A stretch of 64,000 bases of DNA from Spirosoma aureum (GTDB taxonomy: Bacteria > Bacteroidota > Bacteroidia > Cytophagales > Spirosomataceae), in NCBI RefSeq assembly GCF_011604685.1, contig NZ_CP050063.1, positions 2,812,501 to 2,876,500 on the forward strand, written 5' to 3'. Both the position numbers and the translations under genes were made by a program. The notes under the pieces were generated by a model, which searched no databases, was not told the DNA's origin, and saw only the letters and a list, made by a program, of their open reading frames with translations. The first letter of the stretch is position 1. Every line of letters starts with the position of its first letter. Of this stretch, positions 1 through 64,000 are shown in pieces.

Positions 1-1
1 T

Positions 2-502
2 GGTGATAAGAAAGACGAACTAATAACGGCATCGAACAACGGGAAGGTGCGGATTTACCAATTTCCCGATAAGCCTGATCAATCGTTGATCGTACTCGAT
101 TCATTGCCCGCCTTGGGTTTACCGGGAACGGGATTAATTGCCGCAATGGCGGACCTTGACGGTGATCAGTTGCCAGACCTGATGCTGGGGAGCATAGCCG
201 GTGGTTTGCGGTATCTGAAAAATACCTCTCAGAAAATAGTTGTCACTGGCTTACCCGAGGAGCCAACCGGCCCCTGGGCCTTCCCAAATCCAACGGATCG
301 CTTTCTGACAGTTCGGCCAGTTTTTGCCGGACGTCTCGACCTGGTGTCGATGTCGGGACAAACTATGGTGCCTGGTCAGGACGTTCGAGCTGATGTTGAA
401 ACGTTGATCGATCTGGGCAGTTTGCCCGACGGCACCTACCTGTTGCGACTTTCGTCCGACAATCGCCCGGCAATGGTACAAAAGGTAGTGGTATGGAAGT
501 AG
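2..502 (+). CDS. FG-GAP/VCBS-type protein with T9SS sorting domain (3' part only)
   Basis: This is the C-terminal end of a gene that enters from the left edge. The frame is open from base 2 and reads GDKKDELITASNNGKVRIYQ before the first possible internal start (GTG at 47), so the true start lies outside the window. The visible part has FG-GAP/VCBS-like blocks (MADLDGDQLPDLMLGSIAGG, typical of beta-propeller surface proteins). It ends in a roughly 75-residue domain with FPNPTDRFLTV, LDLVSMSGQ and LPDGTYLLRL, the pattern of type A T9SS C-terminal sorting domains, and then a short basic end (VVVWK). The likely fate is export by the type IX system and attachment at the cell surface. What it binds cannot be told from this fragment. 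Confidence 0.85.
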   Translation, partial: GDKKDELITASNNGKVRIYQFPDKPDQSLIVLDSLPALGLPGTGLIAAMADLDGDQLPDLMLGSIAGGLRYLKNTSQKIVVTGLPEEPTGPWAFPNPTDRFLTVRPVFAGRLDLVSMSGQTMVPGQDVRADVETLIDLGSLPDGTYLLRLSSDNRPAMVQKVVVWK

Positions 503-560
503 TGAAAACTCTTTCGGGTCTCAGTCGTTACTAACTTTTAGAATCGGCTCTCTTACTAAT

Positions 561-575
561 AACCATGGCACGGCT
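561..575 (+). repeat. half copy of the GCCGTGCCACGG hairpin repeat
   Basis: AACCATGGCACGGCT matches the right inner arm of the long hairpin at 22728-22760 (AACCGTGGCACGGCT) at 14 of 15 bases. The preceding TAAT is shared as well. No matching left arm is visible upstream, so this looks like a decayed or half element in the gap between the T9SS gene and the acidic protein. Confidence 0.5.
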
Positions 576-619
576 TATTGCTAGATAATGGATTTTACCG
601 ACTCTTGATTTAAATCACT

Positions 620-982
620 ATGGAAAATACCAACAACTCCGATCAACAACGCGTCGACCAGAATTCGGGTGGCCCACTAGAGGGTATGTCGCCCCAAAAT
701 ACCAACATCCCCGAAAATAACAACGAAGAGGATGCTGTCGTTTATGCCGGGCTGGGTGTCAACAACGACCCCGATATCCTGAATCCCGGCGACGAGGAAG
801 CTTCTGATACGTTGCTCTATACCGATACACTTACAGCGCGTCATGCCACTGATGAAGTATCGAATGATGAAGATATGGACGATATTCCCGAGGATTTGCT
901 GGAAGATATTTCGGACGAGGAACTGGATAATGAGATTGACGAACTCGCTGAAGAAGAGGAAGAAGGCAACGAGCGCTATTAA
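620..982 (+). CDS. acidic hypothetical protein
   Basis: This is a 120-residue protein I do not recognise. The N-terminal half is rich in Asn and Gln (MENTNNSDQQRVDQNSGG). The C-terminal third is almost entirely Asp and Glu (DEDMDDIPEDLLEDISDEEL, then a run of Glu before NERY), giving a very low pI. There is no signal peptide, Cys or membrane segment, and it is probably disordered and cytosolic. It stands alone, facing the convergent histidine kinase, with a shared hairpin between the two stops. Acidic low-complexity proteins of this kind are common in Cytophagales. Function unknown. Confidence 0.7.
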   Translation: MENTNNSDQQRVDQNSGGPLEGMSPQNTNIPENNNEEDAVVYAGLGVNNDPDILNPGDEEASDTLLYTDTLTARHATDEVSNDEDMDDIPEDLLEDISDEELDNEIDELAEEEEEGNERY

Positions 983-990
983 CCAGGAAA

Positions 991-1035
991 CAGTTTTCAG
1001 TGGGCAGTCTTCAGCCTACTGCCTACTGAAAACTG
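991..1035. terminator. bidirectional hairpin at the end of two convergent genes
   Basis: A 17-bp stem pairs CAGTTTTCAGTGGGCAG (991-1007) with CTGCCTACTGAAAACTG (1019-1035), with one G/T position and an 11-nt loop. It lies 8 bases after the acidic-protein stop and contains the stop and last codons (KAVFSRQ) of the opposing histidine kinase. The placement fits a shared terminator. There is no long T-run, so strength is uncertain. Confidence 0.6.
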
Positions 1036-2575
1036 CCTTCAGGCTGCGCTGATCGGGCAGATAAACCGTAAACGTTGCGCCATTGCCCGGCTGGCTGTGT
1101 GCACCAATATAGCCATTATGGTTTTCAATAACTTTCTGTACAATAGTTAAACCAATGCCAGTGCCCTGGTATTCCCGACGGGTATGGAGCCGTTGGAAAA
1201 CCGTGAAAATCCGGTCTAAATATTTCTCATCGAAGCCAATCCCGTTATCGACAATACTGATGGCAAAAAAAGGCTGATCCAGGTCTATTTCGGCTACTTC
1301 CTGGTTTGGCAACGGAATAATTTCCCGGCCTGTCACTTGTTCACAGTCCACACGAATACGCGGTACAATTCCCGGTGGAACGAACTTTAACGAATTGCTC
1401 AGTAGATTTTGAAACAGTTGTCGTAATTGAAGTGTGTCGCCCTGCAAGTCTGGTAAAGTCGTTACATCAATTTGCGCTTGCTTATCGCGGATAGAGGTTT
1501 CGAGGTCAATTAAAACATCATCCAGAACTTCCTGAAGATTAACCTGTTGGAGCTTACGCTTTTCGGAAGAGAGCCTGGAAAAAGTCAGCAGGTCATGAAT
1601 GAGTGTATTCATTCGCGTGGCTGCCGACTGCATCCTGGTAATCAGGTTGAGGTTGTATTCATCAAGAGCGCCCGATGGCTGATTGCGAAGCATATCGCCA
1701 AATGAGAGGATCTTTCGCAGCGGCTCCTGTAGATCATGGCTGGTTATATAGGCAAACCGCTCCAGATTTTCATTCGACTGTTTCAGGTTATCGATAAGCT
1801 TCTGAAGTTCCTGCTCATACCGTTTTGAGGCCGTAATATCCATAAACGTTAACAGCATACCATCCCCAAGTTTACTGACTGACAGGTCGAACCAGGCATT
1901 TAAACCGTCGAACGTATACAGGCTCTCAAAACGCTGCGCTTCCCCCGTTTCTATTGTTTTGCGGTAGCGATCAAAAAGGCCTGATGCATACACGGTAGGA
2001 TACTGATTCGCCATTGTATCATTAACCATTTTTTCGACTGCAACCCCCGTTATCCGGGCCGCTGCATCATTTGCGAGCTGAATACGAAGGTCCTGTATCT
2101 GTCCGGTTTCATCACGAATGGCTTCATAAGCGATCATGCCGTTTATGGACCCGTTCAGAACGCTTTCTATCAGATTAGCCTCCTGTTTTAAGCTGGTAAT
2201 ATTAGAAAACGAAACCGCTAAACCATCGCCGTGTTTCTGAAGGAGCACCGAATACCAGCTTACCGAAGAATGATTGCTGTGTTGGCAGCTGAGTTCCGTT
2301 TTATACGCATCGCCTGTGTCAATGACCCGTTCGGCATTCTGTTTGAGTTCGGACTTTTCAGGAAACAGATCAGTCATTGACTGGCCAAGGATTTCCTCTT
2401 CATTCTTTCCAATAATTTCTTCGGCTGGGCGATTCGCCAGGATTAACCGAAAATCATGAATAGCCCCCGTTGCCGTACGGAGACAGTCAAATAACATAAC
2501 ACCGTTGCCAGATAAATTCAATGCGGCCCGGAGCAGAACCGGGTTGTCGGTAGGTGCCATTGGTAGACTTTTCAT
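1016..2575 (-). CDS. PAS-domain sensor histidine kinase
   Basis: This 519-residue soluble two-component sensor kinase has two PAS-like domains (about residues 10-130 and 135-250). A coiled linker follows, then a HisKA dimerisation domain with the phospho-accepting His280 in ITSHDLQEPLRKIL. The HATPase_c domain shows the N box (NLLSNSLKF), G1 (DNGIGFD) and G2 (GTGIGLTIVQKVIENHNG). No transmembrane segment or fused receiver is visible, and no response regulator lies nearby, so its partner is elsewhere. The HDLQEPLRKI style is that of phytochrome-like and PAS kinases of Bacteroidota. The ATG at 2575 is used; a second ATG five codons later is also possible. The signal sensed cannot be deduced. 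Confidence 0.93.
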   Translation of the reverse strand: MKSLPMAPTDNPVLLRAALNLSGNGVMLFDCLRTATGAIHDFRLILANRPAEEIIGKNEEEILGQSMTDLFPEKSELKQNAERVIDTGDAYKTELSCQHSNHSSVSWYSVLLQKHGDGLAVSFSNITSLKQEANLIESVLNGSINGMIAYEAIRDETGQIQDLRIQLANDAAARITGVAVEKMVNDTMANQYPTVYASGLFDRYRKTIETGEAQRFESLYTFDGLNAWFDLSVSKLGDGMLLTFMDITASKRYEQELQKLIDNLKQSNENLERFAYITSHDLQEPLRKILSFGDMLRNQPSGALDEYNLNLITRMQSAATRMNTLIHDLLTFSRLSSEKRKLQQVNLQEVLDDVLIDLETSIRDKQAQIDVTTLPDLQGDTLQLRQLFQNLLSNSLKFVPPGIVPRIRVDCEQVTGREIIPLPNQEVAEIDLDQPFFAISIVDNGIGFDEKYLDRIFTVFQRLHTRREYQGTGIGLTIVQKVIENHNGYIGAHSQPGNGATFTVYLPDQRSLKAVFSRQ

Positions 2576-3012
2576 GACTATTTTGCGGAGTTACGGTACT
2601 GACTTTTGGGAAAGCCACGTTATGCACAACGGACTGGTCAATTATTTTGTTTTAGTTATTAATTAAATGGTAATCATATGCCGTGGAGCTTAGTGCTTTT
2701 GTACTTACTCGTAGTTATCCTGCCAACAAAGCTCATACCAAACTAACTCACTCCCCGAATTATAAGTAAACTAATGTTAAAAATAAATTAATGGGCTGTT
2801 TGTTAGCTAGTTATATTTTGGTGTTGTAGGGACAAGTAACGCAACTCATTCAGCCTGTTTTAGGTTATTTTATAAAGGTCAGAAGGAATTCTATAACATA
2901 AATTGATCTGGTAGATACGACCTTTGTAAAGCCGATCTGATCAGAAAATCAATCAGGTAACGAAGCTGATCATCAATTATTCTAACATCAGTAAGCACAA
3001 AAAAATACGCTT
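2576..3012. other. 437-bp divergent intergenic region
   Basis: This AT-rich spacer lies between the divergent histidine kinase and copper chaperone genes and presumably holds both promoters. A near match to the Bacteroidetes -7 element (GACCTTTG at 2919-2926 against TAnnTTTG) lies 87 bp before the chaperone, but no well-spaced -33 partner is seen. Short CTGATCA/TGATCAT-like words around 2936-2975 could be an operator, though that is not supported by any clear symmetry. No RNA gene or ORF is evident. Confidence 0.35.
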
Positions 3013-3240
3013 ATGGAAACGATAAAACAAAACAGTGTCCGGTTCAAAACCAATATCAAATGCGGAGGCTGCATTGCCACCGTCACCCCTTATCTGAACG
3101 AAGCTGTTGGCGAAGGCCATTGGCAAGTCGATATTCAGGACCCCAACAAGGTATTGACGGCTGACACCACATCCGCTTCTTCGACCCAGATTAAGCAGGC
3201 CATTGAAAAAGCTGGCTACAAGGCCGAACCACTGAATTAA
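3013..3240 (+). CDS. heavy-metal-associated (HMA) copper chaperone
   Basis: This is a 75-residue single-domain HMA protein of the CopZ/Atx1 type. The metal site is C17-G-G-C20 in NIKCGGCIATV, followed by the usual beta-alpha-beta pattern ending IKQAIEKAGYKAE. Cys-Gly-Gly-Cys replaces the commoner MxCxxC methionine context, as is frequent in Bacteroidota versions. It lies 58 bp upstream of a CopA ATPase on the same strand, so it most likely hands Cu(I) to that pump in the cytosol. A perfect hairpin separates the two genes and could adjust their ratio. Confidence 0.88.
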   Translation: METIKQNSVRFKTNIKCGGCIATVTPYLNEAVGEGHWQVDIQDPNKVLTADTTSASSTQIKQAIEKAGYKAEPLN

Positions 3241-3250
3241 ACGGGTTTAG

Positions 3251-3283
3251 GGTCTTCAGTTTTTGTTCTAAAAACTGAAGACC
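3251..3283 (+). terminator. hairpin between copper chaperone and copA
   Basis: A perfect 14-bp stem pairs GGTCTTCAGTTTTT (3251-3264) with AAAAACTGAAGACC (3270-3283) around a 5-nt loop, 10 bases after the chaperone stop and 15 bases before the copA start. There is no downstream T-run. It may be a partial terminator, an mRNA-stability element or a structure over the copA ribosome site. Confidence 0.5.
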
Positions 3284-3298
3284 GAACCACAAAAACGA

Positions 3299-5569
3299 AT
3301 GAACACACTTCTTAACGAACCGAAGGCAAGACCGTCGGCTTCGGAAATAAAGAAAACGTTTCCGGTGCTGGAGATGACCTGCGCAGCTTGTGCTGTGAGC
3401 GTGGAGTCGATGCTTAAACACACACCGGGTGTAAGCGATGTGAGTGTTAACTACGCTAATCAGAGTGCCCTGATACAATTTAATCCGGCCATTGTTAACC
3501 CCGAAGGTTTACAAACGGCGCTGCGTTCGATCGGCTATGATATAGTTATTGATACCGAAGATCCACAACGGGTGCAGCAGGAAGCGCAGCAACAGCATTA
3601 TATAGCGCTGCAAAAACGGACGATCTGGTCCATTGTGTTATCGGTGCCTATTGTGCTGATCGGCATGTTTTTCATGGAAAGCAGTATGGTTTCGGTATCG
3701 TTCGGAAACTATACGATGATGCTGCTCGCTGCTCCAGTGGTGTTTGGACTAGGGCGATCCTATTTTGTGAACGCCTGGAAGCAGGCCCGTCATGGGAAAG
3801 CCAATATGGATACGCTCGTTGCCCTTAGCACGGGTATTGCCTTTTTATTTAGTGCCTTTTCAACGGTCAATCCTCAATTCTGGATGAATCGTGGCCAACA
3901 TCCGCACGTTTATTTTGAAGCGGCTGCAGTCATTATCGCCTTTATTTCGTTGGGTAAATTGCTTGAGGAGCGGGCTAAATCGACTACATCGTCTGCCATA
4001 AAAAAACTGATGGGACTTCAACCCGACACGGTACGACTGGTTGATGGTAAAGAAGAGCGCGACATTCCTATTGCTCAGGTACAAGTCGGCAACTTGCTGC
4101 TGGTTCGTCCCGGCGAACGTATTCCGGTGGATGGCGCTGTAGAAACGGGCGCGTCGTTCGTGGACGAAAGCATGATTAGCGGAGAGCCGGTGCCGGTTGA
4201 GAAAACCACTGGAGCCACTGTGTTTGCCGGAACGATCAACCAAAAGGGAAGCTTTCAGTTTCGGGCCGATAAAGTCGGTTCAGATACTGTGCTGGCCCGG
4301 ATAATTCGTACAGTACAGGAAGCACAGGGAAGCAAAGCGCCCGTTCAGCGATTAGTGGATAAAATCGCAGGTATTTTTGTGCCGGTTGTATTAGGCATTG
4401 CCATCCTTACATTTGTGGCCTGGATGGTAGCCGGTGGCGAAAATTCACTAACAACGGCCCTATTGACTTCGGTAACGGTGCTAATTATTGCCTGTCCCTG
4501 CGCGCTGGGACTTGCCACCCCAACAGCCATCATGGTTGGCGTGGGAAAAGGGGCTGAGAATAATATTCTGATTAAAGATGCGGAGAGCCTGGAATTGGGT
4601 TACCGTGTCAATGCAGTGGTTCTGGATAAGACGGGCACCCTCACCGAAGGCAAACCCACCGTAACGGATTTGCATTGGTTAATACCAACTGATGAGCAAG
4701 TCCAATCAGCCCCTGTTTTATATGCACTTGAAGCACAGTCGGAACATCCCCTTGCTGAAGCCGTGACTGAATACTTGAAACAGACTGGTGTTTCGGGTGT
4801 TACGGTAAGCCGTTTTGATAGCATAACAGGGCATGGCGTAAAAGCTGATTATCAGGGAATTACTTATGTAATAGGGAGCCGACAGTTAATTGAAAACCAG
4901 GGCATTACACTTGGCGAATTGGTTGAGCAACGAGCTAATTCATTCTATACGACGGCAAAAACAGTCGTGTTTTTTGCGAACCAGAAACAAGTGCTGGCCG
5001 TAATTGCCATTGCCGATCCCGTCAAACCGACATCCCGACAGGCGGTTGAGACTTTGCAGCGTCGGGGTATTGCGGTTTATATGCTCACCGGCGACAATGC
5101 ACAAACCGCAGCGGCTGTAGCCAGTCAGGTTGGTATAAGCCACTATCGGGCTGGTGTATTACCGGCGGATAAATCGTTATTTATTCAGGAATTACAGGCC
5201 CAGGGAAAGGTCGTAGCGATGGTTGGCGACGGCATCAATGACTCGCAGGCACTGGCGCAGGCCGATGTAAGCATTGCAATGGGTAAAGGCTCCGATATAG
5301 CGATGGATGTAGCTAAAATGACGCTCATTACTTCCGACCTGAGTAGTGTTCCGAAGGCATTGCAATTGTCGCGGAAAACCGTTCTGACCATCCGGCAGAA
5401 TCTATTCTGGGCATTTATCTATAACCTGATCGGTATTCCAATTGCGGCAGGGGTGCTCTATCCGGCGTTCGGTTTTCTGCTCAACCCAATGATTGCCGGG
5501 GCAGCAATGGCCCTTAGTTCCGTGTCCGTCGTTAGTAACAGTCTTCGACTACGGTCGACAAGGCTTTAA
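3299..5569 (+). CDS. copA: copper-translocating P1B-type ATPase
   Basis: This 756-residue Cu(I) exporter sits in the inner membrane. One N-terminal HMA domain carries the copper site C28-A-A-C31 ([12 protein letters not shown]). Then follow paired membrane helices and the actuator motif ([10 protein letters not shown]). The metal-transport motif C399-P-C401 is in [12 protein letters not shown]. The phosphorylated Asp443 lies in [11 protein letters not shown], with the P1B SEHPLAEA motif and a hinge [11 protein letters not shown] final helix pair carries the MxxSS-type motif ([13 protein letters not shown]). Length and motif order are those of CopA. The HMA chaperone lies just upstream, and a strong terminator hairpin follows. 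The exact ion is inferred from CPC and the last-helix motif; silver is the usual second substrate. Confidence 0.96.
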
Positions 5570-5591
5570 TAAATCTATATTCAGGATGTTT

Positions 5592-5627
5592 CGGAAGACC
5601 AAACTCACAACAGAGTTTGGTCTTCCG
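5592..5627 (+). terminator. copA terminator hairpin
   Basis: A perfect 15-bp stem pairs CGGAAGACCAAACTC (5592-5606) with GAGTTTGGTCTTCCG (5613-5627), with a 6-nt loop and then TGTTTT. It begins 22 bases after the copA stop. Confidence 0.75.
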
Positions 5628-5761
5628 TGTTTTATGCAGTAATTGATTTGCGCGGATTTATCCCGGCAACGAACTGATTATAGGAAGACACAAAGTTGTT
5701 TCTTAGAGTCCTTTGCACCTACTTCGTATTCTCTGTGGACAAACCAGAAGAAAACCAATTC

Positions 5762-7684
5762 ATGATTCGTATACAACTACTCATCATTATTCTGCTAGGT
5801 GGTTTTTCACTTGGCTATGCTCAATCGACCACATCTGATTCGTTGTTCGTCCGGCAGAACTATACGAAACTTGACCGGAAAATTTCAATGCGCGATGGCA
5901 CCAAACTTTATACCGTCATCTACGTACCGAACGATGCCAGTCCGGCCAATCGCTATCCAATTCTAATGGAGCGGACGCCGTATTCGGCCGGCCCCTATGG
6001 AGAAAGTAAATACCCTTCGGCTGGACCTGGCCCGAACAAAGACCTGTCGCAGGAAAAGTACATATTTGTTAATCAGGATGTTCGGGGGCGCTACATGAGC
6101 GAGGGGAATTTCGAAGAGATGACGCCCGCCATAGCCACATCGGGTCGGACAAAGGGTAACACAAAAAAGTCATCAGCCGGAGGTGCCAAAAAAAATAGCC
6201 CGCCCGTTTTGGCGACGGATGAAAGCACGGATACCTACGACACCATTGAGTGGTTACTCAAAAATATTCCGAATAACAACGGTCGTGTTGGCCTTATTGG
6301 CATTTCTTATCCCGGTTTCTACGCATCGGCAGCCCTGCCTAATGCCCATCCGGCCCTGAAAGCGGTTTCGCCACAGGCTCCCGTTACCGACGAATTTATT
6401 GGTGATGATGCCCGTCACAATGGTGCGTTTTTTCTGCTCGATAATTTCTCGTTCATGAACTACTTCGATGCTCCACGCAAAGGACCGGTTGAGGACTATG
6501 AACCGTTATTTACGTCGAAGCCAACGGATGCGTACCAGTTTTTTCTCGATTTAGGCCCCATCCGGAATGCCAATGGACCGAACTATTTTAATAATCGTGC
6601 CAAAATCTGGAACGAGTATCTGGAACATGACACCTATGACGATTACTGGCAAACGCGCAATATCCGACCACATTTAAAGAATGTTAAGCCCGCTACGATG
6701 GTAGTTGGCGGCTGGTTTGACGCCGAAGACCTGTTTGGCGCGCTACGGACCTATGAAGCGATTGAAAAACAGTCCAGCGGAAATCGGAATACGCTCGTCA
6801 TGGGACCCTGGACACACGGGGCATGGGCGCGTGACGACTGGAGCCAGTTTGGACCGCTTTCGTTTGGTCAGAATACGGCTAAATACTACCGTGATAATCT
6901 GGAATCGCGATTTTTCGCGTTTCATCTAAAAAATAAAGGAGATTTTACTGCCGCTGAAGCAATGGTCTTCGATACGGGCACAAATGAATGGAAATCGTTC
7001 GATACCTGGCCACCCAAAGCTGTCCAGTCACAGCATTTTTATCTGGCGCCGAATCGGAAGCTAACAACCGATAAATCAACCGGGAATGATTTATTTAAGG
7101 AGTATGTCAGTGATCCGGCCATGCCTGTGCCTTATACAAGCGGTGTACAGACCCGGCGAAACAACCAGTATGTGATTGAAGATCAGCGATTCGTTGCCGA
7201 TCGCCCTGATGTTGTCGTCTTTGAAGGCGAACCACTGACCGAAGACTTGACCGTGGCAGGCCCGATCAATGCCAAACTGTTTGTTTCGACAACGGGTACG
7301 GATGCCGATTTTATTGTTAAAGTCATTGATGTATTACCTGATTCATCGGCAAGCCCTGATCCGAAAGGTAATTACCAGCGCTTGGTACGAGCTGAGGTGT
7401 TGCGCGGGAAATTCAGAAACAGTTTCACAACGCCAGAACCTTTTAAACCGGGCCAAATAGCAGCGGTTTCGATCCAGTTACCCGATGTTATGCACACGTT
7501 CAAAAAGGGTCACCGGCTGATGGTACAGGTGCAGCATTCGTGGTTCCCGATTGTTGACCGCAACCCGCAAAAGTTTATGACTATTGCAAAAGCTGAGGCT
7601 ACTGACTTTCAAAAAGCCACCATTCGCCTGTATCATGATAGGAATCATCCATCAGAAATTGAACTGAATAGTCTTGTTAAATAG
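5762..7684 (+). CDS. CocE/NonD-type alpha/beta hydrolase (X-Pro dipeptidyl-peptidase-like)
   Basis: This is a 640-residue exported serine hydrolase. The start at 5762 begins a signal peptide (MIRIQLLIIILLGGFSLGYA/Q); an in-frame extension to 5696 would bury it and is rejected. Characteristic pieces are RDGTKLYTVIYVP, NQDVRGRYMSEG and the nucleophile Ser182 in GLIGISYPGFY. Asp320 in GGWFDAEDLFG and His352 in GPWTHGAW complete the triad. A beta-jelly-roll C-terminal domain follows (from about residue 490; FKKGHRLMVQVQHSWFP). Family members cleave esters, acyl amides or X-Pro dipeptides, and the substrate here is open. An unusual Lys/Ser/Thr-rich insert (near residues 130-150) sits between the DVRGR motif and the nucleophile elbow. 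Confidence 0.9.
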   Translation: MIRIQLLIIILLGGFSLGYAQSTTSDSLFVRQNYTKLDRKISMRDGTKLYTVIYVPNDASPANRYPILMERTPYSAGPYGESKYPSAGPGPNKDLSQEKYIFVNQDVRGRYMSEGNFEEMTPAIATSGRTKGNTKKSSAGGAKKNSPPVLATDESTDTYDTIEWLLKNIPNNNGRVGLIGISYPGFYASAALPNAHPALKAVSPQAPVTDEFIGDDARHNGAFFLLDNFSFMNYFDAPRKGPVEDYEPLFTSKPTDAYQFFLDLGPIRNANGPNYFNNRAKIWNEYLEHDTYDDYWQTRNIRPHLKNVKPATMVVGGWFDAEDLFGALRTYEAIEKQSSGNRNTLVMGPWTHGAWARDDWSQFGPLSFGQNTAKYYRDNLESRFFAFHLKNKGDFTAAEAMVFDTGTNEWKSFDTWPPKAVQSQHFYLAPNRKLTTDKSTGNDLFKEYVSDPAMPVPYTSGVQTRRNNQYVIEDQRFVADRPDVVVFEGEPLTEDLTVAGPINAKLFVSTTGTDADFIVKVIDVLPDSSASPDPKGNYQRLVRAEVLRGKFRNSFTTPEPFKPGQIAAVSIQLPDVMHTFKKGHRLMVQVQHSWFPIVDRNPQKFMTIAKAEATDFQKATIRLYHDRNHPSEIELNSLVK

Positions 7685-7721
7685 TGGTTTGTTAACATTG
7701 GGATAATATTGGAAATTCTAG

Positions 7722-7747
7722 GAGGTCGCTATATAGTGACCTCTTTT
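7722..7747 (+). terminator. rho-independent terminator
   Basis: GAGGTCGCTA pairs with TAGTGACCTC (one G/T pair), followed by TTTT, 37 bases after the hydrolase stop. Confidence 0.7.
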
Positions 7748-7951
7748 GCTTGTATTAGTCTGATAATTAATGAAATGTGTGGAATTTCTCTTTTGAGTGA
7801 TATGGGTCGGAGAGATTTCCAATATTAAGTTTTTCAATTCAGTTAACATTTGCGTAATATTTAAGTAATATTACGATAACATTAGTCCTTACGACTCGCG
7901 AGAGGGATTCGGGCGAGTGGGCATTGTATTATTTTTAACAAACATGAAGTC

Positions 7952-8299
7952 ATGAAAAAGTCACTTTTTCTTCTTACGCTGGTAGGCTTCCTGGCGACGC
8001 AAGCCTACGCTACGCCGACAAAAATTCGCAAAACTAAAGCCCCTAAAGCCAATCTGGAGCAACAGTTAGCAAAGTATATATCCTATCCCGACGCGCTTAG
8101 ACCGACCCAGCGGGCGGGCGTCGTTGTGATTCAATTTCGTGTCAATTCCGATAGTGAATTGTGCCAGTTAGAAGTATTTAGCCAGAATGAGCAGATCAAT
8201 AATGCATTGCTTCGGCAACTGACGGGCAAAAAACTGGCGGGTTATGGCAGCGATGCCAGCGAACTGCATACGGTTCGGCTCCGGTTCCAGCCGGAATAG
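7952..8299 (+). CDS. small exported TonB C-terminal-like protein
   Basis: This 115-residue protein has a clear signal peptide (MKKSLFLLTLVGFLATQAYA), then a short basic linker, then one domain. It runs LAKYISYPDALRP, GVVVIQFRVNSDSEL and LLRQLTGKKL. That order (an initial YP helix, a VVVxFxVxxDG-like strand, then a final helix and strand) resembles the TonB C-terminal fold used in energy transducers and in many Bacteroidota periplasmic proteins. There is no membrane anchor or Pro-rich spanning region, so it is not a functional TonB. It is transcribed alone and ends at a terminator. The domain call rests on pattern only. Confidence 0.65.
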   Translation: MKKSLFLLTLVGFLATQAYATPTKIRKTKAPKANLEQQLAKYISYPDALRPTQRAGVVVIQFRVNSDSELCQLEVFSQNEQINNALLRQLTGKKLAGYGSDASELHTVRLRFQPE

Positions 8300-8311
8300 C
8301 TTATCGATTAC

Positions 8312-8352
8312 AAAAAGGCCTTTCGTCCAGCGATTGACGAAGGGCTTTTTTA
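8312..8352 (+). terminator. rho-independent terminator
   Basis: AAAAAGGCCTTTCGTC pairs imperfectly with GACGAAGGGCTTTTTT, ending in a T-run, 12 bases after the TonB-like gene. Confidence 0.7.
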
Positions 8353-8406
8353 TGCCCGAACAATTCGGATAAACGAGCAGTTAGCCCTCAATTAACCACT
8401 TGTTCT

Positions 8407-9717
8407 ATGTCTGAAACCCTATCGCTGGTCTGGCTCAGGCGCGATTTACGTTTACACGATAATGCGGCTTTATACCATGCTCTCAGAAGCGGCCGTCCTG
8501 TTCTTCCCCTATTTATTTTCGACCGTATCATTCTCGATAACCTGGAAGATCGGCACGATCGGCGTGTTGAGTTTATTATTCAGGAAATCAACCGTCTGCG
8601 CGATGAGCTGGCTCAAATGGGCTCTGCGCTTATTGTTCGATATGGCAAACCGATTGATGTCTGGAAAGAACTAGTGAAGCAGTACAACATAGGCGATGTG
8701 TTTACGAATCACGACTATGAGGTTTATGCAAAAGACCGCGACAAAGCAGTTTGCGAACTATTGGCCGAACGAGGAATTGGCTTTCATACCAGTAAAGATC
8801 AGGTGATTTTTGAGCGCGATGAGGTGCTGAGTGGCAGCAAATCGCCTTACACTGTATTTACGCCTTACAGCCGTAACTGGCACGGGAAGCTAAATGCATT
8901 TTATTTGAAATCATACCCGACGAAACAGTACTTCAGGCAGTTCTACAAAACTGGCGCATTAAGTATCCCAACGTTAGACGAAATGAATTTTCGACCAGTA
9001 GGGGAGCCCTTCCCGGCACGGACGGTTGCCGATAAGCTACTGAGCAAGTATGGCGAAACACGCGATTTCCCGGCTTTGCGGCATGGTACGAGCCAATTGA
9101 GCATTCACCTGCGATTTGGTACAATCAGCATTCGTGAGCTGGCGAGACAGGCAAAGAAAGCCGACGACAGAACGTTTCTGAATGAACTCTGCTGGCGGGA
9201 CTTTTATTTTCAGGTTCTCGACCATTTTCCACACGTGGAGAAACACTCGTTCCGACGCGACTATGATCACATCAAATGGCGGAACAGGGAAGACGAATTT
9301 GAGGCCTGGTGCCGGGGCGAAACGGGTTATCCAATCGTAGATGCGGGTATGCGCCAGTTGAATACCATCGGCTGGATGCACAATAGAGTCCGAATGATTA
9401 CGGCTAGTTTTCTGTGCAAGCATCTACTCATCGACTGGCGGTGGGGCGAGGCGTATTTCGGTAAAAAACTGCGGGATTACGATCTTTCGGCCAACAACGG
9501 TGGCTGGCAGTGGGCGGCTGGTTCTGGAACAGATGCTGCTCCGTATTTCCGGGTTTTCAATCCAACGCTACAGGCTCAGAAATTTGACCCAAAAGGCGAA
9601 TACATTCGCCATTGGGTACCTGAATTGAATAGCCTGAATTATCCACAACCTATAGTTGAGCATGCTATGGCACGGCAACGGGCAGTTGATACGTATAAAA
9701 AAGGATTGGCAAAGTAA
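8407..9717 (+). CDS. phrB: deoxyribodipyrimidine photolyase (cryptochrome/photolyase family)
   Basis: This 436-residue FAD enzyme repairs UV-made cyclobutane pyrimidine dimers with blue light. The N-terminal antenna-binding Rossmann domain starts SLVWLRRDLRLHDNAALYHA. The C-terminal FAD-binding helical domain shows LSIHLRFGTISIREL, ELCWRDFYFQVL, GYPIVDAGMRQLNTIGWMHN and DWRWGEAYFGKKLRDYDLS. It continues NNGGWQWAAGSGTDAAPYF, the signature of class I photolyases. Length is slightly below the 470 residues of E. coli PhrB but complete at both ends. Cryptochrome function cannot be excluded, but conservation of the DNA-facing WMHNR region favours repair. Confidence 0.94.
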   Translation: MSETLSLVWLRRDLRLHDNAALYHALRSGRPVLPLFIFDRIILDNLEDRHDRRVEFIIQEINRLRDELAQMGSALIVRYGKPIDVWKELVKQYNIGDVFTNHDYEVYAKDRDKAVCELLAERGIGFHTSKDQVIFERDEVLSGSKSPYTVFTPYSRNWHGKLNAFYLKSYPTKQYFRQFYKTGALSIPTLDEMNFRPVGEPFPARTVADKLLSKYGETRDFPALRHGTSQLSIHLRFGTISIRELARQAKKADDRTFLNELCWRDFYFQVLDHFPHVEKHSFRRDYDHIKWRNREDEFEAWCRGETGYPIVDAGMRQLNTIGWMHNRVRMITASFLCKHLLIDWRWGEAYFGKKLRDYDLSANNGGWQWAAGSGTDAAPYFRVFNPTLQAQKFDPKGEYIRHWVPELNSLNYPQPIVEHAMARQRAVDTYKKGLAK

Positions 9718-9780
9718 AACGTATCGTTTCCAGGCTTTTTGTTTCTTTCCTGCCTCGACCTGGTTTTCTGCTCAAACGGT

Positions 9781-12138
9781 ATGAATTTTCGGCTATTCCT
9801 GATCATGTTTGTTTGTTTTCTTCAAACAATCCCTTTGTTGGCCCAGCAGCGGTTCCGCCTGAGCGTCATTGTGCGGGATGCAACCACTAAAAAACCAATT
9901 CCTGGAGCTAGTCTGTTTATTGCTGAAACGAAATCGGGTGCGCGTGCCGACAGTCTGGGCGTTATTACAATCAATCATCCGCCAGGGATTCTGACCTTGT
10001 ATATTTCCGCTGTTGGCTATATCAGGGGCCGGGAAGCCAGTATACTTGACGCAAATAAAAAGATTGAGTACTACCTCCAACCGCGCTCCACTGACCTCGA
10101 AGAAGTTGATGTGAGAGCTGTGCGGGCCGATAAAAACATTCGATCGGCGCAGATGGGGCAAATTCAGCTTAGTATGCCCGAACTGAAGCGTATGCCGGTG
10201 GTGCTGGGCGAACCCGATATCCTGAAGGCGCTATCGCTTCAGGCTGGTGTTACAACTGCTGGCGAGGGAGCTGGTGGATTTAACGTTCGCGGTGGTCGTG
10301 CTGATCAGAATTTAGTCTTGGTTGATGGCGCTCCTTTGTTTAATACATCGCATTTACTTGGCTTCTATACCAATGTTAATCCCGATCTGGTACAGGATGT
10401 TAGCCTGAGTAAAGGAGCTTTTTCGGCACAATATGGAGGGCGTGTATCGTCATTGCTGCTGATGAGTACCCGAAATGGGAACAAAGATGGCTGGCGAGTA
10501 TCGGGGGGGCTTAGTCCGGTTAGTGTGCGGGCTGTGGTCGATGGGCCGATTACGAAAAAGCTTACCTTACTGGCTGGCGGACGAATTGCTTTCCCGAACT
10601 ATCTGCTGCAATTATTTCCATCAGCGAGTGTTAAAAATAGTAGGGCCTTCTTTTTTGACGGTAATCTCAAACTAACCTATACCCCAGATGATCGGAACAC
10701 GATTTCGCTGTCGGCATATCGTAGTCAGGATAATTTCCGATTTCCGGGGGATACATTATACGGCTGGAAGTCAGACGTACTGACGGGGCGCTGGAGTTAT
10801 CTCATCCGGCCGAATCTGCAATTCAGTTTGACAGGTTTATATAGTGGCTATCATCTGAATGTAGACGGTGTTACACCTGGCCTAACATTCCGATTCTCGT
10901 CGTATATCGAGCAGCGGGAAGGCAAAGCCGACTTATTTTACACCATTAGGCAAAAACACAAAATTCAAACGGGAGTCAATGGCATTATTTATGGAATTCA
11001 AACGGGCAATGTTCAGCCTACCGGTGAAAATTCCAGTATAAACTCTAAACGAATAGATCCGGAACGCGGCCGCGAACTAGGTGCTTATATCAATACCGAA
11101 TGGGAGTTAACACCTAAAATTTCCTTTCAGGCGGGGTTACGCTACTCGGCCTTTGCTTTGCTGGGGTCACGCACCGTTTATGGCTATGATCAAAGTGTGC
11201 CGCGCTCGCCCGAAACGGTTACGGATTCTATACACTATGGAAAAGGACAATCCATTCAGACGTATGGTGGACTGGAGCCCCGGCTTTCGCTCCGTGTGCA
11301 GATTGCTAAACATGCGGCTATTAAGGCCAGTGCAGGCCGAACGCGCCAGTATGTAAATCTGGTTTCAAATACAACGGCGATTACACCACTCGATTTCTGG
11401 AAACTGAGCGACCGCTATGTGCCTCCCCAAATTGCGGATCAGGTATCGTTGGGGCTGTTTCAGAACCTGCGGGAAAATGCAATTGAAGTCAGTATAGAGG
11501 GTTATTACAAGCGCTTGCAGAACCAGATTGAATACCGCTATGGGGCGAATCTGATTCTGAATCCAACGCTCGAAACCGCCTTATTACAGGCCTCCGGACG
11601 AGCTTATGGTGTTGAGTTAGGGGTCAGCAGTAATAAAGGGCGGTTAACGGGGCAACTCAATTATACATACGCACGGTCACTGATCGCCGTGCAGACGCCT
11701 TTCGATGAACTGCGGATCAATGGTGGCGATTATTATCCGTCTTATATTGACCGGCCTCATACCCTAAACATTCAGGCTCGCTGGGCCATGTCGCATAACT
11801 GGTCATTCTCGACAAATTTTGTTTATTATACGGGCGTGCCAGCCACTTATCCCGATGGCCAATATACCTATAATGGCGAACCCGTTCAGGACTACTCGCG
11901 CCGTAATGCTGACCGGATTCCTGACTATCATCGGTTGGATGTGGCTTTCTCGAAAGACACTCGTTTTACGAAAGCACAACGGCGGTATGGAATCTGGACA
12001 TTAGGCATTTATAATCTTTATGCTCATAAAAATCCCTATTCCATCTACTTCACTCGCTATAATCAACGGACTGAGTCTTATCGATTATCCGTATTTGGAA
12101 CATTAATTCCTTCAGTCGCCTATAATTTCTATTTTTGA
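9781..12138 (+). CDS. TonB-dependent receptor with CarboxypepD_reg domain
   Basis: This 785-residue outer-membrane receptor starts at the ATG at 9781, which begins the signal peptide (MNFRLFLIMFVCFLQTIPLLA); an upstream TTG adds 14 unlikely residues. The domain order is a CarboxypepD_reg-like beta-sandwich (about 25-110; VRDATTKKPIPGASLF), a plug (about 135-245; GGFNVRGGRADQNLVLVDGA and FSAQYGGRVSSLL), and a beta-barrel ending with a terminal Phe (VAYNFYF), the BAM signal. It is shorter than SusC-type receptors and has no SusD. One base separates it from a DUF4249 lipoprotein, the usual partner of this receptor subfamily in Bacteroidota. The ligand is unknown. Confidence 0.93.
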   Translation: MNFRLFLIMFVCFLQTIPLLAQQRFRLSVIVRDATTKKPIPGASLFIAETKSGARADSLGVITINHPPGILTLYISAVGYIRGREASILDANKKIEYYLQPRSTDLEEVDVRAVRADKNIRSAQMGQIQLSMPELKRMPVVLGEPDILKALSLQAGVTTAGEGAGGFNVRGGRADQNLVLVDGAPLFNTSHLLGFYTNVNPDLVQDVSLSKGAFSAQYGGRVSSLLLMSTRNGNKDGWRVSGGLSPVSVRAVVDGPITKKLTLLAGGRIAFPNYLLQLFPSASVKNSRAFFFDGNLKLTYTPDDRNTISLSAYRSQDNFRFPGDTLYGWKSDVLTGRWSYLIRPNLQFSLTGLYSGYHLNVDGVTPGLTFRFSSYIEQREGKADLFYTIRQKHKIQTGVNGIIYGIQTGNVQPTGENSSINSKRIDPERGRELGAYINTEWELTPKISFQAGLRYSAFALLGSRTVYGYDQSVPRSPETVTDSIHYGKGQSIQTYGGLEPRLSLRVQIAKHAAIKASAGRTRQYVNLVSNTTAITPLDFWKLSDRYVPPQIADQVSLGLFQNLRENAIEVSIEGYYKRLQNQIEYRYGANLILNPTLETALLQASGRAYGVELGVSSNKGRLTGQLNYTYARSLIAVQTPFDELRINGGDYYPSYIDRPHTLNIQARWAMSHNWSFSTNFVYYTGVPATYPDGQYTYNGEPVQDYSRRNADRIPDYHRLDVAFSKDTRFTKAQRRYGIWTLGIYNLYAHKNPYSIYFTRYNQRTESYRLSVFGTLIPSVAYNFYF

Positions 12139-12139
12139 G

Positions 12140-13162
12140 ATGATTCGGGTACTCGTCAGTCTATTTTTAGTAATTGCTCTTTCTGCCTGTATCGATCGGG
12201 TGGAGTTGCCCATTCGTTCCGAAGTACCCCGACTCGTAGTTGAAGGCCAGATTACGAATGAAGCCCCTCCCTATACCGTTCGACTTACTTATACAGGTAA
12301 CTATGGGGAAGCGAACGCAGCTGATCGGTTTGTGCAGGGAGCCCGGCTGCGTCTGGCCAATGATCAGGGTCGTTCAACTGGGTTTCTATCGGTCGGGTCG
12401 GGCCTTTATCAAACGTCCGATTCGACCTTTCGGGGGCAGGTCGGTAGAACCTACAGCCTGACGATCGTGCTTAGCACCGATAAACAGTATGTTACACAAC
12501 CTGAGCAAATGCCTTCGGTGCCAGCGGTCGACAGTGTATCGGGCACACTGAAACGGACAGAGAATTATGCTACACCCTACCAATATTTGTACACGATTAC
12601 AACGCGGGATCCAGCTACTGAAAAGAACTATTACCGTTGGACCGCCTATGGAGTCACGACGCGTAAATCGGTCGGAATACCCTGTACGTTAGGGAGCCCG
12701 TCAATTTGTTTTGATCGTTGCTGGACTACTGTCGTGAATAATGTAGTCAATATCTACAGCGACGATGCCATCAACGGAAATCTCATTCAAAACCGGAGTG
12801 TACTGAGCTTGCCGGTTTATGCGATTGGTCCACAACTAATGGAAGTACAGCAGTATGGCATGACACAGAGCAATTACCAGTTTTGGAAGCTTTATCAGCA
12901 ACAGAATGCTCGAACGGGTAGTATTTTTGATCCTTTACCGGCTCCTGTTACGGGCAATGTTGTCAATAGTAATGACCCTACTGATGTGGCACGTGGTTAC
13001 TTTGCGGTAACCTCCATTAGCCGAAAGCGGTTTAGAAATCAAGGGGAAGAAACGACCGGAACCGCCGTATATGGATTCATCAGTAGCCAGATTGTCCCTC
13101 CGGGCGATTGCAGGAGTACATATGGACCTGTACCGGTTTCCGAACCAGACGGCTGGCGGTAA
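12140..13162 (+). CDS. DUF4249 family lipoprotein
   Basis: This 340-residue protein has a lipoprotein signal peptide and lipobox (ALSACID, Cys17). The beginning of the mature part, LVVEGQITNEAPPYTVRLTYT, and the internal YSLTIVLSTDKQYVT match the DUF4249 family. Members sit next to CarboxypepD_reg/plug TonB receptors and probably form a surface lid or solute-binding partner, in the way SusD does for SusC. The start lies one base after the receptor stop, so translation is likely coupled. Its TAA is immediately followed by the opposing stop of the first lytic transglycosylase. Confidence 0.88.
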   Translation: MIRVLVSLFLVIALSACIDRVELPIRSEVPRLVVEGQITNEAPPYTVRLTYTGNYGEANAADRFVQGARLRLANDQGRSTGFLSVGSGLYQTSDSTFRGQVGRTYSLTIVLSTDKQYVTQPEQMPSVPAVDSVSGTLKRTENYATPYQYLYTITTRDPATEKNYYRWTAYGVTTRKSVGIPCTLGSPSICFDRCWTTVVNNVVNIYSDDAINGNLIQNRSVLSLPVYAIGPQLMEVQQYGMTQSNYQFWKLYQQQNARTGSIFDPLPAPVTGNVVNSNDPTDVARGYFAVTSISRKRFRNQGEETTGTAVYGFISSQIVPPGDCRSTYGPVPVSEPDGWR

Positions 13163-14368
13163 TTATAACTTCCACTGGACAACCCAACCCGGCTTGATTA
13201 TTTTAGGCCGTGGAATTCCAGCGAAACCTGTAGCCGGATTCATGGCGTTAAGCGTGAGGGGGATCACGCTTTTGGTTTCAGATGAAATAAGTTTGGTAGC
13301 CCGGAGGAACAGGTTACCCTGAGCGTCGATTTCATCCACAACAGCATAGAGGGCGTCGCCTGTTTTAAGAGCATCTTCGCCAATCTGAACATCTTCCGTT
13401 AAAGAAAATGTCCAGCTTTGCCCTACTTTAAGCTTGCCCGCCCGGATTAATTTCGCGGACAAATCACCAAGAAAAACAGGAGCCGAAACCGATTTGCTTT
13501 TGAGCAGCTGATTCAGAACGCTATCCATGACAACAGCCTCAGCTCGGGCGGGCCTAGGTAGCGACTCAATCGGTACACCAACGGGCTCCGGCTCTTCATC
13601 CTGAAGCCAGCCCATCCGTCGAGCCTGAGCCCGTTCCCGCTCGTAGGCATTCCCTGACGCAATGAACATGGTTGTACTCATCCCGTAGCTAGGATTCGTG
13701 AAAAGCTCTTTCATGGCCAGAATCCGATACAGGTAATAGCCCGTTTCGGCATTCATACTCATTGTATAATAATCGCGGTGGCCAACGCGTGTAATTTTAC
13801 GTTGCACCATACCGACACCACCATTATAGGCTGCTGCAACGAGTGTCCAGGAACCTAACTTCCGATAAAGGAATTGGAGATACTTACAGGCTGCTTCGGT
13901 CGATTTTCGCAGGTCTGTTCGTTCGTCATTGCCTGGAGCAATTGAAAGCCCCATATCCTGGGCAGTATCGTCCATGAATTGCCAGTAGCCAACTGCACCC
14001 GCCGACGAAACAGCATTAGACTGCCAGGCACTTTCGATGAGTGGTAAATATTTAAAATCGTTGGGTACACCATGTTTGCTCAGGATGGGTTCAATAACAG
14101 CGAAATAAGGAGCCGAGCGGGCTTTCAGACCGTTTACGTGGCTGCTGTAACCAGAACTACCGGCCAGAGCGAACGCCAGTTTTGTAGACACGTCGCCCTG
14201 TTCGGTCGGAACGGTTTCTCCGCAAAAATGAAGTCTGGTCAAGCCAACGGCGGGCCTTGGTTTTGGTGCCACCGGACGAATTGCATTTTTTTTCTGAGCA
14301 AATACAATAGGTTTATCTAGTAAACCCATGAGAATCAATAGGGAAGCAAATCGTATGGCAGAAGTCAA
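13163..14368 (-). CDS. MltD-like lytic transglycosylase (paralog 1)
   Basis: This 401-residue exported murein hydrolase has a signal peptide (MTSAIRFASLLILMGL...VFAQ), then a conserved pre-domain motif LHFCGETVP. The SLT goose-type domain has catalytic Glu112 in KYLPLIESAW, then GAVGYWQFMDDTAQDMGLS and AAAYNGGVGMVQ. This family cleaves the MurNAc-GlcNAc bond of peptidoglycan to give 1,6-anhydro ends. A linker and an extra C-terminal beta domain follow (about 305-401; WTFSLTEDVQIGEDALKTGD...GWVVQWKL), which is not LysM. It is the last of three paralogs on this strand. The stop touches the opposing DUF4249 stop with no base between. Confidence 0.9.
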   Translation of the reverse strand: MTSAIRFASLLILMGLLDKPIVFAQKKNAIRPVAPKPRPAVGLTRLHFCGETVPTEQGDVSTKLAFALAGSSGYSSHVNGLKARSAPYFAVIEPILSKHGVPNDFKYLPLIESAWQSNAVSSAGAVGYWQFMDDTAQDMGLSIAPGNDERTDLRKSTEAACKYLQFLYRKLGSWTLVAAAYNGGVGMVQRKITRVGHRDYYTMSMNAETGYYLYRILAMKELFTNPSYGMSTTMFIASGNAYERERAQARRMGWLQDEEPEPVGVPIESLPRPARAEAVVMDSVLNQLLKSKSVSAPVFLGDLSAKLIRAGKLKVGQSWTFSLTEDVQIGEDALKTGDALYAVVDEIDAQGNLFLRATKLISSETKSVIPLTLNAMNPATGFAGIPRPKIIKPGWVVQWKL

Positions 14369-14468
14369 AACAGTTGGTTGATGGTTCAGCCCATAGACAA
14401 CAAAACTACTGAAAGGTTTAGTTCAGTGCAATTAGGTTACGTTGGTGCTGTGAAAAGAAAGCTCAAAT

Positions 14469-15731
14469 CTATAAGGCTCTCCAAGTCAGTATCCAACCCG
14501 ATTTGACCTGATCCATATCGGGCAGTTTAATGCCAATGCGCCCTGTTGACGCATCTACCGCTGCGAGCGCAAGATTATAGGTATGTTTTTCATCGGCTGA
14601 GTACAGTTTGTCGGCCCGAAGGAATAATTTCCCAGACTTGGTGTCAATATCTTCCACAACAGCATAAAGCACATCTCCTTCATCCACATCCTTCCCTCCG
14701 GCAATGCCGTCGCGGGTGAGGTGAAAGACCCAAACTTGACCACGTTGCAAACTTGCCGATTCGGATAACTGCGCCTTTATGCCACTCAAAAATACATCGG
14801 CCGCGTTAGGTAATGGAATATCATCAATACGATCATTTACTACCGTCTGCGATTCCGCTACGGGTGTATTCACCGCTACCTGGGTCGCTTCATTCATGAC
14901 AACTTCTGGCAGTAAGACTTCATCATCGGCCTCATCCGAATCCGGGGAGAGAGGCTGGCTCAGATAGGCAATCATCTGAGCTGAAAGAAGACCTTCATAG
15001 CACCGGTAATTGGAAAACAACTCTTTGAAAGCCAGAATCCGATACAGGTATTTTCCTGTCTCCGCATTTAGTCGCAGATAATAGTAATCACGCTGCTGTT
15101 GCCGACGAATATTTCCCAATAAAGCACCAATACCATTGTTATAGGCGGCAGCGGCCAGGGTCCAGGAACCGAGCCGATTATAAAGGTAGTTTAGATACCG
15201 GCAGGCTGCTTCGGTCGATTTTACCAGATTTCGGCGTTCGTCATAGCCAGGTCGAATCGATAAGCCTAATTCGCGGGCAGTAGCAGGCATAAACTGCCAG
15301 TAACCAACGGCTCCCTTGGGGGAAACGGCAAAGCCAGTTAAGGCACTTTCAACCAAAGGTAGGTACTTAAAATCCGATGGGATGCGATGACGGGCTAGTA
15401 TCGGTTCAATAATCGGAAAAAACGAAGCAGCTCGTTGCCGAATACGGAATAAAGCCTGGTTCTGATTCGTATTGACTACTAAAGCTGATACAAGCCTTCG
15501 GGCAACCGTTTCCTCGTGAAGTGGCACAGACTCTCCGCAGAAATATACGGGAGGAAGCAGTGGTTTCAGGTTTGGTTCAAAGGAGATCCCAATTGTGGAT
15601 GTGGTGACAGAAACTTGTGAACTTGTCGGTGCTGACAAAGTGAAAGCGTACAATTGACTTGTTGACGCTAGTATTCCTGTTGCCAGTGATAACGAAACTA
15701 AGAAATGCATTAGAACTGTTAGTACTTTCAT
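14469..15731 (-). CDS. MltD-like lytic transglycosylase (paralog 2)
   Basis: This 420-residue close paralog of the neighbour 100 bp downstream has a signal peptide (MKVLTVLMHFLVSLSLATGILA). The conserved VYFCGESVPLHEETVARRL precedes the SLT domain with catalytic Glu128 in FKYLPLVESAL, then GYWQFMPATARELGLS and AAAYNNGIGALL. It has the same C-terminal beta domain (VWVFHLTRDGIAGG, DEGDVLYAVVEDID, GWILTWRAL). The first SLT copy has Gly-Gly after Asn, where this one reads NNG. The two genes look like a local duplication. No LysM repeats are present, unlike E. coli MltD, so the C-terminal domain may do the targeting. Confidence 0.9.
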   Translation of the reverse strand: MKVLTVLMHFLVSLSLATGILASTSQLYAFTLSAPTSSQVSVTTSTIGISFEPNLKPLLPPVYFCGESVPLHEETVARRLVSALVVNTNQNQALFRIRQRAASFFPIIEPILARHRIPSDFKYLPLVESALTGFAVSPKGAVGYWQFMPATARELGLSIRPGYDERRNLVKSTEAACRYLNYLYNRLGSWTLAAAAYNNGIGALLGNIRRQQQRDYYYLRLNAETGKYLYRILAFKELFSNYRCYEGLLSAQMIAYLSQPLSPDSDEADDEVLLPEVVMNEATQVAVNTPVAESQTVVNDRIDDIPLPNAADVFLSGIKAQLSESASLQRGQVWVFHLTRDGIAGGKDVDEGDVLYAVVEDIDTKSGKLFLRADKLYSADEKHTYNLALAAVDASTGRIGIKLPDMDQVKSGWILTWRAL

Positions 15732-15776
15732 CTATAGGTTATACCATTCAGACTTTATTTTTTGTCTACAGTTACA

Positions 15777-16157
15777 CTACAGATGGGTATTTTTCATCCC
15801 CAACGAAACAACCCGCGCCGTCAATCCGATATAGTTGATGGGGGGTGATCCTAACGAAAAATGCTGTTCTGGAGCAACAGAGAAGAAATTTTGATTCAGC
15901 TTGTGCGAGTTGCTTGCGCCCCAAACGATACCAATCTCTGAAACGGATGAAATTTTCTGTTTGGTTATGGAAACCCTATTTTGGCCGTCGCCAAACTGTA
16001 CAATGTCAAGTAAGATCGCCCCTTGGAATCCTTCAGGCTGCCATTGATATACCCGCGAATAACCAACAGTGGGATGGGTTGATCCATTGATCTCCAGAGA
16101 TTGGCCGGGAATTTGTGAGCAGGAGAAAAAAAACGAACTGCGTGTAGAAGTGTTCAT
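15777..16157 (-). CDS. hypothetical protein (uncertain)
   Basis: An open frame of 126 residues from an ATG at 16157 lies between two lytic transglycosylase genes. The sequence is beta-rich, with SQIPGQSLEINGST, VYQWQPEGFQGAILLDIVQF and YIGLTARVVSLG. This is reminiscent of a piece of an Ig-like or other extracellular beta domain, but I recognise no family. There is no convincing signal peptide; a hydrophobic FFFSC near the start could be the remains of one. A shorter frame is open on the other strand, so coding is not certain. It could be the remnant of a larger surface protein. Confidence 0.35.
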   Translation of the reverse strand: MNTSTRSSFFFSCSQIPGQSLEINGSTHPTVGYSRVYQWQPEGFQGAILLDIVQFGDGQNRVSITKQKISSVSEIGIVWGASNSHKLNQNFFSVAPEQHFSLGSPPINYIGLTARVVSLGMKNTHL

Positions 16158-16630
16158 ACATATAGATTAAATTCTGTCCACTGAGAATATTAATCAAGAT
16201 GTATGCCTTATGCCTGAAAAAAAAAGTACTATATTTTTTAGGCTTATATAAACAAGAAAGATGGCATGAAAATGCTTTTTACCTTAATGAAACGATCACT
16301 TAGGTGAAATGAAAGCTAATTTAGAATAGCTAAAAAGCTACAATTGGATGACAATTTGCTTATACTAAATCGGGCTATGTAGTACGTATCTGAAACGTAA
16401 GCCTTATCAGTTTCATAACCTTCCCATCATCCTCAACGTAAAGCCGAAGGATGTTTTATTCTCTAAGAATAAAACATCCTTCGGCTTTAGCATTTTCTCT
16501 GGACGTACTAATGAATAGCCAGCCAATAATTGAGAATAAACTTGGTTCTAAAAGCTGCTAGTGAACCATTCACTTCCATTTTATCACCACCAGACCAGGG
16601 TTGCTGGCGTGTGAGTAGCTATAATATAAC
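16158..16630. other. 473-bp intergenic region
   Basis: This AT-rich spacer lies between the end of the third lytic transglycosylase and the uncertain gene at 15777-16157. Apart from the perfect hairpin at 16439-16489 I see no ORF, RNA gene or repeat in it. Confidence 0.4.
16439..16489 (-). terminator. perfect 24-bp hairpin downstream of lytic transglycosylase 3
   Basis: A perfect 24-bp stem (16439-16462 with 16466-16489; inner sequence AAGCCGAAGGATGTTTTATT) has only a 3-nt loop. It lies about 140 bases past the stop of the minus-strand transglycosylase. AT-rich inner and GC-rich outer halves suit a terminator or mRNA-end structure. The length and perfection are unusual for a simple terminator. 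Confidence 0.6.
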
Positions 16631-17746
16631 CTAAAGCCAATCCCAGAAATGGAGGGGGCGAATGCCTTCACCTTCCCCTTTTTTCCATTGCAGGATACGG
16701 GGCCTACGGAATCGCAGGACCATCAGACCCATCATCAATTTTTTGATGGGTAAGCCGGAATTTTGCTTTTCCAGGTCAGCATTTGGCAAATCTGATCGCA
16801 TTTTTGCCGACGTGGCCATGGCAATGAACTGTTCCGTGTCGGAAGGGGCCTTTGTCAGCGCCGTATTAGGACGTGGTCCCCAGGTAGGATCAGTATAGTC
16901 GGCGTCGACGAGTTCAACGGTTGGTGCGTCTTTGATTTTCTTCGGAAGCGCCAATGGTTTGTGCCAGCTTGGCAATGGCTTCATCAATTGCTCGATCGTC
17001 GACGTGCGAAGCAGTAAGGCATACTGACGAGGGTTACTCAATAATTCTTTATAAGCCAGAATGCGGAACAGATAGTGGCTCGTTTCGCGATGTAGCCGTA
17101 ACTTATAATAATTTGAGTGACCCTGCTGCTCCATTTTGTTCTGGATGTGTGTAATACCACCATTATAGGCAGCAGCAACGAGCGTCCAGGAACCCAATTG
17201 ACCATACAACTGGTGTAGGTATCGACAAACGGCTATGGTTGCTTTTTCAAGATCATATCGTTCGTCAAGTTTCTTGGTCACGGTAAGACCCAATTCCCGG
17301 GCGGTTTCGGGCATGAGTTGCCAATAGCCCGATGCGCCTTTAGGCGATACGCAGTCATTGACCAACGCACTTTCGGCTAGTGGCATAAACCGAAAATCAC
17401 GCGGAATTTTGTACTTCCGAAGGATCGGATCGATGATCGGGAAAAAGGTCGAAGCCCGACTGCGGAGATCGAAAAGGCATTCTTCCTGAGCGCCGTATGT
17501 GCGTAGGGTTTGCAGCCACCGGCGGGATACGCGGGGTTCGTGAACCGGAACTTCTTCTCCGCAAAAATAGATGGGGAAAACGCGTCTGGAGGAGTCGACA
17601 ACCAGTAACGCGGGGTTGTTCAGGCCGTTTGACGACGGAAGCGATCGGCTCGTATCGGCCCCCCATTTGGGTGGGGCGACAACCGGCGTAGCAACGCTCG
17701 GTTTTATCGCGGCCATGAGCAGTGAAAAACTTACTTCTTTAATCAA
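16631..17746 (-). CDS. MltD-like lytic transglycosylase (paralog 3)
   Basis: This is the third paralog, 371 residues. IYFCGEEVPVHEPRVSRRW comes before the SLT domain with catalytic Glu125 (FRFMPLAESALV), then GYWQLMPETARELGL and AAAYNGGITHIQ. It lacks the C-terminal beta domain of its two neighbours. Instead it has a linker and a basic tail (LRFRRPRILQWKKGEGEG, RPLHFWDWL). The start is uncertain: a TTG at 17746 gives a weak signal peptide (MIKEVSFSLLMAAIKPSVA), and an ATG ten codons in is the alternative. The recQ terminator just upstream (17778-17802) argues against a much earlier start. It acts on periplasmic peptidoglycan. Confidence 0.85.
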   Translation of the reverse strand: MIKEVSFSLLMAAIKPSVATPVVAPPKWGADTSRSLPSSNGLNNPALLVVDSSRRVFPIYFCGEEVPVHEPRVSRRWLQTLRTYGAQEECLFDLRSRASTFFPIIDPILRKYKIPRDFRFMPLAESALVNDCVSPKGASGYWQLMPETARELGLTVTKKLDERYDLEKATIAVCRYLHQLYGQLGSWTLVAAAYNGGITHIQNKMEQQGHSNYYKLRLHRETSHYLFRILAYKELLSNPRQYALLLRTSTIEQLMKPLPSWHKPLALPKKIKDAPTVELVDADYTDPTWGPRPNTALTKAPSDTEQFIAMATSAKMRSDLPNADLEKQNSGLPIKKLMMGLMVLRFRRPRILQWKKGEGEGIRPLHFWDWL

Positions 17747-17777
17747 GATAACGGTATTTGCTGTGAGACATAAGACG

Positions 17778-17802
17778 AAAAAACCCGTACCGAAGTAGCG
17801 GG
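17778..17802 (-). terminator. recQ terminator
   Basis: Read on the minus strand, CCCGCTAC-TTCG-GTACGGG (one bulged C) is followed by TTTTTT. This is a classical UUCG-type rho-independent terminator, about 97 bases after the recQ stop and just before the third lytic transglycosylase gene. Confidence 0.75.
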
Positions 17803-17898
17803 CCCGTCCAAGAACATTATACGAATATAACTGATAGTCTGGTATATACCAAATGAGTGATCTAAGAATTATCCAGCGGTCAGGCAGAAAATAGGATT

Positions 17899-20031
17899 TT
17901 ATTTGTCCATAAGACCTACTACAATGGTCAATTTGCTATAGTCATATCGACCCCCTAAATGATCGAAAACGGGCTTTAAACGTCCTTCTTCAAGGCCAAC
18001 CGCAGCGATTGCTTTTTCTATTTCGCGTCGTTCGGCAGGGCTGATTAATGACTCCAGATCAATGGCATAACCTGCCTTTGAGAGTTGAACTAAGTGCCCC
18101 GCAATAGAGCCCGGTGTGAGTTTTCGTTCGGCAGCGATCTCCTCAATTGTCATGCCGTTGTTGTAGAAATCGAGGGTCATTAATTGAGTTGAACCTTTCG
18201 GCTTTTCACCGGCCTGTACGCGCCCGCGAACGTAGTCGATAATTGCGTCGAGGAATCGTTTGCCGAACAACTGCAACTTCCGTTCACCAACCCCACTGAC
18301 GTTACGCAAAGCATCCGGAGTAATAGGGCGCTGCCGGGCCATATCTTCCAGAGTGGTATCCGTAAAGATAACGTATGGTGGAACGTTCTGCTCGTCGGCG
18401 AGTTGTTTGCGAAGTGCCCGTAATCGCTCGAAGAGTTCGTCACGATTGGTTTCGGTTTTGGTCTTCGTTTTTTCGACAACCGCTTTGGGCGCATCATCGG
18501 GCCGTACAAGGTCGATCCTGCGGTTACCATATAGAACCTGATCGGCCAGAATGCCCCGGCGAAGCGCGTAATGCTGATCGTAAGCAACTTCAATAACGCC
18601 AATGTTGATAAGCTGGTGCAGATAGTTACGCCAGTCCTCAAAGCGAAGATCACGACCGGCACCGTAGGTTTTAATCTGATCGAAGCCGCCCTGCAACACT
18701 TGCTGGCTGCGGGAGCCGCGAAGAATATCGATCAGTAGGTTCATCGGTACGCGTTCGTGCGTGCGAACGATTGCCGACAGCGCTTTTTGGGCGAGAATCG
18801 TACCATCGAACGTAACGCGTGGATCACGGCAGACATCGCAGTTGCCGCAGGGCTCAGACAGTTCCTCCGAAAAATAGGAGAGAAGGATCTGTCGGCGACA
18901 GGTATGCGCATCGGCATACTGCTGCATTCGCTCCAGTTTGGCCAGTTGAAGCCCCAGATTGGCCGGACTGTTTTCGGCCAGCATTTCCTTATACGTCGCT
19001 ACATCGGCGAAGCTATAGAACAGTACAGTTTGTGCCGCGGCTCCGTCACGACCTGCCCGCCCGATTTCCTGATAAAAGCCCTCAATGTTTTTAGGCATGT
19101 TGTAATGGATCACCCACCGTACGTTCGATTTGTCGATCCCCATACCAAAGGCAATCGTCGCACACATAATTCGAACATCATCGCGGAGGAATGCCTCCTG
19201 CGTACGGGAGCGGTCGGTGGGGTCCATACCTGCGTGATAAAAAGCCGCATTGAAGCCCTTTTCCTGCAACTTCGCTGCCAGTGATTCAGTGGATTTTCGG
19301 CTAAGGCAGTAAATAATGCCGGACGTGTCTGGTTTCTGCTGTAAAAGTTTAAAAATCTGTTGAATACGATTCTGACCTGGCAATACCTGCAAGCTCAGAT
19401 TCGTCCGGTTAAATGAAGCCACAAAAACAGCAGGATCATCCATGCCAAGCCGTTGCGAAATATCCTGCCGGGTGAGTTTATCGGCAGTAGCAGTCAGGGC
19501 AATGGTGGGTATATCGGGGAACTGCTCTTTCAGAATGTTCAGTTGTGTGTATTCTGGCCGGAAATCATGGCCCCAGGAAGAAATACAGTGTGCTTCATCA
19601 ATAGCAAAAAGCGAAATTTTGATGCGTTTCAGGAAATGGAGAAACGATTCGGTCAGCAGTTTTTCGGGTGAAACATACAGCAATTTGAGCTTGCCACTAA
19701 GTGCATCCTCTTCGATATCCCGTTGTTCACGACTGTGTTGAGTACTGTTGATGTAAGCGGCCGAAATGCCGTTCATATGCAGTGCGCCTACCTGATCTTT
19801 CATGAGCGCTATCAGCGGAGAAACGACTATGGTAACGCCGGGAAGCATCAGGGCCGGAATCTGAAAGCAAACCGATTTTCCGCCACCCGTTGGCATCAGA
19901 ACGACTGTATCGCGCCCACCCAGAATGGATTGGATGATGTCTTCCTGCATGGGCCGGAATACGTCATAACCATAATATCGTTTTAGGTAGTCAGCAGGAT
20001 TCTGAGAGCGGATTGGGGCTTCACTGGTCAT
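17899..20031 (-). CDS. recQ: ATP-dependent DNA helicase RecQ
   Basis: This 710-residue 3'-5' superfamily 2 helicase acts in recombination and repair. It has the zero motif (YYGYDVFRPMQEDII), motif I (LMPTGGGKSVCFQIPAL), motif II (DEAHCISSWGHDFRPEY) and motif VI (YQEIGRAGRDG). The RecQ-Ct zinc-binding cysteines are C-RRQILLSYF...CGNCDVC, followed by a winged-helix domain and an HRDC domain (about 525-605; LFERLRALRKQLADEQNVPP). A further helix-turn-helix-like tail (about 620-690; NNGMTIEEIAAERKLTPGSI) is typical of longer Bacteroidota and Firmicutes versions. It is single-copy here and ends at a UUCG terminator. Confidence 0.96.
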   Translation of the reverse strand: MTSEAPIRSQNPADYLKRYYGYDVFRPMQEDIIQSILGGRDTVVLMPTGGGKSVCFQIPALMLPGVTIVVSPLIALMKDQVGALHMNGISAAYINSTQHSREQRDIEEDALSGKLKLLYVSPEKLLTESFLHFLKRIKISLFAIDEAHCISSWGHDFRPEYTQLNILKEQFPDIPTIALTATADKLTRQDISQRLGMDDPAVFVASFNRTNLSLQVLPGQNRIQQIFKLLQQKPDTSGIIYCLSRKSTESLAAKLQEKGFNAAFYHAGMDPTDRSRTQEAFLRDDVRIMCATIAFGMGIDKSNVRWVIHYNMPKNIEGFYQEIGRAGRDGAAAQTVLFYSFADVATYKEMLAENSPANLGLQLAKLERMQQYADAHTCRRQILLSYFSEELSEPCGNCDVCRDPRVTFDGTILAQKALSAIVRTHERVPMNLLIDILRGSRSQQVLQGGFDQIKTYGAGRDLRFEDWRNYLHQLINIGVIEVAYDQHYALRRGILADQVLYGNRRIDLVRPDDAPKAVVEKTKTKTETNRDELFERLRALRKQLADEQNVPPYVIFTDTTLEDMARQRPITPDALRNVSGVGERKLQLFGKRFLDAIIDYVRGRVQAGEKPKGSTQLMTLDFYNNGMTIEEIAAERKLTPGSIAGHLVQLSKAGYAIDLESLISPAERREIEKAIAAVGLEEGRLKPVFDHLGGRYDYSKLTIVVGLMDK

Positions 20032-20242
20032 CGGATAAATTCTATACGTAGTTCGTCGGATAAAACGACGTTCAACAGTAAATACAAAGCGCTATTACCC
20101 AATGGCTAACAGGCTTTAGTCTTTCTGTCAAATTTAAGAAAAATTTAAGTGGTTTGCGTAACCGGAATGGTGATTTTATGCTCATCTTTCCGTCACAATA
20201 CCCTTAATTCAGTGTTTTTCTAACAAATTCTAATTAGTCATT

Positions 20243-20956
20243 ATGAAAAAGACATTTGTTATGCTGAGCCTTGTGCTCAGCCTTTTAGTCGCTTTTAACG
20301 GGGTGGCTCAGGACGAAAAGCCGGGTAAAAATAAGGCTAAGAAAGAGCTAAATGACGCGGATAAAGCGGCTAAGAAAGCCGCCAAAGCCGAGAAGAAAGC
20401 GGCCAAGGAGGCAATCATGACCGACGATGAAAAGGCGGCCAAAAAAGCCGCCAAAGCAGAAAAGAAGGCCGCTAAAGAGGCTACCATGACAGACGCCGAC
20501 AAAGCGGCTAAAGAAGCAAAGAAAGCTGAGAAGAAAGCGGCTAAAGAGGAAAAGAAATCAGCATCGACTGATGCCACAAAGCCTGCCGATGATGCCGCTA
20601 AACAAGCTGCTGTAGACGATCGGATGGCAAAGGCCAGGGCAGCCAAAGCCGCTAAAAAGGCCGCTACGGATGGAGCCGCTACAACTGATAACGCAACCGC
20701 CAAAGCGACGAAAAAGTCCGATGAGGTTGCTGGACTGAAAGACGATAAAATGAGCAAGTCGGCGAAGAAAAGTGCCGATGAAAAGGTCGCAAAGCTACCA
20801 AAAGAAGAAAAAGCGACCCCTGCTGACTACAAAGCTCCCGTCGACAAAGCCACGAAAGGGCCAGACGGATCAACCGTTTATATCGGCCCACGTGGTGGTA
20901 AGTATTACATTAACAAGAACGGTAACAAGACCTACCTGAGCAGTGTGAAAAACTGA
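20243..20956 (+). CDS. Lys/Ala-rich exported protein with basic-adaptor-like C-terminus
   Basis: This 237-residue protein has a clear signal peptide (MKKTFVMLSLVLSLLVAFNGVAQ). A long low-complexity stretch follows, built from repeats such as AKKAAKAEKKAAKEA separated by short acidic MTDADKAA units, and predicted to be helical or disordered. The last 30 residues (GPDGSTVYIGPRGGKYYINK then NGNKTYLSS) match the pattern of the PBCV-specific basic adaptor domain, which occurs at the ends of viral and bacterial proteins. Its function is unknown; binding to an acidic polymer such as DNA, LPS or teichoic-like material is a guess. The repeats leave long spurious frames open on the other strand. Confidence 0.85.
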   Translation: MKKTFVMLSLVLSLLVAFNGVAQDEKPGKNKAKKELNDADKAAKKAAKAEKKAAKEAIMTDDEKAAKKAAKAEKKAAKEATMTDADKAAKEAKKAEKKAAKEEKKSASTDATKPADDAAKQAAVDDRMAKARAAKAAKKAATDGAATTDNATAKATKKSDEVAGLKDDKMSKSAKKSADEKVAKLPKEEKATPADYKAPVDKATKGPDGSTVYIGPRGGKYYINKNGNKTYLSSVKN

Positions 20957-21073
20957 TCGGGACCGGATGTCTGTTGGCGTCTGGCCTGGATACTGCTCCC
21001 GGTCAGACTCCAGCAGATAGCCAGTTTTAGAACGTGTGCTGGTCTATATATGGATTAAACAACTGGTAAAACA

Positions 21074-21646
21074 ATGACTTCGGACTATCTTGAAAGTGCA
21101 CGAAAACAGTTTGAGTATTATAAAATGCTCGGTGAAAAAACATTTTCTCAGGTTTCGGATGAACAACTATTCTGGCAATATAACGATGCCAGCAATAGCA
21201 TTGCTACCATTGTCAAACACCTTTGGGGCAATATGCTCTCCCGGTGGACCGATTTTCTGACAACGGATGGCGAGAAAGAGTGGCGGGACCGAGAGGCCGA
21301 GTTCGTTAACGATATTTCAACGAGAAAGGAACTGCTGACCAAGTGGAATGAGGGCTGGGACTGCCTACTGAATGCGCTTGGTTCCCTAACGAATGAGGAC
21401 CTGGAAAAGGAAATCTATATTCGGAATATGGGCCATACGGTAACGGAAGCCATCAACAGGCAATTGGCCCATTACCCGTATCACATTGGCCAGATCGTTT
21501 TTATTGGTAAAATGGTTTGTGACGATAACTGGACATCCTTATCGATTCCTAAGGGTAATTCAAGCACTTATAACGCAGAAAAATTTGAGAAGCCTAAGCA
21601 TAAAGAACACTTCACCAATGAATTTTTAAATATCCGGTCGGAGTAG
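21074..21646 (+). CDS. DinB-like / DUF1572 family protein
   Basis: This 190-residue cytosolic protein has the DinB/YfiT four-helix pattern. It shows IVKHLWGNMLSRWTDFL with a metal-ligand-type His, then QLAHYPYHIGQIVFIGKM carrying the second and third His. That arrangement (His on helix 2 and HxxxH-like on the last helix) fits a mononuclear metal site. Members of DUF1572 are often annotated as DinB-superfamily proteins, and some relatives are thiol-dependent S-transferases. The substrate is unknown. It stands alone on the plus strand. Confidence 0.82.
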   Translation: MTSDYLESARKQFEYYKMLGEKTFSQVSDEQLFWQYNDASNSIATIVKHLWGNMLSRWTDFLTTDGEKEWRDREAEFVNDISTRKELLTKWNEGWDCLLNALGSLTNEDLEKEIYIRNMGHTVTEAINRQLAHYPYHIGQIVFIGKMVCDDNWTSLSIPKGNSSTYNAEKFEKPKHKEHFTNEFLNIRSE

Positions 21647-21785
21647 TCAATTGAGTTGCTGGATGGTAAAATAATTCGGTAGTGTACTCATCATTGTTTT
21701 CGGCCATTCGATTGGAAAAACCAGGGTTTAAAAGGAATCTGCTCTAAAGATTGTTCTGCTGATAAGGCTCTTATTCCCATTTACC

Positions 21786-22562
21786 ATGCGACTCATCCTG
21801 CTCAGCGTTTTACTTCTTTTCGCATCCTGCCGCCGTCCTTCCAAACAGTTGGCGGCTATGTTTACGCCAACAAACCAGCCCGAAATAGCTGATTATACCA
21901 CTTACCTGAAGGCAGGTGACGAGCTTCTGGCCCTAGGTAACGGGCCATCCTGGTCATTGACCATTAACTCCTCGAAAAATACACTCCGTTTCAAATCAAT
22001 AACTGGCGATAGCCTGAACATACCAGTACCCGAGCGTCAATCCGATTCCGATGGTTCTTTTCGATTTGATACGCCTGTTGAGTCGGGGCGCCTTAAAGTA
22101 CTGTTCGCGCTCGATAGTTGCGTGGATAAACTGTCTGGACAACGATTCGACTACCGCGTTGAAGTCGATCTACGGGGTAAAAATTATTTGGGATGTGGTG
22201 TTTCTCTGCGTCGAGTCGCACTCCTACAGGATATTTGGGTGCTGACAGACTTACAGGGCCAGCCTGTTAAAACGAACAGCTCAAGAAGCGAGGCACCGCG
22301 CCTGGAAATTTCGCTCACCGAAGGGCGCGTAACGGGCACAACAGGCTGCAACCGGCTGAATGGGAGCGTACGGGCCGATAGCCGTCTGATTCGGTTCGGG
22401 CCGCTGGCAACAACCAAAATGGCCTGTGCTGGTGAAGGGAATACGACCGAGGCAAAATTCCTGACTACTCTGCTGCTGCCATTGGCGTATCAGGTTGGTG
22501 AAGGGAAGCTGATTTTACTGCAACAGGGAAAGCCGGTAGCCGTATTTAAAAAGGTTGATTAA
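21786..22562 (+). CDS. META domain lipoprotein
   Basis: This 258-residue lipoprotein has a short signal peptide with lipobox LLLFASC (Cys16). The N-terminal half resembles the COG3650-like module often placed before META domains (ITGDSLNIPVPERQSDSDG, FRYRVEVDLRGKNYLGCGVSL-like strands). The C-terminal half is a META/HslJ domain (QDIWVLTDLQGQPV, GRVTGTTGCNRLNGS, LATTKMAC and a final KLILLQQGKPVAVFKK). HslJ-type proteins are linked to outer-membrane stress and drug tolerance, but their mechanism is unclear. It is anchored in a membrane facing the periplasm. Confidence 0.85.
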   Translation: MRLILLSVLLLFASCRRPSKQLAAMFTPTNQPEIADYTTYLKAGDELLALGNGPSWSLTINSSKNTLRFKSITGDSLNIPVPERQSDSDGSFRFDTPVESGRLKVLFALDSCVDKLSGQRFDYRVEVDLRGKNYLGCGVSLRRVALLQDIWVLTDLQGQPVKTNSSRSEAPRLEISLTEGRVTGTTGCNRLNGSVRADSRLIRFGPLATTKMACAGEGNTTEAKFLTTLLLPLAYQVGEGKLILLQQGKPVAVFKKVD

Positions 22563-22620
22563 CGGTTCACTGATCGGTTAATTCGAGCGGAGATATCTAC
22601 TACAGCGTTAGGTTTTTCGT

Positions 22621-22628
22621 TACTTTTG
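22621..22628 (+). promoter_or_regulatory. possible -7 promoter element
   Basis: TACTTTTG fits the Bacteroidetes TAnnTTTG element, but no clear TTG lies 19-22 bases upstream. If used, transcription would run through the 34-bp hairpin at 22678-22761 before the ThuA-fusion gene. Confidence 0.25.
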
Positions 22629-22677
22629 CTTCTTACTAAAAGACAATCGAATAATCGAATAAGTTAACCTTTGATTT

Positions 22678-22761
22678 TCCAGGACTTTCGCTCAGAGCCG
22701 TGCCACGGTTACTAATTGCGTTCATAATAACCGTGGCACGGCTCTGAGCGAAAGTCCTGGA
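22678..22761. repeat. long perfect hairpin repeat, copy A
   Basis: A perfect 34-bp stem (22678-22711 with 22728-22761) has a 16-nt loop. The stem is modular: outer CCAGGACTTT, middle CGCTCAG, inner AGCCGTGCCACGGTT. A second element at 32320-32409 shares the outer and inner blocks but has a different middle block. It lies in the 250-bp gap before the ThuA-fusion gene. I recognise no transposase ends or target duplication; a non-autonomous palindromic repeat (REP/MITE-like) is the best guess. Confidence 0.8.
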
Positions 22762-22813
22762 TTTTCTTTCAGGCTGTTTTTACCTAACCAATCTGCAAAA
22801 ATCCCGAATCTCT

Positions 22814-25800
22814 ATGAAAAACTTCCGGCTCCCCTCCCGCGCGTTGTTGCTGGCGGGCGTGCTGGCTGCTTCTGTGCCTGGTATGGCGCAAACGACAGCT
22901 AAGCGCAATATAGCCACCAAACCAGCAACGACTTCGGCTCAGGCACCTGTTGCCCTTAACCGGGTGCTGGTTTTCTCGAAAACGAAAGGCTACCGTCACG
23001 CATCAATTCCGGTCGGCAAGGTAGCTATTATGAAACTTGGTCAGGAAAACGGATTTGCTGTCGATACGACCGAAGATGCCAGCAAAATTAATGAAGCGAA
23101 TCTGAAGCAATACAGTGCCGTCATTTGGCTGAGCACGACTGGTAACGTACTCGATGATGCCCAACAGGCGGCTTTTCAGCGTTACATCCAGGCAGGCGGA
23201 GGGTATGTTGGTATTCACGCAGCCGCCGATACAGAATATGACTGGCCGTGGTATAATCAGTTGGCAGGGGCCTATTTCCTGAGCCATCCGAAACAGCAAA
23301 ACGCCGAAATTGAGATCGTAGACAAAAACCACCCATCAACGAAAATGCTGCCCGACCGCTGGAAACGGTGGGATGAGTGGTATAGCTACAAGAATATTCA
23401 GCCTGATTTGAAAGTACTGGGCAAACTGGACGAAAAAACCTACGAAGGTGGTAAGAATGGCGATAATCACCCATTTATCTGGCACCATGATTTCGATGGA
23501 GGGAAAGCTTTTTATACGGGTGGTGGGCATACGGATGAATCCTATAGTGATCCGCTGTTTTTGCAGCACATTCTTGGCGGTATCAAGTCGGTAATGGCCA
23601 CTAGTCTCAAATTCGGTCAGGCAAAAACACAGCCTTATCCCGAAGAAAACCGCTTCGAACGGCAGGTACTGACGGCTAATCTCGATGAACCGACCGAACT
23701 GGTTGTGCTTGATAATGGTAAAGTTCTCTTTGCCGAACGCAAAGGGGCGCTGAAACTCTGGGACCCTCAGAAAAAGTCGGTTAAAGTAGTCGCTAACTTT
23801 CCGGTATTTACCAAGTTCGAATACGGTTTGATGGGCTTAAACATCGATCCGAATTTCAAACAGAACAAGTGGGTGTATGCCTACTATTCTCCGGTGACCG
23901 GAAAATCGGTTGCCGATACGGCCCAGCATTTGTCGCGCTTTGTTTACGATGACGTAAAAGATACGCTGCTGCTGAATACGGAGAAAGTATTACTGACCAT
24001 TCCGGTAAAACGCGATGGCTGCTGCCATACGGGTGGCTCGATTGCCTGGGACCGGAAAGGTAACCTCTATCTGTCGGCGGGAGACGACACGAACCCGTTT
24101 AACTCCGATGGATACGCTCCCATTGATGAGCGGCCAGGTCGGAGCGGTTGGGATGCTCGTCTGACATCGAGTAATACCAATGATCTGCGGGGTAAAATCA
24201 TGCGGATTCACCCCGAAGCTGATGGCACGTACACCATTCCTGAAGGCAACTTATTTCCGAAAGGAAACCCCAAGGCTCGCCCCGAAATCTACGTTATGGG
24301 CAACCGCAACCCGTACCGTATCTCGATCGATCAGCGGACGGGTTTTCTGTACTGGGGCGAAGTTGGCCCAGACGCCGGTAACAACAGTGAAAAGTACGGT
24401 CCTCGTGGTCACGACGAAATCAATCAGGCCCGTAAAGCAGGGTACTTCGGCTGGCCTTTATTTGTTGCCGACAACCGCCCTTACCACACACGTACCTTTG
24501 CCGACAGCACAGTAGGACCTCTTTTCGATCCGCTGAAACCCATCAACGATTCGCCTAACAACACCGGTCTGCGCGAGTTGCCACCTGCTCAAAAAGCATT
24601 TATCTACTACCCCTATGCTGATTCGCCGGAATTTGGTGAGATCGTCGGTAAGGGTGGCCGTAACGCCATGGGTGGCCCTGTTTATTACTACGACGACTAT
24701 CCGGAAACGCCCGTAAAATTTCCCCGTGCCTATAACGGAAAATTCTTTGCCTACGACTGGATGCGTGACTGGATCAACCCCGTCACAATGAAAGAGAACG
24801 GCGATTTCGTGCAGATGGAGCGCTTTTTACCCAACACGAAATTCTCGCACGTCATTGATATGCAGTTCGCTAACGATGGGTCGCTGTACACGCTCGAATA
24901 CGGCCAGCAGTGGTTTGCCGCCAATGCCGATGCCCGTTTGTCGCGTATCACCTACAATGCCGGTAATCGCAAACCGGTTGCTATGGCCAGTGCGAACAAA
25001 CTGGTTGGAGCAGCTCCGCTGGTTGTGAAGTTCGACTCGAAAGGGTCGATGGATTACGACAACGATGCGCTCAAATACGAATGGTCGTTTGGAAATGGAT
25101 TGCCCAAACAGACAACTGCCAATCCGACCGTGACCTTCAGTAAGCCCGGTACCTATACGGCCATGCTGAAAGTTACTGACGCAGCCGGAAACTCGGCTAC
25201 AAAAGCAATGGATATTAAAGTGGGTAATGATGAACCCAAAGTTGAGGTTGCCGTTGCTGGGAACAGAACCTTCTATTTTCCCAATAAACCCGTCAAATAT
25301 GCGGTAAAGGTTGTTGACAAGGAAGATGGTTCGCTTCAGAAAGGAATCAGCCCCGAAGACGTTACGGTAACGATCGATTACCTCGAAGGCTTTGATAAAA
25401 CAATGCTCGCTCAGGGGCATCAAGCCAATACAGGTTCGGCTACCGGGAAGCGTTTACTTGAACTGAGCGATTGTAAAGCCTGCCATTCGATCGATAAAAA
25501 ATCAATCGGACCTGCTTACATCGACGTTGCCAAAAAATACAAAGGTGGTTTTCAGGTCGAAGGAAAACTGGCCCGCAAAATCATCAGCGGTGGTGGCGGT
25601 GTGTGGGGTGAGCAATCAATGAGCGCGCACCCACAACTAAAAGAAAGCGAAGCCACCGATATGGTTCGTTATATTCTGTCACTGGCAAATGAGAAGCCTG
25701 CTAACCGGCAGCCACTCGCGGGCGATTACGTGCCTGCTCAGCAGAAAAAAGATGGCTCCTACGTACTTACAGCCAGCTATACCGACCGGGGCAATGGCGA

Positions 25801-26236
25801 CATTGGTCCAAACACGGGCTCAACAACACTGGCGCTGCGGTCGCCCCTTGTGAAAGCGGTTTCGGCGGATGTAAAACAGAATATCTTTGAGTACGACATT
25901 CCAAAGCTGGGCCCAGCCGCCATTGGTACGCAATCGGGAAGCTTCCTGGCATTTAATGATGTTGATCTGACGGGTATTCAGGGGCTTACCCCAACCGTAT
26001 TTGCTTCGAATGAGCAAGTTGTTGGTGGAAAACTGGAAGCCCGGCTGGATTCTCCTACTGGCACGTTATTGGGAGAAGCCGATGTTAAACAAGGAACAAT
26101 GGGGCCTGTGAGTTTGCCATTCCGTCAACCGGTTCAGGGCGTTCACAAATTGTACCTGATTTTTGTAAACCCTGATGCTAAACAGAAACCGTTGTTTGCC
26201 GTAGATAAAGTACAATTCTCTACCCAGGGAATGTAA
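22814..26236 (+). CDS. ThuA - glucose/sorbosone dehydrogenase - PKD - cytochrome c fusion protein
   Basis: This 1140-residue exported protein (signal peptide ending VPGMAQ) has these domains in order. A ThuA-like glutamine-amidotransferase-fold domain (about 50-255) shows RVLVFSKTKGYRHASIPVG, GGGYVGIHAAADTEYDWPWY and HDFDGGKAFYTGGGHTDESY. A PQQ-type sugar-dehydrogenase beta-propeller (about 275-715) shows ERKGALKLWDP, CCHTGGSIAWDRKGNLYLSA and GNRNPYRISID. A PKD domain (about 720-805) shows FDSKGSMDYDNDALKYEWSF. The cytochrome c heme site is C887KAC890H891, and a terminal CBM6-like beta domain ends the protein. Such fusions in Bacteroidota are thought to oxidise sugars in the periplasm and pass electrons to heme, but the substrate is unproven. 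A strong terminator follows. Confidence 0.9.
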   Translation: MKNFRLPSRALLLAGVLAASVPGMAQTTAKRNIATKPATTSAQAPVALNRVLVFSKTKGYRHASIPVGKVAIMKLGQENGFAVDTTEDASKINEANLKQYSAVIWLSTTGNVLDDAQQAAFQRYIQAGGGYVGIHAAADTEYDWPWYNQLAGAYFLSHPKQQNAEIEIVDKNHPSTKMLPDRWKRWDEWYSYKNIQPDLKVLGKLDEKTYEGGKNGDNHPFIWHHDFDGGKAFYTGGGHTDESYSDPLFLQHILGGIKSVMATSLKFGQAKTQPYPEENRFERQVLTANLDEPTELVVLDNGKVLFAERKGALKLWDPQKKSVKVVANFPVFTKFEYGLMGLNIDPNFKQNKWVYAYYSPVTGKSVADTAQHLSRFVYDDVKDTLLLNTEKVLLTIPVKRDGCCHTGGSIAWDRKGNLYLSAGDDTNPFNSDGYAPIDERPGRSGWDARLTSSNTNDLRGKIMRIHPEADGTYTIPEGNLFPKGNPKARPEIYVMGNRNPYRISIDQRTGFLYWGEVGPDAGNNSEKYGPRGHDEINQARKAGYFGWPLFVADNRPYHTRTFADSTVGPLFDPLKPINDSPNNTGLRELPPAQKAFIYYPYADSPEFGEIVGKGGRNAMGGPVYYYDDYPETPVKFPRAYNGKFFAYDWMRDWINPVTMKENGDFVQMERFLPNTKFSHVIDMQFANDGSLYTLEYGQQWFAANADARLSRITYNAGNRKPVAMASANKLVGAAPLVVKFDSKGSMDYDNDALKYEWSFGNGLPKQTTANPTVTFSKPGTYTAMLKVTDAAGNSATKAMDIKVGNDEPKVEVAVAGNRTFYFPNKPVKYAVKVVDKEDGSLQKGISPEDVTVTIDYLEGFDKTMLAQGHQANTGSATGKRLLELSDCKACHSIDKKSIGPAYIDVAKKYKGGFQVEGKLARKIISGGGGVWGEQSMSAHPQLKESEATDMVRYILSLANEKPANRQPLAGDYVPAQQKKDGSYVLTASYTDRGNGDIGPNTGSTTLALRSPLVKAVSADVKQNIFEYDIPKLGPAAIGTQSGSFLAFNDVDLTGIQGLTPTVFASNEQVVGGKLEARLDSPTGTLLGEADVKQGTMGPVSLPFRQPVQGVHKLYLIFVNPDAKQKPLFAVDKVQFSTQGM

Positions 26237-26276
26237 CTACAATCTGTTTGAAAAAGGACATTACAACCTGTTTTGC

Positions 26277-26307
26277 ACACGGCCCGCCAGAGCGGGCCGT
26301 GTTTTTT
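26277..26307 (+). terminator. rho-independent terminator
   Basis: A perfect 11-bp GC-rich stem (ACACGGCCCGC with GCGGGCCGTGT, loop CAGA) is followed by six T, about 40 bases after the ThuA-fusion stop. Very strong by sequence. Confidence 0.92.
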
Positions 26308-26630
26308 ATGTGCTGTTTTGCCCGGCTATAGCTAACGATTCCCATATTCAGTGTCGTTTTTGAGCTGTTGCAATCTGATCAGTACCCGAAAATTATAGCT
26401 CTACTATTAAAGCAAAATTTGATCAGGTAAATGTTTACATTTTACCACAAAAATTAAGTAACTTGTGCCACTATAAATCGCCCTGATGAAAACGATTTAT
26501 AAGGCTGGAAACGCTCCGTAAGGCACGTTAAAAAGTCGTTTAGTTTGCCCCCCAACAAATCCTGAATTTCTTATTTTGACTGCTTACGAAAAGCAGCCTG
26601 GCGCACTTATAGTATCACGTAGTTTCATCT
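26308..26630. other. intergenic region upstream of the Ulp1/YopJ-like gene
   Basis: This roughly 320-base AT-rich stretch between the ThuA-fusion terminator and the next start has no ORF, repeat or recognisable RNA. It must contain the promoter of the orphan at 26631, but no TTTG/TAnnTTTG pair of proper spacing is evident. Confidence 0.35.
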
Positions 26631-27887
26631 ATGGAAAAAATTGTTCGGGTCACAGACCCGGTGGTTTGCAAAACGCTTACTAAAATAGGGTGTGCCAAAG
26701 AGCTGGCGATTGATGCCAACTCTGCCTTTGATGAGTCAATAAAACAGTTTCTGCGCGATTGGATAGAAGATAATTCAGGTTTATCAACTGTCCAGAATCT
26801 GAACAACGAGACTAGTCTTGGGGAGTTCATCGAGAATGGTGCCCTTTATCAGTTCTTTAAACACACAAATAAGGCGTTGGAGCGTTTGCTGGAACAACCA
26901 GCTATTGCTCACCATTTACTCCGGCCCGTTACTGAAGTCTACTTTCAGGAGGATGCATATGAGCCTCTATTTGCCAAATTTGAGCAGCGAATCTACAATC
27001 TGGCCGTACAGCGCGAGCAAGCTGAAATACCATTTCGGTATAGCCCTCCAAGCCGGCAGGGAGTTTACGGCGACACGATCGGACTTGCGGAGATGCATCC
27101 AGATCAGAGAAGAGAAGATATTGGGGTCTATTTCGGAACCCGACGTTCTGATCAGACAGCGCTGACTATTCTGGCTCGACAACTTCGTAGCACCGTTTTG
27201 CCGACTTCATCGCTGCCGGTTCATGTTATTACGGAAGGATATATGGAGGACTCGCTTCGTATGGTTAAAAAGATGACCGAGCGACTACAGGATGACGAGG
27301 TCTCCGATCCGCACTGCTTCGTTATCCAACGACGTCATGCTGCCGACGACCGCCATCTGGGTGCTGCATTGCTGATTATGCATCCTCAACGACCTGACAG
27401 ACCAGAGCGCATTATCTTTTGCGATACGCTGAATCCGTCGGGGATTCCTCCCTGGTGGAATTCGTTCAGGCGAAAAGTAGATGCGGTTTTCCCTCAGCCC
27501 GACGGAGTCGATCCGGTTTCGGCTATTTTGGAGGATGGTGGTGTTAAACTTCAGCGACTTCATGATGGTGTGCCTATACGGCACCAGGACATTGATTGCG
27601 CTTTTTATACGACCTCTATGGTTCGTGCACTAATTCAGATCGCTCAATCCAGGCCAGAGGTAATTTTAGAAGACCCTATAGAGGTTGTGGTAAGCCAAAT
27701 GACGTCCCGAATGACTGACTATTATGCAGCGGCAAACCAGTCTAAAGAGCAGGAAGCTGTTCGGGAAGTTAATGTTCACTGCCGCTGGGAGACAGGCCGG
27801 GAAGCGTTGACCAATATTTTGCTAAGCAGGCTGGCTGAATCGCCCCCGCATCAACCCTATGTTGCTGAGTTGACATTGAATTCCTGA
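26631..27887 (+). CDS. orphan protein with Ulp1/YopJ-like (CE-clan) cysteine-protease features
   Basis: This is a 418-residue soluble protein of no family I can name. The N-terminal 180 residues are helical and featureless. The second half has a suggestive order: His242 in DDRHLGAALLIMHPQ, Asp265 in RIIFCDTLNPSG, Gln319 in VPIRHQDID and Cys323 in DCAFYTTSMVRALIQ. In Ulp1/YopJ-type proteases and acetyltransferases the order is His, Asp/Glu, Gln, Cys, with a DC[GAV]xF-like helix start, as here. The Gln is four residues before Cys rather than the usual six, so the match is imperfect. No signal peptide. It is transcribed alone, flanked by hairpins. Other readings are a different papain-like fold or a non-enzymatic protein. 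Confidence 0.5.
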   Translation: MEKIVRVTDPVVCKTLTKIGCAKELAIDANSAFDESIKQFLRDWIEDNSGLSTVQNLNNETSLGEFIENGALYQFFKHTNKALERLLEQPAIAHHLLRPVTEVYFQEDAYEPLFAKFEQRIYNLAVQREQAEIPFRYSPPSRQGVYGDTIGLAEMHPDQRREDIGVYFGTRRSDQTALTILARQLRSTVLPTSSLPVHVITEGYMEDSLRMVKKMTERLQDDEVSDPHCFVIQRRHAADDRHLGAALLIMHPQRPDRPERIIFCDTLNPSGIPPWWNSFRRKVDAVFPQPDGVDPVSAILEDGGVKLQRLHDGVPIRHQDIDCAFYTTSMVRALIQIAQSRPEVILEDPIEVVVSQMTSRMTDYYAAANQSKEQEAVREVNVHCRWETGREALTNILLSRLAESPPHQPYVAELTLNS

Positions 27888-27924
27888 GGGTGTTTTTCTG
27901 CCACTTACCTACATTCAATAACTC

Positions 27925-27983
27925 GTACACTTGTAAGCCGTGATCGAGCACTGTAAATGCTTGATCACGGCTTACAAGTGTAC
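27925..27983. repeat. 26-bp stem hairpin with 7-nt loop
   Basis: A stem pairs 27925-27950 with 27958-27983, interrupted only by one G/T pair. The outer sequence is GTACACTTGTAAGCCGTGAT. It lies 37 bases after the orphan gene stop and about 146 bases before the small membrane-protein gene. It lacks a T-run, so it may be an mRNA 3'-end structure or an interspersed palindromic repeat, and it does not share the core of copies A and B. Confidence 0.6.
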
Positions 27984-28129
27984 CCAAAAGTCTCCTGGAA
28001 TAGTTCTTCCACTAGTTATTCGTCGATCGCTACCAGTTATAAACCCGGGATTGATTGTCAGGAGTTTATCGGTCAATTTGCCAGGCAAAATAATGGCCTG
28101 CCTCCTGGCTGTTTAATTCAGTCTAAACC

Positions 28130-28414
28130 ATGTATCTCTTTTGGATTTTATGGAGTATCGACGCAATAATCTCTCTGGTTTTTGTCTACTTCTTTTTTGT
28201 TGGCCTGGCCGACGGTACGATTTCATCGTATAATGCGGGAACCTGGGTTTTGATTCTAAGCGGCTTGGCATCGCTTCTGATTGGCAGCTATTGGCTACAG
28301 GTCCAGGACTATGGTGTTCTGGCCAAGATTATTCTGTTGCTACCAGCGGTGCCGTGTTTGTTATATGGCCTGTTCCTGCTTTTGATGTTGAACTCAAAAG
28401 CGAGATGGAATTGA
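28130..28414 (+). CDS. small three-helix membrane protein
   Basis: This 94-residue, highly hydrophobic protein has three predicted helices: about 3-25 (FWILWSIDAIISLVFVYFFF), about 38-57 (GTWVLILSGLASLLIGSYWL) and about 64-88 (LAKIILLLPAVPCLLYGLFL). It has a short charged end. Similar short proteins in Cytophagales are sometimes labelled osmoprotectant transporter permease, but a 94-residue chain has none of the features of such a permease and I would not adopt that name. It converges with the biotin carboxylase gene 32 bases away. Confidence 0.75.
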   Translation: MYLFWILWSIDAIISLVFVYFFFVGLADGTISSYNAGTWVLILSGLASLLIGSYWLQVQDYGVLAKIILLLPAVPCLLYGLFLLLMLNSKARWN

Positions 28415-28445
28415 TGGCATTTTGCTTGGCTACAACACCTGAAAA

Positions 28446-29954
28446 TTACCCCAATCGATTTGCTTTCCACTGGCTTTTTTTCGTGCCAGTTGCCGTACCG
28501 TTTGGCATTGACAGAGTTGCTTTGGGCTTCGTATTTTCCAGCAGGTAGGCGGCAAGAACAGCTGCCAATGTAGATTCGGTTGAATTAGCCGGTGACGCAA
28601 GTTTCTCCGGTGTGAAATACTTACTCACAAAGCCCGTATCGAACTGGCCGGACCGGAACGCTTCGTGTTCCATCACAAACCGACCGAAAGGCAGCGTTGT
28701 CTGAACGCCCGAAATCTGGTATTCATCGATGGCCCGGATCATTTTCTGGATGGCTTCGTCGCGCGAGTCGCCGTAGGTAATGAGTTTGGCAATCATCGGG
28801 TCGTAATAAATAGGAATGGCCATGCCCTGTTCGAAGCCATCGTCTACCCGAACGCCATTGCCCTGTGGCCGAATGTACGTATCGAGCGTACCCACGTCAG
28901 GCAGGAAGTTATTGGCCGGGTCTTCGGCATAAACGCGTACTTCGACCGCATGGCCTTTAATCTGCAGGTCTTCCTGGCGGATGGTCAGCGGTTTGCCCTC
29001 AGCAATATAAATCATCTGCTTCACCAGATCGACACCTGTGATGAGTTCCGTAACGGGATGCTCCACCTGAAGGCGCGTGTTCATCTCCAGAAAATAGAAA
29101 TCGAGCGAATCATTCACGATGAACTCGACGGTTCCGGCGCCGTAATAACCACAGGCACGGGCTACGTCGACAGCGGCCTGGCCCATTGCGTTACGGATTT
29201 CGGGCGTTAGAATAGCCGAAGGTGCTTCTTCTACCACTTTCTGATGACGGCGCTGCACCGAACATTCGCGCTCAAAGAGGTGAATGATATTCCCATGCTG
29301 ATCGCCCAATACCTGAATTTCGACGTGCCGGGGCGAAGTGACGTATTTCTCAATGAATACCGATCCATCGCCAAAGGCCGACAGGGCTTCACTAACCGCA
29401 CGGTCCATCTGCTCATCGAAGTCGGCCTCGCATTCGACCACACGCATGCCTTTTCCGCCCCCGCCTGCACTGGCTTTAATAAGAACCGGATAGCCAATTT
29501 GAGCGGAGATTACTTTGGCCTCATCGCGGTCGGTAATGGCCGACGGGGTTCCCGGAACCATAGGAATATTATAATGGGCTACAGCGGCTTTGGCTGCCAG
29601 TTTACTACCCATAACCTCAATACTTTCGGGCGAAGGCCCAATAAAAAGTAACCCTGCATCGCGGACTATCCGGGAAAAATTCGCATTTTCGGATAAGAAA
29701 CCGTAGCCGGGGTGAATGGCGTCTACGTTTAGTTTCCGGCAAACCTCAATAATCGTATCCGCCTTCAGATAGGATTCGGATGAGGGGGCCGGACCTACAC
29801 AAACCGCTTCGTCGGCATAGCGGACATGCAGGGCATTTCTGTCGGCTTCGGAGTAAATGGCTACCGTTTGAATGCCCATTTCCCGGGCTGTACGCATGAT
29901 TCGTAGGGCAATTTCACCCCGGTTGGCCACTAGAATTTTCTGGATGGTAGGCAT
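28446..29954 (-). CDS. accC: biotin carboxylase (acetyl/propionyl-CoA carboxylase alpha-type subunit)
   Basis: This 502-residue ATP-grasp enzyme carboxylates biotin on a carrier protein. It has the N-terminal KILVANRGEIALRIMRTARE, the glycine-rich loop ASAGGGGKGMRVV, the catalytic region FIEKYVTSPRHVEIQVLGD, EMNTRLQVEHPVTE with the bicarbonate-site residues, and a C-terminal RVYAEDPANNFLPD domain. It is about 50 residues longer than E. coli AccC, with an extra tail (STESTLAAVLAAYLLENTKP and a low-complexity end) seen in stand-alone Bacteroidota biotin carboxylases. No biotin carrier or carboxyltransferase lies next to it. It may therefore serve a propionyl-CoA carboxylase rather than fatty-acid synthesis. 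Confidence 0.92.
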   Translation of the reverse strand: MPTIQKILVANRGEIALRIMRTAREMGIQTVAIYSEADRNALHVRYADEAVCVGPAPSSESYLKADTIIEVCRKLNVDAIHPGYGFLSENANFSRIVRDAGLLFIGPSPESIEVMGSKLAAKAAVAHYNIPMVPGTPSAITDRDEAKVISAQIGYPVLIKASAGGGGKGMRVVECEADFDEQMDRAVSEALSAFGDGSVFIEKYVTSPRHVEIQVLGDQHGNIIHLFERECSVQRRHQKVVEEAPSAILTPEIRNAMGQAAVDVARACGYYGAGTVEFIVNDSLDFYFLEMNTRLQVEHPVTELITGVDLVKQMIYIAEGKPLTIRQEDLQIKGHAVEVRVYAEDPANNFLPDVGTLDTYIRPQGNGVRVDDGFEQGMAIPIYYDPMIAKLITYGDSRDEAIQKMIRAIDEYQISGVQTTLPFGRFVMEHEAFRSGQFDTGFVSKYFTPEKLASPANSTESTLAAVLAAYLLENTKPKATLSMPNGTATGTKKSQWKANRLG

Positions 29955-30096
29955 AAAGGATGTAGGGTAATGGAGTCTGGACGATGGATTTTTGGCTGTA
30001 ATTGATTGGCTACAATACAGCGTCTATTGTCCAGGATCTTCCCAAATTAAAGCAATTGTAACAAAACGATTATAAAACTGAATTTTCGGGGATGAA

Positions 30097-30127
30097 TTTG
30101 TACTCCCAAAAGTTAAGCGTATTTTTG
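30097..30127 (+). promoter_or_regulatory. Bacteroidetes-type sigma-A promoter of the palmitoyltransferase gene
   Basis: TTTG at 30097-30100, then 19 bases, then TATTTTTG at 30120-30127 match the -33 TTTG and -7 TAnnTTTG boxes of Bacteroidota housekeeping promoters at every position. The start codon is 50 bases downstream. This is the clearest promoter in the window. Confidence 0.75.
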
Positions 30128-30177
30128 CACTTACCGCGTAAAAAAGAAGGGATTAGCCCATTAAACAATAAAAAAAA

Positions 30178-31482
30178 GTGGATTTATTTGAGAAACTGCG
30201 CACCAATCTAGGCCCAATCGGCTCGCCATCCCGCGAGTTCAATGGCCACCATTATTTCGCGTTCCCCAAACTTGAAGGCGAACTTGGTCCCCATATGCGC
30301 TTCCAGGGCAAGGATATGCTCAACTGGAGCCTGAACAACTACCTGGGGCTGGCTAACCACCCCGAGGTTCGTAAGGCCGATGCGGAAGCTGCTGAAAAAT
30401 GGGGGTTGGCTTACCCGATGGGTGCCCGGATGATGTCGGGTAACAGCGATCTCCACGAACAGTTCGAAAAAGAACTGGCCCAGTTTGTTGGAAAAGAAGA
30501 TTCGTTCCTGCTTAACTACGGTTATCAGGGAGTTATGTCGGCTATTGAAGCTGTTGTTGATCACCGCGACGTGATCGTTTACGACGCCGAGTGCCATGCT
30601 TGCCTCATTGATGGTATCCGGCTTCACAAAGCCAAGATGGGCGAGTATTACAAGTTTAACCATAATGACATGGCCAGCCTGGAGAAAAACCTCCAGCGGG
30701 CTACCAAAAAAGCGGCTGAGAAAGGCGGCAGTATTCTGGTCATCACGGAAGGCGTGTTCGGTATGTCGGGTAAAGTGGGTAGCCTTGACAAGATTGTAGC
30801 ACTCAAAAAATCGTATAATTTCCGTTTGCTGGTCGACGATGCGCACGGCTTCGGTACGATGGGTGCAACCGGCGCGGGCGTTGGCGAAATGCTCGACTGC
30901 CAGGATGGTATCGATCTGTACTTTTCGACGTTCGCGAAATCGATGGCGGCTATTGGCGCGTTCATCGCGGGCGATCACGACATCATCATGTACCTCAAGT
31001 ACAACATGCGGTCGCAGACGTACGCCAAAGCCTTACCGATGCCTTATGTGGTGGGTGGTCTGAAACGACTCGAAATGATCCGGAACTCGTCGGAGTTCCG
31101 CGAAAAGCTCTGGACAAATGTGCGGGCGTTACAAAACGGTCTGCGCGAACGTGGGTTCGACATTGGCGATACGCAATCGCCGGTAACCCCCGTGTTGTTA
31201 CAGAATGTGAAGGGAGGGATTCCTGAAATTACCGCTCTGATCCGTGACTTGCGGGAGAATCATGGGATCTTCTGCTCAATTGTTGTTTATCCGGTAGTGC
31301 CGAAAGAGATCGTTATGCTACGCATCATTCCGACGGCTGCCCATACGCTCGACGATGTACAGTATACGCTCGAAGCCTTCTCGGCAGTAGCTGAAAAGCT
31401 GGCTAAAGGCGAATACCAGCAAAAAACGACCCAAATTGCTCCAGAAACCCTGGAAGTATCGGCTGAAGCAGCCACTGAGTAG
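30178..31482 (+). CDS. spt: serine palmitoyltransferase-type aminotransferase
   Basis: This 434-residue PLP enzyme belongs to the alpha-oxoamine synthase family. Key pieces are LNWSLNNYLGLANHPEV, GARMMSGNSDLHEQFE, VYDAECHACLIDG, the PLP ring and Asp site VDDAHGFGTMGATGAG, and the Schiff-base Lys254 in YFSTFAKSMAAIGAF. In Bacteroidota this branch makes 3-ketosphinganine from serine and acyl-CoA, the first step of sphingolipid synthesis. KBL and BioF are the close alternatives. The start is GTG at 30178. A strong promoter precedes it and an Hc1 gene follows. The long Glu/Thr tail is not part of the conserved enzyme. Confidence 0.88.
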   Translation: MDLFEKLRTNLGPIGSPSREFNGHHYFAFPKLEGELGPHMRFQGKDMLNWSLNNYLGLANHPEVRKADAEAAEKWGLAYPMGARMMSGNSDLHEQFEKELAQFVGKEDSFLLNYGYQGVMSAIEAVVDHRDVIVYDAECHACLIDGIRLHKAKMGEYYKFNHNDMASLEKNLQRATKKAAEKGGSILVITEGVFGMSGKVGSLDKIVALKKSYNFRLLVDDAHGFGTMGATGAGVGEMLDCQDGIDLYFSTFAKSMAAIGAFIAGDHDIIMYLKYNMRSQTYAKALPMPYVVGGLKRLEMIRNSSEFREKLWTNVRALQNGLRERGFDIGDTQSPVTPVLLQNVKGGIPEITALIRDLRENHGIFCSIVVYPVVPKEIVMLRIIPTAAHTLDDVQYTLEAFSAVAEKLAKGEYQQKTTQIAPETLEVSAEAATE

Positions 31483-31625
31483 GGTTTTCGTCAAAAAGTT
31501 GCATTTTTTTGTTATTTTTTTGGCTAAGCTATTGCGCTGTATGGGAGAATGACTAAATTTCAGCCGAAAACCGCGTTTTTAGCGGAATTTGGGCATTTTT
31601 CACACTTAAACCCATACATATCGAT

Positions 31626-31811
31626 ATGGCTCGCTTCGATGAAGTAAAAAATCTGGTTATGTCGCTGGAAGGCGATTTTGAAAAGTTCTACGAGAAGAAT
31701 AACCAGGCTGCCGGTACTCGTGTTCGGAAAGGGATGCAGGATTTGAAGACGCTGGCGCAAGCCATTCGTTCGGAAGTTCAGGACACCAAGAACAATGCTG
31801 AAAAAGCATAG
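31626..31811 (+). CDS. histone H1-like protein Hc1
   Basis: This 61-residue protein reads MARFDEVKNLVMSLEGDFEK, then FYEKNNQAAGTRVRKGMQDL, then KTLAQAIRSEVQDTKN. It corresponds to the N-terminal helical part of Hc1-type histone H1-like proteins that Bacteroidota keep as a short nucleoid protein. It lacks the long Lys/Ala tail of chlamydial Hc1, so net charge is modest. It probably binds DNA or bridges nucleoid proteins. It is transcribed in the direction of the palmitoyltransferase gene and ends at a bidirectional terminator. Confidence 0.88.
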   Translation: MARFDEVKNLVMSLEGDFEKFYEKNNQAAGTRVRKGMQDLKTLAQAIRSEVQDTKNNAEKA

Positions 31812-31831
31812 TCGGGTCTCTTTGCGAACAT

Positions 31832-31871
31832 AAAACTCCCTCGTCAGGCATGGATCTGGCGAGGGAGTTTT
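31832..31871. terminator. bidirectional terminator between hc1 and the MaoC gene
   Basis: AAAACTCCCTCGTCAG pairs with CTGGCGAGGGAGTTTT (one G/T pair, loop of 8). It is A-rich before and T-rich after, so it can act for both convergent genes. Confidence 0.88.
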
Positions 31872-31884
31872 GTTTGATCGATCA

Positions 31885-32301
31885 CTACAAGATTTTTTCG
31901 CGGTGCATCAGGGTCGCGATTCCGCGGATCGTCACTTTTTTGGTCTGAACATCGCGAATCTCACCTAAAATCTGGGCTGTATGTTTGGCTGCATCAATCG
32001 CCTGTACCGTAAATGTGGCTTCGTAGTCGGTATCAACGAACATAGGACGCAGAAACTCCAGGGTCTGGCTCAGATAGACCGATCCATAGCCCGGAAATTC
32101 GGTGCCGAGTACTTTGGTGAATACACTTGCTCCGAGCATACCATGAATAATGGGCCGTTTGAAAGGCGTTGTCGCGGCAAAGTCAGCGTCGAGGTGAAGC
32201 GGATTATTATCGCCCGTAACTCGGGCAAAATCAACTACCTCGGCTTGCGAAAACCGGAAAGCATACTGATGAACGGCGTTTAGTGCGAATTCTGGAATCA
32301 T
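31885..32301 (-). CDS. MaoC-type (R)-hydratase domain protein
   Basis: This 138-residue single hot-dog domain has the hydratase-2 signature. The catalytic Asp and His sit in FARVTGDNNPLHLDADFA, followed by PFKRPIIHGML. It likely hydrates (R)-enoyl-CoA or enoyl-ACP in the cytosol. The start at 32301 (MIPEFALNAVHQYAF) is chosen because the longer version (to 32343) reads into the intergenic hairpin repeat. Divergent from an acyltransferase gene. No phaC or fatty-acid gene is adjacent, so the pathway is not defined. Confidence 0.88.
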   Translation of the reverse strand: MIPEFALNAVHQYAFRFSQAEVVDFARVTGDNNPLHLDADFAATTPFKRPIIHGMLGASVFTKVLGTEFPGYGSVYLSQTLEFLRPMFVDTDYEATFTVQAIDAAKHTAQILGEIRDVQTKKVTIRGIATLMHREKIL

Positions 32302-32319
32302 AATGAGTAATGAATATGA

Positions 32320-32409
32320 GACTTTGGCTAGTAGCCGTGCCACGGTTGCAAGTGATGCGCAAACAAACCACCGTCCGCGGTTGCGGTGGCACGGCTACTA
32401 GCCAAAGTC
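32320..32409. repeat. long hairpin repeat, copy B
   Basis: A perfect 24-bp outer stem (32320-32343 with 32386-32409) encloses a 42-nt loop that itself pairs partly. Blocks are GACTTT, then GGCTAGT, then AGCCGTGCCACGGTT, with the right arm ending AAAGTCCTGG. The inner core and outer end match copy A at 22678-22761, while the 7-bp middle differs yet still pairs. It sits in the divergent gap between the MaoC and acyltransferase genes, so it may affect both promoters. Confidence 0.75.
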
Positions 32410-32505
32410 CTGGAATAATGAACAAAAGTCGGTAAAATTCGGGATGTACCTCTAAATCATTCACCATTTATCATTCATTATTCTCCCGTACCTTCGCGGA
32501 TAATT

Positions 32506-33747
32506 ATGCTTAAAAATCTGTTTTCCCTCGATACATCCCAGACGAAGCGTGTATTTGGGTTAGATGTCATGCGGGCCATTGCGATCCTGGTTGTAGTCGA
32601 CGCCCATGCGCGGGTGGCTCTGGGTGACTACTATAGTGGCGCATTCTGGCACCAACTTATCCCCGATGGCGTTGAGCTTTTCTTTGTATTAAGCGGCTTT
32701 TTAATCGGCGGTATTCTGATTCGATCCTACGAAAAAAAAGGCCGTTTCGATGGTGATCTGCTCCTTAATTTTTGGACGCGCCGGTGGTTTCGTACCTTAC
32801 CCAATTACTACCTGGTTCTGGGTGGGTTAATTGCTATTACGCTGCTGCGCGCGTGGCGCAGTGGCCTACACCATACATTGCCCGCCAAAGGGATACTGAT
32901 CAAGTATTTCTTCTTCCTTCAAAATTTTGCCAGTTTCGTTCCTGATTTTTTCCCTGAAACATGGAGTCTGGCCATTGAAGAGTGGTCCTATATCACTTTG
33001 CCGCTGGTATTGTGGATCATGCACCTGGTGTTGCCTGCCCGTTGGCCACGTCAGCGCATTGTGCTGGCAACGATCCTGTTTGTGATAGTCGGAACAAATC
33101 TGTATCGCTTCATTACGGCATTGCAGGTGCCTATTTCGGCAGGTGAACTGGGCTATCGGGGCATCGTTCTGGCCCGGCTGGATGCGATCTCATACGGTGT
33201 ACTGGCCGCTTATGCCAAGCAGTATTTTCCAACTCAGTGGACTAGTCAGCAAGTCCGGCAACGACTGCTTATCGTCGGCATTATTTTGACGGTGCTGGCC
33301 GCTTTTTCAGCGTCTATCTATATTCTGCGGTTCTATGTTGTATCGGGCATTTACCCTGCCTACGTTTTCTACAAGCGAACATTTTATTTCCCATTCATTG
33401 GGCTGAGTATGGCTCTGGTAATGCCGTATATGGATGGATGGCGGATGGCTGGTGGTGGCTGGGCGCGTTTCGGCATTGCTCGTGCCATTACGCACATTAG
33501 CCTGATTTCGTATTCCATGTATCTGCTGAATCTGACGCCCATTATGATGACGGTAATTGAGCATTTCCCAACTACGTCACTTACTGTCGGCTGGTTGAAA
33601 GTGGCAATTTTCTGGGTACTGGTCGTGGGATTATCGACGCTGTTGTTCAAGTATTTTGAAAAACCCGTCACCGAGCTACGCGATCGGATATCGAAGAAAG
33701 AACCTACTTTGTTGACTGAGCGAAAAGGAGAACGGGTAAATGAGTGA
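32506..33747 (+). CDS. acyltransferase 3 family membrane protein
   Basis: This 413-residue OafA/YrhL-type integral membrane acyltransferase begins GLDVMRAIAILVVVDAHARV, the family's conserved first helix with a catalytic-type His. It continues GVELFFVLSGFLIGGILIRS, RRWFRTLPNYYLVL and WSLAIEEWSYITLPLVLWIM. About ten membrane helices are predicted. Members O-acetylate LPS, exopolysaccharide or other glycans in the cell envelope. The target is unknown; no glycan cluster is next to it. A possible -7 box (TACCTTCG at 32489-32496) lies just 10 bases before the start, too close to be the main promoter. Confidence 0.9.
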   Translation: MLKNLFSLDTSQTKRVFGLDVMRAIAILVVVDAHARVALGDYYSGAFWHQLIPDGVELFFVLSGFLIGGILIRSYEKKGRFDGDLLLNFWTRRWFRTLPNYYLVLGGLIAITLLRAWRSGLHHTLPAKGILIKYFFFLQNFASFVPDFFPETWSLAIEEWSYITLPLVLWIMHLVLPARWPRQRIVLATILFVIVGTNLYRFITALQVPISAGELGYRGIVLARLDAISYGVLAAYAKQYFPTQWTSQQVRQRLLIVGIILTVLAAFSASIYILRFYVVSGIYPAYVFYKRTFYFPFIGLSMALVMPYMDGWRMAGGGWARFGIARAITHISLISYSMYLLNLTPIMMTVIEHFPTTSLTVGWLKVAIFWVLVVGLSTLLFKYFEKPVTELRDRISKKEPTLLTERKGERVNE

Positions 33748-33764
33748 GTTACCTCCTGCCATTT

Positions 33765-34208
33765 TTAGCTCGTATGATCGCTGACTATAATCCAGCGTTT
33801 TTTGATTTTACGCCATAGTAATGTAAAATGACCGCCCTTGTCGCCGATCTTAGGCCGGTTTAGGTGCCAGCGGCCAATGACGTAAGCAACGTTGGGGGCC
33901 GGAAAATCCATTTGCAGGATGTCGAACTTAAGTGTTCCCATTGAGTCCCGGTCAGGATAACGTTTTTTATAATTGGCCAGCGTAGCCGTATAGCCATAAG
34001 TGATGCCTGTTTGGCTGACAAAAGTAAGCGAGTCAGAAGGCCAGTAGGCGCTCATAAACCGATCAATGCGTCCGGCATTCCAGTCATTGGTCTGTTGCTT
34101 AAGCGCCAGTAGAATCGCTCTCCGGTCGGTAGCCTGTTGACTGAAAGCGGGTAACGTGACTAAACTGAGTAAGGTAAGAATGAAGAATTGCTTTATCGTT
34201 GACTGCAT
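33765..34208 (-). CDS. exported NTF2/SnoaL-like (DUF4440-type) protein
   Basis: This 147-residue protein has signal peptide MQSTIKQFFILTLLSLVTLP, cleaved after AFSQQ. The longer start (34262) is rejected because it would hide the signal. The mature part is one NTF2-like fold: RRAILLALKQQTNDWNAGRI, DRFMSAYWPSDSLTFVS, and a last strand KKRWIIVSDHTS. Such single-domain proteins are usually annotated DUF4440 or SnoaL-like with no known substrate. It converges with the acyltransferase gene. Confidence 0.85.
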   Translation of the reverse strand: MQSTIKQFFILTLLSLVTLPAFSQQATDRRAILLALKQQTNDWNAGRIDRFMSAYWPSDSLTFVSQTGITYGYTATLANYKKRYPDRDSMGTLKFDILQMDFPAPNVAYVIGRWHLNRPKIGDKGGHFTLLWRKIKKRWIIVSDHTS

Positions 34209-34331
34209 TTTTCGCAAGACCTGAGCAGGAGAGTAGTAAATAGAAAGACTACGATTTATCATAATTGATCGTTGAGTAGAATTTATTCAATCATAATACC
34301 TTACACTTTGTTTATTGTTTATTTCTAGGTC

Positions 34332-35069
34332 ATGCGATTACAGGACAAAGTTGCTATTATCACGGGCGGGGCTCGGGGTATTGGCCAGGGAGCTGTTGAC
34401 TTATTCTGCCGTGAAGGAGCCACCGTCATTATCTGGGACTTGCTCGACGAAGGCGAGGTAACAGCCCAATCGATGCAAAATCAGGGTTTTCGTGCTGATT
34501 TTATGAAAGTCAGCACGACCGATGTACCCGGTATTGAAGCGGCTGCCCGTGAGGTATTTGACCGATATGGCCGCATCGACATTCTAATCAATAATGCCGG
34601 TATTACGCGCGACAAAACCCTGCTCAAAATGTCATTTGCTGAATGGCAACAGGTTATTGATGTGAATCTGACGGGTGTATTCAATTGTACGAAAGTCATT
34701 GCGCCCTATATGGTCGAGCAGCAATATGGTCGGATCATCTGCACATCGTCTATAAACGGCGTTCACGGAGCTTTTGGCCAGACGAACTATGCGGCTGCCA
34801 AAGCCGGAATTATTGGTATGGTTCGGTCGTGGGCGAAAGAACTCGGCCCGAAAGGCATCACGGCCAATGCCGTTGCGCCGGGCTACATCCGAACACCGAT
34901 GACAGAGGCCATGCCAGAAGAGGTTAAAAAACAGGCTGTGTCCACAATTCCTGTTCGGCGTATCGGTGAACCACAGGATATTGCCTATGCTTATTTGTAT
35001 CTGGCATCAGACGAAGCTTCATTTGTGAATGGGCATGTTCTGGCCGTTAATGGTGGGCAAGCTCTGTAA
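34332..35069 (+). CDS. fabG: 3-oxoacyl-ACP reductase-type SDR
   Basis: This 245-residue classical short-chain dehydrogenase has NADP-binding ITGGARGIGQGAV, the structural motif NNAG (INNAGITRDKTLLKM, characteristic of FabG), the catalytic Ser (ICTSSINGV) and YAAAK in TNYAAAKAGIIGMVRS. The ending FVNGHVLAVNGGQAL is FabG-like. The role is reduction of beta-ketoacyl thioesters in fatty-acid or polyhydroxyalkanoate-like synthesis. The closest acyl genes are the MaoC hydratase 2 kb away, so it could also be a specialised paralog. Divergent from the NTF2-like gene. Confidence 0.88.
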   Translation: MRLQDKVAIITGGARGIGQGAVDLFCREGATVIIWDLLDEGEVTAQSMQNQGFRADFMKVSTTDVPGIEAAAREVFDRYGRIDILINNAGITRDKTLLKMSFAEWQQVIDVNLTGVFNCTKVIAPYMVEQQYGRIICTSSINGVHGAFGQTNYAAAKAGIIGMVRSWAKELGPKGITANAVAPGYIRTPMTEAMPEEVKKQAVSTIPVRRIGEPQDIAYAYLYLASDEASFVNGHVLAVNGGQAL

Positions 35070-35123
35070 GACCGAATCCTACAAACTGATTACCTTTACG
35101 GAAGGATTCAGCATGACGCACCT

Positions 35124-35237
35124 ATGAACCGAATCAGAAAATTCTACAGGGAGTATAAGCCATATATTTTTTCGGATGGCTGGTACTATGTGTTTATTAT
35201 CGTTTTTATTCTCATACTTTTTATTTTCTTTTCCTGA
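35124..35237 (+). CDS. 37-residue single-helix membrane peptide
   Basis: A short ORF begins MNRIRKFYREYKPYIFSDGW and ends with one strongly hydrophobic helix (YVFIIVFILILFIFFS). A basic N-terminus and a C-terminal hydrophobic tail fit an inner-membrane microprotein. Its TGA (35235-35237) is directly followed by the GTG start of the lipid-kinase gene, which suggests translational coupling. Codon use is normal and there is a 54-bp gap to fabG. It is too short for family recognition, and I cannot rule out a leader peptide. Confidence 0.55.
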   Translation: MNRIRKFYREYKPYIFSDGWYYVFIIVFILILFIFFS

Positions 35238-36116
35238 GTGGCCACTTTATCGTCCGTTCTGGCCATCATAAACCCGCTGTCGGGCACAACGACTGCCGAG
35301 CAGAAAGCCTTATTGCGTGATGCCTTTCTGCGTAAGGCCAAGGCACTCGGTTATGCTCCCGAAGTTGCCATGACCGCCCATGCTGGTCATGCAACGGAAT
35401 TGGCAGCCGACGCCGTTCTGCGGGGTTTTAGCCGGGTATTAGCCATTGGCGGAGATGGTACAATTAATGAAACGGCGCAGGCATTACGTCGATCAGCCAC
35501 CGCGCTTGGTATTGTGCCGATCGGGTCGGGAAATGGACTGGCTCGACATCTGGGCGTTCCACTCAATCCGATGAAAGCCGTTGAGCGAGCCTTGCACGGC
35601 AGACCCGTAGTGATTGATAGTGCCGAAATCAACGAGCATCCATTTTTCTGTACCGCCGGATTGGGCTTCGAGGCTCATGTTGCCCATGCGTTTGCACAGC
35701 AGGCCGTTCGTGGTCTGCCTACCTATATGCGAACCGCATTTCGGGCATTCTGGGCTTATAAACCGACACGATTTTTACTCGATGGTCAGGAAAAAGAACT
35801 GTTTTCGCTTACGTTTGCCAATGCCGGTCAGTTTGGTAACAATGCCTGGATGGCACCCAAAGCCAATATTGCCGATGGGCGGCTGGAACAATGTGAAATA
35901 CGGCCTTTCCCGGCACAGGCTACCGGTATTTTAACCTGGCGACTTTTTAATAAAACAATCGATCAATCAGCCTATTGGCGCGGCCGATCCATTACGAAAG
36001 CTATTGTTCAGGCCGAAGGGCCGTTGCTTATTCATGCCGATGGCGAACCGTTGACATTGCCCGACGGGAAGGCCGAGGTTCGAATAGTACCCGGGAGTTT
36101 ATTGGTGCTGTTATGA
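35238..36116 (+). CDS. YegS/DAGK-type lipid kinase
   Basis: This 292-residue member of the diacylglycerol/sphingosine kinase superfamily has an N-terminal nucleotide-binding lobe with VLAIINPLSG, IGGDGTINETAQAL and IVPIGSGNGLARHLG (the GDGT and GSGN loops). The C-terminal beta-sandwich ends with LLIHADGEPL. It probably phosphorylates a lipid alcohol at the inner membrane; in a sphingolipid-making bacterium, a sphingoid base or ceramide is one possibility, not proven. The GTG start abuts the stop of the 37-residue peptide. A ribosome site before GTG is weak, supporting coupling. Confidence 0.85.
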   Translation: MATLSSVLAIINPLSGTTTAEQKALLRDAFLRKAKALGYAPEVAMTAHAGHATELAADAVLRGFSRVLAIGGDGTINETAQALRRSATALGIVPIGSGNGLARHLGVPLNPMKAVERALHGRPVVIDSAEINEHPFFCTAGLGFEAHVAHAFAQQAVRGLPTYMRTAFRAFWAYKPTRFLLDGQEKELFSLTFANAGQFGNNAWMAPKANIADGRLEQCEIRPFPAQATGILTWRLFNKTIDQSAYWRGRSITKAIVQAEGPLLIHADGEPLTLPDGKAEVRIVPGSLLVLL

Positions 36117-36125
36117 TTATATTCT

Positions 36126-36707
36126 ATGGCCAGATCAACCCGTAAACTAGTCGTTACGCTCGATACATATCTGAGTATTCTGGCGGTTATTTCCAGCTTT
36201 TGTGCCATCGGTATCACCTTCTATCAGGCTTACCTGCAACGGACTGAACACTATGCATCGGTGATGCCGATTATGGATAGCTATCTCAACAACGGCGGTG
36301 ATGATAAATCCTGGCATCTGGCTTTTGTATTTGTCAACAATGGTGTCGGACCTGCTATTATCGAGAAAACTGAGCTTACCTATAAAGGTAAACCGTTTCA
36401 TGACATGCGGGAGATAACCAATGCCATTGTCGAGGAAAAGTTAAAGAGGGGCCAGGCCAAAGCATCGGATTTTACCGGTTTTGTGATGACAAAGAGCGAT
36501 TTTTGGCCGACACGAGTCATTACAGCGGGGCAGGTTGTGGAGCTTTGTTCTATTGATCATAAATACGCAGCCCGTTGGGTTGATGAAGCGATTGGAAGAG
36601 GAGAAATTCGCATAAAAATCGGGTATAAATCGATCTATGGCGAACAGTGGCGTTTCGATTCAACTCCCCGGCGAATCGAACTTCGAAACGTTAAAGTTGA
36701 TGAGTAG
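36126..36707 (+). CDS. membrane-anchored hypothetical protein
   Basis: This 193-residue protein has a single N-terminal helix (about 16-37; LSILAVISSFCAIGITFYQA). A predicted extracytoplasmic beta-rich domain follows (about 45-190; LAFVFVNNGVGPAIIEKTEL and IRIKIGYKSIYGEQWRF). I do not recognise the family. It starts 9 bases after the lipid-kinase gene on the same strand, so it is likely co-transcribed. There is no catalytic motif. Confidence 0.75.
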   Translation: MARSTRKLVVTLDTYLSILAVISSFCAIGITFYQAYLQRTEHYASVMPIMDSYLNNGGDDKSWHLAFVFVNNGVGPAIIEKTELTYKGKPFHDMREITNAIVEEKLKRGQAKASDFTGFVMTKSDFWPTRVITAGQVVELCSIDHKYAARWVDEAIGRGEIRIKIGYKSIYGEQWRFDSTPRRIELRNVKVDE

Positions 36708-36864
36708 ACGATTAAAAACAGCTAATCTGACTGCCAATTAAAAACGATAACAAATTCATTGGCGCAACATAACGCTGAAAGCCCGATATTTGCCCCTCCA
36801 AAACTATCCTGATGGCGGACAGGCAGACCTAATAGCGGTTCAGTGTCCGGTGTCCAATGTCTAA

Positions 36865-38079
36865 ATGTCTCAGAAAAAAGTAGTTCTTGCCTTCAGCGGA
36901 GGCCTCGATACCTCCTTTTGCGTTAAATATTTGTCCGAAGACCGGGACATGGAAGTTCATTCCGTACTGGTCGATACGGGCGGCTTTTCGGATGCCGAAA
37001 TCAAGGCTATCGAAGAGCGTGCCTACTCATTAGGTGTAAAATCTCACGCGACTATATCAAAAACAGATGACTACTATCAGCAATGTCTGAAGTTTCTGGT
37101 ATTTGGTAACGTGCTGAAAAACAATACCTACCCGCTAAGCGTAAGTGCCGAACGGATTTTCCAGGCTATAGCAGCAGCTGAGTACGCTCGGGAAATTAGT
37201 GCAACCGCCATTGCTCATGGTTCGACCGGAGCAGGTAATGATCAGGTGCGCTTCGATATGGCATTCCGGATCATAATTCCCGATGCCGAAATCATCACGC
37301 CCATCCGCGACCTGCGCTTATCACGCGAAGCCGAAATTGAGTACCTGAAAGCAAAAGGTGTTGTTCAGGAATGGCATAAAGCAGCTTATTCGATCAACAA
37401 AGGATTGTGGGGTACATCGGTTGGCGGCAAAGAAACGCTTACATCGGATCAATTCCTGCCCGAATCAGCCTGGCCTACACAGGTTTCAAAAACGGAGCCC
37501 GAAACCATTACGCTGACCTTTCAGCATGGTGAAATCAAGGCAATCGCCGGGTCGACGATCGGCGACGAAACGTTTGCCAATCCCGTCGATGCGATCCGTA
37601 AACTGACGGAGCTGGCAGGGCCTTTTGGCATTGGCCGCGATATTCACGTTGGCGACACCATCATTGGTATCAAAGGTCGTGTTGGTTTCGAAGCACCGGC
37701 TCCATTGATTTTAATCAAAGCGCACCACACGCTCGAAAAACACGTACTGGGTAAATGGCAGATGTACTGGAAAGAGCAACTGGCCAACTGGTATGGCACG
37801 ATGCTTCATGAGGGGCAGTTTATGGACCCCGTTATGCGGAACATTGAAACCTTCCTGAGCGATACTCAGGGCCACGTATCAGGTAAAGTCCATGTGCAGC
37901 TGGCACCTTACCGTTTCCAGGTACTGGGTATCGAATCAGATTATGACCTCATGTCGTCGGTTTTCGGTAGTTACGGTGAAATGAATAACGCCTGGACGGG
38001 CGACGACGTGCGGGGCTTCTCGAAAGTAGCTTCGAATCAGGTCATGATTTACGAGAAAATCCGTGAACATAATTCTTGA
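36865..38079 (+). CDS. argG: argininosuccinate synthase
   Basis: This 404-residue cytosolic ligase joins citrulline and aspartate with ATP in arginine synthesis. It has the N-type ATP loop VVLAFSGGLDTSFCVKYL, then HGSTGAGNDQVRFDMAFRI, YSINKGLWGTSVGG and FEAPAPLILIKAHHTLEKHV. Sequence style is that of the Bacteroidota ArgG branch. A weak -7-like element (GATATTTG) lies at 36785-36792. The last 17 bases overlap the start of a glycosyltransferase, and argC follows that gene, so all three are probably one transcript. Confidence 0.95.
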   Translation: MSQKKVVLAFSGGLDTSFCVKYLSEDRDMEVHSVLVDTGGFSDAEIKAIEERAYSLGVKSHATISKTDDYYQQCLKFLVFGNVLKNNTYPLSVSAERIFQAIAAAEYAREISATAIAHGSTGAGNDQVRFDMAFRIIIPDAEIITPIRDLRLSREAEIEYLKAKGVVQEWHKAAYSINKGLWGTSVGGKETLTSDQFLPESAWPTQVSKTEPETITLTFQHGEIKAIAGSTIGDETFANPVDAIRKLTELAGPFGIGRDIHVGDTIIGIKGRVGFEAPAPLILIKAHHTLEKHVLGKWQMYWKEQLANWYGTMLHEGQFMDPVMRNIETFLSDTQGHVSGKVHVQLAPYRFQVLGIESDYDLMSSVFGSYGEMNNAWTGDDVRGFSKVASNQVMIYEKIREHNS

Positions 38080-39319
38080 CGCCAGCCCGCTGGGTATTGG
38101 GTTTTATCACCGGCAGGCTCGAACCGGCATCAGCCGCGTTGTTGAACAGTTAGTCGCTGGGCTGCAACAGGCTGATGGCGTTAACCTGCTGTTGGCTGCA
38201 CCGACACATCTGGCCGAAACGATGCGCTATGCGCAAACGGCGTTTGGAAACCGGGTTCCGTCGTTTGCAAATGCCTCTGGCGAGCAGTCGCTGGCACGGT
38301 TTGAAAACAGCCTGCTGGAACCTTTCTCTCCCGATAGTAAACCGTCTAAAGCCATTCGGGAAATTGCTTATCGGACACGTCGCACCTTTGGGCGGGACGT
38401 GTCGCGTTTTTCCGTTGATAAGTTGCCCGCTCAATCCGTATACCACGCTACTTTTTTCCCGGTTCCCGAAGTTCTGCGCAAAAATCAGCGTATACCAGTC
38501 GTACAGAGCGTCTATGACATGATTCCGATTTTGCACCCGGAGTGGTTTACTTCCGGCGAACAAACCGTGAAGCAGGTGCTGGCGACGCTTCCGGCCGATG
38601 CCTGGGTAACGACCATTTCGCAGGCAACAAAAGACGACTTCTGCGAGCATACGGGTTTCGATTCTAAGCGAGTCGTTCCGATTTTGCTGGCGGCTTCACC
38701 AGCGCTGTTTTATCCCGCTGTTGACGAAGATCGCAAACGGGCTGTGCGGCAAAAGTTAGGCATTGGCGATGAACCCTATTTGCTGAGCCTGGCAACGCTG
38801 GAGCCGCGCAAGAATATTGCCCATCTCATTCGATGTTTTGGTCAACTGGTCGATGGAGGAGAGCTGCCCGCTGATGTACGACTGGTATTGGTCGGTACCA
38901 AAGGCTGGAAGTTTGATGAGATTATGGCAGAAGCCAGTAAAAACCCAGCGTTAGCATCCCGGCTGATCTTTACGGGTTTTGTACAGGACGAAGAGCTGGC
39001 CCCCCTCTATGGAGGAGCAACGGCATTCGTTTATCCTTCTTTATACGAAGGCTTTGGCCTGCCACCGTTAGAAGCTATGCAATGCGGCTTGCCGGTCATT
39101 ACGTCCGATATACCGGCCATTACGGAAGTTGTCGGCGATGCCGCTATTCGCGTTTCGCCAACCGATACCGATGCGCTTTGCCAGGCTATAACTTCAGTGG
39201 TAAAGTCGCCGTCGATCCAGGCAGAGTTGAGGGCAAAAGGGTTAAAACAGGCAACCTTGTTTTCATGGGACAAATTCACCGCAGAACACGTTGTCTTATA
39301 CAAACGTATTCTTGGCTAA
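38063..39319 (+). CDS. GT4-family glycosyltransferase
   Basis: This 418-residue GT-B enzyme starts GTG at 38063, overlapping the argG end by 17 bases (MNIILDASPLGIGFYHRQAR). The C-terminal donor-binding domain shows YLLSLATLEPRKNIAHLIRC, RLIFTGFVQDEELAPLYGGA and the E-x7-E motif FVYPSLYEGFGLPPLEAMQC. This is the standard GT4 pattern for a nucleotide-sugar donor such as mannose or galactose. It probably builds a cell-surface glycan. Its place between argG and argC is odd, because no other glycan gene is near. Confidence 0.9.
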   Translation: MNIILDASPLGIGFYHRQARTGISRVVEQLVAGLQQADGVNLLLAAPTHLAETMRYAQTAFGNRVPSFANASGEQSLARFENSLLEPFSPDSKPSKAIREIAYRTRRTFGRDVSRFSVDKLPAQSVYHATFFPVPEVLRKNQRIPVVQSVYDMIPILHPEWFTSGEQTVKQVLATLPADAWVTTISQATKDDFCEHTGFDSKRVVPILLAASPALFYPAVDEDRKRAVRQKLGIGDEPYLLSLATLEPRKNIAHLIRCFGQLVDGGELPADVRLVLVGTKGWKFDEIMAEASKNPALASRLIFTGFVQDEELAPLYGGATAFVYPSLYEGFGLPPLEAMQCGLPVITSDIPAITEVVGDAAIRVSPTDTDALCQAITSVVKSPSIQAELRAKGLKQATLFSWDKFTAEHVVLYKRILG

Positions 39320-39440
39320 TGGATTAGTCGGGAAAACGATTCTTCTTTTGAGTGGTGTATGACTCGACGCTAAAGACAAGAGTCAGGAAAACAATTGAAC
39401 TACGGGTTGGAAGACGCATTGACCGACCCCTCAAGATAGT

Positions 39441-40421
39441 ATGGAACTGAATGTTGGTATCATTGGTGGAGCTGGCTACACGGGTGGCGAATTGCTTCGA
39501 ATTCTAATTAATCACCCATTTGTTAACGTAGCTTTTGTGCATAGCAAAAGCCAGGCGGGAAAACCCGTTTGGGTAACGCACACCGATCTGCTGGGTGATA
39601 CAGACCTGACGTTTTCGGGAGAAGAACCTGCGGTTCTGTTGGCTCAGGACGGGCTGGACGCTGTTTTTCTATGCTCAGGGCATGGCGCATCCGCTACGTT
39701 CATGGCCGAAAATGAAATTTCAGACGACATTACCGTAATCGATCTTAGCACCGATTTTCGCGATGAGCACGATGATTTCGTTTATGGCTTGCCCGAACTT
39801 CAGCGCGAACGGATTCAGGAAGCTACACGTGTTGCTAATCCAGGTTGTTTCGCAACCAGTATACAACTGGCCCTGCTGCCATTGGCCAAAGCGAATCTTT
39901 TGCTGAATGATATTCAGGTTAGTGCCATTACGGGCAGCACCGGTGCAGGGCAGGCTCTCGTACCTACCACGGGCTTTACGTGGCGCAATAATAACATCTC
40001 GATTTATAAGGCATTTACGCATCAGCACCTGACCGAAATCCGTCAGAGTTTAACAACACTCGACCCGGCTTTTAACCACGCGATCAATTTCATACCCTAC
40101 CGGGGCGACTTTACACGCGGAATCATGGCCAATGTCTATACACCGTTTGCGGGTACGATGGATGAAGCTAAAGCGTTGTATAAGACTTACTATGCCAATC
40201 ACCCATTCACACACGTAAGCGATTCGCCGGTCGATGTAAAGCAGGTGGTGAATACGAATAAATGCTTTCTGCATCTCGAACTCCACGACGGGCAATTATT
40301 GATCACAAGTGTCATTGATAACCTGACCAAAGGGGCGGCTGGTCAGGCTGTTCAGAATCTGAACCTGGTTTTTGGCTTACCCGAAGACACGGGGCTACGA
40401 TTGAAATCCGTAGCGTTTTAG
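39441..40421 (+). CDS. argC: N-acetyl-gamma-glutamyl-phosphate reductase
   Basis: This 326-residue arginine-synthesis enzyme reduces N-acetylglutamyl phosphate with NADPH. It has the nucleotide motif VGIIGGAGYTGGELLRIL and active-site Cys136 in VANPGCFATSIQLALLPLA. Then follow TGSTGAGQAL and HQHLTEI with the catalytic His. It belongs to the short (type 1) ArgC class. It sits 121 bases after the glycosyltransferase and 1.4 kb after argG. The remaining arginine genes (argB, argD, argF) are not in the window. Confidence 0.95.
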   Translation: MELNVGIIGGAGYTGGELLRILINHPFVNVAFVHSKSQAGKPVWVTHTDLLGDTDLTFSGEEPAVLLAQDGLDAVFLCSGHGASATFMAENEISDDITVIDLSTDFRDEHDDFVYGLPELQRERIQEATRVANPGCFATSIQLALLPLAKANLLLNDIQVSAITGSTGAGQALVPTTGFTWRNNNISIYKAFTHQHLTEIRQSLTTLDPAFNHAINFIPYRGDFTRGIMANVYTPFAGTMDEAKALYKTYYANHPFTHVSDSPVDVKQVVNTNKCFLHLELHDGQLLITSVIDNLTKGAAGQAVQNLNLVFGLPEDTGLRLKSVAF

Positions 40422-40466
40422 GACGCGAATCGTATCAGGTTACCCGGTCATATTGGCTGAACTTAT

Positions 40467-41414
40467 ATGCAATTCTTGCTGGTAAGAGCTTTATTGATAG
40501 CTACTTTGGTTAGTTTGCTAGTGGCTTGTCGTTCAACTAAAGAACTTTATCCGCAAACAAAATCCGGGAGCGATTACTGCGCTCCCGCTTTGCAGTATAC
40601 CTACAACCCGGCCGACTTTCCCCGGCCCGACATTGATTCTATTCTGCGGATCGATACCAGCCTAACCAACCGGTATACGCGACATGATTTGCTCATGGCT
40701 AATGCCACAGGCGTTTTGCCTTTATTGCGGGAACTGAATCAGTTAGATAAACGGGTGCTTACAACGGATGTACGCTTAGAGCAGGTTATAAAACGACAGC
40801 AAATTCAGCAGCGCTTATCGCTGGCATCGACGGAACTGTCGAGCGTTGCAGCCGAACTGGATTGTGAAGGCGAACGCGCCGATCAATTGGCTACTTACCT
40901 GGACCAGAAAGATACCCAGCGCATTCGCCGTTTGACAATTTTTTCGGTTGTTGTTGGTGCAATCACAACGGTAGCTACTGCACTCATTGAGGCCGATAAC
41001 GCAACCAAAATTGTAGGCATATCGGGTGGCCTGGTCAGTGCTACAGCCGGTGGACTTGCTGCGTTTTCGTCTAACAAGACCGTTTACTTTGCGCATAAAC
41101 GGAATCTGCTGGCTGACCTCTGGTACCAGCCTAAACAGTCGTCGGTTTATCCACCGCTCGTCTGGTATGTACTCAACGAAAAATCATTCAGCAATAGCGG
41201 TCAGACATCTATCAGTGACAATATACGCCAACGCTGGAAGGGTTATGTACTGACTGGGATAGCCAGCAGTCAACAGGAGTTATATTTTGGATCGGGCGGA
41301 AACTATCAGGCCGACGACCTGCATACACGGGCTAATATGCTTAATCAGCTCCAATCGTCAGTTCGGTCAATAAACCAGGATTTGCAGGGCTTAATGCTGA
41401 GTTTGGCGAATTGA
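40467..41414 (+). CDS. hypothetical lipoprotein with two helices
   Basis: This 315-residue protein has lipobox SLLVAC (Cys21). A helical coiled region (about 80-145; LRELNQLDKRVLTTDVRLEQ) is followed by two hydrophobic helices (about 158-175 and 182-197; TIFSVVVGAITTVATALIEA and IVGISGGLVSATAGGLAAF) with a hairpin-like turn. A soluble C-terminal part ends DLQGLMLSLAN. The paired Gly/Ala-rich helices resemble a membrane-inserting hairpin. I do not recognise the family. It is on the plus strand, opposite the DUF4926 and DUF6883 genes. Confidence 0.75.
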   Translation: MQFLLVRALLIATLVSLLVACRSTKELYPQTKSGSDYCAPALQYTYNPADFPRPDIDSILRIDTSLTNRYTRHDLLMANATGVLPLLRELNQLDKRVLTTDVRLEQVIKRQQIQQRLSLASTELSSVAAELDCEGERADQLATYLDQKDTQRIRRLTIFSVVVGAITTVATALIEADNATKIVGISGGLVSATAGGLAAFSSNKTVYFAHKRNLLADLWYQPKQSSVYPPLVWYVLNEKSFSNSGQTSISDNIRQRWKGYVLTGIASSQQELYFGSGGNYQADDLHTRANMLNQLQSSVRSINQDLQGLMLSLAN

Positions 41415-41419
41415 TCTCG

Positions 41420-41455
41420 CTGTAAACTCCGGCGGATTTGAGCCTCGCGGGCATT
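41420..41455. repeat. 36-bp direct repeat, distal copy
   Basis: CTGTAAACTCCGGCGGATTT is followed by two differing bases and GCCTCGCGGGCATT. It is 34 of 36 identical to 42083-42118, inside the rarA 3' end. Read on the minus strand it still encodes NAREAQIRRSLQ, close to the rarA end NAREAEIRRSLQ. The two copies bracket the DUF6883/DUF4926 pair at a distance of 663 bp. Confidence 0.9.
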
Positions 41456-41460
41456 TCAAT

Positions 41461-41673
41461 TTATGCAGCAATAGGCTCCTGGTATACTTTCATTAGCTGA
41501 GTGGCTGACAAAACAGGCATAGCGTAGGTAACACCGTTTAGGTTAGCAAATTCAACAAGAAAATTGCCATTGTCAAACGTCTCAACGATCGTTCCCAAAC
41601 TGCCTTTTCGCAGTTTTTCGGCCGGAATATCAATGAGCAATACAACGACATCTAATAAAGCGGGCGAATCCAT
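41461..41673 (-). CDS. DUF4926 family small protein
   Basis: This 70-residue single beta-barrel-like (SH3-like) domain reads LLDVVVLLIDIPAEKLRKGS, LGTIVETFDNGNFLVEFANL and LSATQLMKVYQE. From memory this is the DUF4926 pattern, with VVVLxxDIP at the start and GTIV then EVEF. Such proteins commonly follow a DUF6883 gene on the same strand, 11 bp away here. The pairing makes an immunity or antitoxin-like partner plausible, but nothing in the sequence proves it. It ends 5 bases from the distal direct-repeat copy. Confidence 0.82.
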   Translation of the reverse strand: MDSPALLDVVVLLIDIPAEKLRKGSLGTIVETFDNGNFLVEFANLNGVTYAMPVLSATQLMKVYQEPIAA

Positions 41674-41684
41674 AATTTATTGCG

Positions 41685-42020
41685 CTAATCGTTTATATAA
41701 CAACTGACTAATCGGGGAAACGATTCATTAAATATAATAATCCATGCTGTTCTAATTGTTGCTGTTCGCCCCTGGTGAGTCATTGTAAAGTCTACCGTAT
41801 ATAAATCACCTTGTTGATTTGGGCCAGCCGCTTGCACCTCGTTCAACAGTATTTCCGTTAAAATCGTCTCCTTAAGTAAGAAGTAATCGGTTGCAGTAAG
41901 TCCTAGAACTGATTTAAAAACGCGGGCCTTATGTTTTCCAGTATTATGGGTCTCAGATAAGCAGTAATCAACTAATTTCTGATTGTCAATATAGGCCTTT
42001 TCGGCAAAAGGTAGGAGCAT
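41685..42020 (-). CDS. DUF6883 family protein
   Basis: This 111-residue protein reads MLLPFAEKAYIDNQKLVDYC, then GKHKARVFKSVLGLTATDYF, then RTAWIIIFNESFPRLVSCYI. The KHKARVF-LGLT and AWII-FPRL-CY blocks match DUF6883 as I know it, a small domain also found at the ends of polymorphic-toxin proteins. The ATG at 42020 is preferred over a TTG seven codons earlier. The gene lies 32 bases after the rarA stop, upstream of its DUF4926 partner, and inside the direct repeats. A toxin role is inference. Confidence 0.82.
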   Translation of the reverse strand: MLLPFAEKAYIDNQKLVDYCLSETHNTGKHKARVFKSVLGLTATDYFLLKETILTEILLNEVQAAGPNQQGDLYTVDFTMTHQGRTATIRTAWIIIFNESFPRLVSCYIND

Positions 42021-42052
42021 GGGACAAATGTAATAAAACAACTATTGGTCAC

Positions 42053-43324
42053 TCAATAGCCATACCACTCCCCCCACCACTTCTGTAAACTCCGGCGGAT
42101 TTCGGCCTCGCGGGCATTCTGGCCGGGTTCGTAGAGTTTATGACCTTTCAAATCATCAGGCAAAAAGTTCTGCTGGGCAAAATTGCCTTCATGATTGTGT
42201 GAATACTGATAATCTTTGCCATAACCGATTTGCTTCATCAGTTTTGTGGGTGCATTGCGCAGGTGTAGAGGCACGGGCAGATGGGCGGTCTGTTCGGCCA
42301 GGGCAATGGCGTCGTCAATCGCTACATAGCTAGCATTGCTTTTGGGCGAGGTCGCCAGATACACGGCTACCTGCGACAGAATAATCCGGCCTTCGGGCAT
42401 TCCTATCGCCCGAATCGCCTGTACGGCTTCCGAGGCCATTATCATGGCCGTAGGGTTCGCGTTTCCAATATCTTCCGATGCCAGAATCAGCATGCGCCGG
42501 GCAATGAAAATCGGATCTTCTCCGGCTATAATCATCCGGGCCATCCAGTAAAGAGCCGCATTGGGATCTGAACCACGCAACGACTTGATAAAAGCTGAAA
42601 TGATGTCGTAATGCTGCTCGCCTGATTTATCATACCGGGCAATGTTCTGCTGGGCAACAGTTGTTACGCCTTCGTCAGTAATAACCAGCGGATCGGCTGA
42701 AATGTGGGCTGAAGCAACCAATTCCAGAAGGTTCAGCAGTTTACGCCCATCGCCACCCGACAGACGGAGTAAAGCGTCGTAGGATTCGACCGTAATCTGT
42801 TTCGATTTCAAGAATGCATCCTGCTCAATAGCCCGATCCACGACCTGAATCAATTCGTCGCGGCTAAGGGCTTCCAGAATGTAAACCTGGCAGCGCGACA
42901 ATAAAGCACTGTTAACTTCAAATGAAGGGTTTTCGGTAGTTGCTCCAATGAGTGTAATCTGGCCTTTCTCAACGGCTCCCAGCAAAGCGTCCTGCTGACT
43001 TTTGTTGAACCGGTGAATCTCGTCGATAAAGACTACTGGTGGAAACATCCCCGACGGGCGGCTCAGCACATCCCGGATTTCCTTAACGCCCGAATTGATG
43101 GCGCTCAGGGCGATAAATGGTCGTTTAACGGCTTCGGCCAGTAATAGGGCCAGGGTCGTTTTCCCGACGCCAGGCGGGCCCCATAAGATCATGGATGGCA
43201 ACCGTCCGGCATCGACCGCCCGACGCAGGGCGCCTGATGGGCCTATGAGCTTACGTTGACCAATAACTTCGTCGATGGTGCGGGGGCGAACCCGCTCGGG
43301 CAGTGGCGTTGAGTCCATATTCAT
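42053..43324 (-). CDS. rarA: replication-associated recombination protein RarA (MgsA)
   Basis: This 423-residue AAA+ ATPase acts at stalled forks. Walker A is ILWGPPGVGKTTLALLLAEA and Walker B is VVFIDEIHRFNKSQQDAL. Sensor 1 follows at LIGATTENPSFEVNSALLSR. The C-terminal oligomerisation domain contains HLPVPLHLRNAPTKLMKQIG and YKYSHNHEGNFAQQ-like YQYSHNHEGNFAQQNFLP, ending KWWGEWYGY. An ATG two codons downstream of 43324 is an equal choice. Its 3' end (REAEIRRSLQ codons) is the proximal copy of the direct repeat flanking the DUF6883/DUF4926 pair. It lies downstream of a terminator. Confidence 0.96.
   Translation of the reverse strand: MNMDSTPLPERVRPRTIDEVIGQRKLIGPSGALRRAVDAGRLPSMILWGPPGVGKTTLALLLAEAVKRPFIALSAINSGVKEIRDVLSRPSGMFPPVVFIDEIHRFNKSQQDALLGAVEKGQITLIGATTENPSFEVNSALLSRCQVYILEALSRDELIQVVDRAIEQDAFLKSKQITVESYDALLRLSGGDGRKLLNLLELVASAHISADPLVITDEGVTTVAQQNIARYDKSGEQHYDIISAFIKSLRGSDPNAALYWMARMIIAGEDPIFIARRMLILASEDIGNANPTAMIMASEAVQAIRAIGMPEGRIILSQVAVYLATSPKSNASYVAIDDAIALAEQTAHLPVPLHLRNAPTKLMKQIGYGKDYQYSHNHEGNFAQQNFLPDDLKGHKLYEPGQNAREAEIRRSLQKWWGEWYGY
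42083..42118. repeat. 36-bp direct repeat, copy inside rarA
   Basis: This is the second copy of the repeat at 41420-41455 (34 of 36 identical). Here it is coding sequence for the last residues of RarA before KWWGEWYGY. Because one copy is in a conserved gene, the far copy is most simply a duplicated rarA end. Confidence 0.9.
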
Positions 43325-43341
43325 CTGGCGAAGTTACATAC

Positions 43342-43371
43342 AAAAAACGGTAGCCACTTGCGTAGCTACCG
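43342..43371 (-). terminator. rho-independent terminator of the ECF sigma gene
   Basis: On the minus strand CGGTAGC pairs with GCTACCG around a 10-nt loop, followed by six T (43342-43347). It sits 48 bases after the sigma-factor stop and 18 bases before rarA, so rarA needs its own promoter. Confidence 0.85.
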
Positions 43372-43418
43372 GGTTCAGAAAAGGTTTAGGAATAATCAGG
43401 GGTTAAGAATAGTCAGGG

Positions 43419-44018
43419 TTATAGGGATACGTTTTCGGGTGTGATATAACGCTTTAGATTGCTCATGGCGCCAAAAATCAGATTGTAAACAGACTGGATA
43501 TTGATTTGCATCAGGCTTGAAATTTCTTCGTTACTCATGTTCTGAAAATAGCGAAGATGAACGGCTTCACGCTGACGGCGGGGGAGTTTTTCAAGCGCCT
43601 GATGCAGGCAGTCATTCATGTAAGAGTCTTCTTCAAAGGCAATTAGCAGGTTTTCGTGAGAAGGGTCTGCGCCGGGAAGGGTATCACCCACTCGCCGACC
43701 GTTACTTATTTCATCCTGGCTTACTAGTTTCTGTTCTGCGGTTAAGTGACGAACTAATTTACGTTTAATGGAGGCCATCAGATAAAACCTCACTGATGTT
43801 GTTGGACCGATGGTTGTTCGGTGTTTCCAGAGTTCAACAAACAGATCATGGATGCAATCTTTGATCAACGCTCGGTCAGTTGCAAAATGGGCGCAATAAT
43901 GGTAGAGCGTTTGAACATAGTTTTGATACAGGCGGGCGAATGCAGTTTCATCGCCACTGCGAAACTGGTTCCAAAGAGTTTCGTCGTCAGGTCCGGTTTG
44001 CGTACGGGAACGAGGCAT
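43419..44018 (-). CDS. ECF-type RNA polymerase sigma-70 factor
   Basis: This 199-residue ECF sigma has region 2 (FARLYQNYVQTLYHYCAHF and IKDCIHDLFVELWKHRTTIG) for -10 recognition and core binding. Region 4 (ALEKLPRRQREAVHLRYFQN, MSNEEISSLMQINIQSVYNL) is a helix-turn-helix for the -35 element. No FecR-type anti-sigma factor or SusCD pair follows, unlike most Bacteroidota ECF genes, so its control is not visible here. It ends at a strong terminator and is preceded by adenine deaminase with a 101-bp gap. Confidence 0.93.
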   Translation of the reverse strand: MPRSRTQTGPDDETLWNQFRSGDETAFARLYQNYVQTLYHYCAHFATDRALIKDCIHDLFVELWKHRTTIGPTTSVRFYLMASIKRKLVRHLTAEQKLVSQDEISNGRRVGDTLPGADPSHENLLIAFEEDSYMNDCLHQALEKLPRRQREAVHLRYFQNMSNEEISSLMQINIQSVYNLIFGAMSNLKRYITPENVSL

Positions 44019-44119
44019 GAGCAGGTAGGTATAGGTTGAGGAACGCGAAAGAAGTCTGTAAACATATTGATAATAAATTGAATTTAAAATGGTATGGCAA
44101 ATAAAATTTTTTTGTGGCC

Positions 44120-45823
44120 TTATTTAACAATTTGAAGAGGGGTGAAAGAGAACGTTTTACCATCGAACAACCCCTTGTCACTTAACTTCAGCGATGGAAT
44201 CACCAATAAGGCCATGAACGACAATGTCATAAATGGAGCTTTTAATGTACTGCCTAATGTTTGTTTGGCGAACTGATCCAGAGCGGCATATTGTGTGGCT
44301 ACGTTATAACCATCTACGTCGGTCATGAGTCCGGCAACGGGCAATGGAAGCAGCTGTGTTTCGGGTGTTGTTGTGATATGCAAAAATTCACGTCGGCTCA
44401 TTATTTCTGCATCGTGCTCGTGCAGATGTGATCCTGATACGGCTGATAGGCCGCCTTTGGCGTCGATAACCAGGTTAATGGCCCGGCAGATAGACTCGTC
44501 ATCGCAGCCTACGGCTGTGATGTTATGCGAATCATGCCCCACCGACGATGCAATGGCTCCATGTTTTAGCCCAACGTTTTTAATGAAGGCAATGGCTGGC
44601 GGAACATTCGTGTACCGATTGACAACAACCAGTTTGAGTATATCGCGCTCCCGATCGGCTACGATCTTCGTATGCTCTATTCTGGGTTCAAGATGGAGTT
44701 CATTGGTGATGAGCTGGCCATCAAGAGCTTCGATAACGCGAATCAGGGCTGATTCCGAATCGGCGTGAACAGTAAACTCATCTACCGTTTTGTGCTCGCA
44801 GTTGAATTGATTGACGTGTTCGCTCCGTAAATCAGGAAGCATAGACGTACCATTCTGGGCAACAACCTCGCCATTGATGACGGTTTGCTTTATCTGGAAG
44901 TTTTGCAGATTATCAACAATAAGATAATCGGCGGGGTCGCCTTCGCGCAGGAGGCCAACGGGTAAGCGGTAATGCAGAACCGGATTCAGACAGGCGGCCC
45001 GAAGGACATTCCAGAGCGAGTGTCCTTTGGCTAACGCCCGCAAAACCAGCTGATTAATGTGCCCTTCCGCGAGGGTGTCCGGGTGTTTATCGTCGGAACA
45101 GAACATAATCTGCTCCGGGAATTCAGCCAGTAGTGGAATGAGTGCCTCGAAGTTTCGGGCCGCACTTCCTTCACGAATCAGGATACACATACCACGCTGA
45201 GCTTTGTCGAGCCCTTCTTCGTAGGTAAAACATTCGTGATCGGTACTGATACCCGCGTTGATGTAGCGTTGCGCTTCATCGCCCATCAGACCGGGGGCGT
45301 GGCCGTCGATGGGTTTGTTAAAGGCATTGGCGAGTGCAATCTTGCTCATAACATCCGGATCTTCGTGCAGAACACCCGGAAAATTCATCATCTCGGCCAG
45401 ATAACCAATCTCTTTAAGACCAAGCAGGTATCGAACATCGCGAACGCTGATGGTTGCCCCGGCCGTTTCGAAAGTAGTAGCCGGAACGCAGGACGGAGCA
45501 CCGAACATAAACTTAAAGGGTACTCTCATGGCTTCGCGAAGCATGTATTCGACACCAGCAACGCCTAATACGTTTCCGATCTCGTGCGGGTCTGATACGG
45601 TTGCGACTGTCCCATGAACCACGGCCAGCCGCGCAAACTGGGGAGGGGTGAGCAGTGAGCTTTCGACGTGAACATGGGCATCGACGAAACCCGGTAATAT
45701 ATATGGTTCGCCAGTCTGCTCGGGGCCGAGTCGTTCGATACGGGCAATACGACCATTGTCGACGGTGAGAGCGCCGTAAAAGATCGTTTGATCGAAGAGA
45801 TTCAGAATGTTGGCCGTGGGCAT
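44120..45823 (-). CDS. ade: adenine deaminase
   Basis: This 567-residue amidohydrolase converts adenine to hypoxanthine and ammonia in purine salvage. It has the metal-binding YILPGFVDAHVHVESSLLTP, TVATVSDPHEIGNVLG, IDGHAPGLMGDEAQRYINAG and FCSDDKHPDTLAEGHINQLV. The C-terminal Ade-specific domain has SSVGHDSHNITAVGCDDES. Slightly shorter than B. subtilis AdeC but complete. It begins 3 bases after the stop of the DUF5009-type gene, so both probably share a transcript. Confidence 0.95.
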   Translation of the reverse strand: MPTANILNLFDQTIFYGALTVDNGRIARIERLGPEQTGEPYILPGFVDAHVHVESSLLTPPQFARLAVVHGTVATVSDPHEIGNVLGVAGVEYMLREAMRVPFKFMFGAPSCVPATTFETAGATISVRDVRYLLGLKEIGYLAEMMNFPGVLHEDPDVMSKIALANAFNKPIDGHAPGLMGDEAQRYINAGISTDHECFTYEEGLDKAQRGMCILIREGSAARNFEALIPLLAEFPEQIMFCSDDKHPDTLAEGHINQLVLRALAKGHSLWNVLRAACLNPVLHYRLPVGLLREGDPADYLIVDNLQNFQIKQTVINGEVVAQNGTSMLPDLRSEHVNQFNCEHKTVDEFTVHADSESALIRVIEALDGQLITNELHLEPRIEHTKIVADRERDILKLVVVNRYTNVPPAIAFIKNVGLKHGAIASSVGHDSHNITAVGCDDESICRAINLVIDAKGGLSAVSGSHLHEHDAEIMSRREFLHITTTPETQLLPLPVAGLMTDVDGYNVATQYAALDQFAKQTLGSTLKAPFMTLSFMALLVIPSLKLSDKGLFDGKTFSFTPLQIVK

Positions 45824-45826
45824 AAG

Positions 45827-47044
45827 TTAAATTCGGATAAAGAGTTTTCGGCGGTACATCCACCAGAGGATAAGGTAAAAGATGCCTAACGTGGCAGCCC
45901 CGACCAGCAATTGTTCATAAGCAGGGCCAAAGATCTGAAATGGACTATGGCCAAAATGCGTGTAAAAAGAAGTAATAATAAATCGGTCGATCAGATGAAC
46001 CAGACAATAAATAGCAATCGAATTCATACCGACTACAACCAATGGAAACGCCCAACTACGCCGTTCCGATACATCGATAACGTAATAGAAGAAGGCAAGC
46101 AGCCAAAAACACCAGCCGCCACTGAACAATACCCAGGCGGGTGTCCAGATTCGCTTGACAATTGGGCAGATACCGGCAACATGGAGTAGAACTCCTCCTG
46201 CCAGGCCAACAGCTCCGGCAATAAGAAATCGTTTCAGCAGATCAGAAGGCGATAAGCCAGACCGAAGCCACCGGCTAGCCTGTAATCCCAGCAGCATGGT
46301 GCCGAGCGTTGGAATAAAGCTGAGCGTTGCATATCCTCCTCCATTGAACTCAAACGGACTTTTACGCGGGAAAAGATTAAGAAACCAGCGATCGAAAGCC
46401 CAGGCGAGGTTACTATTTTTATTGAAATGCGCCATTAAACCTGAATAATGCTCCGGCCAGTTTGCCGGAACACCGACCTTGCTGTAATCAAAAGATGTTC
46501 CGGGCACATCCATGCCGGGCGTGTAAAGTACAAACGCCAGCCAGTAAGCAAATAAAATCAGTCCCAGAGCAAGCCAAACGGTTCGGGAATTCGTCTTGCC
46601 AAGCAGAAACAGGAAGGGGTAGCCGAGGCCGATTTGTGTGAGTGTATCTTCGAATGTAAAGTACGTTTGATCTGAATGAGTGGAGCGAAGAAAAATACCA
46701 AGCAAAATTAAAATCAGCGATCGACGAAGCGCATGGGCAAACTGGAGACGAAATGTTTGAGCCTGTGCCGCCCGACTGGCGACCGAATAGGGGAGAGCTA
46801 CGCCAACTAAAAAGGAAAACGATGGCTGAATGAGGTCATGCAGTGAACAGCCTGCCCAGGACACATGATCCTGATGATGGGCCAGAAACGCCCAGAACGA
46901 ACTATCCGGAAAGGCTTCGTGCAGACGATGGAAGCTTAGCAACTCGGCGGCCATCAGCGTCATGACGAAGCCCCGGTAGGCATCCATAGACATCAGGCGG
47001 CCCGCCGGTAAACCGGTTTGATTAGTACTAAAGGAAGGAGGCAT
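45827..47044 (-). CDS. DUF5009/HGSNAT-type membrane acyltransferase-like protein
   Basis: This 405-residue protein has about ten membrane helices. It begins [20 protein letters not shown] and [19 protein letters not shown], the conserved start of the heparan-alpha-glucosaminide N-acetyltransferase-like family (DUF5009/COG4299). The RGF/H-D-L motif and FxFLVGVA are seen. [18 protein letters not shown] near the end is also typical. Related proteins transacetylate sugars across the membrane, but a substrate cannot be assigned. The start at 47044 is used; the longer version adds 18 residues without family match. It is upstream of adenine deaminase and divergent from the fuconate operon. Confidence 0.85.
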
Positions 47045-47130
47045 AGGTAAGGAAGGAAATCCGAGACCAAAACTTGGGATTGCCGCCCACATTCGCAATA
47101 GTGTTGTGTAAAGTTTTTTAAGAAAGAGTG

Positions 47131-47138
47131 TATATTTC
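47131..47138 (+). promoter_or_regulatory. possible -7 promoter element of the fuconate operon
   Basis: TATATTTC differs from TAnnTTTG at the last base. It lies 37 bases before the chosen start, with a TTG 24 bases further upstream (47104-47106). Spacing is long by 3-5 bases, so support is only fair. Confidence 0.3.
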
Positions 47139-47175
47139 GGGCCAATGCGTTTCTTACCGTAAAAATAGCTTCCTA

Positions 47176-48849
47176 ATGTCTGCCCGTGTGCTAAAAGTTC
47201 ATCCTGCCGATAATGTGATTGTCGCTTTGCGTAATCTATCGGCCGGTGAACGAATAGAGTTTGATAATACTGTTTATGACCTTCCGTATGCTGTTGGTGC
47301 TAAACATAAATTTGTAACGGAAGACCGGCAACCCGGCGATCCGATCACCATGTATGGTGTACTGGTTGGGAAGGCTACTCAGCTCATTCGTCGGGGCGAG
47401 CCCATTACGACGTTTAATCTGAAGCATGATGCTGACCGCTATGGTCTCGACAAAAAACAACCTTATTCCTGGCAGCCTCCTGACGTGTCGGAATGGGAAG
47501 GGCGTACGTTTCTGGGCTATCATCGTGCCGATGGTAGTGTCGGAACGCGTAACTACTGGCTGGTCGTGCCACTGGTGTTCTGTGAGAACCGGAATGTTCT
47601 GATTCTGAAAGATGCCTTTGAGCGCGAATTGGGCTATTCACAACCCGAAACCTACCGCGAGCAGGTTCATGAGCTTTTGAGTCTCTACCGGGCTGGTGAT
47701 ATGAATATCATCAAAAAGATGGAGCCGTTTGTCGATGAATCACAAAATCAAACGCTTAATCACACGCGTCACCAGGTAAATCGGCCGTTCAAAAATATCG
47801 ACGGCATCAAATTCCTGACGCACGAGATGGGTTGTGGTGGTACGCGGCAGGATTCTGCTTATTTGTGTTCGCTGCTGGCCGGTTTTATCAATAACCCGAA
47901 CGTTGCCGGGGCAACCGTTCTAAGTCTGGGCTGTCAGCACCTGCAGGCCGATATGATTGGTGCCGAAATCAGGCGGCAGAATCCTAAGTTCGATAAACCC
48001 TTGCTGTTGTTCGAGCAGCAGGCTGGAACGGAATATGCGTTGATGTCGCAGGCGGTTAAAGAAACGTTTCTCGGGTTGATTGAAGCGAACAAGATTGAAC
48101 GACAGCCTGCTCCATTGAGCGCGTTGACGGTTGGCTTAAAATGCGGTGGGTCCGATGGTTTCTCGGGTATTTCGGCAAACCCCGCCATTGGGCATCTGTC
48201 AGATATTATTGTAGGATTGGGCGGTAAGACCGTACTGGCCGAATTTCCCGAGCTAAATGGTGTAGAGCAGGAGCTTATTAACCGCACCGCCGATACGGCA
48301 AAGGCTCAAAAGTTTATTGACCTGATGGGTAATTACTCGGCGCAGGCCGAAGCGGTTGGGTCTGGTTTCGATATGAATCCATCGCCGGGTAATATTAAGG
48401 ATGGCCTCATTACCGATGCCATTAAATCGGCGGGGGCGGCTAAAAAGGGCGGTACAGCGCCTGTTGCCGACGTACTGGATTATGCAGAACCCGTTACTAC
48501 GCCTGGCCTGAACTTGCTTTGCACGCCCGGCAACGACGTTGAAGCAACAACAGGTATGGCTGGCTCTGGCACGAACGTGATCCTGTTCACCACTGGTTTA
48601 GGTACGCCAACTGGCAATCCCGTTAGCCCGGTCGTTAAAATTTCGACCAACACGACGCTCAAAAACCGGATGCCCGATGTCATTGATTTCGATAGCGGTC
48701 CAATTGTCGATGGTGAGCAGAGCATCGAGCAAAACGCCGACGCTTTGCTGGAATACATTATCCACCTGGCTTCCGGTGAAGAAATTACGCAGGCCGAGCG
48801 GCTTGGTCAAGACGACTTTATTCCCTGGAAGCGGGGTGTTTCTCTTTAA
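47176..48849 (+). CDS. UxaA-family sugar-acid dehydratase (likely L-fuconate dehydratase)
   Basis: This 557-residue enzyme of the altronate/galactarate dehydratase family has an N-terminal SAF domain (about 5-95; [18 protein letters not shown], then [20 protein letters not shown]). The catalytic part has [54 protein letters not shown] and [20 protein letters not shown]. The Cys and His residues suit the Fe-S or Fe centre of this family. The start at 47176 ([14 protein letters not shown]) is preferred over 47128. It opens the sugar operon and replaces the enolase-type fuconate dehydratase used elsewhere. The substrate is inferred from its neighbours; L-rhamnonate is the alternative. Confidence 0.82.
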
Positions 48850-48855
48850 ATTGTG

Positions 48856-48943
48856 AACGAGCGAACGAATGAATCTGTGCAACGAACGCATTAGCCAGTC
48901 TGCCCGGTCATCACTCTTTCGCTCGTTCATTCTTTCGCTCGTT
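48856..48943. repeat. inverted repeat with tandem 13-mers between operon genes
   Basis: Arm 48856-48873 (AACGAGCGAACGAATGAA) pairs with 48926-48943 at 17 of 18 positions, with a 52-nt interior. The right side holds two copies of TCTTTCGCTCGTT (48915-48927 and 48931-48943), so two alternative stems can form. It fills the 98-bp gap between the dehydratase and the SDR gene. It may act on mRNA stability or as a weak terminator. Confidence 0.6.
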
Positions 48944-48947
48944 AAAA

Positions 48948-49721
48948 ATGTTCTCTCTTAACAACAAAACAGCCCTGGTTACGGGCGGTGCCAGTGGTAT
49001 TGGGCTGGCCATTTCTCAAACTTTTGCGGAAGCTGGCGCAACGGTTCACATACTGGAAATCAACGAAACGCTGGCGCGCCAGGTGGCCGATGACATAAAC
49101 GCGTCGGGTGGCCGTGCTGAAGCGCACGCCATCGATGTGTCGAATCAGGCACAGGTCGTTGAGTTGGTTGGCCAGATTGCGGCACAGGGCCCGATCCATA
49201 TTCTGGTCAACAACGCGGGTGTTGCGCACGTCGGCAAGGTCGATACAACCGCAGAAGCCGATTTTGATCGAATTTTCCGGATCAATGTCAAAGGGGTTTA
49301 CAACTGCCTGTATGCCATCATTCCTCACTTTAAAGCCAATGGCGGAGGAGTGATTCTGAATATGGCTTCGGTGGCTGCATCAGTTGGCATTCCGGATCGC
49401 TTTGCCTATTCGATGAGCAAAGGTGCCGTGCTGACAATGACCCTGTCTGTGGCGAAAGATTATCTGAAGGACAATATTCGCTGTAACTGCATTTCGCCAG
49501 CGAGGGTGCATACACCATTCGTTGATGGATTCCTGGCCAAAAGCTATCCAGGGCAGGAGGCCGAAATGTTTGAGAAACTCTCGAAAACACAGCCCATTGG
49601 CCGCATGGCTGAACCTAAAGAAGTGGGAGCTTTAGCTCTCTACCTCTGCTCTGATGAAGCAGGCTTTATTACAGGCACCGATTATCCATTGGATGGCGGC
49701 TTTATTCGATTGAATAATTGA
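48948..49721 (+). CDS. SDR; likely 2-keto-3-deoxy-L-fuconate dehydrogenase
   Basis: This 257-residue classical SDR has ALVTGGASGIGLAISQTFAE, LVNNAGVAHVGKVDTTAEAD, catalytic Ser (NMASVAASVGIPDRFAYSMS) and YSMSK. The ending TGTDYPLDGGFIRLNN is typical. By operon context it oxidises 2-keto-3-deoxy-L-fuconate to the 2,4-diketo acid, the step after the UxaA-family dehydratase, which is known from the non-phosphorylative L-fucose route. NAD(P) preference cannot be told; an acidic residue (EINE after strand 2) suggests NAD. Confidence 0.82.
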   Translation: MFSLNNKTALVTGGASGIGLAISQTFAEAGATVHILEINETLARQVADDINASGGRAEAHAIDVSNQAQVVELVGQIAAQGPIHILVNNAGVAHVGKVDTTAEADFDRIFRINVKGVYNCLYAIIPHFKANGGGVILNMASVAASVGIPDRFAYSMSKGAVLTMTLSVAKDYLKDNIRCNCISPARVHTPFVDGFLAKSYPGQEAEMFEKLSKTQPIGRMAEPKEVGALALYLCSDEAGFITGTDYPLDGGFIRLNN

Positions 49722-50045
49722 GCTATTTAAATCAATACACCACAAAACCTATAAAGTCTAGAAGACCTTATAGGTTTTGTGGTTTCAAGGCGTTGGAGAC
49801 TGAGCTAAGGTCAACAAATTTGAAAAAAAGAGACCTAAAAAGAGTACTGTATAAATTTTCATAAGTAAGGGATAGTTAAAGTTGGAGGTGAAATAGGTAG
49901 GAAAGATACTGATCCTGTAAATTATAAGTAATCAATTACAGGTTTGTTTGCCTAAAATCGTAAAACACGAAAGGAGAGGGTTTCCAGCAGAATGGTTAAA
50001 CTTGCAGCCTAGTCTGCTTTACCAGTTAACGTATCTTTTTTCTGC
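49722..50045. other. 324-bp intergenic region
   Basis: Apart from the terminator at 49740-49782 this AT-rich gap has nothing recognisable. The break suggests that the FAH-type gene has its own promoter; GTATCTTTTTT at 50030-50040 is too close to the start to be a plain -7 box. Confidence 0.4.
49740..49782 (+). terminator. terminator hairpin after the first SDR
   Basis: CCACAAAACCTATAA pairs with TTATAGGTTTTGTGG; after one mismatch GTCT pairs with AGAC. It is followed by TTTC. It starts 19 bases after the stop. Confidence 0.75.
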
Positions 50046-50903
50046 ATGAAACTATTCCGCTTCGGTCAGCCCGATCACGAGCATCCTGGTGTATTGTTGC
50101 CTTCCGGCCAGCACATTGACGTAACCCATTTTGGCGAAGATTTCGATGAATCGTTTTTTGCCAGCAATGGCCCTGAACGATTGACGCATTGGCTCGCTTC
50201 TCATGCCCAGAACTGCCCCGAAGTTCCGGCCGATGAACGCTTCGGGCCTTGTATCAAACGCCCATCTAAAATTGTGTGCGTTGGCTTGAACTACGCCAAA
50301 CACGCAGCCGAAACCAATGCGCCTGTTCCGGCTGAACCAATCCTGTTCTTTAAGGCAACAACCGCGATCATGGGTCCTAACGACAATGTTGTGATTCCAA
50401 AGCGGTCTGAAAAAACGGACTGGGAGGTTGAACTGGCCATTATTATTGGTAGGAAAGCCAGTTATGTAGAACTGGATCAAGCGATGGATTATGTGGCTGG
50501 CTACGCACTGCATAATGATTACAGCGAACGGGCCTGGCAACTGGAGCGTGGTGGACAGTGGGTGAAGGGCAAGAGTGCCGACACATACGCTCCACTGGGA
50601 CCGTATCTGGTCACCAGAGACGAGATCGAGAATCCAAATGCTCTTCGTCTTTGGTTGAACGTTAACGGAGAGCCGTTGCAGGATTCCAATACCGACGATA
50701 TGATTTTCAACGTGCCGACCCTCGTTAGCTACATCAGCCAGTTTATGACCCTGCTTCCGGGCGATGTCATCTCAACCGGAACACCAGCTGGTGTGGGTAT
50801 GGGCTTGAAACCACAGCGATTCCTGAAACCTGGCGATGTGGTCGAACTGGGGATTGAAGGGCTGGGCGAACAGAAACAGACGGCAGTTTCTTTTAATGGC
50901 TAA
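50046..50903 (+). CDS. FAH-family hydrolase (2,4-diketo-3-deoxy-L-fuconate hydrolase-like)
   Basis: This 285-residue enzyme has the fumarylacetoacetate-hydrolase fold: KIVCVGLNYAKHAAETNAPV, EPILFFKATTAIMGPNDNVV, DWEVELAIIIGRKAS with metal-binding acids, and GDVISTGTPAGVGMGLKPQR. In the oxidative L-fucose route an FAH-family enzyme splits the diketo acid to pyruvate and L-lactate. The position between the SDR and lactonase genes supports that. Other members act on acylpyruvates, so specificity is inferred from context. Followed by a 17-bp hairpin. Confidence 0.85.
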   Translation: MKLFRFGQPDHEHPGVLLPSGQHIDVTHFGEDFDESFFASNGPERLTHWLASHAQNCPEVPADERFGPCIKRPSKIVCVGLNYAKHAAETNAPVPAEPILFFKATTAIMGPNDNVVIPKRSEKTDWEVELAIIIGRKASYVELDQAMDYVAGYALHNDYSERAWQLERGGQWVKGKSADTYAPLGPYLVTRDEIENPNALRLWLNVNGEPLQDSNTDDMIFNVPTLVSYISQFMTLLPGDVISTGTPAGVGMGLKPQRFLKPGDVVELGIEGLGEQKQTAVSFNG

Positions 50904-50910
50904 TGAGTAC

Positions 50911-50959
50911 GGTAGCATGAATGATGATCGGATAGGACCCGCTCATTATTCATGCTACC
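50911..50959. repeat. hairpin between FAH-type gene and lactonase
   Basis: A 17-bp stem (50911-50927 with 50943-50959) has one G/T pair and a 15-nt loop. The outer sequence is GGTAGCATGAAT. It ends 22 bases before the chosen lactonase start and is the reason an upstream ATG at 50952 is not used. Confidence 0.65.
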
Positions 50960-50981
50960 ACATGCATGTCTGGGTAACCTT

Positions 50982-51806
50982 ATGATTATTGACGCTCACC
51001 AACATTTCTGGCACTACGACCCGGTTCGTGATAGCTGGATTACTGAGGATATGGCCGTAATCCGGCGCGATTTCCTGCCCGCTGATCTGGAGCCTGTTCT
51101 GACCGAAAACGGAGTTGATGGCTGTATTGCCGTTCAGGCTTCGCAGTCAGAAGAAGAGACAATGTTTCTAGTCAGCATGGCGCAGAGTTACGACATTGTT
51201 AAAGGTGTTGTTGGGTGGGTCGATCTGCAATCACCAGCCCTGCACGACCAACTACAGGCGTTCTCGACGTATAAGGAAGTTAAAGGATTTCGGCATGTAG
51301 CCCAGGCGGAACCCGACGATTTTCTGATGCGGCCTGCCGTTATTCAGGGTATTCGTCAACTAGCTGAGTTTGGTCTTACCTACGATATCCTGATTTATCC
51401 CAGCCAGCTTAAAGCGGCTTTGCATCTGGTGCGCGAGGTTCCGGAAGTGAATTTCGTAATAGATCACCTGGCGAAGCCGTATATCAAAAAGCAGGAAATT
51501 AGCCGATGGTCGAATTTTATGACCGAAATCGCTAAAAACCAGCATGTCTCATGCAAACTGTCGGGTATGGTAACCGAGGCCGACTGGCAAAACTGGAGTA
51601 AGAAGGATTTTTTCCCATACCTCGACGTAGCCTTTGAACAATTTGGTCCCGACCGGCTGCTGTTTGGCTCCGATTGGCCTGTATGTCTGGTCGCGGCCAA
51701 TTACACACAGGTTAAAAATCTCATCGAAGAATACCTTGTTCCCTGGGGTGATGATGTTCAGGCGAAAGTGATGGGAGCCAATGCCGTAACGTTTTATAGC
51801 CTCTAA
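50982..51806 (+). CDS. amidohydrolase; likely L-fuconolactonase
   Basis: This 274-residue TIM-barrel metal hydrolase of the amidohydrolase-2 family reads MIIDAHQHFWHYDPVRDSW, GFRHVAQAEPDDFLM, FVIDHLAKPYIKKQEISRW and DRLLFGSDWPVCLVAANYTQ. This matches L-fuconolactonase and L-rhamnono-lactonase of COG3618. It opens the lactone made by fucose dehydrogenase to give L-fuconate. The start at 50982 gives the canonical DAHQHFW N-terminus; an upstream ATG lies in the hairpin. It is in the operon between the FAH-type hydrolase and the second SDR. Confidence 0.88.
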   Translation: MIIDAHQHFWHYDPVRDSWITEDMAVIRRDFLPADLEPVLTENGVDGCIAVQASQSEEETMFLVSMAQSYDIVKGVVGWVDLQSPALHDQLQAFSTYKEVKGFRHVAQAEPDDFLMRPAVIQGIRQLAEFGLTYDILIYPSQLKAALHLVREVPEVNFVIDHLAKPYIKKQEISRWSNFMTEIAKNQHVSCKLSGMVTEADWQNWSKKDFFPYLDVAFEQFGPDRLLFGSDWPVCLVAANYTQVKNLIEEYLVPWGDDVQAKVMGANAVTFYSL

Positions 51807-51878
51807 TGGCTGGGCCAAGCTCCAGTTTGGTGTTTTAACATAAAGCTCGACAGGCCAAGCTGGAGCTTGGCCCAGCCA
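51807..51878. repeat. 24-bp stem hairpin between lactonase and fucose dehydrogenase
   Basis: Arm 51807-51830 (starts TGGCTGGGCCAAGCTCCAG) pairs with 51855-51878 at 23 of 24 positions (one G/T), with a 24-nt loop. It begins directly at the lactonase stop and ends three bases before the next ATG. Such a structure could block or time the ribosome site. It does not share the core of copies A and B. Confidence 0.7.
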
Positions 51879-51881
51879 ACA

Positions 51882-52667
51882 ATGAATCTAAACCTGACCA
51901 ATAAAATCATCCTCGTTACGGGCGGGGCAAAAGGCATCGGCGAAGGAATTTCGACAGTCCTGGCGGCAGAAGGAGCCATTCCGGTAATTGTTGGCCGCAA
52001 CGAAGACGATAACCTTCGGGCGGTTAACGCTATTCGGGAAACGGGTGGACAGGCGCATCAGTTTGCCGCCGAATTAACCAAACCCGAAGACTGTAAGCGT
52101 GCCGTTGAGCAAACCCTGGCTCAGTTTGGGCGCATTGACGGACTCGTTAATAATGCGGGGGTTAATGACGGTGTAGGGCTTGAAAATGGTAGTTATGAGG
52201 ATTTTATGGCATCTCTCCACCGAAATCTGGTCCATTATTACCTGATGGCACATCATGCTTTGCCTGCCCTTAAAGAGTCGAAGGGAGCTATTGTCAATAT
52301 TGGCTCGAAAGTAGCCGAAACGGGGCAGGGCAACACATCGGCTTATGCCGCTGCCAATGGTGGGCGTAATGCGCTGACCCGCGAATGGGCAGTCGAACTG
52401 TTGCCCTATAGTATTCGGGTCAACTGCGTAATTGTGGCTGAAAGCTGGACACCTTTATACGCTAACTGGATTAAAACCTTACCTAATCCAGAGAAAAAAC
52501 TTCAGCAAATTGTCTCGAAAATTCCGCTCGAGCACCGCATGACAACGACCGAAGAGCTTGCTAATGCAGTTGCATTCCTGTTATCAGATAAATCCAGCCA
52601 TACGACTGGTCAATTAATTCATGTCGATGGCGGTTATACACACCTTGATCGGTCGATTACTGATTGA
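51882..52667 (+). CDS. SDR; likely L-fucose dehydrogenase
   Basis: This 261-residue short-chain dehydrogenase has IILVTGGAKGIGEGISTVL, LVNNAGVNDGVGLENGSYED, catalytic Ser in NIGSKVAE, and YAAANGGRNALTREWAVEL. In the usual Y-x-x-x-K motif the Lys is replaced by Asn here (TAT GCC GCT GCC AAT). Late family markers are IVAESWTPLYANWI and GQLIHVDGGYTHLD. By context it makes L-fucono-lactone from L-fucose. The start at 51882 is used because the TTG at 51867 lies in the hairpin. The missing Lys may be a family trait, which I cannot confirm. Confidence 0.82.
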   Translation: MNLNLTNKIILVTGGAKGIGEGISTVLAAEGAIPVIVGRNEDDNLRAVNAIRETGGQAHQFAAELTKPEDCKRAVEQTLAQFGRIDGLVNNAGVNDGVGLENGSYEDFMASLHRNLVHYYLMAHHALPALKESKGAIVNIGSKVAETGQGNTSAYAAANGGRNALTREWAVELLPYSIRVNCVIVAESWTPLYANWIKTLPNPEKKLQQIVSKIPLEHRMTTTEELANAVAFLLSDKSSHTTGQLIHVDGGYTHLDRSITD

Positions 52668-52785
52668 TTAAACAACAGTTGTGAACTGCTGGCTCTGCCG
52701 TGTACCGATTGATGCGCAGGAACGGCACGTACTGTACTGGCCGCTGTTCACTACTTACCCAAAACAAACACCTAAACCTAAAAGA

Positions 52786-54177
52786 ATGGCTTTACCAACA
52801 CCAACGACTCCGCCCAAAATTAAGTCGGGCGATAGCGGCAGTTACGGTCTTGCATTTGCACTCGTTACCAGCCTGTTTTTTCTGTGGGGATTGGCTAATA
52901 GTCTCAACGGCTCACTCATTAAGCAGTTTCAGATTGCACTTGACCTTAACCGTTTTCAGGCTGGCATCGTCGATTTTGCATTCTATCTGGGCTACTTTTT
53001 CATGGCTTTGCCCGCCGGATATGTCATGCGGAAATTTGGCTATAAACGCGGAATTCTGTTTGGCTTATTGCTCTACGGGGGAGGAGCATTCCTGTTTTAT
53101 CCGGCTGCCGAAGTCCGGGTCTATAGCTTCTTTCTGCTGGCTTTATTCACGATGGCTTGCGGTATTGCTTTTTTAGAAACAGCAGCCAATCTGTACGTTA
53201 CGGTGCTTGGCGATCCGGCTAAGTCGGAGTGGCGGCTGAACTTCTCACAGTCATTTAATGGCATCAGCATCATTCTTGGGCCAATTATCGGGGCGCTGTT
53301 TATCTTCTCCAAAACCGAATACACGCCCGAAATGCTCACTGCCATGGCTCCGGCCCAGGCAGAAGCGATCCGAATCGAGGAAGCACTCTCGGTGCAGGGG
53401 CCGTATCTTGTCATCGGTTCGATCATTGCCTTTGTGACCCTGTTGTTTGCCATTACAAAAATGCCCGAAGTGGGCGCTGAGGAAGAACAGGCTGCGGGGA
53501 AAACATCCATTTGGGGTGTATTGCGACATCGCCATCTGGCGCTGGGGGTTATTGCACAGTTTGCTAATGTGGGTGCTCAGGCAACTCTATGGGGCTATTT
53601 TGTTGATCTTAAGCTCGATTTCTCGCGTGATGAACACTGGGCACTGGCAGAAGCTTATATGAATGCTATTAATGCGATAACCGGCTCACCAACAGATCTG
53701 TCGGCGACGCAGATTGCGGGCTTTCACGCTTCGTTCGCACTGGTCCTGTTTATGCTGGGGCGATTCGTTGGTACGTCATTAATGACGCGTGTCAGGCCCA
53801 ATATCGTTCTGGCTATATATGCCATTGGAGCCGTAGCGATGGTCGTTATCGCTATGCTGGCTGGTGGACTGACGGCAGTGATTGCGTTGAGTTTTACGTA
53901 TTTCTTCCAGTCAATTCAGTTCCCGACTATCTTCGCGCTGGCTACTAAAGGGCTTGGTGTCGAGTCGAAAATTGCGTCGTCGCTGGTAATTATGAGCATT
54001 GTAGGTGGGGCTCTGATGCCATTGGTGGCTGGGGCTTTGTTCGCTAAGGGAGCGGTTTATGCCTTACTGGTTCCGCTAATTGGCTTCGCATTCATCGTCT
54101 ATTTTGCCCTGAACGGCTATCGGACCAACACCAGTGATCTACATAATCCAAATATTGCACCTGAACTTGCCCCTTAA
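52786..54177 (+). CDS. fucP: L-fucose:H+ symporter, FucP-type MFS permease
   Basis: This 463-residue inner-membrane importer has about twelve helices. Near the start is the FucP signature FALVTSLFFLWGLANSLNGS, then LIKQFQIALDLNRFQAGIVD, GYKRGILFGLLLYGGGAFLF and GIAFLETAANLYVTVLG. E. coli FucP uses Asp46 and Glu135 for proton coupling; the FLETAANLY block matches the Glu135 site, whereas the first site is Asn here (LANSLN). The start at 52786 (MALPTPTTPP) is chosen over a 35-residue longer N-terminus with no family match. The 118-bp gap before it is free of hairpins. A mutarotase follows 2 bases later. Confidence 0.9.
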   Translation: MALPTPTTPPKIKSGDSGSYGLAFALVTSLFFLWGLANSLNGSLIKQFQIALDLNRFQAGIVDFAFYLGYFFMALPAGYVMRKFGYKRGILFGLLLYGGGAFLFYPAAEVRVYSFFLLALFTMACGIAFLETAANLYVTVLGDPAKSEWRLNFSQSFNGISIILGPIIGALFIFSKTEYTPEMLTAMAPAQAEAIRIEEALSVQGPYLVIGSIIAFVTLLFAITKMPEVGAEEEQAAGKTSIWGVLRHRHLALGVIAQFANVGAQATLWGYFVDLKLDFSRDEHWALAEAYMNAINAITGSPTDLSATQIAGFHASFALVLFMLGRFVGTSLMTRVRPNIVLAIYAIGAVAMVVIAMLAGGLTAVIALSFTYFFQSIQFPTIFALATKGLGVESKIASSLVIMSIVGGALMPLVAGALFAKGAVYALLVPLIGFAFIVYFALNGYRTNTSDLHNPNIAPELAP

Positions 54178-54179
54178 CT

Positions 54180-54506
54180 ATGCGTTACTGTCTTGCTCTC
54201 GACCTCAAAGACGACCCAACTCTAATTGCTGAGTATGAGGGTTATCATAAAAAAATCCGACCCGAAATTGAAGCCAGCATCCGGGAATCGGGTATAACGG
54301 AGATGGAGATTTACCGAATCGGTAATCGACTCTTCATGATTATGGAAACCGACGAAACGTTTTCGTTTGAGGCCAAATCGGCCGCTGATGCTGCCAACCC
54401 GAAAGTACAGGAATGGGAAGCGCTCATGTCGACCTATCAACAGACCTTGCCGATGGCAAAACCGGGAGAAAAGTGGCTGCTGATGGATCAGATATTTAAG
54501 ATGTGA
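54180..54506 (+). CDS. L-fucose/L-rhamnose mutarotase (RhaM-like)
   Basis: This 108-residue dimeric alpha-beta barrel-type epimerase has YCLALDLKDDPTLIAEYEGY, EMEIYRIGNRLFMIMETDE and a final EKWLLMDQIFKM. It converts sugar anomers so that dehydrogenase or permease gets the right form. The family (DUF718) includes both RhaM and FucU-unrelated fucose mutarotases; fucose is inferred from the adjacent fucP, 2 bases upstream. Translation of the next ORF in the same transcript begins 47 bases later. Confidence 0.85.
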   Translation: MRYCLALDLKDDPTLIAEYEGYHKKIRPEIEASIRESGITEMEIYRIGNRLFMIMETDETFSFEAKSAADAANPKVQEWEALMSTYQQTLPMAKPGEKWLLMDQIFKM

Positions 54507-54553
54507 ATGTGATCGGGTTATACAAAAAGAGAGGCAGCTTTGAGAAAGGCCTG

Positions 54554-56734
54554 ATGAAGCTTATTTGTTTCCTGTTTCTGGTTTGCGTTGGTCAGGCTCT
54601 CTACGCTCAGTCGCCTAAATCGGCAGTGATTAGGCCCGATAATGGTCGTCCTACACTATTCGTCAACGGAGTTGCCCAAACGCCAACCTTTTATGCTCTT
54701 ACGCATGCGTATGGTGGCCGATGGTCGTGGGAGGAGGTGCCTGCCCGAAATCTGAATAATTTCTGCCAGATTGGCTTTCGGTTGTTTCAAGTTGATTTGT
54801 GGCTTGAAGATATCTGGGCTAAAAACAGCGACACACTCGATATCCGTAAGGCACAACGACAGGTGCGGGGAGTGCTCGATCAATGCGCCGATGCCAGCGT
54901 TGTCGTACGCATTCACGTCAACGCGCCCTTTTGGTGGAACAAAGCTAATCCGGATGAGTGCACACAATTTGCCGATGCGCTGGTCGATACAACCCTGAAA
55001 GCCGGGCCGCCGTATCATAATGAAGAACACGATATTCACGCAGCCCTGCGGGCGAGTCTGGCGTCGGCTAAATGGAAGCAGGAATCAGGGGAAAAGCTGG
55101 TCGAACTGTGCCGGAAACTAGCGAAAACTCCCGAAGGAAACGCCGTTATTGGCATGCATGTAGCCGGTGGTATTTACGGTGAATGGCATTATTGGGGCTT
55201 CATTGAGCATGATCCTGATACGGGTCCGGCCATGACGACTTATTTTCGCAACTGGCTCAGGACGAAATATAAAACCACTCAGTCACTTCAAAAAAACTGG
55301 CGCACAAAGGACTTTACTCTCGACAATGCAACGGTGCCCACTACCGTCGAGCGGCTTAGGACTCAGGATGGTTTTTTCAAAGATCCCGTTCAGGAGCAGC
55401 GTACGATTGATTACTTCAACGCTCAGCAACAAGTGGTAGCCGACGATGCGATCTACTTCTGCAGGCTGGTGAAAGAAACCTGGCCTCGTCCCATTGTTAC
55501 GGGCATTTTCTACGGCTATCTGCACATGACATTCAACCGTCAGACAGTGGGCGGACATTTGTTTATCAGGCAGATTCTGGACAGTCCTTACATAGACTAC
55601 TTATCGGCTCCACAAACCTATTGGCCCGACAGCCGAAAAGCGGGCGGGTCGGGTAATTCGCGGGGTATTATTGAATCGACGCTGTTGCATGGTAAACTAT
55701 GGTTCGATGAGATTGATAATGGCTATCTGCATGCTAAAAACGACTTTGAGAACATCCGTTACACGGAACGGTACGACTCGACCTACGCCAGTATCATTCG
55801 TCGGTGTGCCTTACTGCCACTGATGCGGGGTATTGGCTACTGGTTCTATGATTTTGGTCCACAGAAGGGTTTTGGCTGGTGGGATAATTCGAAATATCTG
55901 GCCAGTATGAAGGAGGAGAAACAGTTTTTCGAAAAACGACTGTCCATTCCCTACCATTCTGAAGCCGATGTACTGTATGTCTGGAGCCAGGATGTGTTTT
56001 ATTATTTGAAATCGGCCCCATTACCCATTACGGTTAATGTTATTGACCACTCCATTGAACAGGCCTTACGATCAGGAACGGTTGGCGATCAGGTCTATGA
56101 TTTTGATCTCGATCGACTTAATCTGGATCAATACAAAGCCATCGTATTCATGAACGTCTATAAATTGACGGATACCCAGCGGAAATTTATCAAGGAAAAG
56201 GTAGCAAAGAATGGGCGTACCATCGTCTGGAACTACCTGACGGGTTATTCCAATGGTGATCGATTAGACCTGAATTTTGTGAAATCGCTGACGGGTATGA
56301 ACCTGGAACGAACTCAGGTTAACCAGATCCCGATCGTGAAATTCCTGAAACCAAGCTATACCTATAAATTTAATGGAATTGTGGAGCCGATGCTGGTTGT
56401 GAATGATAAAACTACGCAGACTCTGGCCGAGTTAGATGAGACCAGACAGGCCGTGATCGCCCGCAAACAAGGTGAAGACTATACATCGGTTTTCTGTGCT
56501 TTACCGCTGAATGGCACGGACGGCTTCCGGGAGGTATTTCGGCAAGCTGGTTGCCATATTTACAACGAACAAAACGACTTTACCTACGCTAATTCGGGCT
56601 TGCTCCTGTTGCATACCAAAGAAGGTGGTTTGCGAACGATTCGACTAAAAAATGGAAAGGCGGTTAGGTTTCCGTTAAAACAGGGAACAAACCTGCTGCT
56701 GAATGCAACGACAGGTGAGGTGGTGTTGAAGTGA
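54554..56734 (+). CDS. exported glycoside hydrolase-like protein (clan GH-A type, family unassigned)
   Basis: This 726-residue protein has a signal peptide (MKLICFLFLVCVGQALYAQ; the start at 54554 exposes it). A TIM-barrel region (about 40-390) has a GH42-like beta-galactosidase look: RLFQVDLWLEDIWA, VVVRIHVNAPFWWNKANPDE and HVAGGIYGEWHYWGF with a candidate acid/base Glu. KLWFDEIDNGYLHAKND has a candidate nucleophile Glu. A Rossmann-like second domain (about 450-590; YVWSQDVFYYLKSAPLPITV) and a C-terminal beta domain follow. By its place in the fucose operon before a sulfatase it may cut a fucose-containing glycan in the periplasm. No named GH family can be assigned from sequence alone. Confidence 0.72.
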   Translation: MKLICFLFLVCVGQALYAQSPKSAVIRPDNGRPTLFVNGVAQTPTFYALTHAYGGRWSWEEVPARNLNNFCQIGFRLFQVDLWLEDIWAKNSDTLDIRKAQRQVRGVLDQCADASVVVRIHVNAPFWWNKANPDECTQFADALVDTTLKAGPPYHNEEHDIHAALRASLASAKWKQESGEKLVELCRKLAKTPEGNAVIGMHVAGGIYGEWHYWGFIEHDPDTGPAMTTYFRNWLRTKYKTTQSLQKNWRTKDFTLDNATVPTTVERLRTQDGFFKDPVQEQRTIDYFNAQQQVVADDAIYFCRLVKETWPRPIVTGIFYGYLHMTFNRQTVGGHLFIRQILDSPYIDYLSAPQTYWPDSRKAGGSGNSRGIIESTLLHGKLWFDEIDNGYLHAKNDFENIRYTERYDSTYASIIRRCALLPLMRGIGYWFYDFGPQKGFGWWDNSKYLASMKEEKQFFEKRLSIPYHSEADVLYVWSQDVFYYLKSAPLPITVNVIDHSIEQALRSGTVGDQVYDFDLDRLNLDQYKAIVFMNVYKLTDTQRKFIKEKVAKNGRTIVWNYLTGYSNGDRLDLNFVKSLTGMNLERTQVNQIPIVKFLKPSYTYKFNGIVEPMLVVNDKTTQTLAELDETRQAVIARKQGEDYTSVFCALPLNGTDGFREVFRQAGCHIYNEQNDFTYANSGLLLLHTKEGGLRTIRLKNGKAVRFPLKQGTNLLLNATTGEVVLK

Positions 56735-56779
56735 GCGACAATTAATTAGTACAGGTTTAATGCCTTATTCGAAAAAACA

Positions 56780-58318
56780 ATGACCTGGTTTACGAACGCT
56801 TTTTTGGGATTGATCACACTGCTTGGCCTGGCCGCTTTCCGTTGGTTTCCGGTAACGGAAATGGCTCCTCCCCGGCCAAACATAATCATTATCTTTTCCG
56901 ACGACCATGCCCTGCAAGCCATCAGCGCTTATGGTAGTCCATACATTCGAACCCCAAACATTGATCGCATTGGGCGCGAAGGGGCCGTGTTTCAGAATAT
57001 GTTCTGCACTAATTCGATCTGTGCACCTAGCCGGGCAACATTACTCACGGGGAAATACAGCCATAGTAACGGCCACCGCGACAATTACACCACCTTCGAC
57101 GCTAGCCAGCCGATGTTTCCGATGTACCTGCAACAGGCTGGTTATCAAACCGCCTGGATTGGCAAATGGCATCTTAAAGCTAATCCTCAGTACTTCGATT
57201 TCTGGGAAGTACTGCCGGGCCAGGGATTGTATTATAATCCTAATATCATTCAGATGGATGGCAAGACTGTTCGGAAAGAAGGCTATGTGACAAACCTGAT
57301 TACCGATGATGCGCTGAACTGGCTGCAAAATAACCGGGATACTTCGAAGCCGTTTTGTCTGGTAATTGGTCATAAAGCGCCCCACCGCGAATGGCAACCC
57401 GACACCACCGACCTGCACGCGTTTGATGGCCAGACATTTCCGTTACCCGCTACGTTTTATGACACCTACGAAGGCAGAAAAGCGGCCCAGCATCAGGATA
57501 TGCAGATTACAACCACCATGCGGTTGGGCCTCGACCTGAAAGTCGATATTGATACGATGCCAATCATTAAGCGCATGAATCCGGCTCAACTACGGGCCTG
57601 GAAAGCCTACTATGACCCGCTCAATCAAGACTTCAAATCTCGTAATCTGACGGGTAAAGCGCTGGATAACTGGAAGTACCAACGGTATATGCACGATTAT
57701 CTGGGCTGTGTTTTATCCGTTGATCGGAACGTAGGGCGTGTGCTCGATTACCTGGATAAACAGGGAATGCGCGACAATACTCTGATAATGTATTCATCAG
57801 ATCAGGGATTTTACCTGGGTGAACACGGCTGGTTCGACAAGCGGTTTATGTACGAGGAGTCGATGCATATGCCGTTGCTGGTTCGGTATCCGCCCAGACT
57901 CAAGGCGGGTTCTGTAACGAATCAACTGTTTGTCAACACCGATTTTGCGCCAACTATCCTGCAAATGGCGGGCCTGCCAATCCCGGCTGATATGCAGGGA
58001 AAGTCGTTTTTACCGCTGCCCAAACCCAGCGAGGCCCGCAAAGCGGTTTATTACCATTACTACGAATATCCGGCCGATCACCGGGTATTGCCTCATTTTG
58101 GTGTTCGCACAGATCGCTACAAACTGATATATTTTTACGGGAAAGGCGAATTCTGGGAGTTTTTTGATTTGAAAACCGACCCAAATGAGCTGAAAAATGA
58201 CTACAACAATCCCAAAAATCAAGCTATAATCAGCCAGTTAAAAAAGGAACTCAAGAAACAAACACTGGCCTATAAAGACACAGAAGCCGTCGACATGCTG
58301 GCCAAAGAAGGGCTCTGA
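56780..58318 (+). CDS. S1-type sulfatase
   Basis: This 512-residue exported type I sulfatase has an N-terminal hydrophobic segment (FLGLITLLGLAAF) and PNIIIIFSDDHALQAISAYG, with the Asp pair for Ca2+. The formylglycine motif is Cys81-A-P-S-R (NSICAPSRATLLTGKYSHSN). WIGKWHL, GHKAPHREWQP and SSDQGFYLGEHGWFDKRFMY complete the active site. The Cys needs maturation by an anaerobic or FGE-type enzyme not in this window. The best guess is removal of sulfate from fucose-containing algal glycans, inferred from the operon. It starts 45 bases after the hydrolase gene. Confidence 0.92.
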   Translation: MTWFTNAFLGLITLLGLAAFRWFPVTEMAPPRPNIIIIFSDDHALQAISAYGSPYIRTPNIDRIGREGAVFQNMFCTNSICAPSRATLLTGKYSHSNGHRDNYTTFDASQPMFPMYLQQAGYQTAWIGKWHLKANPQYFDFWEVLPGQGLYYNPNIIQMDGKTVRKEGYVTNLITDDALNWLQNNRDTSKPFCLVIGHKAPHREWQPDTTDLHAFDGQTFPLPATFYDTYEGRKAAQHQDMQITTTMRLGLDLKVDIDTMPIIKRMNPAQLRAWKAYYDPLNQDFKSRNLTGKALDNWKYQRYMHDYLGCVLSVDRNVGRVLDYLDKQGMRDNTLIMYSSDQGFYLGEHGWFDKRFMYEESMHMPLLVRYPPRLKAGSVTNQLFVNTDFAPTILQMAGLPIPADMQGKSFLPLPKPSEARKAVYYHYYEYPADHRVLPHFGVRTDRYKLIYFYGKGEFWEFFDLKTDPNELKNDYNNPKNQAIISQLKKELKKQTLAYKDTEAVDMLAKEGL

Positions 58319-58422
58319 TAAAAGAGTGTTGAGGTGGCATCAGGCGTGTTGAGTATAATCGGTGAACTACCCGCCACATGAAAACGGGGTTGGAACTAAA
58401 GCGATGATTTGTTGACGATAAC

Positions 58423-59643
58423 GTGTCCATCAGAATCCAGCTGGACGAGCGACTTGGCGTCAATTCGTACTTTTACGCCCGTAAAACGTGTTTTTTCACT
58501 CCAGAGCAATTCAGCACCTTGTCGGTATTTTTCGAACAGCTTTCTCTGATTTTAACCTATGCAGGCATTGTACAGGGAATTTTTGTTACGTTGCTCCTGA
58601 ACAGCAAGAGCGTTCGGGAGAGCCGGGCGAATCTGTTTCTCTCCATTTTGCTCCTGGCCATGTCGTTCAGTGTCCTGCACATTTTATATGCCGGACGGAT
58701 AATGATGCATTTTTCCATCAAAGCCTTCCGGCTTGGTGATCCTACTTTTTCCCTTATTGCTCCTTTGTTATGGTTTTATACTCAAGAACTTACGGGACAG
58801 AGAGCCAAACAATCGATTCGGTTAACCGTTCATTTTATCCCGTTCCTGGTACTGATATTTTTCTCCCTTATTCTAAAAAAAATACCTTCCGACGATCCCC
58901 TGATAATCCATTTAAATGGTCATTCACATTGGCTGGCTATTCTGTTCTGGCTATTCGTGGTCGTACAATTTTCAGTGTATCTATTCTTTATCAATAAACG
59001 ATGGCTGTCGTATCAGCGATTCATTGAACAGGAGGTCTCCAATACCGAGAATGTTAGCATTGCCTGGGTACGCTTTTTTATGGGGATCTTTCTGGGAATC
59101 ACACTCTTTTTTCTGCTTGTTCTGATTAACCTGATTCATCATGGCAATATGGCCTGGATAAATCGAACCATTGCAGTAATTTTCTCGCTGTCTATATTCG
59201 CTCTAGGCTACAAAGGGATACTTCAGAAGGAGGTTTTTCAGATTGATGACGTAGAAATTCCGGCGAATTCAGCTTCGGCGGAAACTGTGATTAAGAAACC
59301 CGACCAGCGGCTGATCGATCGTTTACGCCTGTTCATGGAAGACGAAAAGCCTTACCTCGATCCGGAATTAACTCTCAGCAGTCTGGCTAAACAGCTTAAT
59401 CTTAGCCGTAGTGTTTTGTCGCACCTGATCAATGAAGGCGTAGGCGATAATTTTTACGATTTCGTGAATAAATACCGTGTCGAGCAGGTAAAGGAATTTA
59501 TGAATGATCCTAAAATGAAACACTTTAGTCTGCTGGGAGTAGCCCTGGAAGCCGGGTTTAAATCTAAATCGACCTTCAATCTGATCTTCAAACGCTTTAC
59601 TGGCCTGACCCCAACCGAGTATATGAAAACGGTTTCGAAATAA
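58423..59643 (+). CDS. membrane-anchored AraC-family regulator
   Basis: This 406-residue protein has seven or so N-terminal membrane helices (about 40-275; LILTYAGIVQGIFVTLLLNS, LFLSILLLAMSFSVLHILYA, FIPFLVLIFFSLILKKI). A C-terminal AraC-type double helix-turn-helix follows (about 305-405; LTLSSLAKQLNLSRSVLSHL, FKSKSTFNLIFKRFTGLTP). The start is GTG at 58423. Such fusions are common in Bacteroidota and probably sense a signal at the membrane while bound to DNA. It may regulate the sugar operon just upstream or the ABC genes downstream; neither is shown by sequence. Confidence 0.88.
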   Translation: MSIRIQLDERLGVNSYFYARKTCFFTPEQFSTLSVFFEQLSLILTYAGIVQGIFVTLLLNSKSVRESRANLFLSILLLAMSFSVLHILYAGRIMMHFSIKAFRLGDPTFSLIAPLLWFYTQELTGQRAKQSIRLTVHFIPFLVLIFFSLILKKIPSDDPLIIHLNGHSHWLAILFWLFVVVQFSVYLFFINKRWLSYQRFIEQEVSNTENVSIAWVRFFMGIFLGITLFFLLVLINLIHHGNMAWINRTIAVIFSLSIFALGYKGILQKEVFQIDDVEIPANSASAETVIKKPDQRLIDRLRLFMEDEKPYLDPELTLSSLAKQLNLSRSVLSHLINEGVGDNFYDFVNKYRVEQVKEFMNDPKMKHFSLLGVALEAGFKSKSTFNLIFKRFTGLTPTEYMKTVSK

Positions 59644-59708
59644 GACGTCCAACAGGATTTTGCCAGACGATCAGCGTGCTCTTGTTCCCGAACATTGCCT
59701 AAAAACAA

Positions 59709-60416
59709 ATGAACAAGGTGCAACATAAAAACGCAATCGAACTCACCAGCGTCACGAAATCATTTACGCTGGCTTCCGGCTCATTTCAGGCCTTGAAAAA
59801 TGTTACCCTTCGTATTCCGGCGGGGCAATTGGTGGCCGTAACCGGCAAATCGGGTAGTGGGAAATCCACATTGCTCAACCTCATTACCGGTATAGACAAG
59901 CCATCCGAAGGAAGTGTTTCAGTCAATGGAGTTCATATTGACAAACTTTCAGAGAGCGCGCTGGCTTCCTGGCGGGGCCGAACCATTGGGGTAGTGTTCC
60001 AGTTCTTTCAGCTGCTTCCTACGCTGACAATTCTGGAGAATGTAATGCTACCCATGGATTTCTGCGATTCATACCCGAAAAAGGACAGGAAAGTACGAGC
60101 TCTCCAGCAGTTAGATCGGGTAGGCATTCTTGACCAGGCTGATAAGTTTCCCTCGGCCTTATCGGGTGGTCAGCAGCAACGGGCGGCCATTGCAAGGGCT
60201 TTGGCAAACGACCCTCCCATTGTCGTTGCCGATGAACCAACCGGTAATCTGGATTCTCAAACGGCATCCTCCATTTTCCTATTGTTCGCTTCGCTGGCTC
60301 ATGCAGGTAAAACCGTCATTGTTGTTACCCACGAAAAAGAATTCTCGGCCTTTTTTGAGAATACGATCGCTATTTCGGATGGGGTTATTACCAATACATC
60401 CACGGTATCAGCCTAA
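59709..60416 (+). CDS. ABC transporter ATP-binding protein (MacB/LolD type)
   Basis: This 235-residue ATPase has Walker A VTGKSGSGKSTLLNLITGID, the Q-loop GVVFQFFQLLPTLTILENV, the signature ALSGGQQQRAAIARALANDP and Walker B PIVVADEPTGNLDSQTA. The H-loop is VIVVTHEKEF. This pattern is that of the MacB/LolD branch with FtsX-type permeases. The permease gene follows 15 bases later. It powers mechanotransmission of a periplasmic or membrane substrate (lipoprotein, peptide or drug). Confidence 0.93.
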   Translation: MNKVQHKNAIELTSVTKSFTLASGSFQALKNVTLRIPAGQLVAVTGKSGSGKSTLLNLITGIDKPSEGSVSVNGVHIDKLSESALASWRGRTIGVVFQFFQLLPTLTILENVMLPMDFCDSYPKKDRKVRALQQLDRVGILDQADKFPSALSGGQQQRAAIARALANDPPIVVADEPTGNLDSQTASSIFLLFASLAHAGKTVIVVTHEKEFSAFFENTIAISDGVITNTSTVSA

Positions 60417-60431
60417 CTACACTCTGAACTC

Positions 60432-62840
60432 ATGAAAATCAGATACCTGAAAGTCCTGCGGGACCTGACATCGGATTACCCGAAAAACCTGATGCTAGTC
60501 CTCGCAATTGCCATTGGCGTATTTGGGATTGGTAGCATCCTGGGCGGTTATGCGGTCGTGAAGCGGGAAATGGCAGTGAATTACCTGGGCACCCAACCAG
60601 CCTCGGCCACTATTGAGCTGGAAGAAGGTATTTCGCGTGAACTAGTCGATCGTGTAAAAACGCTGCCCGGTATTCAGGAAGCCGACCGGCGCGCTACGTT
60701 GCAGGCCAGAATGAAAATCCACGATAAGTGGTATCCCTTACTGCTTTTTGTTATTGACGATTTCAGGAAGCTACGTATCAGTAAATTCAATCATGTATCT
60801 GGCGATACCGAACCTGCACTAGGGGCGATGCTTGCCGAACGAACGGCGTTGGGCATGATGGATGCCGGAGAAGGGGCAGAAATTACGATAAAAACCCAAA
60901 ACGGTTCACCAAAGCTAATCCGAATAACGGGCACTGTCCACGATCCGGGGCTGGCTCCGGCCTGGCAGGAACAGGCTGGTTATGGGTACATTACGCTGGC
61001 TACGCTGCACTGGCTGGGAGAGAGCCAAAATTTTGATCAGCTCAAAATAAAGGTGAATACGCAGGAAAACTCCAGGCAGCACATTACCCAGCAGGCAAAA
61101 GCGGTTGCGGCCTGGCTAACGAAGGAAGGCTATGCGATCCACGAAATTCAGGTTCCACCACCGAATCGGCACCCTCATCAGGGTCAAATGAATGCCGTGA
61201 TGTCCATTTTTATCGTATTCAGTTTTCTTATTCTGATTCTGGCATCCATTCTGGTTGCTACATCAATGGCTACGCTGATGGTGAAACATATTCGTCAGAT
61301 TGGCGTCATGAAAACAATTGGTGCTAACTCGGGGCAGATCGCCAGACTTTATCTGTTTATGATGTTTTTGCTCTGTCTGGCAGCTTTAAGTATCGGCATA
61401 CCCTTCAGTTGGCTGGCTGCCTCGATCTTCTACACAAAAATTGCCGTGCTGCTCAATATCGACCTGACCGATCGCTCGATACCGAATTGGGTGTTTCTGG
61501 TACAGATGGGTACTGGTATTATCATACCTGTTCTGGCCGTTTCGGTTCCCGTTATCCGGGGAAGCAGGCTGTCGGTACGGAGCGCTATGGATCATTATGG
61601 ATTATCACAAACGAGTTCGCTTCATTCAAACTGGGTTACCCGGCTAACTCAGGCCCGCTTTTTAGGCGATACGCTTAAGCTTTCTCTGCGGAATGCTTTT
61701 CGTCAACGCTCACGATTGGGTATGACACTCGGTTTACTGGCCGCTGGTGGAGCTACGTTTATGACGGCGATGAATGTCTCAGAAGCCTGGACTAATAACC
61801 TCCGCCGAATTTATACGCAACGGTTATATGATCTTGAAATACGGCTAAATCAGCCTATTCAAGCCGAAACGCTGGTGGAAAAACTGAAGAATATACCTGG
61901 GGTGAAGATCGTGGAAAGGGGTAATTATGCCCCGGCTTCATTCCTGAAGGATGGCCCTTATAGCATTACGCAAACGTATCCAGATAAAGGGCACGGCAGT
62001 TTTACGATACAGGCGATTCCGATTCCTACCCGATTATTAAAACCCACCTTACTCGAAGGGAACTGGTTAAGTAAGCGTAACGCAACCGATGTGGTATTGA
62101 ATCAGTTAGCCCGCGCCGTATCGCCGGGTATCAAACTAGGTGACACCCTAACGCTATCCGTCGACGGAAAAGCAACAACCTGGAATGTGATCGGATTTAC
62201 GGAAGATGTTGGTTCTCCGGCAACCGCTTATGTTTCTTCAGATGCCTTTGCCAGGTACATGGCTACTGACGGACGCTCTACATCATTGCGTATTGCGTTT
62301 ATGGATCGGAATAAAGCGTATGCCGCAGACAAAACCCGTGCAGTTGAAAAAGTACTTGAGCGAGATAATATCCCCGTTCGTTCGAGCGTTCCGGTCTGGC
62401 TGTTGCATAATGCCATTGCGGGCCACATGAAGATCTTAATAAATTCACTACTGGCAATGGCCATACTCATGGCATTGGTCGGTACGCTTGGGTTACTGTC
62501 TACGATGAGTATGAATGTTATGGAGCGAACGCGCGAAATCGGTGTGATGCGGGCCATTGGCGCAACGCCACGAAAAATCAGAAACCTGATTGTGTGGGAG
62601 GGACTGGCAATTGGGGCCATAAGTATTGTACTCGCCTTTGGATTCTCTCTTCTTCTATCAACCTATCTTGGGCGTTTTATTGGCAATATGGCTTTCCGTA
62701 CGCAATTAGGACTCATAATTTCACCGCTTGCTTGTAGTATCTGGGTCGGAATTATTATAGCCGGTTCCTATCTGGCAACTTTATTTCCAGCGCGCCGGGC
62801 AAACAAGCTCACCACACGCGAAGCCCTGGCTTATGAGTAA
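60432..62840 (+). CDS. FtsX/MacB-type ABC permease with duplicated core
   Basis: This 802-residue inner-membrane protein is built like two linked FtsX units. There is a first helix (about 18-40; NLMLVLAIAIGVFGIGSILG), a periplasmic MacB_PCD-like domain (about 45-245), then three helices (about 260-375). A second unit begins near residue 415 (LKLSLRNAFRQRSRLGMTLG), with a second periplasmic domain and final helices. IGVMRAIGATPRKIRNLIVW and ARRANKLTTREALAYE are typical FtsX endings. The pair with the ATPase gene is complete; no membrane-fusion protein (MacA-like) accompanies it. The substrate is unknown. Confidence 0.9.
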   Translation: MKIRYLKVLRDLTSDYPKNLMLVLAIAIGVFGIGSILGGYAVVKREMAVNYLGTQPASATIELEEGISRELVDRVKTLPGIQEADRRATLQARMKIHDKWYPLLLFVIDDFRKLRISKFNHVSGDTEPALGAMLAERTALGMMDAGEGAEITIKTQNGSPKLIRITGTVHDPGLAPAWQEQAGYGYITLATLHWLGESQNFDQLKIKVNTQENSRQHITQQAKAVAAWLTKEGYAIHEIQVPPPNRHPHQGQMNAVMSIFIVFSFLILILASILVATSMATLMVKHIRQIGVMKTIGANSGQIARLYLFMMFLLCLAALSIGIPFSWLAASIFYTKIAVLLNIDLTDRSIPNWVFLVQMGTGIIIPVLAVSVPVIRGSRLSVRSAMDHYGLSQTSSLHSNWVTRLTQARFLGDTLKLSLRNAFRQRSRLGMTLGLLAAGGATFMTAMNVSEAWTNNLRRIYTQRLYDLEIRLNQPIQAETLVEKLKNIPGVKIVERGNYAPASFLKDGPYSITQTYPDKGHGSFTIQAIPIPTRLLKPTLLEGNWLSKRNATDVVLNQLARAVSPGIKLGDTLTLSVDGKATTWNVIGFTEDVGSPATAYVSSDAFARYMATDGRSTSLRIAFMDRNKAYAADKTRAVEKVLERDNIPVRSSVPVWLLHNAIAGHMKILINSLLAMAILMALVGTLGLLSTMSMNVMERTREIGVMRAIGATPRKIRNLIVWEGLAIGAISIVLAFGFSLLLSTYLGRFIGNMAFRTQLGLIISPLACSIWVGIIIAGSYLATLFPARRANKLTTREALAYE

Positions 62841-62845
62841 TGAAC

Positions 62846-62910
62846 GGTTTGCCTACTGAGCTTCCTGAACGTTTCATCTTTTGGAAAGCTCAGTAGGTAA
62901 CCTTTTTTTT
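62846..62910 (+). terminator. rho-independent terminator of the ABC operon
   Basis: A stem with perfect core CCTACTGAGCTT (62852-62863) and its complement AAGCTCAGTAGG (62886-62897), with flanking pairs, is followed by eight T. Confidence 0.88.
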
Positions 62911-63083
62911 TGAGCAGTACCGAAATTGATAAGACCGTTGAAGCCCGCTAACCTCCGATTCCTGATTTCAAACCACGGTTAGTTGTTTTAGTAGCCTATG
63001 TGTGTCCAAATATATTCGGAATGGTAATACTTTCGTAACATTATGCTCCGAAATTGTATCTAGCTTGACGTAAACACATCAAT

Positions 63084-63602
63084 ATGCGTATCGACTGTGG
63101 CCCTTGTGTTATCCGCTCCTGGCAGCATGGCGATGAACAACGCCTGCACATCCATGCCAACAACAAAGGTATCTGGCTTAATCTGCGGGATCGATTCCCA
63201 CATCCCTACACCCAAACGGATGCACAGGTATGGATTAACCATGTAATTGATCAAAGGCCAGAAATCGGCTTTGCCATTGATGTCACTGGTGAAGCCGTGG
63301 GAGCCATTGGTTTAGAGTTGCACCAGGATATTGAGCGTTGTTCGGCCGAAGTGGGCTACTGGCTGGGCGAGCGCTATTGGGGCAAGGGAATCGTGACGGC
63401 GGCCTTAAAAGCCGTAACCGAGTATGGCTTTAGCCAGTTTGAATTAACCCGAATCTATGCCGTCCCTTTTGTACGAAATACGGCTTCCATAAAAGTACTG
63501 GAGAAGGTGGGTTATCAACGGGAAGGTATAATGCGTCGAAGCGCTGTCAAGAATGGCGAGGTATTAGATCAGGCCTTATATGCCTATACGACAGATCAGT
63601 AA
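63084..63602 (+). CDS. GNAT acetyltransferase, RimJ/RimL type
   Basis: This 172-residue acetyl-CoA-dependent acetyltransferase has VIRSWQHGDEQRLHIHANNK at the start, then AVGAIGLELHQDIERCSAEV. The acetyl-CoA pyrophosphate loop is GYWLGERYWGKGIVTAALKA (a variant of Q/RxxGxG/A). The last motif is NTASIKVLEKVGYQREGIMR. Members acetylate ribosomal N-termini, antibiotics or small amines; the target is unknown. It is single on the plus strand, with a near -7 box (TACTTTCG) about 55 bases upstream. Confidence 0.9.
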   Translation: MRIDCGPCVIRSWQHGDEQRLHIHANNKGIWLNLRDRFPHPYTQTDAQVWINHVIDQRPEIGFAIDVTGEAVGAIGLELHQDIERCSAEVGYWLGERYWGKGIVTAALKAVTEYGFSQFELTRIYAVPFVRNTASIKVLEKVGYQREGIMRRSAVKNGEVLDQALYAYTTDQ

Positions 63603-63954
63603 CTACGAAAACTAGATTGTCTGAATACACATCCGGGTTACTGAATCCATTCGGTGGCCTTCGCGTAAAGTTAGAATGAGCTTATTAACGTATTTGCGGA
63701 TTTTCCAGCATGATCGCATACGGCATGCCGGATTGTATACCTACCGATATTCGAACCTGAATCGTTCAGGCAGTGGCGAAAAGTGATCATCAATATTCCT
63801 GATCTATAGTGCTAAAGATCCGCCAGATGAGTACAACGTATTGATTTCCTGTGAACAAATCCGGCTGAAGACTTCAAATATCTAACAGAAACATAAAACG
63901 CGTTTAATCCGCAGTTCACAGGCGAGGCCGTACTTTGCGCAAACCAATGTACGC
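63603..63954. other. 352-bp intergenic region
   Basis: I see no ORF, RNA gene, terminator stem or repeat in this stretch, which probably holds the promoter of the truncated gene at the right edge. Confidence 0.35.
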
Positions 63955-64000
63955 ATGAATCGTCGGGACGTAGTTAGGCGAATGGGTACGAGCCTTGCGG
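63955..64000 (+). CDS. start of a twin-arginine-signal gene (5' fragment)
   Basis: An ATG at 63955 opens a frame that runs off the window: MNRRDVVRRMGTSLA. The N-R-R-D-V-V-R-R-M sequence is a twin-arginine (Tat) signal start, as seen in Bacteroidota oxidoreductases such as gluconate 2-dehydrogenase subunit 3 or in GMC-type partners. Only 15 codons are visible, so product and length are unknown. Confidence 0.55.
   Translation, partial: MNRRDVVRRMGTSLA

Follow-up and report, generated by a model that had tools for sequence, protein, structure and literature searches.

The window analysed here is a 64,000-nt stretch of Spirosoma aureum DNA (genome G000), in which the 3' end of rarA is followed on the same strand by two small genes, DUF6883 and DUF4926 (Table 1). 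As stated in the preliminary description, this pair is enclosed by a 36-bp direct repeat, one copy of which belongs to rarA and the other, on the same strand, to the region beyond the pair. The copies are identical at 34 of 36 positions and lie 663 bp apart from start to start; their local alignment score is 62, as against a maximum of 24 in 20 shuffles. The proximal copy ends 30 bp before the end of the rarA stop codon. The distal copy reads NAREAQIRRSLQ on the rarA strand, and similarity to rarA is lost on both of its sides. The G+C content of the insert is 39.5%, whereas that of rarA is 52.8%. A pattern search of the 8.9-Mb genome, allowing up to 3 mismatches and leaving two positions open, found the repeat at two places only; a motif common throughout the genome, which would have spoken against an insertion, is thereby rejected. 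The Pfam match of DUF6883 lies within 41685-42041, and the probable start codon is the ATG at 42020 and not position 42041, most close homologues being 111 aa long. The gene at 39441-40421 is taken by us to be argC.

Table 1. Features of the rarA 3' region in the window
Feature	Position	Strand	Evidence or remark
rarA (MgsA/RarA AAA+ ATPase), host gene	42053..43324	-	Pfam MgsA_C E 3.4e-70, AAA_assoc_2 E 1.4e-23
Proximal repeat copy, in rarA	42083..42118	-	Sequence alignment
DUF6883 gene, 111 aa, predicted BECR-type (CdiA/RelE-like) RNase toxin fold	41685..42020	-	Pfam PF21814 E 2.9e-26
DUF4926 gene, 70 aa, predicted SH3-like beta protein, putative antitoxin	41461..41673	-	Pfam PF16277 E 1.1e-22
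Distal repeat copy, read as displaced original rarA 3' end	41420..41455	-	Last 30 bp missing in G000
Putative lipoprotein gene, convergent	40467..41414	+	Only sub-threshold SLATT_1 match, E 0.077
argC-like gene, semialdehyde dehydrogenase domains	39441..40421	+	Pfam Semialdhyde_dh E 2.7e-25

The fold predicted for DUF6883 is presumably of the class that is called BECR in the literature. The protein is predicted to fold like RNase toxins of the CdiA/RelE type: its model (pLDDT 91.6) shows a RelE-like fold and matches CdiA toxin domains, including the CdiA-CT of Klebsiella pneumoniae 342 and Escherichia coli 3006 (PDB 6cp9, 6cp8, 6vek). By this predicted fold alone, it would have a known toxin fold, as toxins of type II modules do. 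The CdiA-CT domains share 12-15% identity with DUF6883, and a CdiA-CT is the C-terminus of a secreted effector, whereas DUF6883 is a free-standing candidate toxin. The model of DUF4926 (pLDDT 92.3) matches SH3 domains (best Foldseek E 0.016), and this protein, predicted to fold like them, is a putative antitoxin. In type II toxin–antitoxin (TA) modules such as HigBA, ParDE and RelBE the partner is different from this SH3-like protein, in which Pfam finds only DUF4926; unlike these modules, the pair lies 32 nt behind rarA and may have no separate promoter. PADLOC gave no family for either protein at E up to 1, and PDB sequence searches gave one chance-level match only. No paper naming DUF6883 was found in the literature search, and DUF4926 is named in an excerpt of one paper found, a cyanophage survey. 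The analysis suggests that the two proteins may function as an RNase toxin and its partner.

The rarA 3' region was taken from 34 of the 36 genomes of the genus, none being found in G025 and G028. A second rarA 3' end is present in five species, represented by the window genome, G004 (Spirosoma endbachense), G007, G011 (S. montaniterrae) and G035, and starts 464-608 bp past the rarA stop codon. It corresponds to rarA from -62 to the stop codon in G004, from -61 to the stop codon in G007, from -50 to the stop codon in G011, from -70 to -2 in G035 and from -66 to -30 in G000, where the last 66 bp of rarA (42053-42118) are the counterpart of the displaced end. The second end finishes exactly at the stop codon in three of the five carriers, and the far copies of G004, G007 and G011 are intact through it; the two copies of G011 are identical at 50 of 50 positions. 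In all five the same pair lies between rarA and the second end, incomplete in two of them: only DUF4926 is kept at rarA in G007, and DUF6883 contains a stop codon in G035. These inserts contain the pair or part of it and nothing else, and an integrase is absent. In the other 29 genomes the best direct-strand score is 27 or less, near the shuffle maxima (22-29 overall), and sequence of the pair was not detected within up to 4 kb behind rarA (about 1 kb in G010 and G026; best E 0.37). The pair, carried by 5 of 34 genomes, is therefore far from fixed at this place. Nor is the repeat a general trait of rarA: of 80 rarA loci from other genera, 79 had enough downstream sequence and none of these passed the threshold.

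Relatives with a single rarA end reveal what the site looks like when it is empty. The region homologous to the lipoprotein gene, which is located past the far copy in G000 and G004, lies directly behind rarA in such genomes, immediately in G002 and 19 nt after the stop codon in G013, neither of which has the pair. This is the arrangement that the preliminary description had predicted for strains lacking the pair, and its proposal of a cassette inserted at, or captured with, the end of rarA is supported by it. Likewise, the flank homologous to that of G007 starts 6-10 nt after the rarA stop codon in G003, G005 and G022, and after a further 1.1 kb in G007 itself. No homologous flank was found in relatives for G011, and none adjoining the copy for G035, just a short match far off. 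Because the flank of the relatives directly follows their single rarA end, the far copy, to judge from sequence comparison, occupies the former site of rarA's own end wherever this is testable. The far copy is thus best read as the displaced original end; that this end is displaced and decaying is evident, as far as sequences tell, from its context in G000, G004 and G007 and from the truncated or mutated copies.

The insertion is not very recent, as had been argued from the two mismatches: G000 and G004 share one insertion, insert and flank being 92% alike over 2.5 kb. A single recent insertion common to the five species is unsupported, since the carriers are scattered on the rarA tree, where at least four changes are required, two of them forced by well-supported branches, many other branches being weak; the carriers show no clustering beyond that of shuffled labels, 121 of 500 shuffles being as low. 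A tree of 12 pairs, drawn without G007 (no DUF6883 at rarA), separates six rarA-linked pairs from six others (100/100), three of which are glnS-linked. The rarA-linked six include those of Rudanella paleaurantiibacter (G193) and Fibrisoma limi BUZ 3 (G150), where the pair is located between rarA and argC and no rarA repeat was detected. The grouping (G035,(G000,G004)) occurs in both the pair tree and the rarA tree and the remaining order is unresolved, and thus the two are compatible over six taxa; because of this compatibility, the changes on the rarA tree do not demonstrate wholly independent insertions. The link of the pair to the rarA-argC region is old and, since Rudanella and Fibrisoma have the pair with no rarA repeat seen, older than the repeats, which refines the preliminary description. 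The repeats look younger because each distal copy is nearest to, or tied for, the rarA end of its own genome. In G011 the distal copy agrees with its own end at 48 of 48 positions and with any other at 43 of 48 or fewer; the margin amounts to two bases in G004 and to one in each of G007 and G035, and in G000 there is a tie with G004. Re-entry from close relatives and recombination between the two copies would both account equally for this similarity. Vertical inheritance over a long time explains much, given the compatible trees and the repeat-free pairs of Rudanella and Fibrisoma.

The same pair is found behind other genes. DUF6883 occurs in 21 of the 36 genomes of the genus, at 26 places: four behind rarA, three behind glnS, ten behind gltB, four behind a sodium:solute symporter gene and five elsewhere, as assigned by reading the neighbourhoods, with a Pfam check on a single glnS, gltB and symporter locus. 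In G022 the pair behind glnS is succeeded by a second glnS end of 57 bp, which finishes exactly at the stop codon. In G035 a degenerate copy starts no more than 2 nt from this position, but it is weak (score 26, with shuffles reaching 25). A remnant of glnS lies 84 bp downstream of the gene in G017, where the pair is absent, and G002 has the pair and no remnant. The start codon of DUF6883 overlaps the stop codon of glnS in both G002 and G035. No integrase is present in the glnS inserts. In the gltB group the pair, or remnants of it, precedes a gene that is presumably gltD; neither there nor at the symporter loci does a duplicated gene end score more than a few points above shuffles. Among 37 further DUF6883 loci (36 outside the genus), 34 were testable and gave no clear duplicated end of the upstream gene, with only L229 (32 against 25) and L260 (27 against 25) exceeding shuffles. 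In self-comparison, L209, the same locus as L229, has a repeat of 41 bp, by eye a copy of the terminator region downstream of rplQ, and L219 has one of 109 bp. An apparent sixth gene, alaS in G198 (103 bp), was dropped: the relatives G207 and G208 share the sequence right behind the proximal copy, so the near copy is native, and the insert contains no recognisable gene. In the same scan the repeats of L005 and L081 were read as not being real gene ends, and L247 and L010, with many repeats, were left out.

The layout is also seen with other toxin families. Toxin loci with flanks of 1.5 kb, the best-scoring ones returned by the search and not a random sample, were scanned for internal repeats. 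Direct repeats span the toxin at 2 of 30 HigB, 8 of 30 ParE and 8 of 46 DUF6883 loci, and a stop codon lies within 4 nt of the repeat end in two, four and four of these. Among the spanning repeats are weak ones and ones of a different kind (L218, 16 bp; L347, 35.6 bits; L356, a repeat array). In all four stop-registered ParE cases the upstream gene is tyrA (prephenate dehydrogenase, as checked with Pfam at one locus), and beyond the toxin come the displaced tyrA end and a gene that we take to be aldo/keto-reductase-like. The four ParE loci, and likewise the four DUF6883 loci, are not independent because they share target genes. When 28 of the 30 loci returned by a tyrA search were examined, displaced ends running exactly to the stop codon, with ParE matches between, were found in G006, G008, G020, G021 and G030. 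G015 and G007 add two further cases, the copy of G007 having an internal stop codon, and in G032 the second tyrA end is 28 kb away. No integrase was seen in the tyrA inserts shown. The cargo is presumably ParDE, the loci having been assigned from the toxin match alone. Of the two HigB cases, one lies behind a heparinase-like gene (113 bp, 91%) and the other behind a gene with a cyclic-nucleotide-binding domain (36 bp), where HigBA is reversed.

Background windows cut from the retrieved loci, unmatched and overlapping by half, gave 9 spanning repeats in 528 and no stop-registered one; among 106 TA-type loci the numbers were 18 and 10 (Fisher 4e-9 and 1e-8, for overlapping windows and TA loci that are not independent); at least one of the nine, L240, is itself a DUF6883 locus off-centre. 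Counted by distinct target gene, HigB and ParE together give 3 of 57 against 0 of 264 (p 0.005), where 264 is the number of background windows halved for overlap. The better matched control, loci of GNAT genes, gave three spanning repeats in 30, all of 30-32 bits, and none in 30 that was stop-registered; against this set alone, which is too small to decide on generality, the TA-type loci do not differ significantly (Fisher p 0.57 spanning, 0.12 stop-registered). Since this control alone does not separate the two, generality of the layout across TA families is a strong suggestion of the repeated exact cases, which the counts do not prove.

If the near end had been imported from another species, most differences between the two copies would be expected at synonymous sites. 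At rarA, the copies of the five genomes differ by 7 synonymous and 8 non-synonymous codons, which is compatible with local origin and drift and gives no sign of an imported end. The glnS copies of G022 differ by 5 and 2, and those of the heparinase-like gene in L325 by 4 and 1 in the final 75 nt, upstream of which there is a 1-nt deletion. In G209, a 210-bp duplicated rarA end flanks an unrelated beta-propeller gene, a parallel to the present layout that is not a TA case; its ends differ at 13 synonymous and 4 non-synonymous codons, which favours an imported end. The comparison is clearly informative in G209 only, and foreignness is weakly supported in G022.

With moderate confidence, we favour the reading that a TA-like cassette was inserted at rarA, probably by homology, and that a long stretch of the host gene's end was duplicated in the process. 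DUF6883-DUF4926 would be an addiction cassette that has no integrase and occupies the position immediately after the stop codon of a conserved gene, in the same orientation, and the unit inserted would consist of a complete rarA 3' end plus the pair. After insertion, rarA would use the end adjacent to the cassette, leaving the original end beyond it as a decaying remnant; as a full 3' end adjoins the cassette, the host gene is complete. The unit might enter and leave by recombination through its homology to the gene end, exit restoring a clean rarA, and re-entry, or recombination of one copy with the other, may have renewed the present repeats. Neither a circular nor an excised form was observed. 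The pair, being a putative toxin with its neutraliser, would resist loss, an addiction-type retention suggested by the predicted fold. Alternatively, the pair might be an old operon tail that stood near rarA before Spirosoma, Rudanella and Fibrisoma split and was mostly lost later, with no real mobility, the repeat having arisen once in Spirosoma and been kept similar by gene conversion. The compatible six-taxon trees, the occurrence of the pair in the rarA-argC interval of three genera and a divergence of the pair that tracks rarA (insert 93.5% and rarA 92.7% between G000 and G004) would all follow from such a history. It accords poorly, however, with the lack of a detected repeat in Rudanella and Fibrisoma, with the changes on the rarA tree (at least four, at least two of them forced, many branches being weak), with 29 of 34 loci that are single-copy without detected scars, and with the same layout of unrelated toxin families at other genes, and we regard it as unlikely.

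Explanations that invoke an enzyme are possible too. The long staggered cut of an enzyme at the gene's 3' end, filled in so that part of the resident gene is duplicated, would explain why each distal copy is closest or tied to the rarA end of its own genome, why the copies of G011 are identical and why the rarA differences are not enriched in synonymous ones beyond the drift of one copy. Such a cut gives no reason, however, for copies that end at stop codons, as at rarA (3 of 5), glnS in G022 and tyrA; the matched lengths vary from 15 to 210 bp, and the 13:4 ratio of G209 looks as if both ends had evolved as working genes; this possibility appears slightly less probable still. Restoration of a gene's 3' end is typical of integrative elements, and a tyrosine recombinase that targets gene 3' ends, as at tRNA genes, might have moved such an element in trans; at L233, L243 and L254, in three other genomes, the DUF6883 match starts 2-17 nt behind a gene that by eye resembles one. 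Against this, the cassettes are only about 0.5-0.6 kb, and no integrase occurs in the rarA or glnS inserts or was seen in the tyrA inserts shown, so that we consider it improbable, the most so of the three. The preliminary description had rightly noted the lack of an integrase; its mobilising enzyme in trans is not needed, and homology-driven recombination is at least as likely, because the ends of rarA, glnS and tyrA have no common core by eye. The favoured insertion by homology may extend to a wider statement, offered tentatively: that unrelated TA families of Bacteroidota move without integrase as a host gene 3' end joined to a module, entering by homology, restoring the gene exactly to its stop codon, displacing the native end and leaving cleanly. 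If so, addiction combined with a carried gene end would make homing-like selfish units, for which housekeeping genes serve as docking sites and perhaps as promoters.

To our knowledge, the entry of small chromosomal TA modules without a transposon or integrase is poorly explained. Two known systems share the architecture of the rarA locus, which by its cargo is a member of neither. According to the relevant passages of two papers, which describe the work of Nobusato et al. (2000, Gene 259:99), the insertion of restriction-modification genes duplicates the target over long stretches that vary in length, on the order of 100 bp (PMC3874152, PMC1643837), and a TA review cites the Nobusato paper, in the passage concerned, for restriction-modification systems (PMC2654758). 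As in those insertions, so far as these passages describe them, an addiction-type unit without a transposase is flanked here by long direct copies of host sequence, and relatives have empty, single-copy sites. The differences from what is described there are that the cargo is TA or TA-like (DUF6883/DUF4926, ParE or HigB), that the duplication is a gene 3' end often stopping at the stop codon and that the hosts are Bacteroidota, not Helicobacter. Mobile ORFs of fungal mitochondria carry a replacement C-terminus, as described in the pertinent section for Allomyces atp6 and for Glomus atp6, atp9, cox2 and nad3 (PMC3630166). There, too, the host gene with its inserted C-terminus is followed by the mobile ORF and then by the displaced native C-terminus; at rarA the replaced end is upstream and the native end downstream, "native" being judged from the flank. 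The fungal cargo in that section is a homing endonuclease, whereas here it is a predicted RNase toxin with a partner gene and no DNA endonuclease is seen (PMC3630166). The authors infer from sequence that the new fungal end is foreign (PMC3630166), unlike here, where foreignness finds support in G209 only, with another cargo, and weakly in G022.

In the literature searched, mostly titles and abstract openings, no account of the displaced-gene-end layout was found for TA modules, and such insertion in register with stop codons looks new for them. The arrangement suggests that TA-like pairs can move although they encode neither a transposase nor an integrase. It offers a signature that can be counted, namely a displaced end of the host gene that runs to the stop codon, which is testable at rarA, glnS, tyrA and the heparinase-like gene and with three toxin families. 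In a Cytophagales MAG, a HigB toxin and an HTH partner are found behind a gene for a 691-aa protein, with a displaced end of 58-64 bp that finishes at the stop codon.

The DUF6883/DUF4926 pair is also found at other sites. At three loci (L233, L243 and L254), each from a different genome, the DUF6883 match starts 2–17 nt behind a gene that, judged by eye, resembles a tyrosine recombinase gene and is possibly a carrier of the pair. In ten Spirosoma genomes, pairs of this kind or their remnants lie behind gltB, mostly ahead of gltD, and clear duplicated gene ends are absent from these gltB-linked loci. DUF4926 is present in all of the 36 genus genomes searched, where many copies are distant from any DUF6883 match.

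Copies of host-gene ends are found in further arrangements. In genome G030, glnS and a copy of its C-terminal region are on separate contigs, and in G017 a remnant of the glnS end, 84 bp behind glnS and unaccompanied by the pair, is possibly the footprint of a lost cassette. The rarA 3′ end occurs twice in G209, which belongs to a genus other than Spirosoma (210 bp, 88.6% identical); the gene between the two ends is unrelated, encodes a beta-propeller (SBBP) protein and runs in the opposite direction. In G007, rarA consists of two overlapping reading frames, which may reflect a frameshift or an assembly error.

G198 carries a doubled 3′ end of a gene that we take to be alaS (about 100 bp, 93% identical), the second end lying 320 bp past the stop codon. 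The stretch that separates them contains no recognisable gene. The encoded residues are identical except for one in-frame 3-nt indel, and the near copy is the native one. In G032, a second tyrA 3′ end, in the same orientation as tyrA, is found 28 kb further downstream, as would be expected if the same tyrA site held a far larger insertion, and a ParE-like motif directly follows tyrA.

Locations of gene-end copies and related features in the compared genomes
Feature	Genome	Locus	Position	Strand
glnS C-terminal copy	G030		C31:14388-14495	minus
glnS end remnant	G017	L292	near C1:3287654	
gltB-linked pairs or remnants	ten Spirosoma genomes	L146, L147, L157-L160, L162-L164, L166		
rarA 3′ ends	G209	L202	4869-5078; 6993-7202	
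Split rarA	G007		C1:4931548-4932817	
alaS 3′ ends	G198	L260	2054-2153; 2470-2572	
tyrA and second tyrA 3′ end	G032		C1:4505424 and 4533568
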